A stretch of 64,000 bases of DNA from Streptomyces colonosanans (GTDB lineage: Bacteria > Actinomycetota > Actinomycetes > Streptomycetales > Streptomycetaceae). The notes under the pieces are model-generated. The model had not been told where the DNA came from and did no database searches. It was given only the letters and a program-made list of their open reading frames with translations. Where the stretch lies: the NCBI RefSeq assembly GCF_001866645.1, contig NZ_MLYP01000032.1, positions 1-64,000 of the forward strand, read 5' to 3'. The position numbers and the translations under genes are program-made. The stretch's first letter is position 1; the number at the start of each line of letters is the position of its first letter. This document shows, piece after piece, positions 1 to 64,000 of this stretch.

Positions 1-413
1 ACTCCAGAACCACCGTTAACTTTACAGACCCCGGCTTCGGGGTCAAGGTCACCAGCCCACAGTGAGTGCATGGACCATACGGCGAATCCGGCATGAAAGT
101 CATGGCCGATGTCTGAAGGCGTGCTCGTGTATCCCCGGGCATGAAGATCCGCGACGACGTCATCGAGGAAGCGATAGGTCAATTGAACGCCGTCGTAGTG
201 CGCTTCGGTAGCACCGCCTTCACCGCTATAGCTGATCTCAACGAGTTCGACCGTCTCGTCCGCCGCGTAGGTGATCACCAGCATGGGTGTGGTGGTGTAG
301 ACGGCCCGCTGTCCGCCCGGGCCGTGATGTGGCGGACCAATGCGCTCTTCGACCTGCGAACGCGGGTCGCCGATCTTGACCGTGTCGACGCCGAGTCCCG
401 GAGTGATCTCCAT
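1..413 (-). CDS. Hypothetical protein, C-terminus off the left edge
   Basis: An open frame runs leftwards from an ATG at 413 to base 1 without a stop, giving at least 137 residues. It begins MEITPGLGVDTVKIGDPR and contains a short glycine/proline loop near residue 26, followed by alternating hydrophobic strand-like stretches. The weak upstream GCAGGA is the only ribosome-binding candidate. I do not recognise the family. The N-terminal pattern of a 'parameter' followed by 'GDPRSQVEERIG' resembles small cytosolic actinobacterial proteins of unknown function. Codon use fits a real Streptomyces gene, although GC is slightly lower than in its neighbours. Confidence 0.6.
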   Translation of the reverse strand, partial: MEITPGLGVDTVKIGDPRSQVEERIGPPHHGPGGQRAVYTTTPMLVITYAADETVELVEISYSGEGGATEAHYDGVQLTYRFLDDVVADLHARGYTSTPSDIGHDFHAGFAVWSMHSLWAGDLDPEAGVCKVNGGSG

Positions 414-719
414 GCCGGCCATCCTGCCCGAGGGACGAGGCGCCTGGGATTTGCGGGTTGAGGCAGGCGAGCAGCCCCTCGGCTGCCTGCCTGGGCAAGG
501 TCTGCGGACCCGGCTTGACGTGGATAAAGCCGTCGTTCCTGTGGATGATGTACCCAGGGGTATTGCATGTTGACGAGGTGTCCGGTTTGTAGTGAGCTTG
601 CCGGGCAGTCCGTCAGCTCAGCGAGGCCGCCGGACAGTTGAGGAGGTCCCGGACAGCAGTACAGGCACGGCGCCCCAGAATCATGTGGTTGTCGAGACCT
701 AAGATCACCGAGCGAGACT
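414..719. other. Region of gene debris, no intact gene
   Basis: No complete gene is visible. On the minus strand around 455-570 a short frame reads YIIHRNDGFIHVKPGPQT, which looks like real protein but has neither a start nor an extension. It may be the tail of a lost gene in front of the edge gene. Confidence 0.3.
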
Positions 720-885
720 GTGCCTGCCCCTGCATCCCCTCCCGTCCCCGCCTCACTGAGCCGACTGCTCCACGCCACCAGCGGCGAAGCCGCCGAGATC
801 CCCGGCCTGCGGCGCTTCCCGGCCGCAGTGCCCGATCCGCGCCGATCGCGCGGACGCCGCTACCGGGGTTTCCGCATCGGGGCGA
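720..885 (+). pseudogene. Transposase N-terminal fragment (DDE_Tnp_1-associated type)
   Basis: A GTG at 720 opens about 55 residues containing the motif AVPDPRRSRGRRYR. This matches the N-terminal 'transposase-associated' region of H-repeat-type DDE transposases, which normally have VPDPRxxRGxRYxL followed by a hydrophobic helix. The similarity stops abruptly near 885 and the catalytic DDE core is absent. It is therefore a dead insertion-sequence fragment. Confidence 0.6.
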
Positions 886-1178
886 ACCCGAGTGCGGTGT
901 CCGCGGCCGCTAGACGACGCATGGCCGGATGGGGCCTATCCACTCACCGGCTGGCGTGCCCATTCCTTTTGCAGGTGGTGTTGCGTTCACACGCCCGCAC
1001 ACCACGGAGCAGCGGCGGGTCTCACCGTGCCCCGCAGCTGCGCCGTCCTGGGACGTAGGTATAGCCCTGCAGCTCGCGCCGCGCGAATGCGTCGATCCGG
1101 AACGGCTCCGGAGCGGCCTATTGCCCGCACGCGGCCGTCTGAAAGACCACTGGAATTAGGCATCGGGGAGGTAAGGAA

Positions 1179-1565
1179 ATGTCAGCAATTCAACTCAAGG
1201 AACACCAGGTCGACCAGAAGTCGAGTTTCCGTAAGTGGGTGGGATTCCTTGCAAGGTCATCTGTGCCCCTCAGGGCGCCCGGGGCACGATCGTGTCCGCG
1301 ACCGGATCGGGGAAGACGATCACCGCTGCCGCGTGCGCGCTGGAGTGTTTCCCGAGCGGCTGGATCCTCGTGACCGTCCCGACCCTGGGCCTGCTCGCGC
1401 AGACCGCCCAGGCGTGGCGCCTGATGGGCCACCGGACCCCGATGGTCGCGGTGTGCTCGCTGGAGAACGACCCGGTGCTGACCGAGCTGGGGGTGCGGTG
1501 GCTTCTTGGCTGCCGCACGCCGGGAGGGCTCCGGCGCAAACGGCCGTTGATCAGAGGGCGTTGAG
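1179..1565 (+). pseudogene. DEAD/DEAH-type helicase N-terminal remnant, frameshifted
   Basis: The ATG at 1179 (preceded by GGGGAGGTAAGG) starts MSAIQLKEHQVDQKSSF. The homology then jumps to another frame near 1265 and continues as ARGTIVSATGSGKTITAA, an intact Walker A (ATGSGKT), and then LVTVPTLGLLAQTAQAW. This is the N-terminus of the large Streptomyces helicases with helicase-associated repeats, which are usually several hundred residues long. Here only about 105 residues survive and the similarity ends near 1500. The frameshift plus truncation means no active ATPase can be made. Confidence 0.7.
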
Positions 1566-1632
1566 CCGGGAAAATGGCGGGTCGGTGGCGCGGTGGGCGT
1601 GTCTGCACAAGAGGACTCAAGGGGCAGCGACA

Positions 1633-2304
1633 ATGACAAGGGCTCGTGGCACGGTTTCGGTCTTGGTCGTGGGTATCGCTCTTCTGTCGTCGGCGTGCAG
1701 CGGTGGTGATGACGACACGAAGGCAGCTCCGTCCCCGTCCGCCGTGGCCACTCCTGCCTCCGCTACCCCCACGGTCGCGGCACACCCCGCCGCGACCGAC
1801 GCTTACGACCTGCAGGCGTACTGCTACAAGGGCGGCCCCGCCACGCTACTGACGGGCCAGCCGGCGTACCAGGGCAAGGGGCCGCACCCCGTGCTGATCG
1901 CCACCACGAGCCCGACGCCCTTGAGGGCCACCCAGGCCCCGCTCCCGTCGCCGGGCGAGACGGCGACCGCCCCGGCCCCCGATACGTACCACCCCGATCC
2001 GGCGAAGGCACAACTCGTGGCCTGCGTCTCCAACGCGGGCAAGGGCAAGCTGGTGACGACCTGCCGCTACAACCACGACTACGTCCGCTACTTCAGGCAG
2101 GGCCGGTACGACGTCACGGTGTACGAGGCGAAGACCGGCCGCAGGCTCGGCACCACGAAGGTGATGGGGGACGACCAGTACGAGTGCCTGCCCCAGGTGA
2201 CGTTCTTCGACGGTGAGCCCCAGTCGAAGACGGAGTGGCTGTCCGCGTCCCTCCCGGCGTTCCGCAAGGCCCTGGCCCCGTGGGTGAACGCAGCGAAGTC
2301 GTAG
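1633..2304 (+). CDS. Secreted lipoprotein of unknown function
   Basis: The 223-residue protein starts at the ATG at 1633 behind AGGGGCAGCGAC, a good ribosome-binding site. An N-terminal hydrophobic segment ends in a lipobox-like LLSSAC with Cys22, so the mature protein should be lipid-anchored on the outer face of the membrane. A Pro/Ala/Thr-rich linker (residues about 30-110) leads to a compact C-terminal domain with four cysteines, and the end reads NAAKS. I recognise no enzyme motif. The open frame extends upstream of 1633, but that part is non-coding in character, so the signal peptide decides the start. Confidence 0.75.
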   Translation: MTRARGTVSVLVVGIALLSSACSGGDDDTKAAPSPSAVATPASATPTVAAHPAATDAYDLQAYCYKGGPATLLTGQPAYQGKGPHPVLIATTSPTPLRATQAPLPSPGETATAPAPDTYHPDPAKAQLVACVSNAGKGKLVTTCRYNHDYVRYFRQGRYDVTVYEAKTGRRLGTTKVMGDDQYECLPQVTFFDGEPQSKTEWLSASLPAFRKALAPWVNAAKS

Positions 2305-2713
2305 GCGCGCATCCCTGGTGAGGGTGGCCAGGGCGTAACGAGCTTGGGACCGTACGCAGCACGGCCGGTTTCCCCGGGGTCGGGCAGAGCTGGCTGGGGA
2401 GGCCGTGGGCGCTGTCACGCTGGCTGGCAGGGTGACAGCGCCTGAGGAACGGCGTGCTGGTGCTCTTGCGGCACAGGCTGCCTTCGGGAAACGGCAGGGG
2501 GAGGAAGCGGATGAACTGCGAGCGGAGGTCTGGCTGCCCGTCGCGCCCAGTCGGCTGATCCGGGTGGTGGCCGGCCGGGCGGGGCTGCGCCCCTCTGTAG
2601 CCGTCGGCGCCTGCGTGCCGCCCGGGCCCGTCCTCGCCCAGGGGCGCCCAACACAAGGGCGCATTCGGCGTCGTCGCCTTGTGCACCGCACCGGTCAGGT
2701 CTTGTCGGTCAGG

Positions 2714-2953
2714 GTGGCCACCCTGCTGCGGACCATCTTCGAACAACCCGACACCGACGCCGTGAAAGCCCGGATGCGGCACGTTCTGGACGCATTGGAG
2801 GCCAAGTTCCCCAAAGCTGCAGCCCACTTGGACGCCGCCCAGCACGACCGGCTGGCTTTCACCGCCTTTCCCCGCGAGATCTGGCGGCAGATCTGGTCGA
2901 ACAACCCGCAGGAACGGCTGAACAAGGAGATCCGCCGCCGCACCGACGTGGTC
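2714..2953 (+). pseudogene. IS256-family transposase C-terminal fragment
   Basis: About 80 residues beginning VATLLRTIFEQ and ending EIRRRTDVV match the C-terminal part of Mutator/IS256 transposases. They include the WSNNPQERLNKEIRRR stretch that carries the last acidic residue of the DDE triad. The N-terminal DDE core and the terminal helix are missing, and the frame runs on into unrelated sequence. The upstream 2305-2713 interval has an open frame of uncertain meaning and no recognisable gene. Confidence 0.75.
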
Positions 2954-3101
2954 GATCTTCACGTAGAGTGCGGCGATGGGGGTCTCCAAGTCATGCGTCA
3001 CAACCGGAACTTGGAGGCCCTCGTCTCGTCCTCACGTCCGAACTCCGGTCCATCACTCGGACGAGTTCGTCCACACGCTGACTGAACGGAGTCCCACCGT
3101 C

Positions 3102-3584
3102 ATGCCGGACATCACCTCGGCCAACCTCAGTCCCCGCGACGTCCTGACCCGCTACCACCGGGCGATGCTCGACAAGTCTGCAGACGATCTGGCTGATCTG
3201 TACACTGCCGACGCCGTGCACGAGTTCCCGTTTCTCGGCTTTCCGGGCATGCCCGAGCGCTACCAGGGACGCGAAGAAATCCGTGCGGGCTATCGAGCGG
3301 CCTGGGGTGCGAGCCCAGCGCAGCCGCAGAAGATCCACGACGTCTTCGTCCACGAGAGCATCGACCCGGAAGTGATCACCGTCGAGCAGGTCGTCGTTGG
3401 GACCGTGACTACGACCGGCCAGGCGTTCAGCTTCCCCGGTCTCTTGGTGCTCCGGGTCCGCAACGGCCTGATCGTGCACGTCCGGGACTACATGGATGGC
3501 CTCCGCGTCGCCCACACTATGGACCGACTGGCTGCCGTAGTCGCCAGCCTCGGTGCCAGCCGGACAGAGGCGCAGAAGCCCTGA
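3102..3584 (+). CDS. SnoaL/NTF2-like family protein
   Basis: The 160-residue cytosolic protein starts at the ATG at 3102, with GGAG about 10 nt upstream. It has the order expected of SnoaL-like NTF2-fold proteins: a helical N-terminus with RDVLTRYHRAML, an LADLYTADAVHEFPF segment, the ERYQGREEIRAGYR segment, and a C-terminal sheet with VHVRDYMDGLR. The family forms a cone-shaped pocket used by small-molecule isomerases, hydroxylases and many uncharacterised enzymes, and the substrate cannot be read from sequence. It stands alone between IS debris and a methyltransferase remnant. Confidence 0.8.
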   Translation: MPDITSANLSPRDVLTRYHRAMLDKSADDLADLYTADAVHEFPFLGFPGMPERYQGREEIRAGYRAAWGASPAQPQKIHDVFVHESIDPEVITVEQVVVGTVTTTGQAFSFPGLLVLRVRNGLIVHVRDYMDGLRVAHTMDRLAAVVASLGASRTEAQKP

Positions 3585-3635
3585 CGTGCCCTGCTCGTGC
3601 ACAGATGGCGCACAGCGCACTTCAGTCCGCCTTCG

Positions 3636-3761
3636 GACTTGATCGTCTGGCACCGTCGCCTGGTACGCCATGCTCGCGTCCCAGCTGGCGAAGATCAGAT
3701 GGTATTCGGCGGCCAGGGCGTCGTAGAAGTCCCGCACCAAGCTTGCTGACGTGGCCGCCAC
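3636..3761 (-). pseudogene. SAM-dependent methyltransferase N-terminal fragment
   Basis: A GTG at 3761 opens about 40 residues (SLVRDFYDALAAEYHLIF, then WDASMAYQA). This is the characteristic N-terminus of a class I methyltransferase of about 250 residues. The similarity stops before the SAM-binding GxGxG loop, and a DQVRRR stretch follows in unrelated sequence. Only the first helices remain, so it is non-functional. Confidence 0.6.
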
Positions 3762-3812
3762 GTTGGGGCGCGTCGCATCGGCGCCGGCGTTCCAGGAGGA
3801 CTTTCGCCCGCG

Positions 3813-5297
3813 TCAGGACGGCACGGCGGGGCAGCTGGTGCCCCGTGGTGGGACTGCCAGGTCGGTGAGGTAGCTGTCCACGGCGTCCTCCATGCACGGG
3901 CCGCTGGTGACGCTGCCGTGACCCTGGCCCTCGTAGGTGAGGAGCACGCCGCTGCGGCCGAGCTGCCGGGCCACCGAGACCGCCCATGGGTAGCCGGTGG
4001 CGGGGTCGTGCAGCGCGTTGGACACCAGGATCGGCGGGGCACCGTGTGCGTCCAGGTGGTGCTGCGGGTTGGCGGTCGGCGAGCCCAGACACGCCGCTGC
4101 CACGTGGATCGGCAGCAGGTAAGGCAGGTCAGGCGCGGTCATGTTCATCATGGCGACGAGCCAGGCGTACTCCTGGTAGTCGCGCACTGGCAGGTGCCAG
4201 TCCGAGCAGAAGACCGGGGTGGCCGGATGCAGCGGCGATATCGAAGTGGGCGACGCAGGCAGCGGCTTGCTCGCCTCCATCCCCGCGATCGCCGTGGCCA
4301 GGCCCGCGTAGTCGACCTCGTAGAACTTCTTGAACGCGGTCTTGTTGACCAGGTCCGAAGACGACAGCGAGGTGCCCGGCTTCGCCGGGTTCTCCAGTTC
4401 ACCGCGCCCGGCCCGGGCCAACAGGCCCTGCCAGACGGCGCGGACGTCGCGGGCGTGCAGCGCGCAGTCCGCGGCACCGTCGCACCACTTCACGAACTCC
4501 TGGAATGAATCCTCTGCCGTGGCCGCCTCGGACCGCAGGAAGTCACCGGTGGTCGGGACGCTGTGGTCCATGACGCTCTCCAGCACCATCGCGCGCACCC
4601 GGCGCGGGTAGGTCTCGGCGTACTGCGCCCCGAGCAGCGTGCCGTACGAGCTGCCGTGGAAGGTCAGTTTCCGCTCGCCGAGGGCGGCCCGGAGGGCGTC
4701 CAAGTCCCGGACCGTCTGGGCGGTGTCAAGGTGGTCGAACACCGGGCCGGTACGGGCCCGGCAGTCGGCACGGAGCCGCCTGTTGTACGCCGCGGTGGCG
4801 TCGAAGTCCGCCTGGTTCTTCAGCTCCGGTGACGGCCGCTCGGCAAGCAGGTCGCCAGAGCAGGCCACCGGGTTGCTGCCGCCCACACCGCGCGGGTCGA
4901 AGCTGACGATGTCGAACCTGCGGCGGACCTCGGGGCTGAACCGGCTGATACGGCGCACCACCATCTCCACACCCGAGTCGCCCGGCCCGCCGGGGCCGAA
5001 CACCATCGAGCCGACGCGTGCGCCGGGGTCGGTGGCCTTGCGACGGGCCACAGCCAGGTCGAGTCTCGGCCCGTCCGGGTGGGCCCAGTCGACCGGCACC
5101 GCAAGAGTGGCGCACTCGGCTCCCGGCTTTGCCGGGTCGTCACACGGTGCCCACCGCAGGGCCCCGGTGGCAGACGGCGACGCGTGGACCGCGGGAGCGG
5201 CGGCAAGGCCGGTGATGACGGCCATGGCGGCTCCCACGGCCATGGCCGTGCCCCGCGAGGCGATGCGCCGCAGTGCGGATCTTCCCCTTAACGGCAT
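3813..5297 (-). CDS. Secreted alpha/beta hydrolase, tripeptidyl-aminopeptidase (TAP) type
   Basis: The 494-residue protein starts at the ATG at 5297 behind an excellent GAGGAGGATCC site. A twin-arginine-free, alanine-rich signal peptide ends near residue 39. The nucleophile lies in GSSYG (Ser217). An oxyanion-type GPGGPGDSG loop is near residues 101-109, and the C-terminal TAP-like domain carries the GQGHGS histidine. Family members (SlpD/SlpE/Tap of Streptomyces) remove tripeptides or process secreted proproteins outside the cell. The gene is monocistronic with no close same-strand partner. Substrate specificity is inferred only from family membership. Confidence 0.88.
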   Translation of the reverse strand: MPLRGRSALRRIASRGTAMAVGAAMAVITGLAAAPAVHASPSATGALRWAPCDDPAKPGAECATLAVPVDWAHPDGPRLDLAVARRKATDPGARVGSMVFGPGGPGDSGVEMVVRRISRFSPEVRRRFDIVSFDPRGVGGSNPVACSGDLLAERPSPELKNQADFDATAAYNRRLRADCRARTGPVFDHLDTAQTVRDLDALRAALGERKLTFHGSSYGTLLGAQYAETYPRRVRAMVLESVMDHSVPTTGDFLRSEAATAEDSFQEFVKWCDGAADCALHARDVRAVWQGLLARAGRGELENPAKPGTSLSSSDLVNKTAFKKFYEVDYAGLATAIAGMEASKPLPASPTSISPLHPATPVFCSDWHLPVRDYQEYAWLVAMMNMTAPDLPYLLPIHVAAACLGSPTANPQHHLDAHGAPPILVSNALHDPATGYPWAVSVARQLGRSGVLLTYEGQGHGSVTSGPCMEDAVDSYLTDLAVPPRGTSCPAVPS

Positions 5298-5505
5298 GGA
5301 TCCTCCTCGTGAAGAGAGTGGTTGTGTCAGGCGTGCGGACCCGGCCGGGGCACCGTCGTCACGTTAGGTGCACTGTCGCTCGTGTGGTGCCCCCGTCAGG
5401 GGCTTTTCCGGGTCGGGTCGGGGACCGCTCAGGGGTGATCGGGGCGCAGGGCGAAGAACGGTCAGGGTCGGGTCAGGGGAAGGGCTCCGTCGTAGACTCG
5501 GTCGG

Positions 5506-6121
5506 CCCGTGCCGGCTGAAAGCCGGCCACACGCCGACCGTGACCGAGACCGCGCTCGCCTTCCTCAAGGACGCCCGCCGCCACGGCGAGCTGCGCCGGC
5601 CGCTGGACTGGATCCCCGAGGCCCACCACCCGACCGGAAGCGGCGAGGCCGTCACCCCCGACGCCCTCCTGTACTACCGGCGCGGCCCCGCCGACAGCGA
5701 CAACGGGTCGATGCTGCGGGCGTTCGTGGAAGTCGACAGCGCCACCATGGGCCCCGAACGCCTCACCGCCAAGCCGACCGCGTACGAACGCCTGTTCCGC
5801 CACGTGCCCGCGGTCCCAGAGCGCCGGCCAACCCTCCAGGAACCGGCGCTGGAGGAGTGGCGGCGGCGCTACCCACTCTTCCCCCGCATCCTGTTCACCC
5901 TGGACGGCACCGGACCCGCCGGTGTCGACAACCGGATCAGCGCCCTGCGCGCGGGAACCGGACTGCTGGCGCCGCCCCGCTTCCTCCACGACGTCCCCGT
6001 CCTCGCGGCACCGCTGGCCGACCCGCTCCACCACGGCCCCTCCGCACCCGTACGGCGCGCCGTCCACGACCCCGACCAGCAAGTCCCCTGGACCGGCTCC
6101 GGGCACTGCTCGCCAGGCTAG
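5506..6121 (+). pseudogene. Replication-relaxation family protein, N-terminally truncated
   Basis: From about 5520 the frame reads GHTPTVTETALAFL and continues through RRPLDWIPEAHH, DALLYYRRGPAD, FVEVDSATMGPERL and EEWRRRYPLFPR. This is the C-terminal nuclease-like half of Replic_Relax proteins found on actinobacterial plasmids and integrative elements. The N-terminal winged-helix half is missing and the upstream open frame is not homologous. Further debris in another frame follows to 6222 (LTEEQSEQHFADAA). This marks a lost conjugative or integrative element. Confidence 0.7.
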
Positions 6122-6382
6122 GGCAGCGCGCCGTGCTCGGTCTGACCGAGGAGCAGAGCGAGCAGCACTTCGCCGACGCAGCATGCGCCCTGGCCACCTC
6201 CCGAGTGCTCGGGCCGGCATGACTGCGCCGCACGACCGCGGACGTTGCTGAACTGGGCTCTGATGGTCGGGTGTCCGCTCCGGTCTGGTGCCTTGGGCCG
6301 GCGCCGGGCGGTAGGGGGCTGCCTGGTGGCGCCCGCCTCGTGTACAAACGGCATGAGACCGGAAGACGGGGAGGGCGGAACC

Positions 6383-6802
6383 ATGCCGGAGGTTCACTTA
6401 CAGGCTCGGAGCGACCGCTTCGACGAAGATGACGAGCGTTGGCGGAGCCAAGTACTTCTCCTGCATATGGCACTTGAAGAGGCTGCGGGTCCTTTGGAGC
6501 GCCGCTCCGAGCCGGTCCCGGGAGCCAAGGGAGCACTCTCCGATGTGGTTCTCCACCTCACCGGCCCTGGGATCGTCGCGGGCGTCGTGGCAGGGCTCAA
6601 CGCATGGCTCAAGCGCGATCGAGGGCGCAGTGTGCATCTCACCTGGACCGTGGACGGCCGCCGCGGCGAGTTCATCGTAACCACCAACACCAGTGACAAC
6701 GAGACCCTGCGCAGTGCGCTGGAGCACGGCCTGCGCGCGGCAGCGGGCGATGCCACGACCGTCGACGAGCTAGCCGACCCGAACGGTGCACCGGGTGACT
6801 GA
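6383..6802 (+). CDS. EACC1-type (effector-associated constant component 1) protein
   Basis: The 139-residue protein starts at the ATG at 6383, preceded by GGGGAGGGCGG. A longer frame exists upstream but lacks a site. It has the EACC1 layout: an N-terminal helix with residues spaced like RSQVLLLHMALEEA; PGAKGALSDVVLHL, matching the family's GAKG-D consensus; a hydrophobic helix GPGIVAGVVAGLNAWLKR that ends in basic residues; and a C-terminal strand pair with VHLTWTVDG. EACC1 proteins are small partners encoded directly beside peptidase, caspase or NTPase effectors in actinobacterial conflict systems. Its stop overlaps the start of the caspase gene by 8 nt (GTGACTGA), so the two are translationally coupled. 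The biochemical role is unknown; it is possibly an adaptor or inhibitor (inference). Confidence 0.75.
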   Translation: MPEVHLQARSDRFDEDDERWRSQVLLLHMALEEAAGPLERRSEPVPGAKGALSDVVLHLTGPGIVAGVVAGLNAWLKRDRGRSVHLTWTVDGRRGEFIVTTNTSDNETLRSALEHGLRAAAGDATTVDELADPNGAPGD

Positions 6803-8603
6803 GTCAGGGAGGGCGTACCGGGCGCTCCTGATCGGCAATTCCGAGTTCCCTGGCGACCCGGACAATCTGCGGCCCCTGCTAGGGCCACCGACGGATGTGC
6901 CGATGCTGGCCGCCGCGTTGACAGACCCCGACACCGGCCTGCACCGGGTCGACACCGTGCGAACAGTCCTGGAGGAGACCGCGCAGCGTATCGAGGAGGA
7001 ACTGACGGATTTTTTCGAGAGTGCGCTGCCGCAAGAGCAGCTGTTCCTCTACTACAGCGGGCACGGCCGCCTCGACCTCCGCAATAGATTGCGCCTGTGC
7101 GCGCGCGACACCACGCTCGGACGGCTTCGGGCGCGTTCCGTGGGACTCAGGTTCATCGACGAGCTGATCGACGACTGCGCGGCACGGTCGATCGTTGTCG
7201 TTCTGGACTGCTGCTTCAGTGGAGCCGCTGCTGTGAAGGGTTCGGACCCCGCAGCCCAACTGGCCGGGCACGGCCGGTTCGTGATGACTAGCTCCAGCCA
7301 TGCGGACACCTCCGCCGACGCCGAGGAGCCGGGCGTGGCCAGCCCCTTTACCCGCCATCTCGTCGTTGGGCTGAGATCCGGTGCCCTTGGCCGGGACGGT
7401 TATGTGACGGCGTATGACGTTTACCGGTACGCCTATGGTCGGCTCCGGGCCTCCGGACAGATTCCGCACATGAAGACAGAAGCTGGGGTTGGCGCTATCC
7501 CCCTTGCGCGACGCCCGCCGCGGGCGGCCGAGCCAGGGAGGGCGGACCGTACTGTCCGCGTCGCTGCAGACGACGCCGTTCCCCTCGACGTGCGCCCCCT
7601 CTTTACCGCCCCTGACGGACACCGGACACGGCTGGCCACGTATACCGACTTCAGCGGTGTCCTGTATGTCAGCTTGCGCGTGGACCACGTCGGCCTGCCC
7701 TACCCCGCTGTGGTGACCCACCGCGACGAGATCTCCGCGGCGGGCAAGGGCACACCCGTCACGGCCGAGTTGTACACACGTGGAGACGTCTCCTGGCACG
7801 GTGCCCATGTCCGCACAAAGGGCCGCAAGGTGGCGGACCTGCGCGCCGACACCTCGGGGGGCGCCGTGTCGTTCGTCCTGCCCGACAACACGGGCACCGT
7901 GGAGTGGCAGGAGGCGCAGGTGGGCGCCTTCCGCCAGGCCACGTCCCAAGGCCTCTGGCCGGGTACGCCTCTCGCGAAGAGCCCGGCCATCGACGAGTAC
8001 ACAGCCGACAGCGGCTACCGGCGCCTCAGGAAGGCTGCCTGGTGGCTCTTGCTGTGGCTGTCGGTCCTCGTCCTCGCAGCGGTGGCGGAGGTCGAGGACG
8101 CCTTGACTGGTCCCACATGGTATGAGGACGTAGGCCGAGGAGTCTGCAGCGTGGCGATCCTCTTCTCCCCGGTGCTAGCGCTGCTTCGGATCAAGAACGC
8201 CTGGAGGTTTCTGAGGGTACGCAGCATGCTGCGAAGCTCCGGGCTGTACGCCATCCCGATGGTGATGACGACCGGGCTGGTGAAGGAGGACGTCGCAGGC
8301 GGCATCAGCGGTGCGGTCGAGGTGAAGAGACCATGGGTGTGGCTGCGGTACGAAACCTCGCTCTTGAACCGGCCTGTGCAAAGCGAACTCAGGGACATCC
8401 CACCGGAGGAGGAATGGGCTGACTGGTTTTCAATCGGCGTACTCCTCCAGTCCTTCCACTGGCGGGACATTGCTGAGCGGTGTGATGCGTCGGACAGGTC
8501 GGGAATTGAACACGTCCAGGTCATCGGTACCCCAAGGCCCGGGCGCTGGGTAGTCATCCGCACCGAGAACGGCATGCTCTGGCCGCGCGCCAAGGCCCAG
8601 TGA
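6795..8603 (+). CDS. Membrane-anchored caspase-like protease (peptidase C14)
   Basis: The protein has 602 residues from the GTG at 6795; another GTG at 6786 is possible. The N-terminal 230 residues are a caspase/metacaspase fold: RALLIGNSEF opens it, catalytic His90 lies in YYSGHG, and catalytic Cys140 lies in LDCCFSG. A beta-rich middle domain (about 255-400) is followed by two membrane helices (about 414-433 and 449-466). A C-terminal cytosolic domain of about 135 residues (RSMLRSSGLYAI to the end) is unrecognised. The protease and tail are predicted on the same side of the membrane. The gene overlaps the EACC1 gene and forms a two-gene unit. The family suggests regulated proteolysis in immunity or programmed cell death; target and trigger are unknown. 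Confidence 0.85.
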   Translation: MTESGRAYRALLIGNSEFPGDPDNLRPLLGPPTDVPMLAAALTDPDTGLHRVDTVRTVLEETAQRIEEELTDFFESALPQEQLFLYYSGHGRLDLRNRLRLCARDTTLGRLRARSVGLRFIDELIDDCAARSIVVVLDCCFSGAAAVKGSDPAAQLAGHGRFVMTSSSHADTSADAEEPGVASPFTRHLVVGLRSGALGRDGYVTAYDVYRYAYGRLRASGQIPHMKTEAGVGAIPLARRPPRAAEPGRADRTVRVAADDAVPLDVRPLFTAPDGHRTRLATYTDFSGVLYVSLRVDHVGLPYPAVVTHRDEISAAGKGTPVTAELYTRGDVSWHGAHVRTKGRKVADLRADTSGGAVSFVLPDNTGTVEWQEAQVGAFRQATSQGLWPGTPLAKSPAIDEYTADSGYRRLRKAAWWLLLWLSVLVLAAVAEVEDALTGPTWYEDVGRGVCSVAILFSPVLALLRIKNAWRFLRVRSMLRSSGLYAIPMVMTTGLVKEDVAGGISGAVEVKRPWVWLRYETSLLNRPVQSELRDIPPEEEWADWFSIGVLLQSFHWRDIAERCDASDRSGIEHVQVIGTPRPGRWVVIRTENGMLWPRAKAQ

Positions 8604-8877
8604 GTTCCTCCTGATCTTGCGCGTACGACGGGCGCTGCCCGTGCTCCGCACCGTCACGTCTTGGACGGTAGAGAGCCCCCGGCATGCCGCTCTCCGAAAG
8701 ATCGCAAGAGCTCGACAACGACAGCTACAGGCCGTAACGAACGTGCACCGGTCCTCGCATTTGCGCATTCACCTCGCATCCTCAGCCGACATTGCGCATC
8801 GACTCGCGGATCCTAGACACGCCCACCCGAGCCGGGCGGACACCTCCTCCATAAAGTGCAGGGTGTACAGCCCAGAC

Positions 8878-9405
8878 TCAACCGGCCGTCGCAACAGCGA
8901 CTGCTTGGACTGATAGCAGGTGCTCGTTCAGGGTTTCGGCGGGTGTCTTCCAGTCGAGGGTTTTCCGGGGCCTGTTGTTGAGTGCGAGAGCTACGGCGGA
9001 GAGCTCGTCGGCGTCGTCCTCGACGCCCCGTCGCCCACCGGCGGTCTTCGCGGCGGGGCTCCGCATCACGCGCGCGATCCGCTTGTGGTTGACCTGCTCG
9101 CCGTCATCGCGGAGCTCGGCGGTGATCCTGGGGACGTCGTAGGTGCCGTCCGAGTCGCGGTGCACGGCCCGTATCCGGGCGGCAAGCCGGGCGTCGGCCG
9201 CCTGCCGGGTGGCTCGGTCGGCGGCCGTTCGGCGCCAGTAGTAGAAGCTGGAGCGGGCGATGCCGAGGATGGTGCACAACCGCTTCACGCCGTAATGGCG
9301 CTGGTGGTCGGCGACGAACTGGAAGCGGTTCACCAGCGCGTCTCCCCCGGCGAAAACCTTCGCCGCCTTCCGCAGGATCTCGCGTTCCTCTTCAAGTTCA
9401 CGAAG
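8878..9405 (-). pseudogene. Chimeric IS remnant: IS3 OrfA tail/OrfB start joined to IS30-type tail
   Basis: Reading leftwards, 9405-9334 encodes the OrfA end (LEEEREILRKAAK, then an FAGETRW-like ending in the overlapping frame). Next comes the OrfB start at 9333 (FVADHQRHYGVKRLC, then SSFYYWRR and a winged-helix region). Near 9050 the frame passes without interruption into ALNNRPRKTLDWKTPAETLNE, the C-terminus of IS30-family transposases. The catalytic cores of both are gone. The 151-residue open frame is therefore a fusion of two unrelated transposase ends created by deletion, and cannot be active. Confidence 0.7.
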
Positions 9406-9435
9406 GGCGCCGCACGGGAGTTCCCGTGCGGCGCC
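9406..9435 (-). terminator. Terminator of the S8 protease gene
   Basis: A perfect 14-bp inverted repeat (GGCGCCGCACGGGA and its complement) with a 2-nt loop lies 21 nt after the protease stop codon. It has no long T-run, as is usual in Streptomyces. A near copy lies at 25864-25891 in opposite orientation. Confidence 0.7.
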
Positions 9436-9455
9436 TCCGCTGTGGGCAAGGCGTG

Positions 9456-12400
9456 TTACTTCAGCGCGTACGCCCGGGTGACGGTCTGGACCGTGCGGTT
9501 GCCCGCCTTGTCCCAGACCTCGGCCTTGATGCTGACGTAGCCGTTGGAGTCGGACAGTTCAGCATTGGTGAACCGGGCCTTGAACGAGGTGTCGTCGGTG
9601 CGGTCGACGTCGACGTTCTTCCAGGTGGCGCCGTCGTCGTAGCTGACAGAGAACTTCGCCCCGGCCATCCGGCTGTCGCCGGCGAAGCCCTGGGCACGGG
9701 AGGCGTCCACGGTGACCGTGAAGGGTTTGCCCGCGGCCACCTCGTTGAGCAGGGAGGCCTTCATCCGGTAGTCGAGCTGGATGACGGGCAGTGTCTCGCA
9801 GGCGGTCGCCTGGGGGATGACCGCCTTGCAGTCGGGTGCCTCCATCGACTTCGGCGCCTCGGACGTGAAGCCGTACTCGGTGACGACCTTGCCGCCGAGC
9901 TTCACCGTGCTGTCGGCATGGGTGTCGGTGGAGACAAAGGTGTAGTCGGCCTTCTCCGGCACGAAGATCCTGGAGGTGTCGCTGATCTGCTCACCCTTGC
10001 GGTAGTACGCCCAGGTCCGACTCACACCGTAGTAAGTCGAGTGCGTCGGGTCGCTGTCACCGCCGAGAGCCGGCGAGAAGAGGGTGCCTATGTCGGAACG
10101 GCAGAACGAGCAGGCGTAGTCGGGTTCGACGGACGGATGCTGCACGGGCGCCCACCAGTGCGCGGCGACCGAGGTCCCGGGCCGGTAGCTGCGCGCCGAC
10201 TCGAGCATGACCATTGACCCGCCGCTGCCGGAGGAAGTGACCCGGGCCCGGTAGGTGACGTCCGGACGGGCCAGCATGTAGTCGTCACGTTCGGTGCCCA
10301 GCTGGAGACTACGCGAGAACCGTCCCGGGTACCAGGGGGCCGGACCCTGGGAACTCACAGCGTAAAAGCCTATCTTTTCGGTGCCGTTGCTGTGGAACGA
10401 GTTACGGACCTTGGCGTAGTCGTCCTTCTTGCTGGGGGTCGACAGGTTCGCCGGGATACCGGTGTTCCAGTCGTAGTGGCCCGTGTACTGGTAGTGCGAC
10501 TCCTTGATGCTCCGGACGTCGATCGTGGTCCGGCCGGCCGCGACATCGGCAGTGAGCCTGCGGCCTTCGTCGTAGTTGACGCCGAAGTACGGCACGTTCA
10601 CCCCGTCGACGTACACGCTGAGGGTTTCGTCGACGCTGGGGGCGAGGACGATCGCGGCGGCGCCGGCCGCCTCCACGCGCTGGACCGGCGGGTTGTTGCC
10701 GAAGAAATTGTCCAGGTGCAGAAGGGCCGCCTTGCCCTTGAGGTCGAGTCCCGCCAGATCCTCCGCGGTTCCGGCGCCGACGTCCACGAGGTCATAGCGG
10801 CCGCGGCCGTCGAACCGGTTGAAATACTCGGAGGGGATGGGCGTCAGTGCACGCGACTCCGGCCTGGTCACCGATGCCCGGATCAGCGGCTCGCGGCGTG
10901 ACTGGTAGAAGGAGGCCCACAGCTCGCCGTCACCCTTCTTCGGTGCCTCGACCGGGATGGCGCCCGCGTGCTCCTCACTGATGGCCACGTTCACCAGGCC
11001 GAAGCCCTGCAGCGAGCTCTTGTCCCCCTCCATCGGGCGGGCGAGGGCATACGCGTAGTCCGCGGTCTCCAGGGGCCGCTTCTCGTCGCGCACGTCCAGC
11101 TTGAAGTCGGTCGCTGTGGTGCCGTCGACGGTCAGCTCGGCGTCATGGGAGGTGAGGTCGATCGTCGGAAGAGCGAAGAGATCGCTGGCGTAGTTCGTGA
11201 ACTTGTCCCCGCTGCTCTGGGTTTCCACCGCACCCATCATGCTGTAACGCTCCGCGGGCAGGCGCAGTTCGGCCTTCCCAGTGTCGAAGCCGAGCCCGAA
11301 CTTGAAACTGCCGGTGCTCATCCCCTTGAGGCTGTAGCGGAAACCGCTCGGCGTCTGGCCCTTGCGGTCCTTGAAATGGATGGTGAGCTTGTGCTTCTCG
11401 GGCTCCTTGTCCAGGCCGATGGCCGTGTGGGCGGTGGCGCCCGTCGAGCTGGTCAGGGTGAGGGTGCCGTTGGTCAGGCCGGTTGGGGCGAGGTTCGGGT
11501 CGAGGGTGACGGTGATCTCGGTGCTGGCGCCGGCAGCCACCTCGACCGGCCCCGGGACGGTGACAGCGCCCTGCGGGATGTTCCCGCCGATTGCGGGGGT
11601 CACGGTGGTGACGGTGTCCGTGGAGTTGGTGACGGTGACGGTACGGGTTTCCTTCTCGTACGTCCCCGGCTGCCACTCGACCAGCCCGAAGTCGGCCGTA
11701 CCCGACAGTTCCAGCGCCGGATCGAGCGCGGCGGGCACATCCACCCGGCCGTTGCCCTGCTGGTAGACGGAGTAGTCGCTGCTGGGCTTGGCGTGCGTGA
11801 CGAGTGCCGCCTTGATGCGCCGGCCGGTCCAGTCCGGGTGGCGCTGGGCCAGCAGGGCGGCAGCGCCCGCGACATGCGGAGCCGCCATCGACGTACCGGA
11901 GGCCGCTGTGTAGTTCGCGTCGACGGGCGTGCCCATGGAGGTGCCCGCGGCGCGGGCCGCGACGATGCCGACGCCGGGCGCGGTGATCTCGGGCTTGATC
12001 GCGCTGTCGCCGACGCGCGGGCCACGGCTGGAGAATCCGGCGAGGACATCGGACTTGTCGACCCCGCCCACGGTGAGGGCGGAATCGGCCGTGCCGGGAC
12101 TCTCGATGGTGCTCGCTCGGGGGCCGGTGTTGCCGGCGGAGATGACGAACAGGGTGCCGGTGGTCGCCGACAGCCGGTCCACCGCCTGCGTCATCGGGTC
12201 TTGGGGAGTGTTCGTGGTGCCGCCGAGGCTCATACTCACCACATCGGCGCCCTGGGCCGCGGCCCACTCCATGCCGTTCATGATCCACGAAAACTGACCG
12301 CTGCCCTCGTCTGCGAGCACCTTGCCCACCAAGAGGTCGGCGCCGGGCGCCACGCCCTTGTACTTGCCGCCCGAGTTGGCGCCGCTGCCCACGATGGTGG

Positions 12401-13271
12401 AGGCGACATGGGTGCCGTGGCCGTGTCCGTCCTGGACCGTGGCGGCGCCGTCCACAAAGCTCCGAGTGGCTGTCAGCCGCCCCTTGATGTCGGCGTTGTT
12501 GAGGTCCACGCCGGTGTCGAGGACGGCGACCTTGACGCCCTTGCCGTCCACGCCCTTCGCCCAGGCCTCGGGAGCGCCGATCTGCGGCACGCTCTGGTCG
12601 AGGGACGCCCGGACCTTCCCGTCGTACCAGAGGCGGGAGACCTTCGACACGCTCGGGGCGGTGACCATCCTGCCGTGCCGGGGCCGCTCGGACACAGGCT
12701 TGACGGACCGCCAGAACTCTCCGGCATGCTTCTTGTCGACCTTCACGCCCGCCATGTCGACGGTCTCCAGCAGCGCACCCCGATGGGCGTCGGGCAAGTC
12801 GTCGACGCGCGCCTTGAGCGTGGCGTCCGACGGCTTGTCCGCATAACCGACGATCACCGGCAGACTGCCACTGCGGGAGTCGGCGTAACCGTCCCTGATG
12901 AGCCGGGTGACATTGAACAGCTCGCGGTCGACCGCGTCGGAGGCGATCGCGCCCATCGCATCCGCGGGGATCACATACAGGGCCCCGTCCGGCCCGGACA
13001 TCGTCTCGAAGTGCTTGCTCGCGCTGCGGGCGTCGGCGAAGTGCACCGACTGTCTGCCGGTGGCGTCCTTGACGACTTCGACGGTGTCGCCGGTGACCAG
13101 GGTGACCCGGGTCGTGACGGCCCCCCCGGCGGGGGCCGCGGGCTGCACCAGGCCCGTGTTCTGCTCCGAAGCCCCGGCGGCACCTGCCAGGCCGGGCAGC
13201 GCGGCGACAGCGGCCAGCACCACCCCCGTTGCCAGAAGTCGTCTGTACCGGGTTGCTCTTGGGTTGTCCAC
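9456..13271 (-). CDS. Giant secreted S8 (subtilisin-like) serine protease
   Basis: The 1271-residue protein starts at a GTG at 13271 behind AAGGGGAGCAC; a longer frame upstream lacks signal character. A signal peptide (about 1-33) is followed by a propeptide-like region to about 225. The catalytic domain has Asp252 in LDTGVD, His285 in GHGTHVA, oxyanion Asn381 in SAGNTGP and Ser461 in GTSMAAPH. It is followed by beta-sandwich modules, a PA-like domain (KGKAALLHL, AGAAAIVLAP, about residues 860-930) and a C-terminal immunoglobulin-like domain ending TRAYALK. It should act outside the cell on protein substrates. The gene is monocistronic with its own terminator. The catalytic set is complete, so it should be active. 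Confidence 0.92.
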   Translation of the reverse strand: MDNPRATRYRRLLATGVVLAAVAALPGLAGAAGASEQNTGLVQPAAPAGGAVTTRVTLVTGDTVEVVKDATGRQSVHFADARSASKHFETMSGPDGALYVIPADAMGAIASDAVDRELFNVTRLIRDGYADSRSGSLPVIVGYADKPSDATLKARVDDLPDAHRGALLETVDMAGVKVDKKHAGEFWRSVKPVSERPRHGRMVTAPSVSKVSRLWYDGKVRASLDQSVPQIGAPEAWAKGVDGKGVKVAVLDTGVDLNNADIKGRLTATRSFVDGAATVQDGHGHGTHVASTIVGSGANSGGKYKGVAPGADLLVGKVLADEGSGQFSWIMNGMEWAAAQGADVVSMSLGGTTNTPQDPMTQAVDRLSATTGTLFVISAGNTGPRASTIESPGTADSALTVGGVDKSDVLAGFSSRGPRVGDSAIKPEITAPGVGIVAARAAGTSMGTPVDANYTAASGTSMAAPHVAGAAALLAQRHPDWTGRRIKAALVTHAKPSSDYSVYQQGNGRVDVPAALDPALELSGTADFGLVEWQPGTYEKETRTVTVTNSTDTVTTVTPAIGGNIPQGAVTVPGPVEVAAGASTEITVTLDPNLAPTGLTNGTLTLTSSTGATAHTAIGLDKEPEKHKLTIHFKDRKGQTPSGFRYSLKGMSTGSFKFGLGFDTGKAELRLPAERYSMMGAVETQSSGDKFTNYASDLFALPTIDLTSHDAELTVDGTTATDFKLDVRDEKRPLETADYAYALARPMEGDKSSLQGFGLVNVAISEEHAGAIPVEAPKKGDGELWASFYQSRREPLIRASVTRPESRALTPIPSEYFNRFDGRGRYDLVDVGAGTAEDLAGLDLKGKAALLHLDNFFGNNPPVQRVEAAGAAAIVLAPSVDETLSVYVDGVNVPYFGVNYDEGRRLTADVAAGRTTIDVRSIKESHYQYTGHYDWNTGIPANLSTPSKKDDYAKVRNSFHSNGTEKIGFYAVSSQGPAPWYPGRFSRSLQLGTERDDYMLARPDVTYRARVTSSGSGGSMVMLESARSYRPGTSVAAHWWAPVQHPSVEPDYACSFCRSDIGTLFSPALGGDSDPTHSTYYGVSRTWAYYRKGEQISDTSRIFVPEKADYTFVSTDTHADSTVKLGGKVVTEYGFTSEAPKSMEAPDCKAVIPQATACETLPVIQLDYRMKASLLNEVAAGKPFTVTVDASRAQGFAGDSRMAGAKFSVSYDDGATWKNVDVDRTDDTSFKARFTNAELSDSNGYVSIKAEVWDKAGNRTVQTVTRAYALK

Positions 13272-13501
13272 GTGCTCCCCTTCACTCCTTTTGCGGACTG
13301 AAGCCGACTGCCCCACAAAGACGACAGACGCGTCGCGGGAGAGGCGGTCGGCTGTGCCGGGCCAGGGTCTACGGAGATCGCTTCCCGGAGAAAGACGTCG
13401 GCGCTGTCCGAATCCGGCGTGGCAGGACCCTGACAAATACCTCCAGGCGTGCACGCATCCTTGTCAAGGCCGGACGTGACCGTCTCTCACCCGATGAAAC
13501 G

Positions 13502-13783
13502 TCACCGGGCACGCGGATCAACCAACTTGGTTCGGCCGTGCCTGACCGCCGCCGGCTCGACGGTGCACCGCGCAACCCGGACGCCTTCGCGCCGCAGCTG
13601 GCGGTGGATGCGCCAGGCCCCATACGTCTCGCCGGATTCGGCGTGGAGGCGGCGGATGTGCTCTATGAGCTGTTCGTCGCGCCGGTGCCTGGCGGACTTG
13701 GGTCGTCTGCGGCGTGCGTTGTATGCCGAAACCGACAGGTCCAGTTCCCGCCACACCGGCTCGACCCCGAAGTCGTCGCGAAG
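13502..13783 (-). pseudogene. IS3-family OrfB N-terminal fragment
   Basis: Leftward from about 13783 the frame reads RDDFGVEPVWRELDLSVSAY, then RRDEQLIEHIRRLHAESGE and WRIHRQLRREGVRVAR. This is the HTH_21 region at the start of IS3 transposase OrfB. After about 85 residues it leaves the family and ends at a stop. The rve/DDE core is missing. Confidence 0.7.
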
Positions 13784-13785
13784 GT

Positions 13786-13900
13786 TGTTGCTACAACACG
13801 AAACGCCGTCACAGCGCGGCCGGCGGGAAGCCGCCCCTCGAGTTCGAACAGATCATCCAGGAAGTGCGAGCCCGGACCGATCAAGAAGGCCGAGCCGCAA
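13786..13900 (+). pseudogene. IS3-family OrfB C-terminal fragment, inverted to its neighbour
   Basis: On the plus strand YNTKRRHSAAGGKPPLEFEQ continues to RTDQEGRAA, the end of an IS3-family transposase (FYNxxRRHS, then GxxxPxEFE). It abuts the OrfB N-terminal fragment on the other strand at about 13785. The two halves therefore lie back to back, showing inversion or two separate insertions. Confidence 0.65.
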
Positions 13901-14256
13901 CACCAACGTCTCTACGCAACCAGGGGATTGACAGCTCACCAGCTTCCACGAAGGTGTCACCGACTACATCGACGCGGACGTGTACCCGCCGCGTGGTCCG
14001 CTGGACCACAGATCGATCAACGACGGATTCCGGTCAAGTTGGCGACGCGTACATGACGGGTCTCTGTCAACGCTGGCACGCTTCTGTCCAGTCGCTGCAG
14101 AGCACCCTTGCAAACGTACGCGCACCACACGATGCGGCGATCACGTCGGACACCGTCCGACCCACTCGCACCTCCAGCTCTACCGGGCGGCAACACCCCC
14201 GCCTGCCCGGCTGCCTCCCGCCGGTACACACCCGGCCGCCGCACAAGGAGTTCCGT
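13901..14256. other. Upstream region of the M4 protease, no gene
   Basis: Base composition drops slightly below that of the coding flanks, and I see no gene. The interval must hold the promoter of the M4 protease gene. An AAGGAG site at 14245-14250 marks its end. No convincing -35/-10 pair was found by eye. Confidence 0.4.
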
Positions 14257-16530
14257 GTGAATCGATCCCCCCGAAAGGCCGTCGCCGCGAGCGCGTTGAT
14301 AGCCGGCGCCGCGATGATCGCGGCCGCGCTGCCGTCCAGCGTCGCCACCGCCGACACCATGAGCCAGGCCCCGGCCAAGGCCCAGGCTCGCGCCGGCGCA
14401 CTGCCGGTGCAGTTGTCGCCGTCGCAGCGTGGCAAGTTGCTGGCCGCGGCGAACGCGTCCCGGGCGGTGACCGCCAGGTCGCTGCACCTGAGATCGCAGG
14501 AGGCGCTGATCGTCAAGTCCGTCCTGAAGGACGCGGACGGCAGCCTGCACACCCGCTACGAGCGGACCTTCGCCGGACTGCCGGTCCTGGGCGGCGACCT
14601 GGTCGTCCACACCGCCGCGAACGGCTCCACCAAGGGCGTCACCAAGGCCACCAACGCGACCATCACCGTCGCCTCCACCACCGCCGCCAAGAGCGCCGGC
14701 TCCGCGAAGACCTTCGCGCTGGGCCGCGCCAAGGCCAAGGGCGTCGCGAAGGCGACGGCCGGCACCGCCCGCAAGGTCGTCTGGGCCGCGTCCGGCACCC
14801 CGACCCTGGCCTGGGAGACGGTGGTCGGCGGCACCCAGGCCGACGGCACCCCCTCCGAGCTGCACGTCATCACCGACGCCAAGTCCGGCAAGAAGCTGTT
14901 CGAGTACCAGGGCATCGAGACCGGCGTCGGCAACAGCAAGTACTCCGGCCAGGTCACCATCGGCACCACACCGGCCGACGGCAGCTACTCGATGACCGAC
15001 GGCACCCGCGGCGGCCACAAGACCTACGACCTCAACCACGGCAGCTCCGGCACCGGCACGCTGTTCACCGACCCGGACGACACCTGGGGCGACGGCACCA
15101 CCGACGACCCGCAGACCGCCGCCGTGGACGCCGCCTACGGCGCCCAGCTCACCTGGGACTACTACAAGGACGTCCACGGCCGCAACGGCATCAAGAACGA
15201 CGGCGTCGGCGCCTACTCACGCGTCCACTACGGCAACGCCTACGCCAACGCGTTCTGGTCCGACTCCTGCTTCTGCATGACCTACGGCGACGGCTCCGGC
15301 AACACCAGGCCGCTCACCTCCATCGACGTCGGCGCCCACGAGATGACCCACGGCGTCACCTCCAACACCGCGGGCCTGATCTACCGCGGCGAGTCCGGCG
15401 GCCTCAACGAGGCCACCTCCGACATCATGGCCACCGCCGTGGAGTTCTGGGCCGACAACGCTTCCGACCCCGGCGACTACCTCGTCGGCGAGAAGATCGA
15501 CATCCGCGGCAACGGCACCCCGCTGCGCTACATGGACAAGCCCTCCAAGGACGGAAGGTCCGCCGACGCCTGGTACCCCGGTATCGACTCCCTCGACGTC
15601 CACTACTCCTCCGGCCCGGCCAACCACTGGTTCTACCTGGCCTCCGAGGGCAGCGGCGCCAAGACCGTCAACGGCGTGGACTACGACTCCGCGACCTCCG
15701 ACGGCCTGCCGGTCACCGCGATCGGCCGGGACGCCGCCGCCAAGATCTGGTACAGGGCCCTCACCACCTATATGACCTCGTCCACCGACTACGCCGGTGC
15801 CCGCACCGCCACCCTCCAGGCCGCCGCCGACCTGTACGGGCTGGGCAGCAACACCTACATCAACGCCGCCAACGCCTGGGCCGCCATCAACGTCGGCCCG
15901 CGCGTCGTCGACGGCATCATGCTGACCAACCCCGGCCCCCAGACCAGCGGGGTCGACACCGCCGCCAGCTTCCAGGTCCAGGCCACCGGCTTCAACCCCG
16001 GTGCCCTCACCTACTTCGCCACCGGCCTCCCCGCCGGCCTGACCATCAACCGCACCACCGGCCTCATCACCGGCACCGCCACTACGGTGGGCACCAGCGA
16101 CGTCACCGTCACCGTCAGAGGCTCCAAGCACGGCCTCAGCACGGCGACCTTCACCTGGTACGTCGCCAAGGGCGTCTTCGAGAACACCACCGACGTGTCG
16201 ATCCCGGACGGGGGCAAGGGCGTCCCAGGCCCCCACGTCTTCTCGGACATCGACGTCACCGGGCTCTCGGGCCAGGCGCCGAGCGACCTCAGGGTGGACG
16301 TGGACATCAAGCACACCTACCGCGGTGACCTGGTCATCGACCTGGTCGCTCCCGACGGCACGCTGTACCCGCTGAGGAAGTGGGACTGGCGCGACTCGGG
16401 CGCCAACCTCCGTGCCACCTACACGGTGGACGCCTCCAGCCAGGTCGCCAACGGCACCTGGCGGCTCCGGGTCCAGGACCAGGAGCGCTTCGACACGGGC
16501 TACATCGACAGCTGGAGGCTCGTCTTCTAA
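14257..16530 (+). CDS. Secreted M4 thermolysin-like metalloprotease with P-domain
   Basis: The 757-residue protein starts at the GTG at 14257, 6 nt after AAGGAG. A signal peptide (1-33) is followed by an FTP/PepSY propeptide (about 50-215). The zinc catalytic domain has HEMTH at 361-365 and the third ligand and partner in GGLNEATSD (Glu385). A putative-Ig (He_PIG-like) domain lies at about 555-635. A P/proprotein-convertase domain at about 640-757 contains DLVIDLVAPDGT. The enzyme is a neutral protease that hydrolyses extracellular protein. All metal ligands are present, so it should be active. The accessory P-domain is common in Streptomyces M4 enzymes and may stabilise or target the enzyme. 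Confidence 0.93.
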   Translation: MNRSPRKAVAASALIAGAAMIAAALPSSVATADTMSQAPAKAQARAGALPVQLSPSQRGKLLAAANASRAVTARSLHLRSQEALIVKSVLKDADGSLHTRYERTFAGLPVLGGDLVVHTAANGSTKGVTKATNATITVASTTAAKSAGSAKTFALGRAKAKGVAKATAGTARKVVWAASGTPTLAWETVVGGTQADGTPSELHVITDAKSGKKLFEYQGIETGVGNSKYSGQVTIGTTPADGSYSMTDGTRGGHKTYDLNHGSSGTGTLFTDPDDTWGDGTTDDPQTAAVDAAYGAQLTWDYYKDVHGRNGIKNDGVGAYSRVHYGNAYANAFWSDSCFCMTYGDGSGNTRPLTSIDVGAHEMTHGVTSNTAGLIYRGESGGLNEATSDIMATAVEFWADNASDPGDYLVGEKIDIRGNGTPLRYMDKPSKDGRSADAWYPGIDSLDVHYSSGPANHWFYLASEGSGAKTVNGVDYDSATSDGLPVTAIGRDAAAKIWYRALTTYMTSSTDYAGARTATLQAAADLYGLGSNTYINAANAWAAINVGPRVVDGIMLTNPGPQTSGVDTAASFQVQATGFNPGALTYFATGLPAGLTINRTTGLITGTATTVGTSDVTVTVRGSKHGLSTATFTWYVAKGVFENTTDVSIPDGGKGVPGPHVFSDIDVTGLSGQAPSDLRVDVDIKHTYRGDLVIDLVAPDGTLYPLRKWDWRDSGANLRATYTVDASSQVANGTWRLRVQDQERFDTGYIDSWRLVF

Positions 16531-16689
16531 GAGCGTCCGACAGCAGGCGCGCACCGGCGGTCAGAAGCTGCCCCCGGATGAAGAGCAGGCGCGAGCCGCG
16601 GTGATCACGGAGTTCTCCAAGCTCAGCGATCACCGGAAGGCTCGTGCCTGTCCTGCTGTCAGCTTGACGCTTAAGAGGGCGTTTACTCA

Positions 16690-17034
16690 GGTACGTCGCG
16701 GAAAGCAGCTTTCGCTACCACTGTGCTTGGGATGCCGAGCCGGGACGCCGTCCTCTGCTTCGAGCTCATCGCGCGGCTGCGGGCTGCCGTCAACGTGCCG
16801 CTGGTCCTCCACGGCTCCCCCGGTGTCGCAGACAACGACCTTGCGAAGGCCGTTGCCTCGGGCATTACGATGGTCAACATCTCGACCGATCTGAACAAGA
16901 TCTTCACCAGGACGGTGCGCGAGCGTCTCGGCGCGTCCCCCGAGGTCGGCGACCCGCGCAAGTACCTCGGCCCGGCCCGCGCGGCCGTCCAGGCAGAGGT
17001 GGCCCGGCTGCTCGGAGTGCTCGCCGGCAGCTGA
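16690..17034 (+). pseudogene. Class II ketose-bisphosphate aldolase, C-terminal fragment
   Basis: About 110 residues run FELIARLRAAVNVPLVLHGSPGV, then ITMVNISTDLN and DPRKYLGPARAAVQAEV to the stop. The zinc-binding His in LVLHGS and the phosphate-loop NIST region are intact, but the first ~170 residues with the other zinc ligands are missing. The family includes fructose- and tagatose-bisphosphate aldolases. Position next to a GH109-like gene hints at former N-acetylgalactosamine metabolism (inference). Upstream 16531-16690 holds only debris. Confidence 0.7.
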
Positions 17035-17131
17035 GGTCCCATCCTTCACCGCGGCCCGCCCCGCCGTGCACGCAGATGCAGCGGGATTCAGGCCGCGGTG
17101 TTCATTTCTGAGCGCAAGAAGCATTTTGCAA

Positions 17132-17168
17132 ACATCTATTGACACGCAGATGTCATGCCCATCACAGT
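17132..17168 (+). promoter_or_regulatory. Candidate operator/promoter of the GH109-like gene
   Basis: A TTGACA hexamer (17139-17144) lies inside an inverted repeat ACATCT-N10-AGATGT (17132-17153). An 18-bp spacer leads to CACAGT at 17163, a weak -10. The symmetry over the -35 suggests repressor control of a sugar-enzyme operon. This is pattern recognition only. Confidence 0.3.
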
Positions 17169-17212
17169 CGTTCCGCCAGTCATGCCGACCATGCCGAATC
17201 TGGAGTCCCGTC

Positions 17213-18658
17213 ATGTCTGAAGTCCCCGCAGTCTCGCGGCGTTCGGTTCTCGCAGGGGCGGTGGCCTCGGGCGCGCTCGCCGTCGGCCTCGGAACCGTCG
17301 CGTCCGCCCCCGCGCTTGCCGCGCCCGGCGCTGCCGAAACGGTCACGACCTCCGAGCGCCGCCGCCTCGCAGGCCAGACGTCCATGATCAATGTGCCGTA
17401 CGAGGAGCACCGGACCGTCCGGGTCGCCACCATCGGCCTCGGCAACCGCGGCAGAGGCATGACCCAGGGCTGGTCCATCGTGCCCGGCTGTCAGGTCACC
17501 GCCGTGTGCGACATCCGCGCGGACCGCGCCAAGCGCGTCGCGGACGACCTGGCCAAGGCGGGCAAGCCGCGCCCCGCCGAGTTCGGCGGCTCCGCCGACT
17601 CGTACGCCGAGATGCTCAAGCGGGACGACATCGACCTCGTCTACATCGCCACGCCCTGGGAGTTCCACTACAAGCAGGGCAAGGCCGCGCTGCTGGCCGG
17701 CAAGCATGTCATCGTCGAACTTCCCATCGCCACCCAGCTCGACGAGCTGTGGGACCTGGTCGACACCTGCGAGCGGACCCGACGGCACCTGATGCTCGCC
17801 GAGAACTGCTCGTACGGCCGCAACGAGCTGGCCATGCTCAAGATGGCGCACGACGGCGTCTTCGGTGACGTCACGAACGGCCACGGCGGCTACCTGCACG
17901 ACCTGCGCGCGCTGCTGTTCTCGGACACGTACTACACGGACTCCTGGCGTCGCCTGTGGCACACCCGCAGCACCGCCTCCTTCTACCCGATGCACGGTCT
18001 CGCCCCGGTCGCCGCGGCGATGGACATCAACCGCGGCGACCGGATGACCACGCTGCGCGCCACCGCGACCGCCCCGAAGGGCCTCGCCGACTACCGCGAG
18101 CGCTTCGTCCCCAAGGGCCACCCGTCGTGGAACGAGACCTATATCAACGGCGACCTCGTCACCTGCATGATCGAGACCGCGAACGGCCGGACGATCCGCG
18201 CCGAGCACAACGTGAGCGAACCCCGGCCGTACAGCCGGATCAACAGCATCGCGGGCAGCCGCGGCATCTTCGAGGACTACGCCGGAAACTCCTCCACCGG
18301 CGCCCGGATCTACTTCGAGCCCGACCACGGCGACGACGCCTGGCGGGACTTCGAGTCGTACCTCAAGGAGTTCGACCACTGGCTCTGGAAGAAGATCGGC
18401 GACGACGCCGCGAACAACGGCGGCCACGGTGGCATGGACTACGTCCTGCAGTGGCGCACCGTGCATCTGATGCGCGCCGGCCTCGTGCCCGACATCGACG
18501 TGTACGACTCGGCGGCCTGGTGCGCGCCGGTGCCGCTGAGCGTCATGTCCCTGGAGCACAAGGGCAAGCCTGTGGAGATCCCGGACTTCACCCGCGGTGC
18601 GTGGGTGAACCTCCGTCTCGGCCTCGATTCGCGCATGACGGAGATGCCGCCCGTGTGA
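17213..18658 (+). CDS. Tat-exported Gfo/Idh/MocA-type enzyme, GH109-like (alpha-N-acetylgalactosaminidase family)
   Basis: The 481-residue protein starts at the ATG at 17213, with GGAG 8 nt upstream. A twin-arginine signal SRRSVLAG (8-15) implies export in folded, cofactor-loaded form. A Rossmann fold with GLGNRGRG (75-82) binds NAD. The sequence then follows GH109 enzymes: VELPIATQ, the HGGYLHDLR loop, TSFYPMHGLAP-like STASFYPMHG, and GGHGGMDYVL near the C-terminus. GH109 enzymes use tightly bound NAD+ in a redox-assisted hydrolysis of terminal alpha-GalNAc. The next gene, a NEW3-domain secreted protein, is 77 nt downstream and probably cotranscribed. Specificity is inferred from the family; other exported dehydrogenases share the fold. 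Confidence 0.8.
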   Translation: MSEVPAVSRRSVLAGAVASGALAVGLGTVASAPALAAPGAAETVTTSERRRLAGQTSMINVPYEEHRTVRVATIGLGNRGRGMTQGWSIVPGCQVTAVCDIRADRAKRVADDLAKAGKPRPAEFGGSADSYAEMLKRDDIDLVYIATPWEFHYKQGKAALLAGKHVIVELPIATQLDELWDLVDTCERTRRHLMLAENCSYGRNELAMLKMAHDGVFGDVTNGHGGYLHDLRALLFSDTYYTDSWRRLWHTRSTASFYPMHGLAPVAAAMDINRGDRMTTLRATATAPKGLADYRERFVPKGHPSWNETYINGDLVTCMIETANGRTIRAEHNVSEPRPYSRINSIAGSRGIFEDYAGNSSTGARIYFEPDHGDDAWRDFESYLKEFDHWLWKKIGDDAANNGGHGGMDYVLQWRTVHLMRAGLVPDIDVYDSAAWCAPVPLSVMSLEHKGKPVEIPDFTRGAWVNLRLGLDSRMTEMPPV

Positions 18659-18735
18659 CTGCGGCCCACGTCCGGTCCTGTCCCCTGAGCCCTGGGCGAG
18701 CACTGCCCGAACCGTGAGAGAAGGAGCGAGCATTC

Positions 18736-19731
18736 ATGTCCGTACATGTGACCGCAGCCCGAAGAGCTGTGGCGGCCCTGGCGGTGGCGGCGGCGGCGTT
18801 CACCGCCGCCCCCGCGGCAGCCGCGCAGGACCCGGCCGCGTCCGAGGCGCGCACCCAGGTGACGATTGCCCCCCTCGACCTGAACGGCCCTGCCATCTCG
18901 GAGGTGAAGGTCACCGTCACCAACGCGGGACCCGAGCGCCTGAGCCGGCTCAATGTCACTCTCAACGGCCCCGCCGGCTGGGCCGTGCAGCCCGCGGTGC
19001 GCAGCGTCGACGGGTCGTACCAGCCAGGTGCCGCGGCCACGGCGGAGTTCCGGATCCAGGTGCCCGAACAGCGCGCGGGCTTCACCATGCGCACGTTCAC
19101 GGCCACCGCCACCTACAAGGGAGGCGACGGCCAGGGCACCGCCACCGGCACGCGGGTCGAGCGCTCCGGCGCCGCGCTGGCCCGCCTCTCCGACGCGTAC
19201 AACAAGGTCGCGATCACCGACGAGAACGACACCAAGGCCGGTGAATTCGACGGCGAGGGCAACAGCTTCTCCGCGCAGAAGCTCGCCGCGGTCGGGCTGA
19301 CGCCCGGAGCGTCCGTCAACGCCCTCGGCGCCCAGCTGACCTGGCCCGCCGCGGCCCCCGGCACCAAGAACAGCGTGTCGAGCACCGGACAGGCCGTGAA
19401 GCTCGCCGGAAAGGGCAGCAAGCTGGTCTTCCTCGGCTCCGGAGTCGGCTTCGGGGCCACCGGCACGGCGACGGTGATCTACACCGACGGGTCGAGCACC
19501 GCCGGGTCGATCGGCTTCCCCAACTGGTCGTTCCAGGAGCCGACGGCACACGGCGCGACGCTCGTGAAGTCGACGGACGGCCGCAACCGTCCCGATGGCT
19601 ACGGCAACGCCGGCATCGACTACCGGGTCTTCGCGCACTCCATCGCCCTGGACCCGGCCAAGCAGGTCGAACTCGTGGTACTCCCGGCCAATGCCGCCAT
19701 CCACCTCTTCGACATCGCGTTGGCCCCGTAA
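18736..19731 (+). CDS. Secreted NEW3-domain protein
   Basis: The 331-residue protein starts at the ATG at 18736 after AGAAGGAGCGAGC. An alanine-rich signal peptide (about 1-30) ends in AAAAQ. Residues about 40-145 form an alpha-galactosidase-type NEW3 immunoglobulin-like domain (VKVTVTNAGPERL, then LNGPAGWAV). The C-terminal half (about 150-331) is a beta-rich NPCBM-like module that begins LSDAYNKVAITDEN and ends HLFDIALAP. Such modules accompany glycosidases and probably bind glycans. It is predicted to be the extracellular partner of the upstream GH109-like enzyme. Confidence 0.8.
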   Translation: MSVHVTAARRAVAALAVAAAAFTAAPAAAAQDPAASEARTQVTIAPLDLNGPAISEVKVTVTNAGPERLSRLNVTLNGPAGWAVQPAVRSVDGSYQPGAAATAEFRIQVPEQRAGFTMRTFTATATYKGGDGQGTATGTRVERSGAALARLSDAYNKVAITDENDTKAGEFDGEGNSFSAQKLAAVGLTPGASVNALGAQLTWPAAAPGTKNSVSSTGQAVKLAGKGSKLVFLGSGVGFGATGTATVIYTDGSSTAGSIGFPNWSFQEPTAHGATLVKSTDGRNRPDGYGNAGIDYRVFAHSIALDPAKQVELVVLPANAAIHLFDIALAP

Positions 19732-19752
19732 CACCCCGCGGAAACCACGTGC

Positions 19753-19788
19753 GCCGGCCGGCGGAGGACACATCCTCCGCCGGCCGGC
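19753..19788 (+). terminator. Terminator of the GH109/NEW3 operon
   Basis: A perfect 16-bp stem (GCCGGCCGGCGGAGGA and complement) with a CACA loop starts 22 nt after the NEW3 gene stop. It lacks a T-run, as is common in high-GC Actinobacteria. Confidence 0.8.
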
Positions 19789-19872
19789 GGCTGCGCGGCA
19801 GCCGAGGGTGTGATCCGCCCGGCTGCCGGACTACCGGCGGCCTCGGAGGGGCCGAGACGTGTGCCACCTGCG

Positions 19873-20130
19873 GTCTTGGCGTCGCAGCTCACCGTCAACG
19901 CCATCGCCCCCGGCGGCACGGCCACCGACCTGGCAGCCGAGCACAGCTCCGGCTATCGGCACCCCAAACTCCAGGACGCCATGCCCCTGTCCCAATGGCT
20001 CGCGGTCCACGGCGCGCTCGGCCGCCTGGCACAGCCGGAAGAGATCGCCGCGGGCTACGCCTTCCTCGCCTCCGACGACGCCGCCTGTACGACCGGCCGC
20101 ACCCTGCCCGTCGACGGCGGCTTCTTCTGA
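19873..20130 (+). pseudogene. SDR-family oxidoreductase, C-terminal fragment
   Basis: The frame reads QLTVNAIAPGGTATDL, then LGRLAQPEEIAAGYAFLAS and TGRTLPVDGGFF to a stop. This is the end of a classical short-chain dehydrogenase. The Rossmann N-terminus and the YxxxK catalytic pair are missing; homology begins abruptly just before TVNAIAPG. Non-functional. Confidence 0.75.
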
Positions 20131-20273
20131 CAGTTCAACCTCGTTCGGCAGGGCTGCTGGTGGCATCGACGCCGAGGCCCGCTGGGCGGCGAGCCGCCCA
20201 GCGGGACCGGTGTCGTAGCGCTTGTCCACGTCTCCGGGTTCCTGGGCCCGGAGCCCGGCAGGCCTTTGCCGGG

Positions 20274-21776
20274 TCAGTCGAAGTAGTCCGGTTGGGTCTG
20301 GACGTTCAGCTGGTCCAGGTGGATCTCTCGGGCCGGGTCGGTGCGCCGGTCGCTGAGCTTGAGCACATCGAAGCCCTTGGCGATGTCGTTCGAGTAGATG
20401 TAGCCGTTGTAGTAGTACGCGGACCAGGAGCCGCCCACGGTCAGCCGGTCCGTGGTGAGCGGGCCTCGCTCGAAGTAGCCGATCTCCTTCGGCTTTGTCG
20501 AGTCGGTGAAGTCCCAGACCGACACGCCGCCCTGGTACCAGGCCTGGACCATGATGTCGCGGCCTTCCACCGGGATCAGCGAGCCGTTGTGGGCGACACA
20601 GTTCTCGGTGTCCGCCTGGTGCCGGGGGATCTTGAAGTAGCCGCGGAAGACGAGCTTGCGCTGGTCGCCCTTGCCGACGATGTCGTAGATGCCGTCGGCT
20701 CCGCGGTTCGGGCCGACGGCCGCGTTGCAGGTCGCGGCCCCTCCACCGCCGAGTTCGTCGGTGAAGACGACCTTCTTCGCGGTCTGGTTGAAGGTCGCCG
20801 AGTGCCAGAACGCGAAGTTGACGTTGTCCTGGACCTGGTCGATGACCTTCGGGTGCTCCGGGTCCTTGATGGACATCAGGATGCCGTCGCCCATGCAGGC
20901 ACCGGCGGCCAGGTCCTTCGACGGCAGCACGGTGATGTCGTGGCAGCCGGTCGTCTTGGAGACACCCGGGTTGGTGGGCGCGCCGGGGTTGCCGCCACCG
21001 TCGGGGCCGTCACCAGGGAAGAGCACCGCGAAGTTGACGACCGCGGCCTTCTCGGGAGCGTCACGCGGCACCTTGACGATGGAGATGCCGTCGTGCGGCG
21101 GCTGGCAGTCGGGGAACGACGGGCTGGGGGAGTACGAGGACACGTAGATGTAGACGTTGCGGCCATGGGGAACTAGGGAGTGCGTGTGCGAGCCGCAGTT
21201 GGTCTCGACGGCCGCGACGTACTTCGGATTCTTCTTGTCGCTGATGTCGAAGACCTTCATGCCCTCCCACGACGACTTCACGCTCGCGGGCTGCGGCGTG
21301 CTCGAGCAGGAGTCGTCACTGCGTGAGGAGTCGGTGGACAGGAACAGCAGGTTCCCGGAGACGGATACGTCGTTCTGCGACCCCGGGCACAGCACCTGGG
21401 AGACCGTCTTGGGAGCCTTCGGGTTGCTGATGTCGAAGATACGGAAGCCGTCGTAGTTGCCGGCGTACGCGTACTTGCCCTGGAAGGCGAGGTCGGAGTT
21501 TGTGCCCGGCAGGGCATCCTTGGGGATGTTGACGAGGTGTTCGATGTTGTCGGAGTGGACGACCTCGTCCGGCGCCGGTATCTCGCCATTGGCGATGGCC
21601 GTTCTGGTCTCGGCCGACTCACTCTTCGACACACGCTGAGGCGTGGTGTTGGCGTCGCCGGGATCGGGTGTCGCCACGGCCGGAGCGGCCGTGAGCAGCG
21701 CTGCCAGCAGACCGGTGGCGGCTGCCACAACCCCGAGGCGTCTGCGCCGTGTTCGGAGACTGTTCAACAGATACAC
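20274..21776 (-). CDS. Secreted LVIVD-repeat beta-propeller protein
   Basis: The 500-residue protein starts at a GTG at 21776 behind GGGAGGAACT. The signal peptide has an arginine-rich n-region (RTRRRR) and a hydrophobic core ending near residue 40. Repeated blades follow (GFRIFDISNPKAPK, GMKVFDISDKKNPK, VSVWDFTDSTKPKEI), which is the LVIVD pattern of surface beta-propellers. Several cysteines (for example TNCGSHTH and TTGCHD) and histidine-rich loops could form disulfides or bind metal. It faces a DUF305 lipoprotein gene across a 64-bp intergenic region. This pairing recurs in Streptomyces, but no function is established. Confidence 0.85.
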   Translation of the reverse strand: MYLLNSLRTRRRRLGVVAAATGLLAALLTAAPAVATPDPGDANTTPQRVSKSESAETRTAIANGEIPAPDEVVHSDNIEHLVNIPKDALPGTNSDLAFQGKYAYAGNYDGFRIFDISNPKAPKTVSQVLCPGSQNDVSVSGNLLFLSTDSSRSDDSCSSTPQPASVKSSWEGMKVFDISDKKNPKYVAAVETNCGSHTHSLVPHGRNVYIYVSSYSPSPSFPDCQPPHDGISIVKVPRDAPEKAAVVNFAVLFPGDGPDGGGNPGAPTNPGVSKTTGCHDITVLPSKDLAAGACMGDGILMSIKDPEHPKVIDQVQDNVNFAFWHSATFNQTAKKVVFTDELGGGGAATCNAAVGPNRGADGIYDIVGKGDQRKLVFRGYFKIPRHQADTENCVAHNGSLIPVEGRDIMVQAWYQGGVSVWDFTDSTKPKEIGYFERGPLTTDRLTVGGSWSAYYYNGYIYSNDIAKGFDVLKLSDRRTDPAREIHLDQLNVQTQPDYFD

Positions 21777-21840
21777 AGTTCCTCCCTGGTCTCCGTTCGC
21801 AAGGGAACGGTTCACGGACAACGGCAGTATCGTCTTCTTC

Positions 21841-22536
21841 ATGCACAGATCAAAAGATGGCAACACGCCTTTCATGAAAGTCTTTGATCGTGTCAAGTGG
21901 CGGGCGGTCACCGCTCTTACCCTTGTCGCCCTCACTGTCAGCGGGTGCGACTTGGGCGCGGACGCCCCGGGGAAGAAGAGCGCGCCCGGTCCCTCGGTGA
22001 TCGCTCCCGGCAGGCCCGGTGAGCCCGCCCGGACCCTGTCCGTCGAGGACGCCGCAAAGAAGGCGCCCAACGACTCCCCCAATGCGGCGGACTTCGAGTA
22101 CGTCCAGATGATGATTACCCACCACGGCCAGGCCTTGCAGATGACCGAACTCGCCGCGCACCAGGCGAAGTCGGGCAGCGTGAAGCGGATCGCCTCACGC
22201 ATCGCCGCAGGACAGGGGCCGGAAATCGGCGCCATGAAGGGGTGGTTGCAGAACCACGGCCGGGCGCGGCATGGTGGCGCGGGCTCGGGGCACCACCACG
22301 ACCATGCCGCGATGCCCGGCATGGCGACCGAGGCACAGCTGAAGCAGCTTCGCGCGGCGCGGGGCGCGGCCTTCGACGAGCTGTTCCTGAAACTCATGAT
22401 CACGCACCACAACGGCGCGATCACCATGGCCACCTCGGTGCTCTCGGAGGGCAACAACGTGCAGGTCGAAGAAATGGCGAACGAGGTGATCACACAGCAG
22501 ACCAGCGAGATCGGTCGGATGAGCGAGATGTCCTGA
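21841..22536 (+). CDS. DUF305 lipoprotein
   Basis: The protein has 231 residues from the ATG at 21841; an internal ATG at 21874 (MKVFDRVKW) is an alternative, and neither has a clear ribosome-binding site. A TATCGT about 10 nt upstream of 21841 could make the transcript leaderless. A hydrophobic segment ends in the lipobox VSGC. Two helical repeats each carry the diagnostic histidines, MMITHHGQALQM and LMITHHNGAITM, separated by a HHHDHAAMPGM linker that looks metal-binding. DUF305 is a ferritin-like four-helix fold often linked to copper or other metal handling. It is divergent from the LVIVD gene, so the two probably share a control region. Confidence 0.85.
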   Translation: MHRSKDGNTPFMKVFDRVKWRAVTALTLVALTVSGCDLGADAPGKKSAPGPSVIAPGRPGEPARTLSVEDAAKKAPNDSPNAADFEYVQMMITHHGQALQMTELAAHQAKSGSVKRIASRIAAGQGPEIGAMKGWLQNHGRARHGGAGSGHHHDHAAMPGMATEAQLKQLRAARGAAFDELFLKLMITHHNGAITMATSVLSEGNNVQVEEMANEVITQQTSEIGRMSEMS

Positions 22537-22584
22537 CGATCCGCGGGGCGTTCCGCGGGCCTCTCTGGGGGCTACGGCCAGAAA

Positions 22585-22700
22585 GGGGGTCCAGTCGACG
22601 ACGTAGACGGTCAGTTTTGCTACGTCGTCGATGGAACCACCGGCTTCCGCCAGAGCGGTACCGGTGTTGAGGTAGCACTGCTCGACCTGCTCGGCGAGGT
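22585..22700 (-). pseudogene. RidA-family fragment
   Basis: On the minus strand LAEQVEQCYLNTGTALAEAG and then DDVAKLTVYVVDWTP match the central part of RidA/YjgF enamine deaminases. Both ends are lost, leaving about 38 residues of a ~130-residue protein. It lies just after the DUF305 stop. Confidence 0.6.
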
Positions 22701-22803
22701 CGCCTCGCCGAGCGTTGCGGCGTTGCCAGGGGCCGCCGGGGTTGGGGTGTTCGGCGTCCAACAAGACGTTGCTCGCCTTCAACTGGTTGGTTAGTCTGCG
22801 GGT

Positions 22804-22971
22804 ATGGGGATCGTCGAGCGGCCGGCGCGGGATGAGATGGACTGGCTTGTCGGCCTGAAGCGTTCTGGGGTGCTGGAAGTGCACACCGGCCCTGAGCATG
22901 TGCTCGGACGCCGAACCACCCCTAGGGAAGACGTGGCCGAGGGGCTTCTCGCCGCCGATGCAGGTAGGTGA
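22804..22971 (+). CDS. Small protein (55 aa), possibly leaderless
   Basis: ATG at 22804, ending in TGA at 22969-22971. It is soluble and charged (MGIVERPARDEMDWL... EDVAEGLLAADAGR). No ribosome-binding site is evident, but TTGCTC, 17 bp and TAGTCT end 9 nt before the ATG, compatible with leaderless transcription. The last bases GTGA overlap the start of the next frame, which suggests coupling. I do not recognise it; it may be a remnant. Confidence 0.3.
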   Translation: MGIVERPARDEMDWLVGLKRSGVLEVHTGPEHVLGRRTTPREDVAEGLLAADAGR

Positions 22972-23207
22972 ATCGGTTCATGTGGTCGGCGCGGGACGGC
23001 CTCTTTACAGGACACGCAGTGGTCCTTTCTGTCCTTGCGGCGGTCTCCGTGTTGGTCGTGCTCCATCTCCTGGCCGTGCACCGAACCGCTGGGCCCTCCC
23101 TCGTGGGAGCGGTCATCGTCACGCTGGCCGCCGCCGGAGTCGCCCACCAGGGCGCACAACAATCCCCAGGGCTTCTACAGCAACCAGATGACCCGCAAGG
23201 ACTTTGA
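22968..23207 (+). CDS. Small two-helix membrane protein, tail replaced by debris
   Basis: A GTG at 22968 overlaps the previous stop (GTGA). About 60 residues contain two hydrophobic helices (AVVLSVLAAVSVLVVLHLLAVH and LVGAVIVTLAAAGVAH, roughly 17-39 and 46-61). The remaining residues read through an alpha/beta hydrolase remnant in the wrong frame, so the original C-terminus is probably lost. Unknown function. Confidence 0.35.
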   Translation: MNRFMWSARDGLFTGHAVVLSVLAAVSVLVVLHLLAVHRTAGPSLVGAVIVTLAAAGVAHQGAQQSPGLLQQPDDPQGL

Positions 23208-23481
23208 ACAGCTCCCCGACCCTCGACCGAGTCTGCGCACCGCGCACGTCCCCTCTCTGATCATGCGAGGGGAATGCGACTTCATCAAACCCGTCGTGGC
23301 CGCTGATTACCAGCGCACCCTCCCGGACTCAGAGTTCGTGACCGTCAAGGGAGCCGGTCACTCCATCTCACGCGGGCAGCCGCGCCTCTACACCGCGTTG
23401 CTGCGAGCCTTCCTCCTGGGTGAACCGCTGCCCGGACCCGGAAGGGTTCAACTGACCAGAGCGTTGAACCAGTCCGGGTGA
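23158..23481 (+). pseudogene. Alpha/beta hydrolase, C-terminal fragment
   Basis: The frame begins NPQGFYSNQMTRKDFEQL and continues VPSLIMRGECDFIKP, which includes the acid residue region, then VKGAGHSISRGQP with the catalytic histidine. The nucleophile elbow and everything before it are missing. It is about 105 residues of a ~280-residue enzyme, joined to an unrelated membrane-protein frame upstream. Confidence 0.7.
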
Positions 23482-23619
23482 TGCCCTTTTCCATTTCGCC
23501 TCAACAACGGGAAACAGCGCACTCAGGCGCGGCAGACGACGTGCTGCCTCCTCATCGCGATTCACGTCCCACCGCTCGCCAACTGGCCCTCCCGCACGGC
23601 CGCCGTGCACCGCGCCGGA

Positions 23620-23808
23620 GTCGAGCAACGCCCCGACCTCGCGCAGTGGGCGCGGGAGCGTACGGTACGGCCGGCCGTCCACCACAGCGTGTCCGCTGGT
23701 CGGCAGGTCGAGGCCGAGGATCATCCGCATCGTGGTCGACTTGCCTGCTCCGTTGGGGCCCAGGAAGCCGGTCACGCGCCCCGGGTGCACGACGACGGTC
23801 AGGTCGTC
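23620..23808 (-). pseudogene. ABC transporter ATPase internal fragment
   Basis: Leftward from 23808 the frame reads DLTVVVHPGRVTGFLGPNGAGKSTT, with Walker A intact, then MRMILGLDLPTSGHA and REVGALLDSGAVHGG. This is the start of a drug-exporter-type ATPase (DrrA-like). It lacks its first ~20 residues and everything after about residue 85, including the signature and Walker B. Confidence 0.7.
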
Positions 23809-23810
23809 CC

Positions 23811-24116
23811 TCTTACCACGAGCCTATGACCACGGTCGTATCCGCACTCCAAGCGTCGGACCGTGGCCAGACGCGCCCGCGCCCGCACCCCGGGCTCGGT
23901 GGCCAGGATGTGTTGGCGCTGAGCACGGACCAGCACGCAAGCCGCAGCTACCGGCCAGGCCGCGGCGAGAAGATCTGCGTGGTGCTCTACGGCGCCAACA
24001 CTGCCGCCGTGTGAACGGTATTTCACGTGAACGTCCACACTCCCATCGCCAGGACCGTAACCTGGCATCAGAGACTCCACACATCTCTCAGTACAGCTCA
24101 GTGCCGCCTCCAGGCT
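23811..24116. other. No recognisable gene
   Basis: A plus-strand frame ends GRGEKICVVLYGANTAAV at 24014, and a minus-strand frame is also open, but neither has a start, family motif or ribosome-binding site. Likely debris, plus the 3' flank of the amidase gene. Confidence 0.3.
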
Positions 24117-25208
24117 TCACGTGGCCGTGGTGAGGACGGACGCGATCGGGAACAGGCCCGGGTCGCCGTGGTCGTTCTCCGGGACGTGCTGGTGGCCGCA
24201 GTGCCCCTGGAACTCCTGCCACTGGACGGTGCTCATGCGCACCCCGTTGGCGGCACCGTAGGAAGCCGGGTAGGGATTCCAGGTGAGGCCCGAGGCGAGA
24301 GGCACCCCGTGGACGTCGTGCGTCCAGCGGGCGAACGTGGTCAGACCGTCTACCGCCCAAGGAGGGAGCTCGGGCATGTACAGGTGCCGGATGCCGGCCT
24401 GATCCCAGTGGGCGTGTGTGTCCGGGTCGCAGGTGCCCACGATTTCGACCTGCGCCACGTTCAGGGTGTTGGTGCCGATCTGCGTCCGGTCGTGCACCAG
24501 GGCCCGGGCGGAGCGGTCGAACGGGAAGTGCTGGAACCAGTCCAGGCGCTCCGCCGACCAGTTCGGGACCGCGGTCAGCGTCGGCGCCATCGACCCACCC
24601 GCGTAGCCTGGTAGCCCAGTGCTCTCCGTCGAGTGCCAGACGATCGTGTTCACGTGCATCGGGTCGCCCGGGTAAGCCGTCTCGTACCAGTGGCTGGTGG
24701 ATGCCCCTGGGTAGAGTTCGCTATCGGCCGGTCCGGATTCCAGGGTGAAGGCATGGTCCACACCGGGCCAGTAGTCCGCCACCACCGACTCGTCGTAGCC
24801 GGGTGCGTTCTTGTACTGCTTGGCAATGGCGCCGGCCGGGATCGAGGCCACACCGTCGTAATGCGCCAGCCAGTAGTTCGGCTCGGTGACCCCCACCGCG
24901 CGGAACGCGGCACGTACCGCGGGCCACATGGAGAGGTTGCAGTAGACCGTCAGCTGCTTGTTGGGCGTGCTCGCCATCGTCTGGGTGCACCACAGCACGG
25001 CCTGATCCGGGGTGGCATCGCCCAGCTCCACGTCCAGAACCTGTGCCTCGGTGGTGTACTTCACCGCGATCGACACCCTGATCGCATGCGGGAACCGCGC
25101 CGCCATCTCCCTCAGGTTGGCGTAGTGGCCGTCGGCGTACCCGGCGACCATCGAGGCGTCGTCCGGGATAGTCCTCGGTGTGACCCCGTCGTACATGAAC
25201 CGTGTCAT
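24117..25208 (-). CDS. Endolysin-like N-acetylmuramoyl-L-alanine amidase
   Basis: The 363-residue protein starts at the ATG at 25208 behind ATAGGAGGCTGGC. Residues 1-145 resemble the glycoside-hydrolase-like barrel seen in actinophage lysins and their relatives (MVAGYADGHYANL, LDVELGDATPDQAV, LTVYCNLSMWPAVRAAF, YWLAHYDG). Residues about 185-340 look like an amidase_2/PGRP zinc domain: NTIVWHSTEST carries the first histidine, and the C-terminal GHCGHQHVPENDHGDPG carries further metal ligands. There is no signal peptide, so export would need a holin, lysis or a special route. It may be a prophage leftover or a domesticated lysin. Confidence 0.7.
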   Translation of the reverse strand: MTRFMYDGVTPRTIPDDASMVAGYADGHYANLREMAARFPHAIRVSIAVKYTTEAQVLDVELGDATPDQAVLWCTQTMASTPNKQLTVYCNLSMWPAVRAAFRAVGVTEPNYWLAHYDGVASIPAGAIAKQYKNAPGYDESVVADYWPGVDHAFTLESGPADSELYPGASTSHWYETAYPGDPMHVNTIVWHSTESTGLPGYAGGSMAPTLTAVPNWSAERLDWFQHFPFDRSARALVHDRTQIGTNTLNVAQVEIVGTCDPDTHAHWDQAGIRHLYMPELPPWAVDGLTTFARWTHDVHGVPLASGLTWNPYPASYGAANGVRMSTVQWQEFQGHCGHQHVPENDHGDPGLFPIASVLTTAT

Positions 25209-25816
25209 GCCAGCCTCCTATCGCGAGCTGCTCGTTGGGGTACCCCCGTTCGGAAGGTGGTGTCCACATGGAGGAAGTCGCAGGCCAGGGGCCGGGACGC
25301 ATGGGCGCGTAGGAAAGGGGCTCGGATGTCCCGCGCTCGTTGGGGCGCGGGCGGAGCGTTGCCCTGCCGCAGGACCGCACGAACGGTGACCGCCACTACG
25401 GTGATGCCCAACCGGGCAAGCTGCCTGTATCCGCCGGCGCCCCCACAACGGGTCCTTCCTGGCGAGGCGCAGGGTCAACTTTCGGGTCTGAAGGTATTGG
25501 CGGTCGTCCTCGCTCCTCCAGTCCGCGCAATCTGCGGGAGGTGCCAGATGGCATCGGCCATCACACTTCTGAGCCAGATAGACCACCTCGTGGTCCTCGT
25601 GCTGGACCCGCCGGGGGCGGCAACAGCCCCCTACCACCTACCACCACCGTAGGACGCAACCACATACTTCGCTCGGCGACGCCGCGCACGCCGAAGCCCC
25701 CGTCCGTTCGCCATGCAGGCGAACCGAGCCCGCAGGCCGGGAAAGCCACACCGCCGGGGCACCTGAAGACCATGGAGAATCACGTCGGCATCTGCTCAAT
25801 CGTCCCGCCACACATC
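25209..25816. other. Debris with a transposase scrap at 25425-25484 (minus)
   Basis: The only recognisable piece is a minus-strand frame with RKLTLRLARKDPLWGRRRIQ. It matches the conserved 'LxLARENPxWGYRRI' segment ahead of the integrase core in IS481/IS3-like transposases. The rest shows no gene. This marks the former boundary of an insertion. Confidence 0.35.
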
Positions 25817-25843
25817 GTCACCCGGGCGTACGCGCTGAAGTAA
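25817..25843 (+). pseudogene. Orphan 3' end of an S8 protease gene
   Basis: The sequence encodes VTRAYALK plus TAA and is identical over 28 nt to the end of the S8 protease gene at 9482-9455 (opposite strand). The similarity continues through the downstream terminator to about 25896. Nothing of the gene remains upstream. Confidence 0.75.
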
Positions 25844-25863
25844 CGCGGCTCGCCCACAGTGGA

Positions 25864-25891
25864 GGCGCCGCAGGAATTCCCGTGCGGCGCC
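25864..25891 (+). terminator. Copy of the S8-gene terminator
   Basis: A GGCGCCGCA ... TGCGGCGCC stem with an inner GGAATTCC, followed by TTT. It is a slightly diverged, inverted copy of the stem at 9406-9435. Confidence 0.65.
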
Positions 25892-26180
25892 TTTCGCGCC
25901 ACCGGCATCATCGCGCATTCCGCCGGCCCCGAGGACACGCTTGATGGAACGCGGACGGCAAGGAAGAGGGCGTGTCCGCGACCTTGTGCAAGTCCTCCGG
26001 CCGACCGAACCTCTTCACCTTCACCGTCGACCGGCGCCCCCGGTCCGCAATCAAGCAGTGCATGGCGACCCCTGGGGCACATACTGACAGGCGGCCGACG
26101 CGGTGCACCGCCACCCGCAGCGGGCGGCCGACTCCCCCGCACCAGCCGCAGCATGACATGAAAGCGGACAGAGGCGACCG

Positions 26181-26206
26181 CCGCCTGAGCCCAACGGCTC
26201 AGGCGG
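26181..26206. terminator. Bidirectional stem-loop
   Basis: CCGCCTGAGCC, CAAC loop, GGCTCAGGCGG: an 11-bp perfect stem in non-coding sequence, with a TGTTT trail on the plus strand. The interval 25897-26345 otherwise holds no gene that I can support. Confidence 0.6.
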
Positions 26207-26248
26207 CAGTGTTTGAAGATCCTTCCCGTCCTCTGCGATCCGGCTCGC

Positions 26249-26289
26249 CTCGGCGGCCCGGACGACCGCGTGGCGTCCGGGCCGCCGAG
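26249..26289 (-). terminator. Terminator of the S53 protease gene
   Basis: A perfect 16-bp stem (CTCGGCGGCCCGGACG and complement) with a 9-nt loop lies about 57 nt beyond the protease stop codon. Confidence 0.7.
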
Positions 26290-26345
26290 TGCCGCGCGGA
26301 CCGGCCCCGAAGGACCGGCCCGCAGGCTGTTTCAAGGGGACAGGG

Positions 26346-29300
26346 TCACGGGGTCTTCTTCAGCGTGAAGTTGCCGATCGTGGTCTCCCCCCTCTTGAGC
26401 CTCACGCTGGTGTTGATCGCCTGGTAGCCGTCCTTGAACACCATCACGGTGAGCGGGTTTTTGCGGGTGTCCAGCCACAGGGCGAAGGTGCCGTCCTTGG
26501 CCGTCCGCAACGTGTAGCTCGCCGCCGAGCTGCCGATCTGGACCGTGGCCCCGGCAAGCGGCACGGTGCCGCCCTTGCCGTCGTCACCGAGCACGGTGCC
26601 GGCGTACTTGCCCCAGGTGGCCGGCGGGTTGATGTGCATGGTCACGTCGATCGGGGAGCCCGCGTACGGGGTGTCGGTCAGGACTGTCAGCCCGGCGGAG
26701 TAGTCGCCAGGCTGGGTGATCTCGGGGACCGAGGCGTCCAGGCTGACCGTGATCGTCGTGCTCGCCCCAGGCTGGAGCGTCACCTTCTGCTGGGAGGTGG
26801 AAAGCCAGCTGACGTCCAAACCGTCCTGGTCGTAGCCGGGCAGCACCTCGACGGCGGTGACCGGCGGCGGACCGCCGGAGCCGCGGCCGCCGACCTTGTA
26901 GAAGCCGATGGCGCCGCCACCGCGGTAGACGCTGGTGTTGGCGTTGGGCAGGGCGGTCCAGCTGCCGGTGCCCGGGTCGAAGGCGAAGCCCTGGTTGGTG
27001 ACGGCGGCGCCGTTGGCGGTGACGCCGCCGGAGACCAGCAGCAGGCCGTTGGCCACGCTGTACGCCGAAGCCCACAGGTCGATCGGCAGGCCGGCAACGG
27101 TCGACCAGCTGTCAACGCCCGGGTCGTAGACGTAGGCGTGCTTCACCGAGCCGGCGGTGCTGTAACCGCCGGCGCAGTAGAGCTTGCCGCCGATACCGCC
27201 GCAGGACTCCCAGGAGACCGGCTCCGGGTAGGAGGCGATCTGCGACCAGCTGTCGGACGACGGGTCGTAGACGGTGACGTCCGTGGTGAAGCAGTCCTTG
27301 GTGGTGCAACCGCCGACGACGTACAGCTTGCCGTCGAGCACCGCGCTGCCCGAACCGGCGTACGGCTTGGGCGAGGACGCCTTGGTGGACCAGCTGTTCG
27401 AGGCCGGGTCGTAGACCTCCAGCTTGGCGTCGATGCCGCTGGCGCCCCAGCCGCCGACCGCGTACAGCTTGCCGCCGATGAAGCCGCGGGCCGGGGCCTC
27501 ACGGGCGTCGGCCGCGGAGGCCAGCTGGGACCAGGAGTCGCTGCCAGGGTCGTAGGCATACAGCGCGTTGGTGGCCGCGCTGCCGGTGTAGCCGAAGGCG
27601 GAGTAGACCTTGCCGCCGTCGGCCGCGACCGCGTTGTCCTGCAGCGTGACCGGCAGGTTGGCCACCGGCTGCCAGGCATCGCCGGCCGCGTTGGCGGCCG
27701 GAGCCGCAGACCTGTCGCCCGAGCTCTTGTCAGCCTTGTTGGCGGCCAACGGGGAGTAGTTGCCCTTCACCAGGTTGAGCGGTGCACCGCCGGTGGCCTG
27801 CATCTTGAAGCCGCCGACCTGCTCGCCCAGGGTGAGCGTGGCGGGCGCCCCGCCGGTGTTCTTCACCGTCAGGTCCTGGGTGCCCTGCTTGCCCCAGGCG
27901 AGCGTCTTGTCGACGGAGCCGGGGGTGACCACCAGCTTGCCGGCCTTCAGGTTGAAGGGCGCCTGGGTGATGCTGTCCGGGGCGACGTTCACCGTCTTGG
28001 CCAGGTCGGTGTAGTGCAACTTGGAGGCGGTGAAGGTGCCGGTCTTGGTGGAGAACATCCAGTAGAAGCCGTCGCCGAGCGCCGGGTCGTCCGGGTTGGC
28101 GGCCGTGATGGCCTTCTCCTGCGGGGCGTCCCCGTTGACCACGGTGGCGCGGACGATGCCCTTGTTGGTGTTGGCGTCGGTCACGATGCCTGCCACCAGG
28201 CCGCCGGGGACGGGCTCGTAGGCGCGGTTGCCGACAAACACGTTGTCGATCTCCCACCAGAAGCCCCAGCCGCCCGTGAAGTGGAACCGCAGCTGCACAC
28301 CGGACTTGCCGGCGAAGGCGGTCAGCGGAACCTCGACGTGGGCCGGCCCGGTCAGGATGGTGGTGCGCTTCCAGACGTTGGTCCAGGTGGCGCCGCCGTC
28401 GGTGGTGACATCGATGGTGCCGGTCTGGCCGCTGAAGCTCCTGTAGTCGGTGTCAAAGGACAGTTGCGGGCTGGTAATGCCGGTCAGGTCGAAGACCGGG
28501 GAGATCAACGAGCTGTCCTGCTCCTTGCCGGAGCCGTAGTAGTAGCTGTCGGCCATGGCGAAGCCGCCCGAGCCGCCGGTCCTGTTGCCTCGCTTGCCGG
28601 GGTCGCCGAACTCCCAGCCGCCGGTGGTGCCGTCGGCGTTGACCACGGACCAGCCGTCGGGGGCGGCGGCGGTGGAGTCGAAGGGCTCGGTCGGACCTGT
28701 CAGCTTGAGCTCGTAGCCGGGAGCCGTGGCCGACTGGATGTCCACCGGGACCGCGGCGCTCAGGGTCTGTGCCGAGTCGGCCACGTTCACCTGCTTGGTG
28801 ACGGCCTGGTAGCCGGGGTACACGGCGGTGAAGTGCAGAGTGTAGCTCTCGCCCTGCGGCAGATCGACGCTGTACGCGCCGGTGTACGGGTCGGTGAAGA
28901 CCGGTGCGCCGGGCACGCCGTCGATGGTGATCTTCCCGTACAGCGGCCAGCCGTGCCCGGAGCCGTCGGTCACCTTGCCGGAGACAGTCTGGCTGGGCAC
29001 CGCGGCCAGGGCGAAGTCGGCCTTCACGGTGCCGCCGTCGACGACACTGACCCCGGTGGTCTTCTTGGTCGCGTAACCGTAGGCGGACGCGGTGACGTCA
29101 TAGGTGCCGGCCGGAACGGTCAGGGTGTAGTGGCCCTGAGCATCGGTGGTCGCCCGGTAGTCGCCGGCGGCAATGGAGGCGCCGGACAAAGCCACGCCGG
29201 AGGTGTCGGTGACGCTGCCGGAGACCTCGCCGTGCGGACCGCTGCGGAAGGCAGTGGTGCCGTTGGGCGTGCCCAGACCAGTCGGGCCGTCGTACCCGGG

Positions 29301-30530
29301 ACCGGCGGTGCACAGGTAGGCCGGGTTACAACTCCCGTTGGCCCCCGTGGTCACGTCGTTGAGCGCCGACGGGTTCTGGTACGGGTATGAGTTCGGGTAG
29401 CTGCCCGGGGCGGGGCTGCCGGCTACGGCGTACGCACCCGCGATGATCGGCGCGGAGGCGCTGGTGCCGCCGTACACGGCCCAACCGGCGCCGCCGTAGG
29501 TCTGGTATACCGCGACCCCGGTCTGCGGGTCGGCGACCGCGGCGACATCGGCGACGCTCCGCATGGCGCAGCCGGTGTCGGTCTGGAAGGACGGCTTGGG
29601 CTCGTACAGCGAGCAGCCCGAGCCCGGGCCGCCGGAGCTGTTGTGCCACACCGACTCGGACCAGCCGCGGCTGGTGGTGGTGTCCTTCTTCAGGGCGGTG
29701 CCGCCGACCGCGGTCACATACTGCGAGGCCGCCGGGTAGGAGACGCCGTAGCCATTGTCGCCGGAGGAGGCGACCATGGCGACGCCCGGGTGGTTGTAGT
29801 GGGCGTCCGACACGGTGACCTGGGACGGGTCCTCACCAGTGCCCGGCGTGCTGTTGTAGTTGCTGCCGTAGGAGTTGGACACGTACTTGGCGCCGAGGGC
29901 GACGGCCTGGTCGACGGCCGCGCCCATGTTCGCGAAGCTGGGGTTGTCAGCCTCTACCAGCAGGATGTGGGCGTTGGGGGCGGCCGCGGAGACCATGTCG
30001 AGGTCCAGCGATATTTCGCCCGCCCAGCCCGCGTTGGGGGCCGGGTAGTTGGTGCCGCCGCGCTGGTCGACCTTCTTGAAGCAGCCGTTGGCAGTGGTGC
30101 AGGGTGGCAGGCCGTACTGCTGGCGGTAGACGGCCAGGTCGGCCTCGGCGGTCGGGTCGTCGTAGGCGTCGACGATGGCGATCGTCTGGCCCGCCCCGCC
30201 GTTCGCCGGCAGGATGTACGCGCTTTGCAGGTCGGCCGCTCCGAAGCCGCTCGGCGTACTGGCCATCGGCTGGACGCCCTTGGTGGCCTTGACGTCGGTG
30301 CGGCGCAGCGCCATGCAGCCGAACTCGCCCTTCTCGGGCGTGCTGCAGACCTGTTCCACGCCGGGATGCGTCGCGGTGGCGGCGGTGCCCTGAGTGGCTT
30401 CCGCGGCGTCGCCGGCGGCCTGGGCGACGGGTAAGCCCGCGGCCATGACGGCGACGGCCGCCGCGGTGAAAGCGGCCAGCCGCGCGGAGATCCTCCGTAC
30501 GGCCGGTCTGGAATGCCTCGAAGTGCGCAT
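26346..30530 (-). CDS. Giant secreted S53 (sedolisin-like) protease with carboxypeptidase-regulatory and kelch modules
   Basis: The 1394-residue protein starts at the ATG at 30530, with GGGAG 7 nt upstream; the frame further upstream has no signal. A signal peptide (about 1-39) precedes the S53-like catalytic domain (about 90-375), which has Glu172 and Asp176 in GEISLDLD, Asp258 in SSGDNGYG and Ser357 in GGTSASAP. Two carboxypeptidase-regulatory-like beta-sandwiches (about 390-540) are followed by a 'choice-of-anchor'/MAM-like domain (about 590-740). A kelch beta-propeller follows with at least five blades (for example GKLYAVGGW, GKLYVVGGC, GKLYCAGGY). Two more sandwich domains complete the protein. 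It is predicted to be extracellular; the acid-protease triad is complete. The long adhesive tail suggests binding to a surface or large substrate. Confidence 0.88.
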   Translation of the reverse strand: MRTSRHSRPAVRRISARLAAFTAAAVAVMAAGLPVAQAAGDAAEATQGTAATATHPGVEQVCSTPEKGEFGCMALRRTDVKATKGVQPMASTPSGFGAADLQSAYILPANGGAGQTIAIVDAYDDPTAEADLAVYRQQYGLPPCTTANGCFKKVDQRGGTNYPAPNAGWAGEISLDLDMVSAAAPNAHILLVEADNPSFANMGAAVDQAVALGAKYVSNSYGSNYNSTPGTGEDPSQVTVSDAHYNHPGVAMVASSGDNGYGVSYPAASQYVTAVGGTALKKDTTTSRGWSESVWHNSSGGPGSGCSLYEPKPSFQTDTGCAMRSVADVAAVADPQTGVAVYQTYGGAGWAVYGGTSASAPIIAGAYAVAGSPAPGSYPNSYPYQNPSALNDVTTGANGSCNPAYLCTAGPGYDGPTGLGTPNGTTAFRSGPHGEVSGSVTDTSGVALSGASIAAGDYRATTDAQGHYTLTVPAGTYDVTASAYGYATKKTTGVSVVDGGTVKADFALAAVPSQTVSGKVTDGSGHGWPLYGKITIDGVPGAPVFTDPYTGAYSVDLPQGESYTLHFTAVYPGYQAVTKQVNVADSAQTLSAAVPVDIQSATAPGYELKLTGPTEPFDSTAAAPDGWSVVNADGTTGGWEFGDPGKRGNRTGGSGGFAMADSYYYGSGKEQDSSLISPVFDLTGITSPQLSFDTDYRSFSGQTGTIDVTTDGGATWTNVWKRTTILTGPAHVEVPLTAFAGKSGVQLRFHFTGGWGFWWEIDNVFVGNRAYEPVPGGLVAGIVTDANTNKGIVRATVVNGDAPQEKAITAANPDDPALGDGFYWMFSTKTGTFTASKLHYTDLAKTVNVAPDSITQAPFNLKAGKLVVTPGSVDKTLAWGKQGTQDLTVKNTGGAPATLTLGEQVGGFKMQATGGAPLNLVKGNYSPLAANKADKSSGDRSAAPAANAAGDAWQPVANLPVTLQDNAVAADGGKVYSAFGYTGSAATNALYAYDPGSDSWSQLASAADAREAPARGFIGGKLYAVGGWGASGIDAKLEVYDPASNSWSTKASSPKPYAGSGSAVLDGKLYVVGGCTTKDCFTTDVTVYDPSSDSWSQIASYPEPVSWESCGGIGGKLYCAGGYSTAGSVKHAYVYDPGVDSWSTVAGLPIDLWASAYSVANGLLLVSGGVTANGAAVTNQGFAFDPGTGSWTALPNANTSVYRGGGAIGFYKVGGRGSGGPPPVTAVEVLPGYDQDGLDVSWLSTSQQKVTLQPGASTTITVSLDASVPEITQPGDYSAGLTVLTDTPYAGSPIDVTMHINPPATWGKYAGTVLGDDGKGGTVPLAGATVQIGSSAASYTLRTAKDGTFALWLDTRKNPLTVMVFKDGYQAINTSVRLKRGETTIGNFTLKKTP

Positions 30531-31283
30531 TGTGTGACTCCCATGCTGCTGAGCTGGGGTCGACCCGTGCGCTGGTTCAAGGTCGACAGCGGATGGGGTA
30601 CATCCGCCGACGAACAACTAAGCATCATTGCCATGTTCTCGACAAGCATCATTCATTGGCGGAATGCGCGACATGACATGATCCCCGACATGGCATGATC
30701 CCGCCAAAATAGCGCTTTCACTGAAACTGTCCGGTCGCTGCTCGTGATCGGCATGTGAGGTGGGCCACCAAACCATTGCTGTCAGCGGAAACTTCGGCTT
30801 AACGTCCTCGCAATCCGTTGGAGACCCGTCATCGCGAGGGCCCTCGGCTACCACGACAAGACCGCCACCCGTCTGGTCACCGAAGCCGGCGGCACACTGG
30901 AGCCGACACCCCCGCGACGAACAGCCGGTCGAACTCGGCGGCCTGTTCGGGTGTCCAGCCGGGCGATGCGGGCCGGCCACGGCCCCGCTCGGCCTCGTCC
31001 GGCCAGCCGTCGTGCGGCTCACGGGACCAGGGGAGCGTCTTCTTGAGGTTCCCCCGCTGGGCGGGAGTGGCTGACTAGCTGGTCAGGGCGGGTTGACGGG
31101 GTTAACGACGTCTCCCAGCTGGCACGCAACGCTGCCGAGGGTGATGGGGATTCCTGAAAATGGCCAGGGCTGCGGGCAGGTGACCTCAGCGCGTTCTTTG
31201 GATTTCGTCACACACTTCCAACGGCCGCCGGGGGCACCCCGGTTACGGTCGCGCCGCACCGATCCGGGCGACAGCGTTCCCGG
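30531..31283. other. Long debris interval with a recombinase-like scrap
   Basis: About 750 nt hold no intact gene. At 30830-30899 the plus strand reads IARALGYHDKTATRLVTEAGGT, resembling the end of actinobacterial site-specific recombinase or plasmid proteins that finish with ALGYHxxTxTR. A minus-strand frame at 30910-31000 (GWTPEQAAEFDRLF) looks like another protein tail. The AT-richer part (30600-30740) probably holds the promoter of the S53 gene. Confidence 0.4.
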
Positions 31284-31556
31284 TCACAGGCGGGTGGTGA
31301 GCCGGCCGTCGGGCAGTTTTCGCAGCAAGCCGCGATCGACGATTCTGACCAGCTTGCTGCGCAGCGGTTCCAGCTTGGCCCGCACGCTGACGTCCACTCC
31401 CACCACCTCGCCGACCTCGCGAGCCATGACCGGTCCGCCGGCTTGTCGCACGGCGGCGAGGATGCGCTGGTAGTCCGGCGGGAGCATGCTTTCGTCCGCG
31501 CCCGGCTCGCGGTGCGGGATCAGCATCACCGCCCGGCCGCCCACCTGCCCGGGCAT
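31284..31556 (-). CDS. Small winged-helix-like protein (90 aa), possibly a fragment
   Basis: From the ATG at 31556, or the downstream ATG within MLIPHREP. The body reads DYQRILAAVRQAGGPVMARE, then VGEVVGVDVSVRAKLEPLRSKL and RGLLRKLPDGRLTTRL. It resembles a winged-helix domain with a wing at LPDGR. Similar short sequences occur at the ends of larger Streptomyces proteins and near insertion sequences, so this may be a C-terminal remnant. Function unknown. Confidence 0.45.
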   Translation of the reverse strand: MPGQVGGRAVMLIPHREPGADESMLPPDYQRILAAVRQAGGPVMAREVGEVVGVDVSVRAKLEPLRSKLVRIVDRGLLRKLPDGRLTTRL

Positions 31557-31577
31557 CGGCGCAGCTTGGGCGGAAGG

Positions 31578-32087
31578 TCAACTCCCCGCTTCTGCTGCTG
31601 GTCTCTTGCTCAGGAACTGCTTCGCCGCCTCGACTGCTTCCTTGTTGAGCTCCTCGACGGAGACTCCCCAGCTCTCCTCCCATTCGTCCAGGTTGAAATG
31701 GCACGAGACGAGGGATTGCAGCTCTTCGGGGTAGCCGAGGTCGTAGGCGATGTCTGCCCAGATGAGGTGGGTGCCGGTGGCGGGGTCCAGGGTTCCGTCG
31801 GCTATCTGACCGGCGATCCAGTGGGCCATCGCCCATTTTGCGGCCCGAGGGTCTGCGGGCGGATGGTAGAACAATCCCAGCTCCTCCAGTACCTGGTCGA
31901 AGAGCGCTGGCGCTTCGGGTTCCTCGCTGCGGAGGAGGCCGGCCAACATGGCGAGGGAGGGACTCTCGACCTCGGCAATGAGTGCGTCAAGCCCTGCCTG
32001 AATGAGTCGGTCGGACCCGACGTGACTACCGAATGCCCGCTCGCGCGCGATGTGGCTGAGCTGCTTGAGGGCGTCGTCGCGGTTCAT
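31578..32087 (-). CDS. Hypothetical cytosolic protein (169 aa)
   Basis: Starts at the ATG at 32087 (MNRDDALKQLSHIAR), preceded by GAGAAGACTCTG, a moderate site. It is an acidic, all-helical protein with two leucine-rich helical hairpins and a tryptophan-containing segment HFNLDEWEESWG, ending KRPAAEAGS. No catalytic motif is seen. The composition and size resemble small immunity or helical-repeat proteins, but no family is recognised. The frame is open further upstream without coding character, and 32088-32504 contains no other gene. Confidence 0.55.
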   Translation of the reverse strand: MNRDDALKQLSHIARERAFGSHVGSDRLIQAGLDALIAEVESPSLAMLAGLLRSEEPEAPALFDQVLEELGLFYHPPADPRAAKWAMAHWIAGQIADGTLDPATGTHLIWADIAYDLGYPEELQSLVSCHFNLDEWEESWGVSVEELNKEAVEAAKQFLSKRPAAEAGS

Positions 32088-32504
32088 CAGAGTCTTCTCG
32101 GTCGGCGTCTGGGAAAAGAAGGCTCGCACATCCGCCGACGCTGCTGCATCGCGTTTTTCTTCAACCGAGCTGACAGACGATCTACTTCTCGGACCCCCGT
32201 CCACAACCAGCATGAGTACCCCGAGGACCGATCACACCAGCCCTTCGACCTCGGACTTCAAGTTGGCGGCAACTCACTCACTGCCAGCGGTGTCGGCGCG
32301 CGGTGCGCGGTGGGTTCGGCCGACAGCCGGGGTACTGCCGGGAGCGGCGCCGGACCGGCGGCGGCTTCGGCGCCGCGGGGTGGCACAAGCCATCGTCCAG
32401 CAGGGCAACCCCCTTTGACGAATCACTCCCCCACAATCAAGCTGCAGCGCGGAGGAGCAAGAGGTGGCCGCCGCGACGACGCGGAGGGGGCGCCGCCGCT
32501 GTCG

Positions 32505-33203
32505 TCAGTGGCGGATCAGGCCCGTGCGTTTGACGGTCGCCAGCAGCGGGGTGGTGTCGATGGCGGTAACCCCGTCGAGGGGGCCGACGGTGTCGGTGAG
32601 AAAGGTGTACAGGGCGTCGAGGTCCGCGGCGGCGACAGCGACGATCAGGTTGGCGGGACCGGTGGTGGCGGCGCAGAAGCGGACGTGCGGGTGGGTGATC
32701 AGGGTCTGCGCGGTCTCCTGCAGTGCACCTGGTTGTACGGCGATCCACAGCAACGCCTCGGTCTGCGCGCCGAGCAGTGCGAGATCGAGTTCGGTGGCCA
32801 GGCGCAGCACCCGGCCCTCCACGAGGGCCTCGAGCCGTCGGCGGGCGGTGAGCGCCGTGGTGCCGGCGCGGCGGGCCAGGTCCGTGTAGGTGGCCCGACC
32901 GTCCTCGGCCAGTCCGGCGATCAGCGCGGTGTCGACGTCGAGATGCGTGTACGACGGTGCCGGCGTCGTCGGTGACGCGGAATCGGATGCGAGTTCGGCC
33001 AGTTCCCGGGGTGAGAGGAGACCGGCGGTCCAGCGGAACGCTGTGGGGAAGACGCGCAGCAGGGTGTGGGCGATCCAGGAGCCGACTGCGTCGGTGGCGG
33101 GCAGATCGCGCAGCAGCAGGTTGTTGCGGGCCTCCGGAGCGCGCGGCGAGGCGACCAGCGCGGCCGCGATCCGCCGATCGGTTTCGTCGAGCACTTGTCT
33201 CAT
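32505..33203 (-). CDS. Lrp/AsnC-family regulator with internal deletion
   Basis: The protein has 232 residues from the ATG at 33203 (MRQVLDETDRRIAAAL); an ATG at 33212 is also possible. Members of this double-HTH subfamily are usually about 330 residues. Here the first winged helix stops after LVASPRA and jumps to ARNNLLLRDLPATDAV, which is normally about 100 residues later. The second HTH (ATYTDLARRAGTTALTARRRLE) and the C-terminal ligand domain (AATTGPANLIVAVAA) are complete. The deletion is in frame, so a shortened protein may still bind DNA through the second HTH. It is divergent from the amidohydrolase gene, a likely target. Confidence 0.75.
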   Translation of the reverse strand: MRQVLDETDRRIAAALVASPRAPEARNNLLLRDLPATDAVGSWIAHTLLRVFPTAFRWTAGLLSPRELAELASDSASPTTPAPSYTHLDVDTALIAGLAEDGRATYTDLARRAGTTALTARRRLEALVEGRVLRLATELDLALLGAQTEALLWIAVQPGALQETAQTLITHPHVRFCAATTGPANLIVAVAAADLDALYTFLTDTVGPLDGVTAIDTTPLLATVKRTGLIRH

Positions 33204-33348
33204 GATCTGCATGATAGGCGGAGGTACTGGCGTGTTTCCTACGCAACGGGCTTCAGCTTGGCGGTGAATGCCCGCACGTCTCCTACAACAGTCTGGTCAC
33301 CGAACGACACCTTCGGGATCCGACACCTTCGAGAAGAGGGAGAAGACG

Positions 33349-34968
33349 ATGACTGATCATGGAGCCGATCTGCTGATTCGCGCCGGCGCGGTGCACACCC
33401 TGGTGCCCGGTCAGGCCCCGCAGCGGGCACTGGCCGTGCGCGGCGACCGTATCGCCGCCGTGTCCGCCGACCCCAACGGCCTCGACCACCTGGTGAGCGC
33501 GGGAACGGAGGTGCACGACCTGCCCGGCGCCACCGTGCTGCCCGCCTTCGACGACACCCACACCCACCTGATCTTCGCGGCGCTCGGTGCCCATGACGTT
33601 CCCGTCCACCGGGCCCGGAACATCCCCGAGTTCCTCGACCTGATCCGGCAGCGGGCCGCCCGCACCCCCGAGGGCGAGTGGATCCGCACCACCACCAACT
33701 GGCAGGAACTCAATCTGGCCGAGCGCCGCATGCCCACCGCGGCCGAACTCGACCAGGCCACCGACCGGCACCCGGTCCTCGTCAAGCGCGGCGGCCACAA
33801 CGACGTCGTCAACACCTACGCGCTCCGTCTGGCGGACATCACCGAGGACACCCCCGTACCGCCGGGTGGCATCATCGGCCGCGGCAGCGACGGCAAGCCG
33901 GACGGCCGACTGATCGACAACGCCCTGCACCTGGTGGAGCACCTGATCCCGGCCCCCGACCGGGCCGAACGCATCGACGGACTGCGCCTGGCCAGCCGCG
34001 ACTATGCCGCCACGGGCATCGGGACCGTGCGCGACTGCGCGGTCACCCCTGAGGACTACGCGGTGCTCCTGGCCGCCCGTGAGGCGGGGGCGCTCAGCAC
34101 CCGGGTACGGGCGCTGATCTCAGCGCTCGGACTGACCAGCAAGGCGCAGGTGGAGGACCTGCTCGACGTCATGGAGGAGTGGCGTGACAACTCCGACCCG
34201 TGGCTGTCGGTGTGGGGTGTGAAGTTCGGCCTCGACGGCGGACTGGAGGCCGGGGCCACCGAGGAGCCGTACGCCTGCGACCACGCCTTCTCCGGGATGC
34301 TGATCTGGGAGCCGGACTCGCTGGTCGAGGCGGTCGAGGCGGTGGTCCGGCGCGGCTGGCGGGTCGGCACGCACGCCTACGGCGACCGGGCGGTCCGCAC
34401 CCTCCTGGACGTCTACGAACGCGTCCTTCAACGCAACCCCGGCCTGCCCGCCGACACGCTGGTGATGGAACACGGGGGCCTGGCCGGCCCCGAACAGCGC
34501 GCCCGCGCCGTCACCCTGGGCATCCCCGTCACCATCCAGCAGCCGCTGCTGCACGACACCGCCGAGGTGGAGGAGGGCTTCTGGGGCCCGGAACGCGTCG
34601 CCCGCCTCTTCCCCGCCCGCGGCTGGATCGACCTGGGAGCCCAGGTCAGCGCCGGATCCGACTTCCCCGTCGGCCAGTTCGGCGCCATGCGCTCCGTCTG
34701 GGGCATGACCACCCGACAGACTGTCATCGGCGTCAAGGGCCCCGAACACGCCATCACCTACGGCGAAGCCCTCACCCTGCACACCGCCAACGCCGCCCGG
34801 CTGCTCGGCGAGGCACACCTGCGCGGCACCCTCGCCCCCGGCCGCCTCGCCGACCTCACCGTCTGGGACCGGGACCCCGCCCAGTGCCCCGACGACGCCC
34901 TGCGCGACCTGAACCCCACGCACACCTTCGTCGGCGGTCTCCTGGTCACGCCCACCGGCACTCGGTGA
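33349..34968 (+). CDS. Amidohydrolase_3 family metal-dependent hydrolase (YtcJ-like)
   Basis: The 539-residue protein starts at the ATG at 33349 after AAGAGGGAGAAG. The metal-dependent barrel is marked by HTH at His71/His73 (FDDTHTHL), a later histidine in GTHAYGD and the metal aspartate in AGSDFPVG. A C-terminal small beta-domain carries LAPGRLADLTVWDRDP. The family contains N-substituted formamide deformylases and exoenzymes acting on amides; the exact substrate is unknown. No signal peptide, so cytosolic. It is transcribed away from an Lrp-family gene (145 bp apart). Confidence 0.85.
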   Translation: MTDHGADLLIRAGAVHTLVPGQAPQRALAVRGDRIAAVSADPNGLDHLVSAGTEVHDLPGATVLPAFDDTHTHLIFAALGAHDVPVHRARNIPEFLDLIRQRAARTPEGEWIRTTTNWQELNLAERRMPTAAELDQATDRHPVLVKRGGHNDVVNTYALRLADITEDTPVPPGGIIGRGSDGKPDGRLIDNALHLVEHLIPAPDRAERIDGLRLASRDYAATGIGTVRDCAVTPEDYAVLLAAREAGALSTRVRALISALGLTSKAQVEDLLDVMEEWRDNSDPWLSVWGVKFGLDGGLEAGATEEPYACDHAFSGMLIWEPDSLVEAVEAVVRRGWRVGTHAYGDRAVRTLLDVYERVLQRNPGLPADTLVMEHGGLAGPEQRARAVTLGIPVTIQQPLLHDTAEVEEGFWGPERVARLFPARGWIDLGAQVSAGSDFPVGQFGAMRSVWGMTTRQTVIGVKGPEHAITYGEALTLHTANAARLLGEAHLRGTLAPGRLADLTVWDRDPAQCPDDALRDLNPTHTFVGGLLVTPTGTR

Positions 34969-35001
34969 GCGGGATGTAGTGGATGCCGGGACCGAACGCG
35001 T

Positions 35002-35033
35002 GGCTACCGTGGGCGCTTGCGCCTGCGGTAGCC
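35002..35033 (+). terminator. Terminator of the amidohydrolase gene
   Basis: GGCTACCG pairs with CGGTAGCC, and inside them GGCGC pairs with GCGCC around a TT loop, 34 nt after the stop. No T-run. The rest of 34969-35217 holds no gene. Confidence 0.6.
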
Positions 35034-35217
35034 GACTGCAAGCGGCTTGCCCTGGACCCACTACCGGCGTGCGCCCCTTCCTCAAGTCCCGCCCAGTCAG
35101 TCCACTCTGTTGTGACTGGCCCTGTCCTGGCCGTGCGGGCGCCCGTTGGGATGGACCTGCTTCCGCCGACGGGCGGGATGTTCAGAATCCGCTGCAGCCG
35201 CTACCGAAAGGCCCTCG

Positions 35218-36066
35218 ATGACCATGCCGCGCACACGCTCGTTCGTGCAGGTCGACGTATTCTGCACGAGCCCCTATTCCGGCAATCCGGTCGCGGTCGT
35301 CCTGGACGGGACGGACCTGAGCGATGAGGAGATGCGGCGTCTGGCGCGCTGGACGAATCTGTCCGAGACCACGTTCGTCGTGCCTCCCACTGTCCCGGAG
35401 GCGGACTACCGGCTGCGGATCTTCACGCCGGGAGGCGAGCTGCCGTTCGCCGGCCACCCCACCCTCGGCTCCGCCCGCGCCTGGCTGGACGGCGGCGGCA
35501 CGCCGCGGCACGCCGACCGTGTCGTGCAGGAGTGCGCCGCAGGCATGGTCACCGTGCGCCGCGGTGAGGACACCCTGTCCTTCGCCGCCCCGCCTCGGGT
35601 GCGGGACGGCGCTCTCGACGACGACTATCTGAAGCGGATCGTGGCCGCATTCGGCATCACGCGCGACCGGGTCGTGGCCCATCAGTGGGTCGACAACGGT
35701 CCCGGCTGGGCCGTGCTCCAGCTGGCCACGGCCGAGGAGGTCCTCGCCCTCGAACCCGATCTGGCCCTCATCCCGGACGCGATGGTCGGCGCGATCGGTG
35801 CCTACCCCGAGGGGTCCGAGTACGCCTTCGAGATGCGTACGTTCGCGCCGGGCGCGGGTGTGCCCGAGGACCCCGCGTGCGGCAGCATGAACGCCGGCGT
35901 CGGGCAGTGGCTCACCTCCACCGGCGCAGCACCCTCCGCCTACCGGGTCTCCCAGGGCACGAGGCTGGGACGGGCCGCGAGGATCGAGGTCGCCGCCGAT
36001 GCGGACGGCACCGTCTGGGTCAGCGGCGCCGCCGTCATCTGCGTACGCGGCACCATCATTCTCTGA
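35218..36066 (+). CDS. PhzF-family isomerase
   Basis: The 282-residue protein starts at the ATG at 35218 with GAAAGG seven bases upstream; a second ATG follows at 35224. It shows the PhzF fold markers: FVQVDVF, SGNPVAVVL, the catalytic glutamate in NLSETTF (Glu50), LPFAGHPTLG and EDPACGSMN. In Pseudomonas PhzF isomerises a dihydro-hydroxyanthranilate, but most homologues are general isomerases or epimerases of unknown substrate. No other phenazine gene is present, so phenazine production is not implied. It is convergent with a broken Lrp gene. Confidence 0.88.
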   Translation: MTMPRTRSFVQVDVFCTSPYSGNPVAVVLDGTDLSDEEMRRLARWTNLSETTFVVPPTVPEADYRLRIFTPGGELPFAGHPTLGSARAWLDGGGTPRHADRVVQECAAGMVTVRRGEDTLSFAAPPRVRDGALDDDYLKRIVAAFGITRDRVVAHQWVDNGPGWAVLQLATAEEVLALEPDLALIPDAMVGAIGAYPEGSEYAFEMRTFAPGAGVPEDPACGSMNAGVGQWLTSTGAAPSAYRVSQGTRLGRAARIEVAADADGTVWVSGAAVICVRGTIIL

Positions 36067-36084
36067 CCAGCGGGGCCGGAACCG

Positions 36085-36450
36085 TCATGTGGTGTCGGCG
36101 GAGAGCGTCTTCATGGTGACGTAGCTGGTCACCGTGGCCACGCCGGGCAGGCTCATCACCAACTGGTGGGCGTGGAAGTCCTCGTAGGCGGGCAGGTCGG
36201 CGACCTCGACCTGGAGCAGATAGTCGAAGTTGCCGGTGATGTGGTGACAATGGACGACTTCCGGCAGTTGCCTGACCCCACGCTCGAACGCGACCACGTC
36301 CGCGCGGGTGTGCCGCATCAGCCGCACCCCGGCGAACACCCGCAGGCTGCGGCCGACCGCGGCGGAATCGATCAGCGCCCGGTGACCGCGGAAAAAAGAC
36401 CCCGGCCTCCTCGAGTTGCCGCACGCGCCGCAGGCACGGCGACCGCCGCC
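36085..36450 (-). pseudogene. Lrp/AsnC-family regulator, frameshifted and truncated
   Basis: The C-terminal ligand domain is complete (GRSLRVFAGVRLMRHTR, VVHCHHITGNFDYLLQVEV, TSYVTMKTLS). Upstream the reading frame is lost at an A6 run (near 36391-36396): RQLEEAGVF continues in one frame and FRGHRALIDSAAVG in another. The HTH is absent. The homopolymer could also be a sequencing error, but the missing HTH argues for real decay. Confidence 0.7.
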
Positions 36451-36627
36451 GCGCGCTGGACCTGTACGAGGCAATCCCCCGCCCAGCACCACCACGAGCG
36501 CGTCATACGAGAACTGCGGGACGTCCTCGCCGCTTGATCTCTGCCAGAGTCAGCGACTGACCGGCTCCTGGTAGCGCCGACGGCGCCCGTCCGGGTCATC
36601 AACGCCGGTCTCGTACCAGGGCTCGCC

Positions 36628-36906
36628 GCGACCGGAGGTACCGCTCTCGACCCGGAAGTGGTGTCACGCCTGATCGGGGCACACCGGGCCGCCGATCCGC
36701 TGGCGCCCCTGACCGCCCGGGAGCGCGAGGTGCTGGCGCTGATGGCGGAAGGCCGCACCAACGTCGGCATCGCCCGGCGGCTGTGGCTCACACACCGCAC
36801 GGTGGAAACCCACGTCAGTTCAATCCTCGCCAAACTGGGCCTGGCCAACTCGACGGAAGACCACCGTCGCGTACTGGCCGTGCTTCTCTACCTCAACCGA
36901 CCCTGA
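36628..36906 (+). pseudogene. NarL/LuxR-type response regulator, C-terminal half
   Basis: The frame starts within GGTALDPEVVSRLIG and has a complete LuxR HTH: LTAREREVLALMAEGRTN, IARRLWLTHRTVETHVSS and ILAKLGL. The phosphoacceptor receiver domain is missing; upstream 36451-36627 is debris. An ORF starting at the GTG at 36658 could still produce a free HTH domain. Confidence 0.7.
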
Positions 36907-37149
36907 GACGGCCGCCCCGGCCCTGAACTGCCGGGACGGCGGCGTCACCGTGCGGCGCCCCGGCCTCGTTCGTGGGTCGATCCAGGGCCAGGAGCGAGGT
37001 TGCCGTCGCTCCAGAAGCCGTGCGGGGCAGGTTCGGTCACGGGGGTGAGCTGATCCGGCAGCGGGCGCAGGCGCAGTTCGTGGGATGAGGTTTTCGGCAA
37101 GCGCGAGGCCGGTGTTCGCAGCGCCAGCCATCACGTGGTGGTGCGAGGC

Positions 37150-38289
37150 TCAGTGCTCTCGCTTCCTGTCGGAGTGCGGGTCTGTCGCGGGTAGTTCCAC
37201 AGTGATGCGGAGCCCGCCGGCAGAGCGTGGGGTGAGGGTGAGTGTTCCGTCGTGTGCGTGGGTGATGGTCTTGACGATCGCCAGGCCGAGGCCGACGCCT
37301 GCGTGGTCGGTGCGGATACGTTTGGTGCCGCGCTGGAACGGTTCGGTGAGCGTTGAGACCAGCTGCGGGGTGAGCCGCTCGCCGGTGTTCTCGACAGCGA
37401 GCACCACATTGTTGGGGCGGATGCTGGTATTCACCCACACGATGCCCTGTTCAGGCAGATTGTGGACGATCGCGTTCTGCACGAGGTTCGTGGTCAGCTG
37501 CAGGAGGAGCGCGTGCGATCCGATCGTGGGGGTGATGTCGCCGCGGGTCTCGATGGCGACGCCATGCTGTTCCGCGAGGGGCAGGAGCGTTTCGGTGGCT
37601 TCTTCCGCTATGAGGGACAGGTCCACGTGTTCTCGGGTGAAGGACCGCTGCTCAGCACGGCTGAGCAGGAGCAATGACTCGGTGAGGTCGATCGCCCGGG
37701 TATTGACAGCGTGGAGGCGGTCGATGACTTCGCCGGCGTCGTGGTTCGGATCGGTGCGGGCAACATCAAGGAGTGCCTTCGAGATCGCCAGCGGGGTGCG
37801 CAACTCGTGCGAGGCGTTGCCTGCGAATCTCTGCTGTTCGGTGACGTGTGCTTCGAGCCGTGCCAGCATCGTGTCGAAGGCGTCGGCGAGTTCGCGGAAC
37901 TCATCTTTGCGGCCCGGTAGCCGGATTCGGTGGGAGAGCGATCCGGTCGAGGCCAGGCGGGTGGCGTCCGTGATGCGGGTCAGGGGGGTGAGCATGCGGC
38001 CAGCAAGGATCCACCCTCCCACGAGGCCGAGCACCAGCAGGAATGCCGACACTGCGGCTGCCCTCGGAGCGAAAACGTGCAGGAGGTTGGACCGGATGGG
38101 AAAAACACCCTCAGTGGGGGTGCCAGTGGAGCCGGGGACGATGAGCGCACGCTCGGGGACATAACGCAGGAGGAACACCCACACCGCCGCGAGCAGCAGG
38201 ACGCCGGCCAGCATGAGGAACCCGGCGTAGCTGAGGGTGAGTTTGAGGCGAATGCTCAATCCAGGTGCTCTATCCACGCTCGCCTCCAT
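37150..38289 (-). CDS. Sensor histidine kinase (CutS/VanS-like)
   Basis: The 379-residue protein starts at the ATG at 38289, overlapping the regulator gene by 20 nt. Two membrane helices (about 18-42 and 76-99) flank a short extracytoplasmic loop of about 33 residues. A HAMP region follows, then the phosphoacceptor His161 in ASHELRTPLA. The ATPase domain has the N-box LVQNAIVHN, the G1 box and GVGLGLAIVK. The short sensor loop is like kinases that sense cell-envelope signals. It works with the upstream response regulator. Downstream 36907-37149 holds only a short unrecognised minus-strand tail. Confidence 0.87.
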   Translation of the reverse strand: MEASVDRAPGLSIRLKLTLSYAGFLMLAGVLLLAAVWVFLLRYVPERALIVPGSTGTPTEGVFPIRSNLLHVFAPRAAAVSAFLLVLGLVGGWILAGRMLTPLTRITDATRLASTGSLSHRIRLPGRKDEFRELADAFDTMLARLEAHVTEQQRFAGNASHELRTPLAISKALLDVARTDPNHDAGEVIDRLHAVNTRAIDLTESLLLLSRAEQRSFTREHVDLSLIAEEATETLLPLAEQHGVAIETRGDITPTIGSHALLLQLTTNLVQNAIVHNLPEQGIVWVNTSIRPNNVVLAVENTGERLTPQLVSTLTEPFQRGTKRIRTDHAGVGLGLAIVKTITHAHDGTLTLTPRSAGGLRITVELPATDPHSDRKREH

Positions 38290-38965
38290 CGTGTCCGGCC
38301 TCTGGTTGCGTGTCGATGCGGTAGCCGACGCCTGGCACGGTGGCGATGATCCAGGGTTCGCCGAGACGCTTGCGCAGTGCCGAGACGGTGATGCGCACGG
38401 CGTTGGTGAAGGGGTCGGCGTTCTCATCCCACGCGCGTTCCAGGATTTCTTCGGCGCTGACGACACCGCCTTCTGCGGCGACGAGGACTTCGAGCACGGC
38501 GAACTGCTTCCGGGTGAGCGCGACGTAGCGGCCGTGCCGGTAGACCTCGCGGCGGAACGGATCCAGACGCAGTCCTGCGATCTCTCGCACGGGTGGTCTG
38601 TTGTGGGCGCGCCTGCGGTCGAGTGCTCTGAGCCTGAGCGCGAGTTCCTTGAGTTCGAAAGGTTTTGTGAGGTAGTCGTCAGCGCCGAGTCCGAACCCGG
38701 ATGCCTTGTCGTCGAGACGGTCGGCCGCGGTGAGCATGAGGATCGGCATGCCGCTGCCGGAGGCGACGATGCGTTTGGCGATCTCGTCACCGGACGGTCC
38801 GGGGATGTCGCGGTCGAGGATGGCGATGCCGTAGGTGTTGATGCTCAGCAGTTCCAGAGCGGTGTGGCCGTCACCTGCGATGTCGGCCGCGATCGCTTCG
38901 AGGCGTAGGCCGTCGCGGATGGCTTCTGCCAGAAAGGGTTCGTCCTCGACGATCAACACGCGCAT
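38270..38965 (-). CDS. OmpR-family response regulator (CutR/VanR-like)
   Basis: The 231-residue protein starts at the ATG at 38965 (MRVLIVEDEP). The receiver has acidic residues at 8-9, phosphoacceptor Asp51 in ILDRDIPG, and Thr/Lys in LTAADR and LTKPF. The winged-helix output domain has WDENADPFTNAVRITVSALR and IIATVPGVGYRI, a wording close to CutR of Streptomyces. It forms an operon with the kinase gene and is divergent from the VanY/VanJ-like genes, which are probable targets (inference). Confidence 0.88.
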   Translation of the reverse strand: MRVLIVEDEPFLAEAIRDGLRLEAIAADIAGDGHTALELLSINTYGIAILDRDIPGPSGDEIAKRIVASGSGMPILMLTAADRLDDKASGFGLGADDYLTKPFELKELALRLRALDRRRAHNRPPVREIAGLRLDPFRREVYRHGRYVALTRKQFAVLEVLVAAEGGVVSAEEILERAWDENADPFTNAVRITVSALRKRLGEPWIIATVPGVGYRIDTQPEAGHDGGERG

Positions 38966-38988
38966 GCTCTTGATGCTACGAGCCGGCG

Positions 38989-39026
38989 CATATCGTCGGC
39001 GTATCGAAAATCCCATACGTGCCGAC
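38989..39026. promoter_or_regulatory. Candidate response-regulator binding repeats
   Basis: In the 87-bp region between the divergent regulator and VanY-remnant genes, CATATCG (38989-38995) and CGTATCG (39000-39006) form direct repeats 11 bp apart, the spacing used by OmpR-family dimers. GTCGGCGTAT and ATACGTGCCGAC (38995-39026) add an imperfect inverted repeat. Confidence 0.4.
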
Positions 39027-39052
39027 AACACCAGGCTGCGTTGACTGGCGGC

Positions 39053-39388
39053 ATGAATCACACCCCGCCATCAGCGCGGACAACGAGCCGTCGGATCCAC
39101 CGGCGTCCGGTTGTCGGCCTGATAGTTGTCATCGCAGCGATCGCCGCAACCCTCGGCTGTCAGTCGCAGAATTCCTCGTCTTCTTCGTCCTCCTCAGCCG
39201 TACCGCCCTTGATCGGGCACTTTGATGCGACGGCTTGACTGTCCACACACGGTGCCGAGTACGGGTTGTGCCAGAACTACCGCAACGAACCCTGGCACTA
39301 CGAACTGCGCCCCAAAGCGATCGACGACGGCTGCCCGACTATGTATGCCTATGCCAACCCCACCCAGGACCCGAGGATGCAGCAGTGA
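39053..39388 (+). pseudogene. VanY-type D,D-carboxypeptidase with internal deletion
   Basis: From the ATG at 39053 an N-terminal hydrophobic anchor (VGLIVVIAAIAATLGC) leads to a serine-rich linker and a TGA at 39236-39238. Directly after it, in the same frame, LSTHGAEYGLCQNYRNEPWHYELRP continues to DPRMQQ and a stop at 39386-39388. The second part is the end of an M15B/VanY peptidase with its EPWHYE zinc motif. The middle ~150 residues with the other zinc ligands are deleted. Only a 61-residue lipoprotein-like peptide can be made. Confidence 0.75.
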
Positions 39389-40491
39389 CCGGCAGTGAAC
39401 CAGGACAGACGATGACGCAGGTGGACACGGCGGAGACCAGACAGGGCGGCACCGGTCGCCGGGAGTCCGGCGCCGAGACCTGGCGTGCGCGCAGACGCCG
39501 GGCGATACGCGCCGCCTCCCGGCCGGGGCCCTGGAAGCGCGGCCTGGTGCCCGCGGCACTGGCGCTGCTGCTCGGGCTGTTCATGCTGCTGCACGTGAAG
39601 ATTCCGAACCGGAGGATCGGGAACCTGGGCAGCTTGGTGGAGACCTTCCTGCCGTGGTTCGGCTTGTTCATCCCGGTGCTGCTGGCCGGGGCGCTGTGGC
39701 GCCGCTCCGCCTCCGCCGTGGTCGCGCTACTGCTGCCGGTCGTGGTGTGGCTGAACCTCTTCGGCGGGCTGCTCGGCGACAAGTCCCACCCGGGCAGCGA
39801 CCTCACCGTGGCCGAGCAAAACGTCAACGCCAACAACCCCGACCCGGCCGGCACCGCCCGCGACCTGGCCGCCTCCGGCGCGGACGTGCTGGCCCTGGTG
39901 GAGCTTACCCCGCAGGCCACGGGCACGTACGAGAAGGAGCTGGCGAAAGCGTACCCACACCACACGGTGCAGGGCACGGTGGGGCTGTGGAGCAAGCTGC
40001 CGCTGTCGGGCACCCAGCCGATCGACATCATGGACTACGGGCCGCTGGCGGACACCATGCCGGTCGACAAAAAGACGGCCTCGAACCGGGCGCTGCGCAC
40101 CACGGTGGCCATGGACCACGGGCCGCTGACGGTGTATGTGGCCCACCTGGGGTCCGTACGGGTGAATCCCAAGGCGGGCTTTTGGACGACCTCGCGGGAC
40201 ATGGGCGTGCAGGTGCTCGGCAAGGCCATCGCCGCCGGTCCGAGTAAGCGGGTGGTGCTGCTCGGCGACCTGAACGGCACCATGGACGACCGCGCGTTCG
40301 CCGACATCACCTCACAGATGCACTCGACCCAGGACGCGGCCGGGGACGGCTTCGGCTTCACCTGGCCGGCAAGGTTCCCGGTGGCGCGGATCGACCAGAT
40401 CCTGGTCCGCGGCGTGGAGCCGGACAGCTCGTGGGTGCTCCCGGCAAACGGCAGCGACCACTTGCCGGTGGCGGCCGGAATCAGCTGGTGA
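39385..40491 (+). CDS. VanJ/StaP-like membrane endonuclease/exonuclease/phosphatase (EEP) protein
   Basis: The protein has 368 residues from the GTG at 39385, which overlaps the VanY-remnant stop by 4 nt (GTGA) and follows GAGGA; an ATG at 39412 is an alternative. Three membrane helices (about 53-70, 87-105 and 110-128) precede an EEP domain outside the membrane: AEQNVNANN, a metal-binding glutamate in LALVELT (Glu173), LLGDLNGT and the final GSDHLPV. VanJ of the S. coelicolor van cluster and StaP have exactly this layout and give teicoplanin resistance, probably by acting on a lipid-linked wall precursor. Placement after VanY and opposite a CutR/VanR-like system supports a cell-wall role. 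Confidence 0.8.
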   Translation: MTGSEPGQTMTQVDTAETRQGGTGRRESGAETWRARRRRAIRAASRPGPWKRGLVPAALALLLGLFMLLHVKIPNRRIGNLGSLVETFLPWFGLFIPVLLAGALWRRSASAVVALLLPVVVWLNLFGGLLGDKSHPGSDLTVAEQNVNANNPDPAGTARDLAASGADVLALVELTPQATGTYEKELAKAYPHHTVQGTVGLWSKLPLSGTQPIDIMDYGPLADTMPVDKKTASNRALRTTVAMDHGPLTVYVAHLGSVRVNPKAGFWTTSRDMGVQVLGKAIAAGPSKRVVLLGDLNGTMDDRAFADITSQMHSTQDAAGDGFGFTWPARFPVARIDQILVRGVEPDSSWVLPANGSDHLPVAAGISW

Positions 40492-40566
40492 ACACCATAA
40501 GGCTGGCGCTCCACCTGCTGCAGATGTAGGCGATCCGGCCCTCCGGCAAAGCGGGACAGGACCGTC

Positions 40567-40895
40567 GTGGCGACCTGCACGACGCGGTGGGCGGCGAGTT
40601 CGCCTTCACCGCAGAGCGGTTGGCCATGTCCACCGGCACCACGGCGCTTCTCATCGGCGACCTGGCGCAGGCCGAAGCGGAGGCCCGGCACGCCCTGGCG
40701 CTCCTCGGACAAAGGCCACAGGAGGAACAGTCCGCTCACGTGCGGGCGAGCGCGGTACCAGACCTCGCGCACGCTCGGCTTCTGGCCGACGACGTGGACG
40801 GCGTGGCGGAGAGCAATGCTCAAGATCTGTGGATCAGTACGGGCCGGACGCCGAGGGCGTACCTTCCCGATGATCCCTTGACTGACATCGTTTAG
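40567..40895 (+). pseudogene. Fragment of an HTH regulator with helical repeats
   Basis: GGEFAFTAERLAMSTGTTA, then LIGDLAQAEAEARHALAL and DDVDGVAESN, ending DIV. This is the C-terminal TPR-like part of Streptomyces XRE-type or similar transcription regulators. The N-terminal HTH is missing and homology begins near DLHDAVGG. Confidence 0.55.
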
Positions 40896-40930
40896 GCCCG
40901 CGTTGCAGCGCGGGTCGGGAAGGCACGCCC

Positions 40931-42179
40931 GTGCTCAGCGTAGTTTCCAACGACGGCTCCACCCAGTCCGGCTCCCTCGTCGACGAGATCGTCCGCGAGG
41001 GCGCCCGGCGGATTGGCCGCCGCGCTGGAGGCGGAAGTCAACCAGTACATAGCCGAGTTGGCGGGAGAACGGGACGAGCGCGGACATCGCCTGGTGGTCC
41101 GCAACGGCCACCACCAGTCCCGCACCGTTGTCACCGCGGCCGGTCCCGTCGAGGTTACCGCGCCCCGGGTGAACGACCGCCGCGTCGACGACGAGACCGG
41201 CGAGCGCAAGCGGTTCGCGTCCAAGATTCTGGCTCCGTGGTGCCGCAAGTCCCCGAAGATCTCGGAAGTGCTGCCGCTGCTCTACCTGCACGGGCTCTCC
41301 TCCGGCGACTTCGTACCCGCACTGGAGCAGTTCCTCGGCGGCGTGACTGGCCTCTCGCCGGCGACGGTGACCCGGCTGACGAAGCAGTGGAGCGACGATT
41401 ACGCGGCCTTCCAGCAGCGAGATCTCTCGGAGCGCGACTACGTCTACGTGTGGGCGGACGGGGTCCACCCCAAGGGCCGGCTCGGGCAGACGCATTCCTG
41501 TGTCCTGGTCCTGCTCGGCGTCCGCCTGGACGGCTCCAAGGAGCTGCTCGCGCTCGCCGAGGGGCTGCGGGAGAGCACGAAGTCATGGGCCGACCTGCTG
41601 CGCGACTGCCGCCGCCGCGGGATGCGCGACCCGGAGCTCGTCGTCGGCGACGGCGCGATGGGGCTATGGCGGGCCCTGGCCGAGGTGTTCCCCGTCGCCC
41701 GCCACCAGCGCTGCTGGGTCCACGAAGCCCGGAACGTCTCGAACTGCCTGCCGAAGTCCGCACAACCGGGTGCAACGAAGGCGATGCAGGAGATCTACAA
41801 CGCCGAGGACCGCGCCCACGCCGAGAAGGCGATCGAAGCCTTCGCGAAGACCTACAGCGCGAAATGGCCCAAGGCCGTCGCGAAGATCACCGAAGATCAG
41901 GAGGGACTACTCGCGTTCTACGACTTCCCCGCGGAGCACTGGGTCCATCTGCGGACCACGGACCCGATCGAGTCGACGTTCTCCACGGTCAAGCTCCGTA
42001 CCAAGGTCACCCGCGGCGCCGGTAGTCCGGCCGCAGCCCTGGCGATGGTGTACAAGCTCGTCGAATCCGCCCAAGCACGCTGGCGCGCGATCACCGGACC
42101 CCACCTCGTACCCTTGGTCCGCGCCGGAGCCCGCTTCGAAAACGGCGTATTGGTCGAGCGCCAGCAGGAGGCCGCTTGA
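40931..42179 (+). mobile_element. IS256-family transposase gene with 5' frameshift
   Basis: The normal start is the GTG at 40931 (LSVVSNDGSTQSGSLVDEIVREGARR). A 2-nt loss near 41011 shifts the frame. The remaining 388 residues are open from a TTG at 41013 (AAALEAEVNQYIAEL). The DDE triad is complete: Asp in VWADGVHP, Asp in VVGDGAMGLW and Glu in DPIESTFSTVKLR, followed by the usual C-terminus. Either the TTG is used or the element is dead. I could not identify matching terminal inverted repeats in the flanks. Confidence 0.85.
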
Positions 42180-42281
42180 CCAGGATGAAGGACGGCGGAA
42201 GCCGCCGGATCCCCCTGCGGGACGGTTCCTCCGATCGGTGGCCGCCCTCGTCGCGGCTCTCAGGGCCCAAACGGCTGACGA

Positions 42282-43019
42282 TCACGTGTGCTGCATCCAC
42301 ACGTTGGGCTCGATGTAAACGCCCTGGTCCGTGTCCTTGTCGATGCGGAGCAGGCTGAGGCCCTGCGGGATCACGTAGTCGCCGGACTCCGGGAAAGCCA
42401 GGCCTGTCCACTGCTCCCACTCGGAGACGGTGCCGGTCATAGTCTGCGAGGCGGGGGCGGCGGTAAGGATGCGGGCACCGAGGCGTTGGTGGGTGCGGAT
42501 CCACGGGTCGAGTGCGGTGCCATCTGGGCGGGTCCAGTTCATGAACGACTCTATAGACGCCAACGGGTACTGCGACTTCAAGGTGGGGCGGACCGGGGCG
42601 ATGACGTGTTGCCAGCCAGCGTCGACGGCGAATCCGCGAAGCGCGGTGAGGGTCTCGCCGGCCAGGCCGCGGCCTGTCAGCGAGGGTGTGACCACCGCGC
42701 CGCAGATGACCAAGGTGTTGAGTTCGGCGCCCTGCTCGCGGTTCTCAACAGCACGGATGGTGGCGTCAGTGTAGCCGGATGGCAGTGTTTCGACGCTCCC
42801 GTCCCAGCAGATCGGGATGCCCCAGCCTGTGGCAACAGGCGTGCCCTGTTCATCGACGAGCATCACGTTCAGATCGGCGAACCACTCCCGGATCCTGCCG
42901 ATGTACTGCTTGGCCAGCCGGTCGGCCGTGATGAACTCGGGGAAACCTTCGCTGAACAGTTCCTCCATCTGCTCATCAGACCAGTCCCTCGCGTCCACCC
43001 GTTCAATGATCAAGCTCAT
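42282..43019 (-). CDS. GNAT-family N-acetyltransferase
   Basis: The 245-residue protein starts at the ATG at 43019 (MSLIIERVDARDWSDEQ), where family similarity begins; an ATG at 43094 would add 25 residues. The acetyl-CoA-binding part shows strands VMLVDEQGTPVATGWG, LVICGAVVTPSLTGRGLAGETL (with the GxGLA pyrophosphate loop) and HVIAPVRPTLKS. The C-terminal half with WTRPDGTALDPWIRTH is typical of an uncharacterised Streptomyces subgroup. Substrate unknown. The gene is convergent with the IS256 gene. Confidence 0.8.
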   Translation of the reverse strand: MSLIIERVDARDWSDEQMEELFSEGFPEFITADRLAKQYIGRIREWFADLNVMLVDEQGTPVATGWGIPICWDGSVETLPSGYTDATIRAVENREQGAELNTLVICGAVVTPSLTGRGLAGETLTALRGFAVDAGWQHVIAPVRPTLKSQYPLASIESFMNWTRPDGTALDPWIRTHQRLGARILTAAPASQTMTGTVSEWEQWTGLAFPESGDYVIPQGLSLLRIDKDTDQGVYIEPNVWMQHT

Positions 43020-43448
43020 GAAGCGGTTGTAGCGCAGTGTTACCCACGTTGGCGAGAGGTTATCGGCGGCCTGCAACAGGCGCCGAACCGGCATCGCGTT
43101 CCGTTCGGCAGGACCTACGACGCATTGTTCAACGACTCCCGGGTCCGGTTGATGGACGACCAGCGACTTGACTACTGATCAGTTTCAGCCACGTGACATC
43201 TCCAAGCGCACGACTGCCCTGGGGTCGCAGGGGCACTCGGCCACAACTCTTGACATTTGCTCCCCAGCAGACCCCGCCTGGCGGACCTGCGGATTCCGCC
43301 CACACCCCACACCATCAGGCGACCCCAGAGCGACTCAAAGACTCACGAACCGCCCTCTTACTGTTCGTTTCAGAATGCCGTCCTGCGGAGGCGCTGGAGG
43401 CCCCATGGAACAATCCCTTCAGTCACGGGCCCAGGGGGATGACACCGT
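43020..43448. other. Intergenic region with an IS-end-like motif
   Basis: No gene is supported. At 43241-43262 the sequence CCACAACTCTTGACATTTGC resembles the outer end of Streptomyces IS256-type elements, and also contains a TTGACA. It may be a relic insertion end or the promoter of the following gene. Confidence 0.3.
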
Positions 43449-43850
43449 ATGGAACGGGTTGAGGCTGCGCGAGACCTCGTACTCGGTTACGTCCGCGCTC
43501 TGAACGCGATTGATGAGGCCATGAGGGTGGCGATCCCCTCACTTGAGCGACTGGCGGACGTCGTCGGCCTGGCCCGTTCGCACCAGATCAGCCGGAGTGA
43601 TCACATCGGCACCTACTTCTACAAGGTCCATGGGGCAGGGTGCCTCTTCGTGAGCGACAACGGCACTGAGGTCGATGTGGACTTCGCAGCCGACGGTAGT
43701 GAAACCTTCGACCTCTGGAGGCTGCGCGAGTATGGGCTGAGCCTGCCGGAGCCTCTTGACGTCACGGATCAGGACATGCGGGCCGCACTGCGGTCGCTGC
43801 AACCGCTTCTGAACGAAGTGCGGCAGGGGTGGTTCAGCGTAGCCAGTTAG
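43449..43850 (+). CDS. DUF6896-like hypothetical protein
   Basis: The 133-residue protein starts at the ATG at 43449 after GGGGGATGACACC. It has a helical N-terminus, then the signature-like run YFYKVHGAGCLFVSDNGTEV, VDFAADGSETFDLWRL and a C-terminal helix pair. 'HGAGC' plus 'VDFDF...FDxWRL' is the pattern I associate with DUF6896, often near polymorphic-toxin and immunity genes. No function is known; no toxin neighbour is seen. Confidence 0.6.
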   Translation: MERVEAARDLVLGYVRALNAIDEAMRVAIPSLERLADVVGLARSHQISRSDHIGTYFYKVHGAGCLFVSDNGTEVDVDFAADGSETFDLWRLREYGLSLPEPLDVTDQDMRAALRSLQPLLNEVRQGWFSVAS

Positions 43851-43984
43851 AGAGAAGGCAGGCTGAGTTCGGAATGACGGTGTGCGGCCTCGCCCGCGAC
43901 TCCGGTCGAGGGTGGTCATGTGCCGTGATTTGGGCCTTCGGAGTCCTGTGTCGTCGTGGCGTGTCCGTTGCACCAAGCCAAGGA

Positions 43985-44340
43985 GGCGGCCTCTACCGCC
44001 TCCGGGCCGACAGCCTGAACTGGTCGCTGGACAGATGCGTCTTGGCCGTAGACAGCGAGACGTACAACTCGGCGTTGGTACGGCCGAAGGCCACCAGCCG
44101 CGCCACGTCCAGCTCGCGGTCGTGAGCGGCTCGGCCGGGCCGGATTCGAGGCTGGCTTGGGGTACTTGGTGAGGTGCTTGTGCAGGCTGTCGGTGACCGA
44201 GGACCAGTGAGTCAGCCTGCAGCACGGACAGCCTCCGCAAGCAGGGCGGGCCCGGAATCCACGAGCAGGAACACGCAGACACCGCCGCGCAGTGCGTCGC
44301 AGACGTACTCGTCGAGGTGAAGGTGGTGACCGCGACCACC
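43985..44340 (-). pseudogene. NarL-type response regulator, multiply frameshifted
   Basis: Leftward from 44340, pieces of one protein appear in changing frames. VVAVTTF leads to HLDEYVCDALRGGVCVFLLVDSGPALLAEAVRAA (receiver C-terminus). KHLTKYP is followed by ELDVARLVAFGRTNAELYVSLSTAKTHLSS (LuxR HTH). At least three frame breaks and the lost phospho-Asp region make it dead. Flanking 43851-43984 and 44341-44591 hold no other gene. Confidence 0.65.
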
Positions 44341-44591
44341 TGGAGCGGCGCGGGCACCTCCTGCCAGGCCAGCAGCGGGGGTGCTTCAAGGTCCAGCACC
44401 TTCGACGCCGCGAACCAGCGGGTCGCTCACGCCGGGCTGACCTCGGTACGACGACCAGTGATCTTCCCGGAACGTGTATCGCGGACGTTTCGAAAATCGC
44501 ATACGCCACCGCAACAGTCTCCCGTCTTCAGTGGAGGCACGGACCACATTGCATCAACGGTCAGTTGGTCCATCGGGAGAGGACTGTGATC

Positions 44592-45824
44592 ATGAACCAG
44601 GATTCCGTACATAGTGTCGACCGGCGGCGGCTTCTCGGGTGGGGAGGGTTGGCGGCCACCGGCGTGATGGCAGGCGCGTCGCTGGTGGGCGCCCAGCCCG
44701 GCCACGCCGACCAGGCCCCAGCCGACCCGATTCCGTCAGACACCCGGCCTGGCGGAGCCTACGACCGGTATGTGGCCAAGTTGGCCGCCGAGGGCAAGTT
44801 CTCGGGCGTGGTGCTGTTGTCGCACCGGGGCCGGACTGTGCTGTCCCGCAGCTATGGGTTGGCCGACAAGGAGAGGGGGATCGCCAACCACGAGGGCGTA
44901 GCGTTCAGCCTCAGTTCGGCGGGCAAGCCGTTCGGCGCGGTTGCCATCTTGCAGTTGGCGCAGCAGGGCAAGGTGAAGCTGTCGGACACGGTGGGCACCC
45001 ATCTCAAGGGCTTCGCCAAGGAGATCGCCGAGCAGGTGACCATCCACCACGTGTTGTCCGGCACTTCCGGACTGGACAACACGAATGAGGACGTGCAACG
45101 CGTCTTCAACAGCCAAGATGACGTGCACGAGTATTACGAGCAGCGGGCCCGGCAGGCGAAGCTGATGGGCGTCCCGGGCGTTCCAGACACCGCCCATGAG
45201 GAGGCAGAGATCACCATTTCCGCGCTGATCGTGGAGGCCGTGACCGGCAAGACGTACTGGGACTACGTGCAGGAGAACATCTTCGAGCGCTGCGGCATGA
45301 CCGGCTCGGCGTTCTACACCAGGACGCAGTGGCTCACCGACGAGCACATCGCGCACCCGTACATGGAGCTGGCCGACGGCAGTGTGGTGGACGCCGTCCG
45401 CAACCTGGACAAGAGCAGCCCGGACCCAAACGTACCCGGCAAAAATCCGGGCCGCGCCTTCATCGATGCCCCCGGGGACGGCGGCTTCGCCACCGCGCCG
45501 GATCTGGCCCGGTTCGCCCGCGCGCTGGGGGACGGCACGGTGCTCGACCGGCCCTGGGCCGACGTGCTCACTGCCGCGAAGATCCCGCATGGACCGGCGT
45601 CGTTCGGGGCCTACGGGATTCCGGTCTCCATCGTCAACGGCCAGTGGAACTACCAGCGCGCCGGTGGTAACCCCGGTGTCAGTGCCAACTGGGACATCTA
45701 CCCCTACACCGGCTGGGTCGGTGTCATCCTCGGCAACCGCGACGGCGTGCCGCTCCAGGAGATGATCGCGCAGGAGATGCAGGCCGTCACCGGGGCCCCG
45801 GTCGGCGGGGGATCGGGCGGCTGA
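44592..45824 (+). CDS. Tat-exported beta-lactamase-class-C-like serine hydrolase
   Basis: The 410-residue protein starts at the ATG at 44592, with AGAGGACT upstream. The twin-arginine leader VDRRRLLGWGG (9-19) suggests Tat export. The SxxK nucleophile lies in SLSSAGKPFG (Ser109, Lys112). The family normally has a YxN motif about 100 residues later in the run before 'EITxxALIVEAVTGK'. Here that place reads PDTAHEEAEITISALI, with no Tyr or Asn. The C-terminal half (CGMTGSAFYTR, HIAHPYMELADG, GDGGFATAPDLARF) is regular. D,D-peptidase or esterase activity is therefore uncertain. The tail is Gly-rich. Confidence 0.82.
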   Translation: MNQDSVHSVDRRRLLGWGGLAATGVMAGASLVGAQPGHADQAPADPIPSDTRPGGAYDRYVAKLAAEGKFSGVVLLSHRGRTVLSRSYGLADKERGIANHEGVAFSLSSAGKPFGAVAILQLAQQGKVKLSDTVGTHLKGFAKEIAEQVTIHHVLSGTSGLDNTNEDVQRVFNSQDDVHEYYEQRARQAKLMGVPGVPDTAHEEAEITISALIVEAVTGKTYWDYVQENIFERCGMTGSAFYTRTQWLTDEHIAHPYMELADGSVVDAVRNLDKSSPDPNVPGKNPGRAFIDAPGDGGFATAPDLARFARALGDGTVLDRPWADVLTAAKIPHGPASFGAYGIPVSIVNGQWNYQRAGGNPGVSANWDIYPYTGWVGVILGNRDGVPLQEMIAQEMQAVTGAPVGGGSGG

Positions 45825-46003
45825 GCATCCGGCGGATTCCGCATCTGCACGGCCAGTGTCGGGTGCGGGGGCCTGGCCGGCACCGAAGAGGTCCCCAGAC
45901 TCGGCGCCCTGAACGATAACGGCGACGACGAGTACTGCTCGTGCCTGGTCTGCACCCAGGGCCTTCGACGGGATGGCCCGCCCGCCTACTGCCGGGCACT
46001 CTC

Positions 46004-46028
46004 ATAGGCCGAGGGCTTGTCCTCAGTT
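46004..46028 (+). rRNA. 3'-terminal remnant of 23S rRNA
   Basis: ATAGGCCGAGGGCTTGTCCTC is the conserved end of Streptomyces 23S rRNA (after the missing GGTACTA). Just before it the sequence is unrelated (CTGCCGGGCACTCTC), so the break is sharp. The bases up to 46091 (GCGTCCACTGTGTTGG... to AGTTTCATAG) match the usual 23S-5S spacer. Confidence 0.75.
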
Positions 46029-46091
46029 GCTCGCGTCCACTGTGTTGGCTCTGAAACCACGAACAGCTTTCCTGCTGTCAGTTTCATAGCG

Positions 46092-46208
46092 ACTCGGTGG
46101 TTATAGCGTGAGGGAAACGCCCGATTACATTCCGAACCCGGAAGCTAAGCCTCACAGCGCCGATGGTACTGCAGGGGGACCCAGTGGGAGAGTAGGACGC
46201 CGCCGAAC
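46092..46208 (+). rRNA. rrf: 5S ribosomal RNA, orphan
   Basis: The gene is about 117 nt, from the helix-I strand CTCGGTGG to its partner CCGCCGA. It contains the conserved blocks TAGCGTGAGGGAAACGCCC, CCGAACCCGGAAGCTAAGCC, GCGCCGATGGTACTGC and GAGAGTAGGACGCCGCCG. Helix III (GTGAGG/CCTCAC) is intact. The segment GCAGGGGGACCCAGTGG appears one G shorter and has a T-to-A change compared with the Streptomyces sequence I remember (GGGGGGACCCTGTGG). There is no 16S or 23S gene body upstream in this window. Transcription would need an unknown promoter. Confidence 0.9.
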
Positions 46209-46217
46209 AATCATTAG

Positions 46218-46250
46218 CCTCAAACCCCTGCCATGGGCAGGGGTTTGAGG
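46218..46250. terminator. rRNA-operon terminator
   Basis: A perfect 15-bp stem (CCTCAAACCCCTGCC and complement) with an ATG loop lies 10 nt after the 5S gene and is followed by CATTT. It may also stop transcription of the esterase gene arriving from the other side. Confidence 0.85.
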
Positions 46251-46261
46251 CATTTCTGCGT

Positions 46262-47128
46262 TCAGTGTCGCTTGTACTTCTTCAGGAACTTCCACACCAC
46301 GTCGGTCGCGTTGAGTGCGTAGTCGGCATCGTCCGGCCATTCATGGCCCATGCCCTCGATGACGTAGCTGTGCACCCGGCTTCCGTCCGCGCACCTCGAC
46401 ATGATGGCCGTGTATTCGCCCGGCTTGTTCACCCGGTCGGTGGTCACACAGCCCAGCCGTTCCCGCCACGTCGCGATGCCGGCCTGGAAGTAGAGGCTCC
46501 CCAGATCCTTGGAGCCGACGATCGTGATGACCGGGACCGGCCTGGACGGCACATACCCCGGGTCCTGCGTGAGCGGGCCCGTGTAGCCGCCGCTGACCGG
46601 GGCGACGGCGGCGAAGACGCCGGAGCGTTCCACGGCCAGGCGGAACGACATGTCCGCGCCGTTCGAGAAGCCCGTGGCGTAGACCCGGGAGGGGTTGGCG
46701 TCCCAGCCGTCGACCAGGCGGCCCACCATCGCGGTGATGAAGCCGACGTCGTCCTCGCTGCCGCAGCATTCCAGGGCGTTGTATCCGCCGTCGAGGCCCT
46801 GCGGGTAGGCCACAAGGAAGTTGTGGCTGTCCGCGCGCTTGCTGAAGCCTGTGTAGGCCTCAATGCCCTCCGCGGTGCCCGGGTACCAGTGCATCACCAC
46901 GACGAGGGGGAGTTTCTTGCCGGGGGTGTAGCCCGGCGGTGTGTGGAGTTTGAAGGTCCGGTCCTTGCCCTGCCAGGTGAGGGAGAGGTTGTGGTCTCCC
47001 CCGGTCGCCGCGGGCGCCGTGGCAGCCGCCGCCGGGCTGGCGGCCAGGCCGAGCGCGATGAGCGCCACGCTGATGGCGAGGGCTGACCAGCGCCGTATAT
47101 GGGGGCGTTGTCGCCTTGTGTTGGTCAT
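46262..47128 (-). CDS. Secreted PHB-depolymerase/feruloyl-esterase-like hydrolase
   Basis: The 288-residue protein starts at the ATG at 47128 (MTNTRRQRPHIRRW). A basic n-region and hydrophobic core form a signal peptide ending in AAAA near residue 38. The alpha/beta hydrolase has an oxyanion loop LVVVMHWYPGT, the nucleophile in GFSNGAD (Ser155), SKDLGS-type acid region IVGSKDLG, and the histidine in GMGHEWPD. It belongs to the esterase PHB / LpqC-type family that cleaves polyesters or feruloyl and acetyl esters on plant polymers. The gene ends 12 nt from the 5S terminator on the opposite strand. Confidence 0.85.
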   Translation of the reverse strand: MTNTRRQRPHIRRWSALAISVALIALGLAASPAAAATAPAATGGDHNLSLTWQGKDRTFKLHTPPGYTPGKKLPLVVVMHWYPGTAEGIEAYTGFSKRADSHNFLVAYPQGLDGGYNALECCGSEDDVGFITAMVGRLVDGWDANPSRVYATGFSNGADMSFRLAVERSGVFAAVAPVSGGYTGPLTQDPGYVPSRPVPVITIVGSKDLGSLYFQAGIATWRERLGCVTTDRVNKPGEYTAIMSRCADGSRVHSYVIEGMGHEWPDDADYALNATDVVWKFLKKYKRH

Positions 47129-47384
47129 GAAGGGAAGGGTGCGGGCGGAAGAGGGGCGAGTCCAGACCTTGGGCGGTCACAACCCCGCAGCCCGACCGAC
47201 CCAGAGCGGCGAGGACGGCGGGCACATGGCCACGGCGTCCGCTGCGGCCAGGTCCAGGACCCGGGCCAGACGCGGACCTAGGAAGGCCGCCCCGCCACCC
47301 AGGCGGACCTCGTCCAGGTCGACGTCGAAGACCAGGTGCCGGGCCGCGGCGGCCGTCGCCTCGACGTCGCGGCGCACCAGTCCC

Positions 47385-47600
47385 GCCGGCGCGAGGCCGG
47401 GATCGGCGCGACGCCGGCGAAGGAGGCGAAGGCGGCCTCGGAACGGAACCTGCCAGGGTGCGACCAGCTGACCAGGATCTGCGCCGCGGTAATCGGCCCG
47501 ACGCCGAGCAACTCCAAGAGCTTCGGGGCATGCTGGCGGACGAGTTGGAGGATCTCGTTCTCCAACTCGCGAGCCTCGGCCTGAAGGTCCCGAATGTTTT
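47385..47600 (-). pseudogene. IS110-family transposase C-terminal fragment
   Basis: RDLQAEARELENEILQLVRQ and LELLGVGPITAAQILVSW, then FRSEAAFASFAGVAPIPAS, are the helix-hairpin-helix-like Transposase_20 domain of IS110. The serine motif at the extreme end is broken, and the frame runs into a foreign tail (VFDVDLDEVRLGGG in another frame, to 47177). Confidence 0.75.
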
Positions 47601-47851
47601 TCGCGGTCCTGCAAGAGGACCACTGACCTCCGGGCCCGGCATGACTGTGTCCCCCTGTCGAACGGATGACCTTGGGGGGTGGTGTCACCGGGCCCGGGAG
47701 GTGCCGTCGGAGACGCTGATGAGAGGTCCGGCCACTGCCCGGTCCGGTGCAATGCCGGACAGTTCGCGGGCGGCAGGTCTGCATAACGTGGATGCGCGCG
47801 TACGACATCCGAACCGAGGCCAGGAAGAGTCAACTCCTCTGGAAGGGTGCG

Positions 47852-47925
47852 ATGTTCGACACCGGAAACGTGGGCGTCTTCCTCGGCATGGACGTCGGCA
47901 AGAGCGCCCACCACGGGCACGGGTC
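47852..47925 (+). pseudogene. IS110-family transposase N-terminal fragment
   Basis: ATG at 47852; 24 residues NVGVFLGMDVGKSAHHGHG match the IS110 DEDD start with its first aspartate (MDVGK). After that the homology is scrambled. It is on the opposite strand to the IS110 C-terminal fragment about 250 nt away. Intervals 47601-47851 and 47926-48165 hold no other gene. Confidence 0.65.
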
Positions 47926-48165
47926 CTCCCGCTCACGGTCGCCCGCGACGCTGGCTGCCAGGTCGGCCGCGTGGTCCTGGTCGAAGCCGACGAGCACGGT
48001 CAGCCCGGCGGTGATCTCGTCTCTGCCCCACGCACTTGACGAAGAACATAGGTGCGCCGTGAAGCGTGCGCTGTTCGAGTGGCAGTGAAAGAACGCCTAA
48101 GCGGCCGAGTGTTGACCGGCCGCGAGGATCGGCCGGTTGTCAGTGACCCTTCCTATGCTGACGCT

Positions 48166-49200
48166 ATGGAGATCACCAAGCGGACACTTGCGGAGGCGTG
48201 GCAGCGGACGGCCGCCGGACACGCCCTGCTCCACGAGGTCGGGCTGCCGCCCGTGGCCCTCTCGGACGACGAGCTGGAGAGGTGGGCCGAGCGTGCTGAG
48301 GAGGAGGCGGAGGACGGCGGACTGTGTCTGCTGCTGGACGAGGACGGCACAGTGCGCGGCCATCACGGCCCCTACCGGGAGGTCTTTGCCACCCGCGTCC
48401 TCGAACAGGCGCTTTACCTGATCGCCGAGGCCGCGATGCGTCGGCGCGGCGGCAGCCTCGAGGAGGTGGCCGACGCGTTGGAGCGCATCGATCCGGTGTG
48501 GGGCAGACGGTTCCGCAGTGGCGGCTTGGACGACGCGGGGACGGTCGAGGCGTGCGGGCGCGACCCGCTGGAGGGGCTTGCCTGGATAGCGGGGTCCTGG
48601 CGTGAGCAAGACCCGTACACGACCCTTGCCTTCTTCCGCGCGGCGCCCGGGCTGACCGTCGACGCTGAGCGGCTGGCCCTGCTGTACGGGGCAGATCCCG
48701 CGCAGGTCGCGGCCGGCACGCGCCTGAAGGACCTGCAGGCCGTGGACAGTGGCCGGGCCCACTGGGACCGCCAGTGGGAAAGCTGCTGTTTCGGGCAGGC
48801 AGGCGGGTGGACGTTCCTGCTGTACCACGACACGCCGCCGGGGTCCTTCGCCGACAAGGAGGCATACGCGGCGCTCGGAATCAAGGAGAGCGTGTGGCTG
48901 ACCGCCACCTCCGCGAAGGCCATCTACACCTTCGACTACATGAGGGACGGCGGCCGCGTCGACGATGACTGGGGTGTGCTGGAGCTGATCTGGTACGAGC
49001 GCGGCCGTGCCCCCTATCTGCGGGGCGGCGAGCTTGACTTCCTCAACCGTGCCGTGCGCCGTGCCGAGCTGGACCACCCCGAACTGACCAGCACGTTCGA
49101 GCTGTACTTCCATGCCTTGGAGGAGTCCCTCGGCCTGCGTCTGCCGCGCCGGGACTTCGCGGAGGGAGAGGTGCGGGCCGCGTACTGGGCCGGGGAATAG
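48166..49200 (+). CDS. Hypothetical protein, 344 aa, two-domain
   Basis: Starts at the ATG at 48166; no ribosome-binding site is seen, but a TATGCT lies 7 nt upstream, so the mRNA may be leaderless. The N-terminal half (1-190) is acidic and helical (DDELERWAERAEEEAED, LEEVADALERIDPVWGRRF). The C-terminal half (about 205-344) is sheet-rich with WESCCFGQAGGWTFLLYHD, VWLTATSAKAIYTFDYMRDG and LIWYERGRAPYLRGG. The second half recalls DUF6461-like proteins, which sense or modulate in Streptomyces, but this is a weak resemblance. No catalytic motif is recognised. Confidence 0.7.
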   Translation: MEITKRTLAEAWQRTAAGHALLHEVGLPPVALSDDELERWAERAEEEAEDGGLCLLLDEDGTVRGHHGPYREVFATRVLEQALYLIAEAAMRRRGGSLEEVADALERIDPVWGRRFRSGGLDDAGTVEACGRDPLEGLAWIAGSWREQDPYTTLAFFRAAPGLTVDAERLALLYGADPAQVAAGTRLKDLQAVDSGRAHWDRQWESCCFGQAGGWTFLLYHDTPPGSFADKEAYAALGIKESVWLTATSAKAIYTFDYMRDGGRVDDDWGVLELIWYERGRAPYLRGGELDFLNRAVRRAELDHPELTSTFELYFHALEESLGLRLPRRDFAEGEVRAAYWAGE

Positions 49201-49504
49201 CGGTGACTACGGCGAGGGGGCGCTCAAGGGCGGCCGCGGGGCGCCGCCCCGGTCACCACCGGGACGACGCCCCGTCACGGTCTGTGGCCGCCGGCCCAGC
49301 GACCGCGACCTGCACGCTCAGTGGCGGCACATCAGTTTGACCTGCTTCCGTGGCCTCTGCCGAATCGCCCCTCATGATGAGCACCCTGCAGTACGCGCTC
49401 CGGGGCAGGGGGCGCCATCTGCCACGGCAACGGGAGTCGTCCGGGCGGCGCACTGATCGCTCGACTGGCGCCGGGACGGTCGTCGTCACGGCGACTGGGT
49501 CGGC
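49201..49504. other. Intergenic region, nothing recognised
   Basis: 304 nt between the convergent hypothetical and lipase genes. GC-rich imperfect stem-loops occur near 49238-49280 and could end transcription. No gene. Confidence 0.4.
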
Positions 49505-50419
49505 TCACCACCGTTTGTGCCAGTACAAGGCGTTCATCGCGACTCGGAGGGGAGCGGCACCATCGCGCTGCCCTCCCCAGGCACCACCGTTGTTGGTGTA
49601 CCGGAGCGGGAACGCGCCCGCCCTGCGGACCGTACGCAGTTGGGAGTGGCCAAGGTTCGCCCGCTCCGAGTAGCGCACCAGGTGCTGTGCCCCGACATCG
49701 GTGGGGGCGCCGTTCCCAGCGCTGACGGAGAAGTCGGCATTCGAGCTGACAAGGGTCCAGTCCGTTCCCCCCTGCGCCTGGGGGAGCTTCGGCCCGAGCC
49801 AGCGCCGGAAGGCTCCGTTCGGGTAGTACATCTCCCGGCATTGCAGGTTGGGGAGGCAGAAGGCACCCAGCCAGGCGGCCTTGTGCGGGGTGCCCAGAGT
49901 GACGACATCCTCCACGTACAGCTTGTCCGGCCAGGTCGGGTCGCCCTGTGCGTATCCGGCCAGCGCGGCTCGGATGATGAGCCCGCCCATGGAATGCCCG
50001 ACGAGGTCGACGGTCTGCCCCTTGGAGGAGTACATGTCGTGGATCTTCCAAGCCAGCCCGCGTCCCAAATCTTTCAGTGACGTGTCGACGGTGCCCTTCT
50101 CTCCCGGGTCGATGCGAACATCGCACTGCGGATCGTCTTCTTTGTAGAAGCCGACGCGGTGTAACGTTCCCTTCCAGTTTGACCTGTTGAACAGCGTGGC
50201 GGCGGATTCCCACTTGCTACCGCACGCGTCGCCGGGTGTGTATCCCTTGACGAAGAAGACGGGACGCTGCGTGCTGTCTTTCCGTGGAGGTGCTGCGGCC
50301 TCTTTCACGGCCCCGGGTGCAGCCGCATCGGAAGAGGCGAGCGCGCTCGCCGTAGTGGTCATCGTGAGCATGAGGGTCGCGCTCAATATGAGCGTCGCGG
50401 AGGACGAACGGGGTCTCAT
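49505..50419 (-). CDS. Secreted lipase/esterase (alpha/beta hydrolase)
   Basis: The 304-residue protein starts at the ATG at 50419 behind ACAGGAGTACGC. The signal peptide is about 1-29 (ending ASALA). Mature start is followed by RPVFFVKGYTPGD, a lipase-type oxyanion strand. The nucleophile is Ser143 in LVGHSMGGL. TLGTPHKAAWLG follows, and the late GHSQLRT supplies a candidate catalytic histidine. Six or more cysteines suggest disulfides. The arrangement matches triacylglycerol lipases of the class-2/PGAP1-like group of Streptomyces. Confidence 0.82.
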   Translation of the reverse strand: MRPRSSSATLILSATLMLTMTTTASALASSDAAAPGAVKEAAAPPRKDSTQRPVFFVKGYTPGDACGSKWESAATLFNRSNWKGTLHRVGFYKEDDPQCDVRIDPGEKGTVDTSLKDLGRGLAWKIHDMYSSKGQTVDLVGHSMGGLIIRAALAGYAQGDPTWPDKLYVEDVVTLGTPHKAAWLGAFCLPNLQCREMYYPNGAFRRWLGPKLPQAQGGTDWTLVSSNADFSVSAGNGAPTDVGAQHLVRYSERANLGHSQLRTVRRAGAFPLRYTNNGGAWGGQRDGAAPLRVAMNALYWHKRW

Positions 50420-50822
50420 GCGTACTCCTGTCGGTTGTAGGACAGAGCGCCGAGTGCAAGCGTCGCACCGAGAAATGCAGTCGCCGGGTCATGGCAGTTT
50501 CGCGTGAAAAGTTCCTTAGTCGATTCGGGTAGGGAATTTGAGCTTCCCCACCGAGATTCGCCGAACTGTGGTGCAGTCACGGGTTTGTTGATCGGTCGGG
50601 CACCATTCGGCCTGTTGACGTGGTCGGATCCGGCGCAACAGCATCGGACTGTGCCGGCGTTGCGCACTTGCTCAAGTCCCCCCCGTTTTCGTTCGTTCGG
50701 GTGCCGTGTTCTCACCATGCTGGGACGGCCTTTGGGAAACCTTCGGAAAGTCTTGAATCGGGATGGCGGTGTGCGCTCGCCTGCGGGTAGACAGTGATTT
50801 CGATCTCTACGGGGGGGCGGGG
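50420..50822. other. Divergent promoter region between lipase and SARP genes
   Basis: 403 nt without a gene. The composition is AT-richer around 50500-50560. The interval must contain the promoters of both divergent genes. No clear repeat of the SARP-box type was found by eye. Confidence 0.4.
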
Positions 50823-53669
50823 ATGGCGGCGTGGTTCGGAGTGTTGGGCACCGTGGTGGCCTGGCAGGACGGGGTGCCGGCCGAGGTGGGGCACCAACGG
50901 CAGCTGCGGGTGCTCGCGGCCCTGCTCGTCGATGCCGGGCGCGCCGTTCCGGCGGACGTTCTGGTGGACCGGGTTTGGGGTGAAGCGCTGCCCAGGCGGG
51001 GGCGAGAGGCCCTGTACGCGTATATCTCCCGGCTCAGGCGAGTGCTGTTGCAGCTGAGCGCCGCCGGCATCGAGCGCACTCCGGCCGGTTACCGCCTGAC
51101 CGTCGATCCCCAACGGGTGGACATGCACCGGTTCCACGACCTGATCAGCCGCGCACGTGCGCAGAAGGATGTCGAGCAGGCGGCGGCCCTGTGGGAGAAG
51201 GCGCTCGGGCTGTGGCGCGGCGAGGCATTCGCCGGCATCAGCACACCGTGGTTCGACAGCCGGCGGCACGTCCTCGACCGTGAGCGACTGGCCGCCCAAC
51301 TGGACCTGGCCGACGCCCGCCTCCGGCTCGGACAGCACGACCGGATACTGGTCGAGCTCCTTGCCCGGGCCGAGGCCCACGCTCTGAACGAGCGCGTCGC
51401 GGGCCAGCTCATCCTCGCCCTGTACCGCGGTGGGCGAACCGCCGATGCGCTGACGCATTATCAGGCGATCCGGGCACATTTGGCCGAAGAGCTGGGCACC
51501 GACCCCGGACCGGCTCTTCGCCTCCTGCACCAGCGCATCCTCGGCGCGGACCCGGCACTCGACCTCGCGCCGGGAACGGGCGTCGTGGTGCACGGGGCGG
51601 CGGCCCCCGCCCGCACTGTCCCACGGCAGCTTCCGGCGCCACCGGTGGCCTTCGTCGGACGCGACCGGGAACTCGCCTTGCTGGACGCCTCGTTGAAGAG
51701 GACCGAGCACGACAGAGCTGTCACGCCCGTCTCGGCCATCGGCGGCGCCGGTGGCATGGGCAAGACCTGGCTGGCGCTGCGCTGGGCCCATGAACACCGC
51801 GACCGCTTCCCCGACGGTCAGCTCTACGCCGATCTGTGCGGCTTCGACCCGTCCGCCGAACCCACGCCGCCCAGCATGGTGCTGCGCGCATTCCTCGAGG
51901 CTCTCGGCACCACACCTCAGGAGATACCGGCCGCCCCCGAGGCACAGGCCGCGCTGTACCGCTCCCTCGTGGCCGACCGGCGCATGCTGATCATGCTGGA
52001 CAATGCACGCGACGCCGACCAGGTCCGCCCGCTGCTGCCCGGCGGTGCCGCGAGCACCGTCGTCGTAACCAGCCGCAGCCACCTGGGCGGTCTGACCGCC
52101 ACGCACGGATGCCAGTATCTGGACCTGGGCACACTCCCGGACGACGACGCTCGCCGGATTCTGGCAGGCACCCTCGGTCACGACCGGGTGGCGGCCGAAC
52201 CCGAGGCGATCAGCGCCCTGCTTCGCCGGTGCGCGGGTCTGCCGCTCGCCCTCGGTATCGTCTCGGCCCGCGCCGCCGCCCGGCGCGACTTCCCCCTCGC
52301 CGTCCTGGCCTCGGAGTTGAACGACGCCGAGTGCCGTCTCGACGCCCTCAACGCCGGAGACCTTGCCACAGACCTCCGGGCCGTCTTCGACGCCTCGTAC
52401 CGGATCCTCGACCACAGCACCGCAGAGACCTTCGCTCTGCTAGCACTCGCGCCGGGGCCGGACATCAGCCAGTCCGCCGCCGCCCACCTCACGGGACTCC
52501 CCGCGCACCGCACGCGGGTCCTCTTGCGCACCCTGGAGTCGGCACATCTCGTGCACCAGCACGTCCCCGGCCGCTACCGCATGCACAACCTGGTCCGGCT
52601 CTACGCCACGGAGCGCGGGTACGACCTGCCCGGCGACGTACGACAGGCTGCGTCGGAGCGGCTGCTCGAGTTCTACGGGGCCACCGCTCTGGCCTGTGAC
52701 CGATTACTGTCCCCGCAGCGAACCCCGCTCACCGGGACCTCCGCCACCCCCGCCGCCAGCGCCTGTGCTGTCGAGAACACGGATGCGGCAATGGCCTGGT
52801 TCGAAGCCGAACACCGCTGCCTCCTCGCGGTCCACCGGTTCACCCTGGCGCACGGCCTGCACCCGCAGACCTGGCAACTCGCCTGGGCCCTGGATACCTT
52901 CCAGTGGCGGAGGGGGCGGCTACTCGACCGCGTCGCCACCCTGCGGGCAACCCTTCCTGCCCTCGAAGCACTGGGGGAACCGGCGTCCCTGGCCCTGGTC
53001 CACCGGCTCCTCGCCCGCGCCCGCATCCCTCTCGACCAGCACGCCGAGGCCCTGCAGGACCTACAGCACGCCCTCGCCCTGTACGAGCAGGCCGACGACC
53101 GCCCAGGCCAGGCCCAGACGCACCTGAACTTCGCGCTCGCCTGGGAACGGCACGGCGATTACTCCGAGGCTCTGCCGCACGCCATGCACAATCTGCGCAT
53201 CCGTGAAGTCCTCGGCAACCCGCACCGGGAGGCCGAAGCCCTCAATGCGGTGGGCTGGTACCACGCCCACCTCGGCCACTACGACCGGGCTCGGGACCAC
53301 TGCGAACGCGCCCTGGCCCTATGCCGTCATCACGGCTTCCCGGAGGGCGAGGCCTTCACCCTGGACAGCCTCGGATACATCGCTCACCACAGCGGCGCGC
53401 ACGCCCAGGCCCTGGACCACTACGGCCGGTCCCTCGCGCTGCGCCGCCGGTTGGGTGACGAGTACGAGGAGGCCGACACGCTGGCCTGCATGGGCGACGT
53501 GTACCGAGCCCTGGAACGGCCCGCCGACGCCCATGACGCCTTCAGCCGGGCCCTCGGCCTCTACCGCGACCAGGACCGCGGCGCCGAGGCACGGCGTGTC
53601 CAACGGCTGCTGCAGGAACCGGGACCGGCCCTCAAGCGCGCCGAGGAGCCCCGCATGCGCCGAGGGTGA
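50823..53669 (+). CDS. AfsR/SARP-family transcriptional regulator with NB-ARC and TPR domains
   Basis: The 948-residue protein starts at the ATG at 50823 directly after a G-rich run. An OmpR-like winged helix (about 1-95; LLVDAGRAVPADVLVDRVWG) is followed by a bacterial transcription activator domain (about 100-245). An NB-ARC ATPase (about 270-560) has Walker A GAGGMGKTW, Walker B LIMLDNARD and the GLPLALGIV motif. A winged-helix connector and C-terminal tetratricopeptide repeats (about 725-935) complete the protein. Homologues such as AfsR integrate ATP and phosphorylation signals and activate secondary metabolism. Downstream is an FtsX-type export operon, a possible target. Confidence 0.9.
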   Translation: MAAWFGVLGTVVAWQDGVPAEVGHQRQLRVLAALLVDAGRAVPADVLVDRVWGEALPRRGREALYAYISRLRRVLLQLSAAGIERTPAGYRLTVDPQRVDMHRFHDLISRARAQKDVEQAAALWEKALGLWRGEAFAGISTPWFDSRRHVLDRERLAAQLDLADARLRLGQHDRILVELLARAEAHALNERVAGQLILALYRGGRTADALTHYQAIRAHLAEELGTDPGPALRLLHQRILGADPALDLAPGTGVVVHGAAAPARTVPRQLPAPPVAFVGRDRELALLDASLKRTEHDRAVTPVSAIGGAGGMGKTWLALRWAHEHRDRFPDGQLYADLCGFDPSAEPTPPSMVLRAFLEALGTTPQEIPAAPEAQAALYRSLVADRRMLIMLDNARDADQVRPLLPGGAASTVVVTSRSHLGGLTATHGCQYLDLGTLPDDDARRILAGTLGHDRVAAEPEAISALLRRCAGLPLALGIVSARAAARRDFPLAVLASELNDAECRLDALNAGDLATDLRAVFDASYRILDHSTAETFALLALAPGPDISQSAAAHLTGLPAHRTRVLLRTLESAHLVHQHVPGRYRMHNLVRLYATERGYDLPGDVRQAASERLLEFYGATALACDRLLSPQRTPLTGTSATPAASACAVENTDAAMAWFEAEHRCLLAVHRFTLAHGLHPQTWQLAWALDTFQWRRGRLLDRVATLRATLPALEALGEPASLALVHRLLARARIPLDQHAEALQDLQHALALYEQADDRPGQAQTHLNFALAWERHGDYSEALPHAMHNLRIREVLGNPHREAEALNAVGWYHAHLGHYDRARDHCERALALCRHHGFPEGEAFTLDSLGYIAHHSGAHAQALDHYGRSLALRRRLGDEYEEADTLACMGDVYRALERPADAHDAFSRALGLYRDQDRGAEARRVQRLLQEPGPALKRAEEPRMRRG

Positions 53670-53699
53670 AATCGGTCAGGGAAGGATCGAGTCGACGTA

Positions 53700-53800
53700 C
53701 CCACAGCGTTTTCACCCCGGTTCATGTGGCCTTCGACGACCCTGGAACTCCACGGGAGGATCAGTCCGGCGGCGACAGCGTCGAGGTCCTGGCAGAGGGA
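53700..53800 (-). pseudogene. ISL3-family transposase scrap
   Basis: Minus-strand DLDAVAAGLILPWSSRVVEGHMNR matches the end of ISL3 transposases (LPWSSGxVEGHVNRIK), with the catalytic glutamate. The following KTLKRxMYGR part is frameshifted. It sits in the 319-bp gap between the SARP and permease genes, where the permease promoter must also lie. Confidence 0.6.
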
Positions 53801-53988
53801 GCCGGGCGCCCGGGGCAGTCCCCGCGGCTTCGTCGGGAGGCACCCCGGGATTGCGGTCATAGAGCGCCGAATTCCGGTCACAATCTGGTCAAGCCCGCTT
53901 CACCACCGATTACCCCACAGCATCCGCTCTGACAACATCACCGGGACGTCTGGGCAACAACAGTGACCGGAGCCTTGGGGGAAGCTGG

Positions 53989-56900
53989 GTGACGACGTAC
54001 GGGGGTAGTTTCGGGGTGCGTTCGGGGCGTACCACGCTCGTCCTGGCGAGGGCGCAGGCGCATCGCACGCTGATCACTGCTGCGCTCGTCACCGTCCTGC
54101 TGACCACCTCCGTGCTGGCGGCCCTGGCCGCCTACTCGACCGCGATCGGCGACGCGGCCCTGCGCCACTCACTGGCCGAGCCGCGCAACGCCGCCGATGC
54201 CGCGCTGGTCGTCAAGTCCGAGGTGGCGGCCGATCGTCGCCGGGCCGCCGACGTCGCCGTACGCGACGGAGCGCGCCGTACCTTCGACGGGCTGCCGGTG
54301 ACCGTGCGGACGCTGGTGCGCTCCGGCCCGTACGCCCTGCCCGCAACCACCCGGGCCGCAGCCACCCAGCCGGGCGACAAACCCGACCTCACGCACTTCG
54401 CGGCGCTCGACTCCACGCAGGTGCGGCTCAGCAAGGGGCGCCTGCCACGCGCGGGCACGCCGGACGTCGAGGTGGCGATACCCGAGAACGCCGCACGGCT
54501 GCTGCGGCTGGCGCCGGGCGCCCGCCTCACCGTCACCGACCGGCTCAAGGGGCCGCCCGTGCGGATCCTCGTCACCGGCGTGTACCGGCCCGCCGAGCCG
54601 GCCTCCCCCTACTGGCTGCTGGACGAACTGGGCGGTCGGGGCGTACGGACGTCCGACTTCACCACCTACGGCCCCCTGCTCACGGCGCCCTCCGTCGTCA
54701 CCGGCGGCCGGGTGAGCGACGGACAGTCGGCGTGGCTCGCCTCCGCCGACTTCGCCCGCCTCACCGCCGACCGCATCGACGCCCTGCGCAGCTCCGCGCG
54801 CACCGGGCCCGCCGCCCTGCTCAAGCTGCCCACCGGGACCGGCAGCGAGGGCGGGACGACCGCGAGCACTGCTCTCCCCAAGGTCCTCGACCGGGTCGAG
54901 CGCTCCCTGCTCGTCTCCCGCTCCACCCTCCTGATCGTCGCCCTCCAGCTCGCCCTGCTCGCGGCCTGCGCGCTGCTGCTCGTGGCCGGGCTGCTCGCCG
55001 CCGAACGCACCGGCGAGACCCGGCTGCTGCGCGCCCGCGGCGCCTCCCGCGCCGCCCTCGCCGGCCTCGCTGCCCGGGAGGCGCTGCTGCTGGCCGGGCC
55101 TGCGCTGCTGATCGCCCCGCTACTGGCAGGCCCGCTGATCCGGCTGCTGGCCGGGCAGGGGGCGCTGGCTCGGATCGGACTGGAGTTGGAGGTGCCGGCC
55201 GGCGGACGGCTCGGGGTGTGGCTGACGTCGGCCGGCGTGGCGCTGGGCTGCGCGCTTGCGGTGGTCCTGCCGGCGGTCGCGTCGACCGGGTTCCGCACGT
55301 CCCGCGCCCGCGCCCTGCCCGCTCCGCTGCGGGCCGGGGCCGACCTGGGGCTGGTGGCGGTGGCCGGGGTCGCCTACTGGCAGCTGGACCGCCGCACGTC
55401 GGGCGCGGTGAGCGCGGACACGACCGGCGCCCTGGGCATCGACCCGCTGTTGGTCGCCGCGCCCGCCCTCGCGCTGCTGGCCGGCGCGGTCCTGACGCTG
55501 CGTCTGCTGCCGGCGGCCGCCCGGCTCGCCGAGCGCGGGGCGACGGGCGGGCGGGGGCTGGCCGCGGCGCTGGCCGGCTGGCAGCTCAGCCGCCGCCCGG
55601 GGCGCGGCGCCGGTCCCGTACTGCTGCTCGTCCTGGCCGTCGCGCTCGGCGTACTGGCGATCGGCCAGGGCTCCTCCTGGGAGCGCTCGCAGGACGACCA
55701 GGCGGACTTTGCGGCGGGCGCGCCGGTGCGGGTCCTGGGCACCGATGGCGGCGAGTTCGGCCGCACGCAGGATTACGCGGCCGTGCCCCACGTGCGCGAG
55801 GCCGTCCCCGCCGTGCGGACGACCGTGCCGCTGTCCGGCGACCGCACGGCGACGGTGCTGGCGCTGGACACCGCGCACGCGGCGGACACCGTCCTGCTGC
55901 GCCCCGACCTGGCGCCCTCCCCGATGGAGCCGCTGCTGGCGGGGCTGGGTCCGTCGGGTGAGTCGGCGGGCGCGCGCGTGCCCGCCGGGGCGACCCGGCT
56001 GACGCTGACGGCGACCGTGCTCAGTTCGGTGCGGGGCACGGGGAGCACGGCGACCGTGACCCAGACACTGGAGGACGACCACGGCGTCCCCTACGCGTTG
56101 CCGTCCAGCGGCCTCCCCGTCGACGGGCGCCCGCACACACTGTCTGTCGAACTGCCGAGCGGCCACGGACCTTTGATACTCACCGGGGTACAGCTCGTGC
56201 TGCCCGTACCGTCCCTCCACGCCGAACAGCACACCCTGACCTTCGACGCCCTGACCGCGACAACCGCCGCCGGCACGGCACAGCAAGTGCCCCTGCCGGC
56301 GTCCTGGACGGTGGTCTCCAACACCGACGGGCAGGTCTCGTCCAGCCCCGGAACCTATCCGACCCGCCCGCGCCTCCGCCCCGCCGCGCACCCGACTCTG
56401 GTGTACGGCACGGGCTACGTCCCGTCCGACGAGCCCTGGCTCAGCCCGTCACTGACGCTGCGCATGCAGGTGCCGCAGCCCAAGACCACCGAGGTGGCCG
56501 CCCTCGCCACCGACCGCTTCCTCGCCTCCGCCGGCGCCCGCCCCGGTCAGACGATGGACATCGCCTTCGAGGGGCAGAACATACCCGTGCGGATCGTGCG
56601 CGACCTACGGCAGTTGCCGACGGCCCAGGGCGGGGAGGCAGACGGCGACGGCGGCGCCGTGCTCGTCGATCTGCACGCCTTGAACCGGGTCCTCCAGGCG
56701 CGCTACGGAGCCGCCCTCGCGCCCACCGAGTGGTGGCTGCGGCCGGACTCGCCCTCGGACAGCGCGGGCATCGCCACCGCTCTGCGCGCCCGGCCCGACC
56801 TCGATCCCGGGCAGATCGTCGTGCGCGACGAGATCGCCGCCGAGCTGCGCGACGACCCGTTCGGGGCGGGCCCGGAGACCGCGTTCACCGCGGCAGCCGG

Positions 56901-57285
56901 GGCGGCGGCGCTGCTGGCCGCGCTCGGGTTCGCGGTGAGCGCGGCTGGGGCGCTGCGGGAGCGGAACGCCGAGTTCGCGATCCTGCGCGCCCTGGGCGCC
57001 CCACGCCGCCGGCTGGCCCGTGCCGTCGTCACCGAGCACGGCGTCCTGGTCGCGCTGGCACTGGCCGTGGGCACGGGCCTGGGCATCGCCCTGACCCGCG
57101 CGGTGCTACCACTCATCGTCCTGACCCGCGAGGCCACCCGCCCGGTGCCGGATCTGTTGGTGGAACTGCCGCCGCTGCAGGTGGCCGCCCTGCTGGCGGC
57201 CGTAGCCACCGTCCCGGTCGTCGTCGTGACGCTGCTGGCGGTGCGACAGGCCGATTCGGTGCAGGTGCTGCGGGAGGGGGAGTGA
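53989..57285 (+). CDS. FtsX-like ABC transporter permease (large, 1098 aa)
   Basis: GTG start at 53989 after GGGGGAAGCT. One N-terminal membrane helix (about 24-46) is followed by a large extracytoplasmic MacB-type domain, a first FtsX block of three to four helices (about 310-455), more helices near 480-570, a second large periplasmic-type domain and a C-terminal FtsX block (about 960-1090). This two-FtsX architecture is typical of mechanotransmission ABC systems that expel lipids, peptides or lipoproteins rather than classical pumps. It is followed one base later by a second permease and then an ATPase. Confidence 0.88.
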   Translation: MTTYGGSFGVRSGRTTLVLARAQAHRTLITAALVTVLLTTSVLAALAAYSTAIGDAALRHSLAEPRNAADAALVVKSEVAADRRRAADVAVRDGARRTFDGLPVTVRTLVRSGPYALPATTRAAATQPGDKPDLTHFAALDSTQVRLSKGRLPRAGTPDVEVAIPENAARLLRLAPGARLTVTDRLKGPPVRILVTGVYRPAEPASPYWLLDELGGRGVRTSDFTTYGPLLTAPSVVTGGRVSDGQSAWLASADFARLTADRIDALRSSARTGPAALLKLPTGTGSEGGTTASTALPKVLDRVERSLLVSRSTLLIVALQLALLAACALLLVAGLLAAERTGETRLLRARGASRAALAGLAAREALLLAGPALLIAPLLAGPLIRLLAGQGALARIGLELEVPAGGRLGVWLTSAGVALGCALAVVLPAVASTGFRTSRARALPAPLRAGADLGLVAVAGVAYWQLDRRTSGAVSADTTGALGIDPLLVAAPALALLAGAVLTLRLLPAAARLAERGATGGRGLAAALAGWQLSRRPGRGAGPVLLLVLAVALGVLAIGQGSSWERSQDDQADFAAGAPVRVLGTDGGEFGRTQDYAAVPHVREAVPAVRTTVPLSGDRTATVLALDTAHAADTVLLRPDLAPSPMEPLLAGLGPSGESAGARVPAGATRLTLTATVLSSVRGTGSTATVTQTLEDDHGVPYALPSSGLPVDGRPHTLSVELPSGHGPLILTGVQLVLPVPSLHAEQHTLTFDALTATTAAGTAQQVPLPASWTVVSNTDGQVSSSPGTYPTRPRLRPAAHPTLVYGTGYVPSDEPWLSPSLTLRMQVPQPKTTEVAALATDRFLASAGARPGQTMDIAFEGQNIPVRIVRDLRQLPTAQGGEADGDGGAVLVDLHALNRVLQARYGAALAPTEWWLRPDSPSDSAGIATALRARPDLDPGQIVVRDEIAAELRDDPFGAGPETAFTAAAGAAALLAALGFAVSAAGALRERNAEFAILRALGAPRRRLARAVVTEHGVLVALALAVGTGLGIALTRAVLPLIVLTREATRPVPDLLVELPPLQVAALLAAVATVPVVVVTLLAVRQADSVQVLREGE

Positions 57286-57286
57286 C

Positions 57287-60052
57287 ATGGTGATCCCGTT
57301 CAGGCGTGTGGAACGTGCCGCCGTCCCCTGGGTCCGCACCCGACTGCGGTCGGCCCCCGGTGCCGCTCTCGCCCTCGCGCTGCTGGTGGCGGTGACCGCC
57401 TGCCTGTCCGCCGCATTCCCGCGCGCGCTGGAGCGGTACGAGGACACGGGCCTGCGCCACTCCGTCGAACAGGTTCCCCACTTCCGGAGCGTCGTCAGTC
57501 TGTCCGCCCCGCCGCCCGAGCCAGGCTCCCCGAGTACGCAGGACCAGCTCGAGTACGCACTGCACCCCGCCACCGTGGAGCGCCAGTACGACAGCATCCT
57601 CCGCACGGTCCGGCGCCCCTTCGTCCCCGACCCCAGCCAGTCGTCGTACGGCGTGACCACGTCCGAAAACCAGGTGGTGCCCGAGCCCTGGCTGCCCCGG
57701 CCGGACGGGCTGCCCGCCCGGGTCGCCCTCGTCGCGCAGGCGGGCCTGGCCGACCACGCCCGGCTGAGCGAGGGACGTCTGCCACGCGCGTCCGGCACGG
57801 TCACCGCGACGACGCCCGAGGTGGAGGCGGCGGTCAGCGCGGAAACCGCCAAGACCCTGCGCATCAAGGTGGGGTCGGTCCTGCACGTCCCCAGCGCGGG
57901 TCGGGATGCGCTCGCCGTCCGGGTCACCGGCATCGTCGCCCCACGCGACCGGGACGGCGCCTACTGGGCGACGGACACCCTGCTGCGCACACCCGTGCTG
58001 ATGCGGGAATCGCCCGCCGAGCAGGACTCGCCCCAGTACTGGCTCGGCGCCCTGCTGCTGCCATCCGAGGCCGCCCCCGCGATGCTGGGCACCGACGGGA
58101 AGCCCTACTCCTACTGGCGGCTGGCCCCCGACCCGAACACCCTGCACCACCGCGACCTGGGCGCGTTCAAGTCCGCGCTCGCCGCCCTGATGTCGGGCCC
58201 CAGCCTCCAGCAGGTGCGCAAGGCCACCGACCCCCTCACGGACGCCGACACCGACCTCGACGACGTGCTCGCCTCCTACTCCGCCCTGCACTCCGGCGTC
58301 TCCGCGCTGATCTCGGTCGCGGCGTTCGGCAGCGGTACGGTCGCCGTCGTCGTCCTGGCGATGGCGGGCGGCCTGACCGCCGACCGCCGCCGCACCGAAC
58401 TGGCCCTGCTGCGCGCCCGCGGCGCCTCGCTGCCGGGCCTCGCCGCCCGCCTGCTCGCGGAGACGGCGATGGTCGCCGTCCCGGCCGGGGCGCTCGGCCT
58501 GACCGTGGCCGTGTGGGCCCTCCCAGGCGCCCGGGCCCTGCCCGCCGTACTGGCCGCCCTCGCGGTCACGGTCGTCGCCTGCGCCGCCCTCCCCCTGCGC
58601 GCGGCGGCCGCCCACCGGCTCGTCCGCATCCCCGCGCTCCGCCAGGACGTGACATCCGTACGACCGTCCCGGCGACGTACGGTCGCGGAGCTGACGCTGG
58701 TGGCGCTGGCCGCCGGCGCGGTGGTGACCCTGCGCCGGCAGGGCACGTCCGAGGGGTCCGGGGATCAGCTGATCTCGGCGGCGCCCGTGCTGGTGGGGGT
58801 GATCGCCGCGCTGCTGCTGGTCCGCCTCTACCCCCTTCCCCTGCGTGGCATGGCCGGCCCGGCCGCGCGACTGCGCGGTGTGGTGAGCCATCTGTCCCTG
58901 GCGCGGGCCGGCCGCAGTTCGGCGTCCGCGGTGCTGCCGCTGCTCGCCCTGCTCACCGCCCTGACCACGGCCTCGTTCGGCGGCTCGGTCCTGGCGGGCA
59001 TCGCCGAGGCCCGGGACCACTCGGCGCTCCTCGCCGTCGGGGCCGACGCCCGGCTGGAGTCGACGGTGGATGCCCTGCCCGCGGGGCTGACCGACCGGGT
59101 GCGCCGGGTCTCCGGCGTGCGGGACGTGGCTGCGGTGAGCGTCGCGTACCGGGCGAAGCCGAACAACGGGCCCCGGGCGGTGCCGGTGGTGGGCGTGGAT
59201 CCCGGCGGCTACGCGGAGCTGACAAGGCGGACGGGGCTCGGTGCCTTCTCCGAAGGAGTGTTGAAGAAGGGCCGGGGCGATCTGGGGGCCGACGCCGTGC
59301 TGCCTGCCGTGGCCTCCCCGAGCGTGGCGGACGCCCACGGCTCGGCTCCGTTCCCCGTCAGCATGGAGGACGGCAGCAGTGTCACCGTCCGCATCGTCCT
59401 CGTTCGGGACATCACTCCGGCCGTGACGGCCGACGACTTCCTGGTGGTGGATCGCGCCGGCCTCAGCGCCACGGCGGCCAGGCCGACGGCGCTGCTGGTG
59501 ACGGGCCCGGAAGCGGACGGCCGTTCCCTGCACGAGGCGGCCGGGCACGCAGTATCGGTCCGCCTCCGCGCCGACGAGAGAGCCCGGTACGTCGACTCCC
59601 CCCTCCAGTCCGGCGTGGAGCACCTCTACACGGCGGCAGTGGCGGCAGGCGCCGGCTACGCCGTGCTCGCGCTGCTCCTGTCACTCCTGCGCGCCGCGCC
59701 CGAGCGCATCGCGCTGCTCGCCCGCCTCCGCACCATGGGCCTCACCCGTCGGCAGGGCCGCCGCCTGCTCATCCTGGAGTCCCTTCCCCAGGCCATGCTC
59801 GCCGCGGCGGGCGGCAGCCTGACCGGCTGGGTCGCGATCCGCCTGCTCTCCCCCGGCATGGACCTGACCGCAGTGGCCCTGCCGCCCTCGGTCATCCCCC
59901 TGAAGCAGACCCAGCTGCACACCGACGCCTGGTCGCTGACGGTGCCGGCGCTGGCCGTGGTGGCGGTGACGGTGGGAATCGCCGGCATACAGGCGTGGTG
60001 GGCGGGGAGGAGAGGAGCGGTGCGGGAGTTGAGAGCAGGTGACACGAGGTGA
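57287..60052 (+). CDS. FtsX-like ABC transporter permease (921 aa)
   Basis: ATG at 57287, one base after the stop of the first permease, with the ribosome-binding site GGGAGGGGGAG inside the upstream gene. The order is an N-terminal helix (about 22-43), an extracytoplasmic domain with paired serine/glycine loops, a central membrane block (about 335-460, with the LLRARGASLPGL coupling helix), further helices at about 485-575 and a final membrane block (about 780-910). It resembles the first permease in layout, so the two probably form a heterodimer. Confidence 0.88.
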   Translation: MVIPFRRVERAAVPWVRTRLRSAPGAALALALLVAVTACLSAAFPRALERYEDTGLRHSVEQVPHFRSVVSLSAPPPEPGSPSTQDQLEYALHPATVERQYDSILRTVRRPFVPDPSQSSYGVTTSENQVVPEPWLPRPDGLPARVALVAQAGLADHARLSEGRLPRASGTVTATTPEVEAAVSAETAKTLRIKVGSVLHVPSAGRDALAVRVTGIVAPRDRDGAYWATDTLLRTPVLMRESPAEQDSPQYWLGALLLPSEAAPAMLGTDGKPYSYWRLAPDPNTLHHRDLGAFKSALAALMSGPSLQQVRKATDPLTDADTDLDDVLASYSALHSGVSALISVAAFGSGTVAVVVLAMAGGLTADRRRTELALLRARGASLPGLAARLLAETAMVAVPAGALGLTVAVWALPGARALPAVLAALAVTVVACAALPLRAAAAHRLVRIPALRQDVTSVRPSRRRTVAELTLVALAAGAVVTLRRQGTSEGSGDQLISAAPVLVGVIAALLLVRLYPLPLRGMAGPAARLRGVVSHLSLARAGRSSASAVLPLLALLTALTTASFGGSVLAGIAEARDHSALLAVGADARLESTVDALPAGLTDRVRRVSGVRDVAAVSVAYRAKPNNGPRAVPVVGVDPGGYAELTRRTGLGAFSEGVLKKGRGDLGADAVLPAVASPSVADAHGSAPFPVSMEDGSSVTVRIVLVRDITPAVTADDFLVVDRAGLSATAARPTALLVTGPEADGRSLHEAAGHAVSVRLRADERARYVDSPLQSGVEHLYTAAVAAGAGYAVLALLLSLLRAAPERIALLARLRTMGLTRRQGRRLLILESLPQAMLAAAGGSLTGWVAIRLLSPGMDLTAVALPPSVIPLKQTQLHTDAWSLTVPALAVVAVTVGIAGIQAWWAGRRGAVRELRAGDTR

Positions 60053-60255
60053 GAAGGACAGCGCACCCCGTCCCCGGCGGCCCCGGCAACAGAGCCCGAC
60101 GGCTTCGGCGCCAGACCCCGGGTGCACCGGCGACTCCAGCCCCTGACCCCGGCGGACTCCGCGGCCCCGGCCCCCACCCTGACGGCCCTCGCCCACACGC
60201 GGCAGCCCCGGCCCGCACCCGGCCGGCCGCGGCCCCCCATTGACCAAGGAGCCCG

Positions 60256-61212
60256 ATGACGACGGATCCCACCCTCGCCGAACTGGTCGACAAAGCGACG
60301 GCCACCCGCACTGGGCCCGCCTACGGCCATGACGCCCTCATCACCTGCGACCGTCTGGTCCGTGTCTTCTCGACGGACGGCGTGGAGGTGCAGGCCCTCC
60401 AGGGCCTCGACCTGCTCGTCCGCAAGGGCGAACTCATGGCCCTGGTGGGCGCCTCGGGCAGCGGCAAGTCCACCCTGATGAACATCCTGGCCGGCCTGGA
60501 CACCCCCACCGCCGGGGCGGCCCGGGTGGCCGACCACGACCTGATGGCCATGACCGCGAGGGACCGCCTGCACTACCGGCGCAAGGTGGTCGGCTTTATC
60601 TGGCAGCAGACCTCCCGCAACCTGCTGCCGTATCTCACCGCGGCCCAGAACGTCGCCCTGCCCCTCCAGCTGGCGGGCGGGCGACGCCGCTCCCGGGCCC
60701 GCGCCGAACGCGCCCTGGAACTGATGGAGTTGCTCCAGGTCGCCGACTGCCGAGACCGCCGCCCGCATGAGATGTCCGGCGGTCAGCAGCAGCGGGTCGC
60801 GATCGCCGTGGCCCTCGCCTGCGACCCGGCGGTGCTGCTCGCCGACGAACCCACCGGCGAGCTCGACTCCCACACCGCCCAGCAGATCTTCGCCGCCTTC
60901 CGCACGGCGAACGAGGAGCTGGGCACCACCATCGTCATCGTCACCCACGACCGCGCCGTGGCCACCGAGGTCCGACGCACGGTCGCCATCCGCGACGGCC
61001 GCACCTCCACGGAGGTCCTGCGCCGCAGCGAGGTCGACGAGACCACCGGCCACGAGACGCTGGTGGCCCGCGAGTACGCGATGCTCGACCGGGCCGGCCG
61101 CCTCCAGCTGCCCGCGGAGTACACGAGGGCGCTGGCAATGCGCGACCGGGTGGCGCTGGATCTGGAGGACGACCACATCACCGTATGGCCGGACGACAGC
61201 GGGCACAGCTGA
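60256..61212 (+). CDS. ABC transporter ATP-binding protein (MacB/LolD-like, 318 aa)
   Basis: ATG at 60256 after ACCAAGGAGCCCG. Walker A is GASGSGKST (about 64-72), the Q-loop is IWQQTSRNLLP, the signature is MSGGQQQRV (about 173) and Walker B is LLADEPTGELD. The subfamily is that of FtsX-type exporters. The protein is longer than the usual ~230 residues, with a C-terminal extension (about 250-318) containing EYAMLDRAGRLQLP. The two upstream permeases are its partners. A 203-bp proline-coding-like low-complexity spacer separates it from them. Confidence 0.9.
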   Translation: MTTDPTLAELVDKATATRTGPAYGHDALITCDRLVRVFSTDGVEVQALQGLDLLVRKGELMALVGASGSGKSTLMNILAGLDTPTAGAARVADHDLMAMTARDRLHYRRKVVGFIWQQTSRNLLPYLTAAQNVALPLQLAGGRRRSRARAERALELMELLQVADCRDRRPHEMSGGQQQRVAIAVALACDPAVLLADEPTGELDSHTAQQIFAAFRTANEELGTTIVIVTHDRAVATEVRRTVAIRDGRTSTEVLRRSEVDETTGHETLVAREYAMLDRAGRLQLPAEYTRALAMRDRVALDLEDDHITVWPDDSGHS

Positions 61213-61227
61213 TCGCCGACCGTGACC

Positions 61228-61485
61228 GAGCAGAAGCTGCGCGGGCCGCTCACCACATCAACGCGCCTTGGCGGCCAGGTCGATGGTGAACCCGTCGGTC
61301 TCGACCAGCACGTCGTCCTCTCCGCCCCGGCCGACTCGGCCCGGTGCACGGCGGCCCGCAGCCGAGCCCGCGGCTCGTCCATGCCGGACGGCTTGGTGAC
61401 GTAGTCGTCGGCGCCCGCGCCCAGCGCCTCCACCTTCTCGACCGAGGAGTGTTCGGCAGCCTCGGGTCCTTGCGGCCGACTATCC
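61228..61485 (-). pseudogene. KdpE-type response regulator fragment
   Basis: Leftward, EHSSVEKVEALGAGADDYVTKP continues GMDEPRARLRAAVHRAE. After a one-base loss EDDVLVETDGFTIDLAAK appears in another frame. This is the second half of the receiver and the linker of KdpE. The phospho-Asp region and the DNA-binding domain are missing. It lies between the two convergent ATPase genes. Confidence 0.7.
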
Positions 61486-61552
61486 CGACCTGTGTGACGA
61501 GGAGCAGGTCGGGGGACGTCTTTGACGCAATCCTGACAGGCGGCGGCTTGAC

Positions 61553-62254
61553 CTACTCCCCCGTCTCGTCCCGTATCTCCCCGTCGCGCAGTTCCAGCAC
61601 CCGGTCGGCCAGGTCGAGCAGCGTCGCGTCATGCGTGGCCACCAGGACGGTGACCTGCTCGCTGCGCACGACCGCCCGCAGCAGTTCCATCACGGCATGG
61701 CCGGTCTCCGCGTCCAGCTGGCCGGTGGGCTCATCGGCGATCAGCAACGAGGGGTTGTTGGCCAGGGCGCGGGCGATGGCGACCCGCTGCTGCTGGCCGC
61801 CGGAGAGCTCGCCGGGCCGCTGGGCCGCGTGGTCGGCGAGGTCCACCAGGGACAGCAGCAGCTCGACTCGCTCCTCGCGCTCCCGTACGTCGGCCCGGCG
61901 CATGCGCATCGGCACGCCCACGTTCTCCGCGGCCGTCAGGATCGGGATGAGGCCGAAGGACTGGAAGACGAAGCCGATCCGGTCCCGGCGCAGCGCCAGC
62001 AAGCCGTCCTCGCCGAGCTCCGACAGGTCCAGGCCGTCCACAGTGACCCGGCCCCGGTCCGGTGTGTCGAGCCCTCCGACGACGTTCAGCAAAGTGGTCT
62101 TCCCGGAGCCCGAGCGCCCCTTGAGCGCAACGAGCTCACCGCGCGGGATGTCGAAGGAGACGCCACGCAGGGCATGCACGGCGGCGGCTTCCTGGCCGTA
62201 CGACTTGTGGACGTTCTCGACGCGCACCATGGTCCCCGTGACGACCTGGCTCAT
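61553..62254 (-). CDS. ABC transporter ATP-binding protein (MacB/LolD-like, 233 aa)
   Basis: ATG at 62254 behind GGGGAGGACAT; the frame upstream lacks coding character. Walker A is GRSGSGKTT (about 46-54), the Q-loop is FVFQSFGL, the signature is ELSGGQQQRV and Walker B is LLIADEPTGQLD. Typical length for FtsX-type exporters. It has no permease on its own strand; the nearest is the convergent FtsX operon. It may provide an alternative ATPase for those permeases (inference). Confidence 0.88.
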   Translation of the reverse strand: MSQVVTGTMVRVENVHKSYGQEAAAVHALRGVSFDIPRGELVALKGRSGSGKTTLLNVVGGLDTPDRGRVTVDGLDLSELGEDGLLALRRDRIGFVFQSFGLIPILTAAENVGVPMRMRRADVREREERVELLLSLVDLADHAAQRPGELSGGQQQRVAIARALANNPSLLIADEPTGQLDAETGHAVMELLRAVVRSEQVTVLVATHDATLLDLADRVLELRDGEIRDETGE

Positions 62255-62441
62255 ATGTCCTCCCCTGATCCCTCGTGGGCCGAGCGTCAGTATCGCGGCC
62301 TTCCGCCCGGCTCTCAACGCTTCTCCGGCCCTTTATCCAACGCGGGAACCGAACTCCGAGGGGAGATGCATCGGCCGAGGCCGCGGAGTTCCGTCGGTGC
62401 CCCATGTCCTCCGAAGGACCCCATGCCGCGGGCGAGCTGTG

Positions 62442-63038
62442 TCACTGCAGTTGGTTGAATGCCTGGTCGGCATCGGCTACGGCCTCGGGGTGGACGTCGT
62501 GGGCGGTTCGACCGTCGGCGATCTTCTGCCAGTTGGTCCGGGCGAGCACCCGTTGGACCGCGAGTACCTGGGCGGCTCGCAGGCGTGCCTGGATGCCTTC
62601 GCCGAGGGCGTCCGCCAGTGCCTCCTCATCCTCGAGCTGGTACCGCGTGAGCCGTCCCGCCAGGCTCGGTGTGGTGAACACCAACCGATGGAACGCCACC
62701 ACCTCGGGATGATCGTTGAGGCCGGTGACGGGGTCGTACCGATCGAGGCCGGCCCGGAAGTGCCGGTGCAGCGCCGTCACCGGCTTGATGCCGGACCTGC
62801 GGTCACGTACGACGCGTGCCGCCTCGCCCTGGTGGTCCGCAAACCGGTGCAGCACCAGGTCTTCCTTGGTGGGGAAGTACCGGAAGAGGGTCGGCTTGGA
62901 GATCTCGGCCGCCGCGGCGATGTCGTTGACCGAGACGCGGTCGAAGCCGCGCTCCAGGAACAGCGAGACGGCCGCGTCGCCGATGGCGTCGCGCGTCCGC
63001 TCCTTCTTGCGGGCCCGCAGTCCCGTCGACTCGCTCAT
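62442..63038 (-). CDS. TetR-family transcriptional regulator
   Basis: The 198-residue protein starts at the ATG at 63038 (MSESTGLRARKKERTRDAI). The HTH is RVSVNDIAAAAEISKPTLFRYFPTKEDL (about 36-62), the standard TetR_N recognition region. The C-terminal helices (RAGLDRYDP, AFHRLVFTTPSLAGRL) form the ligand domain. It is divergent from an NmrA-like SDR gene with 54 bp between starts, so it most likely represses that gene and itself. Confidence 0.88.
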   Translation of the reverse strand: MSESTGLRARKKERTRDAIGDAAVSLFLERGFDRVSVNDIAAAAEISKPTLFRYFPTKEDLVLHRFADHQGEAARVVRDRRSGIKPVTALHRHFRAGLDRYDPVTGLNDHPEVVAFHRLVFTTPSLAGRLTRYQLEDEEALADALGEGIQARLRAAQVLAVQRVLARTNWQKIADGRTAHDVHPEAVADADQAFNQLQ

Positions 63039-63092
63039 CTGACCACTGTAACATTCATGACCGGGTTGCTTTTTTAACCGAGTAACGTTTCC
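63039..63092. promoter_or_regulatory. Shared TetR/SDR promoter and candidate operator
   Basis: The 54-bp divergent spacer is unusually AT-rich for this genome (a TTTTTT run). It contains CCGGGTT-N6-AACCGAG as an imperfect inverted repeat and AACGTT nearby. This is a plausible TetR operator. Confidence 0.35.
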
Positions 63093-63980
63093 ATGGGCGG
63101 TGTGAATCAGACAGACATTCCTCCCGTGCTCGTAACCGGGGCGACGGGCCGGATCGGCCGCGTCGTCATCGACCAACTCCTCGACGCGGGCGTGCCGGTC
63201 CGCGCCCTCACCCATCGCTCCGAGGCGGCGGCAACGCTGCCGGCGAAGGTCGAGGTCTTCACCGGCGACCTCACCGTGCCCGAGTCGCTCGACCCAGCAT
63301 TGAATGGCGCCGGTGCGGTCTTCCTCGTCTGGACCGCCCCGCCTCAGACCGCCGCGGCAGTCGTCGAGCGGCTGGCAGCCCACGTGCGGCGGGTCGTCTT
63401 CCTCTCCTCCCCGCACCAGACGCCGCACCCCTTCTTCCAGCAGCCCAATCCCATGGCGGTGCTGCACGCCGACATCGAGCGGCTCATCGCGGCCACCGGA
63501 CTCGAGTCGACGATCATTCGGCCGGGGATGCTCGCGTCGAACTCGCTGGCCTGGTGGGCGCCCGCGATCCGGGCCGGCGAGGTCGTCCGGTGGCCTTACA
63601 GCGCTGCCGAGACGGCACCGGTCGACGACCGCGACGTCGCAGCCGTCGCGGCGCGGACGCTCTATCAGGACGGATACGCCGGAGGCGACTACGTCCTTAC
63701 GGGCCCCGAATCGCTGACCCAAGCCGCGCAGGTGGACGTCATCGGTGACGCCCTGGAGCGCCGGATCGCATTCACGGAGATGACGCCGGACGAGTTCCGA
63801 AGCCTGTCGGAGGGTACGGCGCCCAGCTCGGTCGTCGACATGCTGCTCGCCGCGTGGAGCGCGGCGGTCGGACAGCCCGCGTACATCACCACTGCGGTGG
63901 CCGACATCCTCGGGACGGCGCCGCGAACGTTTCGCCAGTGGGCCGCCGACCACGCCACCGCGTTCACGGAGGGTTCGTAA
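63093..63980 (+). CDS. NmrA/SDR-type NAD(P)-binding oxidoreductase
   Basis: The protein has 295 residues from the ATG at 63093; a GTG at 63102 is an alternative. The dinucleotide site is TGATGRIG (15-22). VRALTHRSEAAATL is the NADP-type loop after strand 2, and LDPALNGAGAVFLVW follows. VVFLSSPHQTPHPF occupies the active-site strand, without the classical YxxxK, as in atypical (NmrA/HSCARG-like) SDRs. C-terminal part: DIERLIAATGLESTIIRPGM and DVAAVAARTL. It probably acts as a quinone reductase or redox sensor. Regulated by the adjacent TetR gene. Confidence 0.85.
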   Translation: MGGVNQTDIPPVLVTGATGRIGRVVIDQLLDAGVPVRALTHRSEAAATLPAKVEVFTGDLTVPESLDPALNGAGAVFLVWTAPPQTAAAVVERLAAHVRRVVFLSSPHQTPHPFFQQPNPMAVLHADIERLIAATGLESTIIRPGMLASNSLAWWAPAIRAGEVVRWPYSAAETAPVDDRDVAAVAARTLYQDGYAGGDYVLTGPESLTQAAQVDVIGDALERRIAFTEMTPDEFRSLSEGTAPSSVVDMLLAAWSAAVGQPAYITTAVADILGTAPRTFRQWAADHATAFTEGS

Positions 63981-64000
63981 CTCCAGGGCTTGACTTGCTC

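Follow-up and report, generated by a model that had tools for sequence, protein, structure and literature searches.

VanRS two-component systems are best known as the switch of vanHAX, and the locus described here raises the question of what such a pair controls where those genes are missing. It lies in a 64,000-nt stretch of Streptomyces colonosanans DNA (hereafter the window) and comprises a VanRS-type pair, a gutted vanY and a gene for a VanJ-type EEP protein (Table 1). An earlier note had read it as the relic of a glycopeptide response locus with VanJ as its only surviving output; the gene types, the dead VanY and the VanJ grouping stood up to analysis, while the relic and sole-output readings did not. 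The locus is probably a working VanRS-type cell-wall-stress locus, predicted to act now through VanJ and a putative serine hydrolase here named BlaH.

Table 1. Features of the VanRS-type locus, in window coordinates.
Feature	Position	Strand	Remarks
vanS-type histidine kinase	37150..38277	minus	HAMP, HisKA, HATPase_c; end approximate, putative start GTG 38277
vanR-type response regulator	38270..38965	minus	Response_reg and Trans_reg_C
VanR-type promoter motif 1	38989..39032	plus	52.5 bits, E 2.8e-13 genome-wide; between vanR and vanY
vanY remnant	39053..39388	plus	catalytic middle deleted in frame
vanY remnant, 5′ piece	39053-39235	plus	61 codons; stop 39236-39238
vanY remnant, 3′ piece	39239-39385	plus	49 codons; stop 39386-39388
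GAGGA, Shine-Dalgarno-like	39373..39377	plus	7 nt before the vanJ GTG; read from the sequence, putative function
vanJ-type membrane EEP protein	39385..40491	plus	368 aa from GTG
IS256-family transposase	41013..42179	plus	NF033543 295.6 bits, cut-off 150; between vanJ and blaH
VanR-type promoter motif 2	44475..44518	plus	27.6 bits, E 1.7e-5; before blaH, 4 kb downstream
BlaH, S12/class C beta-lactamase-like serine hydrolase	44592..45824	plus	twin-arginine-like N-terminus

The VanR-like regulator and kinase, divergent from the vanY remnant as the earlier note had proposed, were recognised by their domains and by the exception models VanR-O and VanS-O, by far their top matches. Both scores fall below the curated cut-offs (459.8 bits against 505 for the regulator and 502.5 against 720 for the kinase), so the two proteins are named VanR- and VanS-type only. 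Their frames are open and conserved in the window, whose VanR is 86-95% identical to that of 43 of 44 relative loci. At accessory-VanJ loci, VanR is found beside VanJ in 43/44 cases and VanS in 41/44. An ATG at 38289 is another possible start of the vanS-type gene.

The EEP protein carries an Exo_endo_phos domain (1.3e-21) and scores 537.7 bits (1.1e-161) against the vanJ equivalog model NF000373, below its cut-off of 700 bits, which was reached in 2/199 genomes. In a tree run as a refuting test, the protein grouped with VanJ, including the two rows that pass the cut-off, and a branch with a support of 100 separates this group from three rows of a ubiquitous Streptomyces paralogue; one relative (L069) was omitted from the tree for having too few filled columns, and StaP of S. 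toyocaensis was not among its rows. The gene also adjoins vanRS under a VanR-type motif. That the protein might itself be the ubiquitous paralogue was ruled out by the same branch and by its 55% identity to the paralogue encoded in its own genome (contig C46). Of the 75 VanJ columns with conservation of at least 97% across 44 relatives, the window retains 74. Its dN/dS is 0.587 in pairs that include the window (n 8) and 0.511 in other pairs (n 28), a slight excess, on a measure too blunt in this GC-rich DNA to reveal relaxed selection on VanJ. A sequence search at 0.001 found no VanJ relative of known structure. An in-frame ATG at 39412 is another possible start of the gene. VanJ gives teicoplanin resistance in S. 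coelicolor, as stated for that species' protein in the available excerpts of two sources (PMC4790382, PMC6001138).

VanY D,D-carboxypeptidases (M15B) bind zinc through the motifs SxHxxGxAxD and EPWH. The VanY of relative L036 (220 codons) served as the intact reference; in one-on-one comparisons, the 5′ piece of the remnant matches its residues 1-37 (65%, E 7e-12) and the 3′ piece its residues 174-220 (80%, E 2e-26). NSGWRSP and SPHVSGDAVD are absent from the remnant, two residues have been gained near its end, and the frame is maintained from the start to the final stop over 111 codons, the internal stop included. With the first zinc motif deleted and the frame interrupted, the claim that VanY is dead was confirmed, as was the GTGA overlap of the final vanY stop with the vanJ start (39385-39388). 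A second Van-type VanY elsewhere in the genome was also sought, and the PF02557 matches on contigs C102 and C125 were rejected as unlike the L036 VanY at 1e-8.

As far as sequences tell, VanY decay recurs in the vanRS-vanY-vanJ cassette, and VanJ usually retains the vanY start and frame in front of it, presumably translated either as a separate leader or as a fusion. Ten changes between intact and non-intact VanY are required on the tree, with classes assigned by eye, here and in the leader counts. In the first set, 24 cassettes have the motif but lack an intact VanY: 12 leaders are fused in frame to VanJ, one cassette has no leader, 10 leaders end in a 4-nt overlap with the VanJ start (all separate leaders, the window aside), and the window alone has a leader stopping well short of VanJ. 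Six of the 45 cassettes, in which the 1.5 kb before VanJ contain no motif, are omitted from these counts, and L057 has no start near +20. Leaders in the third frame relative to VanJ were found neither in this set (0/23, window included) nor in a second set of genomes (0/17), and the coupling frame is not used by 4 of 15 intact VanY genes. The second set consists of 17 of the 30 best DNA matches, after omission of the window, 11 previously analysed genomes and L226 (matched on the vanR side only), and it over-represents near relatives because its 30 loci are the best matches; in it, a full-length VanY bearing one changed zinc-motif residue (L201) is counted as not intact. VanJ itself is split into two pieces in different frames in L133, while in L126 and L135 VanRS and the motif are present but 8 kb of sequence show no match to either VanJ or VanY; losses of VanJ are under-counted, since the 45 cassettes were selected by VanJ score.

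The 44-nt VanR-type motif, of which the earlier note noticed neither copy, contains a TATCG-N6-TATCG repeat and was modelled on sites from other genomes, L056 and the window being left out of the 54 sites. Neighbouring sequence was inspected for 40 stretches at the listed motif places. Between the end of motif 1 and the vanY ATG lie 20 nt, the most frequent spacing. In the window's own genome, two matches were found at E<=10, namely motifs 1 and 2 (150 of 3835 first-look candidates were scored); the coordinates of the latter come from a position weight matrix (38.7 bits). Motif 2 scores well below motif 1 (27.6 vs 52.5 bits). As a chance control, 657 windows of 460 nt were drawn at random; their best scores averaged -43.8 (SD 9.2), and the top four were second motifs already listed. 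A sigma-70 scan found no promoter, and an Rfam search returned 5S rRNA as its sole match. The motif is conserved, and this conservation, together with the neighbouring genes, suggests that VanR may bind there.

BlaH contains the peptidase family S12 domain (PF00144, 136.6 bits, cut-off 27) and is related to the R61 DD-peptidase and PBPs. The catalytic motifs of S12 are S-x-x-K plus Y-x-N. BlaH retains the former as S109-A-G-K112 and lacks the latter, so its hydrolase activity is putative. An invariant His202 occurs across 32 BlaH rows where a 43% homologue (L160) has Y-S-N. The Streptomyces R61 DD-peptidase matches BlaH in sequence, in apparent fold and in S-x-x-K; in contrast, BlaH has no Y-S-N, although the R61 alignment is gapped there and confidence in the BlaH structure model is moderate (pLDDT 62). 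A motif-like site lies 52-94 nt before the match in all eight genus orthologues (>=70%), the window's included, of which one is degenerate (4.5 bits) and two are weak (21.3, 24.0); it is missing before two homologues at 42-43%. The VanR-type motif occurs in 8/8 genomes with BlaH vs 92/191 others (Fisher 0.007, the motif before blaH being counted), and 7/8 BlaH genomes list another such motif besides that before blaH. The ends of the IS256-family element between vanJ and blaH were not resolved by inverted repeats.

We favour the following course of events at the locus. VanS would sense a glycopeptide or a glycopeptide-wall complex, as its family suggests, and would phosphorylate VanR, which in turn could activate promoters bearing the 44-nt motif. 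Two motif-marked units, vanY-vanJ and blaH, would respond. In the former, VanY is dead, translation of the intact VanJ presumably relies on a GAGGA site of its own, and the leader left by vanY is cut short; VanJ translation in the window is uncoupled, perhaps with weak output. Since the search for a D-Ala-D-Lac ligase was negative, a VanJ-type (teicoplanin) response is expected, not vancomycin resistance.

It is unlikely that the locus is instead what remains of a vanRS-JKHAX resistance cluster after loss of vanHAX and VanY, with VanJ as its sole output. Across the draft genome as a whole, which comprises 166 contigs and has a stated completeness of 99.98%, the best ligase match reaches 235.3 bits (cut-off 550) and is read as an ordinary Ddl. 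A ligase elsewhere in the genome was thus rejected and, assessed through the ligase, the reported absence of vanHAX was borne out. Together with the dead VanY, this agrees with a relic, as do the six relatives that keep vanKHAX next to vanJ and the 46-residue VanK match beside vanJ in L062. However, complete vanKHAX is missing within about 7 kb at 38 of 44 related loci, although some contigs stop short of that distance and G189, counted among these 38, has vanKHAX elsewhere in its genome, and it is found in 0/14 rows of the window's tree subgroup. The form without complete adjacent vanKHAX is the usual one, so a vanHAX origin need not be assumed, although, with the tree rooted at its midpoint, vanHAX may have been present among the window's ancestors. 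The second motif also speaks against VanJ as sole output. It precedes blaH in 30/35 related loci from other genomes (four of the remaining five are cut off by a contig end or only partly matched, and the fifth has the motif before the adjoining vanJ), and this conserved pairing indicates that the locus probably retains an output besides VanJ. A chance match or another regulator's site before blaH would agree with the lower score of motif 2 and with VanR binding there being a prediction, yet it is rather less probable than a relic given this pairing and the presence of VanR, VanS or VanJ within the fetched stretch at 16/35 loci.

A decaying locus, with VanY dead, the leader cut, VanJ hardly translated and the regulators not yet lost, is about as improbable as a relic. 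The window's exceptional leader, the marginally raised dN/dS and the retention of VanRS and motif without VanJ in L126 and L135 would fit, but VanR and VanS are open and conserved, motif 1 is intact, the conserved VanJ columns are kept and GAGGA precedes VanJ. The draft state of the genome might also prompt the suspicion that VanY is intact and its stop and deletion are assembly or sequencing errors. This is very improbable, because assembly errors do not typically combine a large in-frame deletion with a stop and two added codons, and the best full-length DNA match (L198, 83%) likewise encodes a truncated VanY of 92 aa that lacks the first zinc motif.

A broader proposal can be made, which we consider evenly balanced between right and wrong: that actinomycete VanRS control an unrecognised secreted S12 protein, BlaH, in which an invariant His replaces the catalytic Tyr; that repeated losses of VanY have left its start and frame in place as a translated leader coupling VanJ synthesis to the VanR promoter; and that the window shows both, along with the first break in this coupling. 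In many genomes VanRS adjoins VanJ, VanZ-like proteins, VanY and an unnamed serine hydrolase, and the motif is clear enough for a candidate regulon to be mapped computationally, so the role of VanJ and the other changes in a glycopeptide-responsive cell become testable questions. The VanY pattern would provide countable examples of enzyme genes that persist as translated leaders after loss of the enzyme.

Similar arrangements are known. According to the available excerpts of PMC8698665, actinomycete vanRSY triads share VanRS and VanY without vanHAX with the window, which differs in having VanJ and a dead VanY; the same excerpts describe vanJ as rare in Pseudonocardiales and Streptosporangiales and mention once that vanRS pairs can adjoin beta-lactamase genes. 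The pekiskomycin cluster of Streptomyces sp. WAC1420 (vanY, vanJ, vanHAX, vanRS), likened here by its description in excerpts of PMC7325946, has VanY and VanJ alongside VanRS, whereas the window has neither a ligase nor a functional VanY. The vanRS-vanJ-vanK-vanHAX cluster of S. coelicolor (SCO3589, 3592, 3594; PMC9779433) likewise has divergent vanRS and vanJ; the window differs in lacking a D-Ala-D-Lac ligase, in the dead vanY that precedes vanJ and in the second motif, which precedes blaH. Two relatives that pass the vanJ cut-off, L034 and L035, are read as the S. coelicolor type; their VanJ is 71-72% identical to that of the window, and the same promoter motif precedes their vanR/vanJ, vanK and vanH.

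The window carries genes for a kinase (Pfam domains HAMP, HisKA and HATPase_c) and a regulator (Response_reg, Trans_reg_C), followed in the opposite orientation by a broken vanY and a vanJ-type gene (Exo_endo_phos). The Pfam and NCBIfam matches agree with the earlier note, which had described a CutR/VanR-like regulator and kinase divergent from a VanY remnant and a VanJ-like EEP protein, and the overlap of the VanY stop with the EEP start at a shared GTGA was likewise found. The locus is a true VanRS-type locus. Since all three scores fall below the curated cut-offs, VanS, VanR and VanJ are members in kind, without reaching the model thresholds. Anatomy, conservation, motif and pattern of decay come directly from the present analysis, whereas sensing, VanR binding, translational coupling and phenotype are inferred.

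Features of the VanRS-type locus and its surroundings (positions in the window)
Feature	Position	Strand	Score or remark
VanS-type kinase gene		-	VanS-O (top NCBIfam model), 502.5 bits; cut-off 720
VanR-type regulator gene		-	VanR-O (top NCBIfam model), 459.8 bits; cut-off 505
Motif 1	38989-39032		52.5 bits, sequence-only model
vanY frame	ATG 39053 to TGA 39386-39388	+	internal stop at 39236
vanJ-type gene	GTG 39385	+	NCBIfam VanJ model, 537.7 bits; cut-off 700
IS256-family transposase	41013-42179		between vanJ and blaH
Motif 2	44477-44516		27.6 bits, E 1.7e-5, sequence-only model
blaH	44592-45824	+	PF00144, 136.6 bits
5S rRNA gene	46093-46208		95.1 bits; just past blaH

The sequence upstream of vanR is strongly conserved, and is shared with vanY or vanJ where these are divergent. 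A position weight matrix built from it also matches before vanK and vanH in vanHAX loci, and the 44-nt consensus from 52 sites (window excluded) is CATATCGTCGGCGTATCGAAAACCGCATACGnGCCGGCAACACC. These gene associations suggest that VanR binds the motif. The sequence-only model returned two sites at E ≤ 10 in the window's genome, where 150 of 3835 first-look candidates were scored. Across the genus, a match at E ≤ 0.001 was found in 100 of 199 genomes, and the commonest spacing from motif end to the start of the next frame is 20 nt (40 fetched stretches). Apart from vanY/vanJ, vanK and vanH, the frames downstream encode VanZ-like proteins beside VanRS and a Mur ligase. The arrangement of motif, VanZ-like protein and VanRS is widespread, seen in most of the loci L112–L144; PF04892 was confirmed in the VanZ-like proteins of L112 and L118, the two tested, and the rest were assigned by eye. 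The Mur ligase gene (L151:3407-4831), directly after the motif, has three Mur ligase Pfam domains, and Mur ligase genes in the same position were recognised by eye in L146–L149. Three fetched stretches contain the motif and none of the van-type query genes (L134, motif at 3484; L144, 3403; L140, 3858).

The VanJ-like protein had been proposed as the only surviving output. This is probably not so, as motif 2 precedes the gene for a class C beta-lactamase/S12-family serine hydrolase (BlaH), a pairing that recurs in 30 of 35 loci from other genomes; the outputs of the locus are likely VanJ and BlaH. The genera represented among the 35 include Streptomyces, Actinomadura, Microbispora and Streptosporangium; one species contributes two loci, and another two come from metagenome assemblies. 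Of the five loci lacking a motif near the gene start, L165 and L186 are contig ends, L193 and L195 are partial matches, and L172 is a vanJ-blaH tandem with the motif upstream of vanJ. At 16 of the 35, the fetched stretch also contains VanR, VanS or VanJ. Within the genus, BlaH is matched at 1e-60 in 10 of 199 genomes, eight of them (the window's included) at ≥70% identity. All eight have a motif-like site 52–94 nt before the match (scores 48.4, 39.0, 38.7, 36.2, 30.9, 24.0, 21.3 and 4.5), which is absent before both 42–43% homologues. The mean for 657 random stretches, -43.8 (SD 9.2), is far below these scores, and four high outliers in that set are listed second motifs. Neither BlaH as a VanR target nor vanY as a leader for vanJ is described in the literature passages searched; a paper on van-like genes in Actinobacteria mentions vanRS adjoining beta-lactamase genes once (PMC8698665).

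BlaH is probably exported. Among PDB entries it is related by sequence to a penicillin-binding protein from Bacillus (3tg9) and to the R61 DD-peptidase from Streptomyces, and a predicted model of moderate confidence (pLDDT 62) points to the same fold matches. Ser109 and His202 are invariant among 32 aligned BlaH proteins, and Lys112 is nearly so. His202 falls at a gap in the R61 alignment and aligns with the tyrosine of Y-S-N in a 43% homologue (L160); because it stands at this position, BlaH may act unlike a DD-peptidase, or may bind only.

Some match to the vanJ model was found in 198 of 199 genus genomes. Matches above 440 bits occur in 45, the window's genome included, and all listed matches in the remainder score ≤418 bits. 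In flanks of up to ~7 kb per side of the other 44 high-scoring loci, VanR is nearby in 43 and VanS in 41. The VanJ protein tree sets the cassettes, including the window's, apart from three paralogue rows (own genome's included); because this branch has support 100, the grouping test raised earlier favours VanJ. The own genome's ubiquitous paralogue (G000:C46:64712-65626, L033) is 55% identical and has no adjoining VanRS. A plasmid of Streptomyces sp. NBC_01558 (NZ_CP109366.1, 678 kb) also carries a vanRS and vanJ-type cassette, at 64839-68049, which matches in two pieces at 84% DNA identity. vanJ is described as rare in Pseudonocardiales and Streptosporangiales (PMC8698665), and two reviews disagree on whether StaO or StaP is its orthologue (PMC7325946; PMC4790382). 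Choosing the 44 loci on VanJ score conceals cases in which VanJ has been lost. VanJ is split into two pieces in different frames in L133; in L126 and L135, VanRS and the motif are present, and VanJ and VanY gave no match within 8 kb. Confidence in the overall reading of the locus is slightly lowered because the sample was picked by VanJ and some relatives have lost it. The window's VanJ keeps 74 of the 75 columns that are ≥97% conserved in the others, and GAGGA lies 7 nt upstream of its GTG. With a dN/dS of 0.587 for window pairs vs 0.511 for others, it shows no clear sign of decay.

The locus had also been read as a vanHAX relic. Consistent with this, a D-Ala-D-Lac ligase model run against the entire draft genome gave just two matches, neither above the cut-off of 550 bits; the better (235.3 bits) is read as an ordinary Ddl. 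The genome also encodes two VanK/FemX-like proteins (51% and 48%). Against it, a complete vanK-H-A-X set adjoins vanJ in just 6 of the 44 relatives (L034, L035, L058, L059, L075 and L077), in counts where some contigs end early, and the locus is thus not simply a relic. The VanK match in L062 is 46 residues long, and at least one of the 38 relatives without an adjacent set has vanK and vanHAX elsewhere (G189).

The claimed loss of VanY was borne out. Its pieces align with residues 1–37 and 174–220 of an intact 220-residue relative, the catalytic middle, with its SPHVSGDAVD motif, is missing, an internal stop is present, and VanY is dead. By eye, VanY is intact in 15 of 45 cassettes, dead in 7, absent in 22 and elsewhere in 1. 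On a VanJ+VanR+VanS tree, intact versus not-intact VanY takes 10 changes (shuffled mean 12.7), and the starred branches alone force 3.

In 24 cassettes the motif precedes VanJ and VanY is not intact. Ten of these (L037, L040–L043, L047–L049, L053 and L060) have a separate leader frame that begins at the usual +20 start and ends in an exact 4-nt overlap (GTGA/ATGA) with a start codon in the VanJ frame; in 12 the leader runs in frame into VanJ, and L057 has no start at the usual place. The window's leader stops 149 nt upstream of the VanJ GTG, with an extra VanJ-frame GTG 32 nt past the stop, and VanJ translation is possibly weaker there. None of the 23 leaders occupies the third frame (chance 9e-5, assuming random frames and independent loci, which these are not fully; VanY may also have been missing from the outset in some of the fused cassettes), nor does any in 17 further genomes. 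Both zinc motifs are present in nine of the 17; separate leaders without both overlap by 4 nt in L198, L201, L203, L207 and L221, and three are fused to VanJ. Intact VanY of the first set is in the coupling frame in 11 of 15 cases and in the third frame in 4. We read the pattern as reflecting selection, once VanY is lost, for translation to run from the leader into VanJ. The best full-length DNA match is L198, at 83%. Its leader is 92 aa long and the right-hand edge of its deletion is similar, and the deletion may be common to both; the window's internal stop is absent from L198.

The 5S rRNA gene, the only rRNA match within the 64-kb window, is either an orphan or an assembly seam. Copies of the IS256-family element with ~81–87% DNA identity are found on many Streptomyces plasmids among the matches listed.
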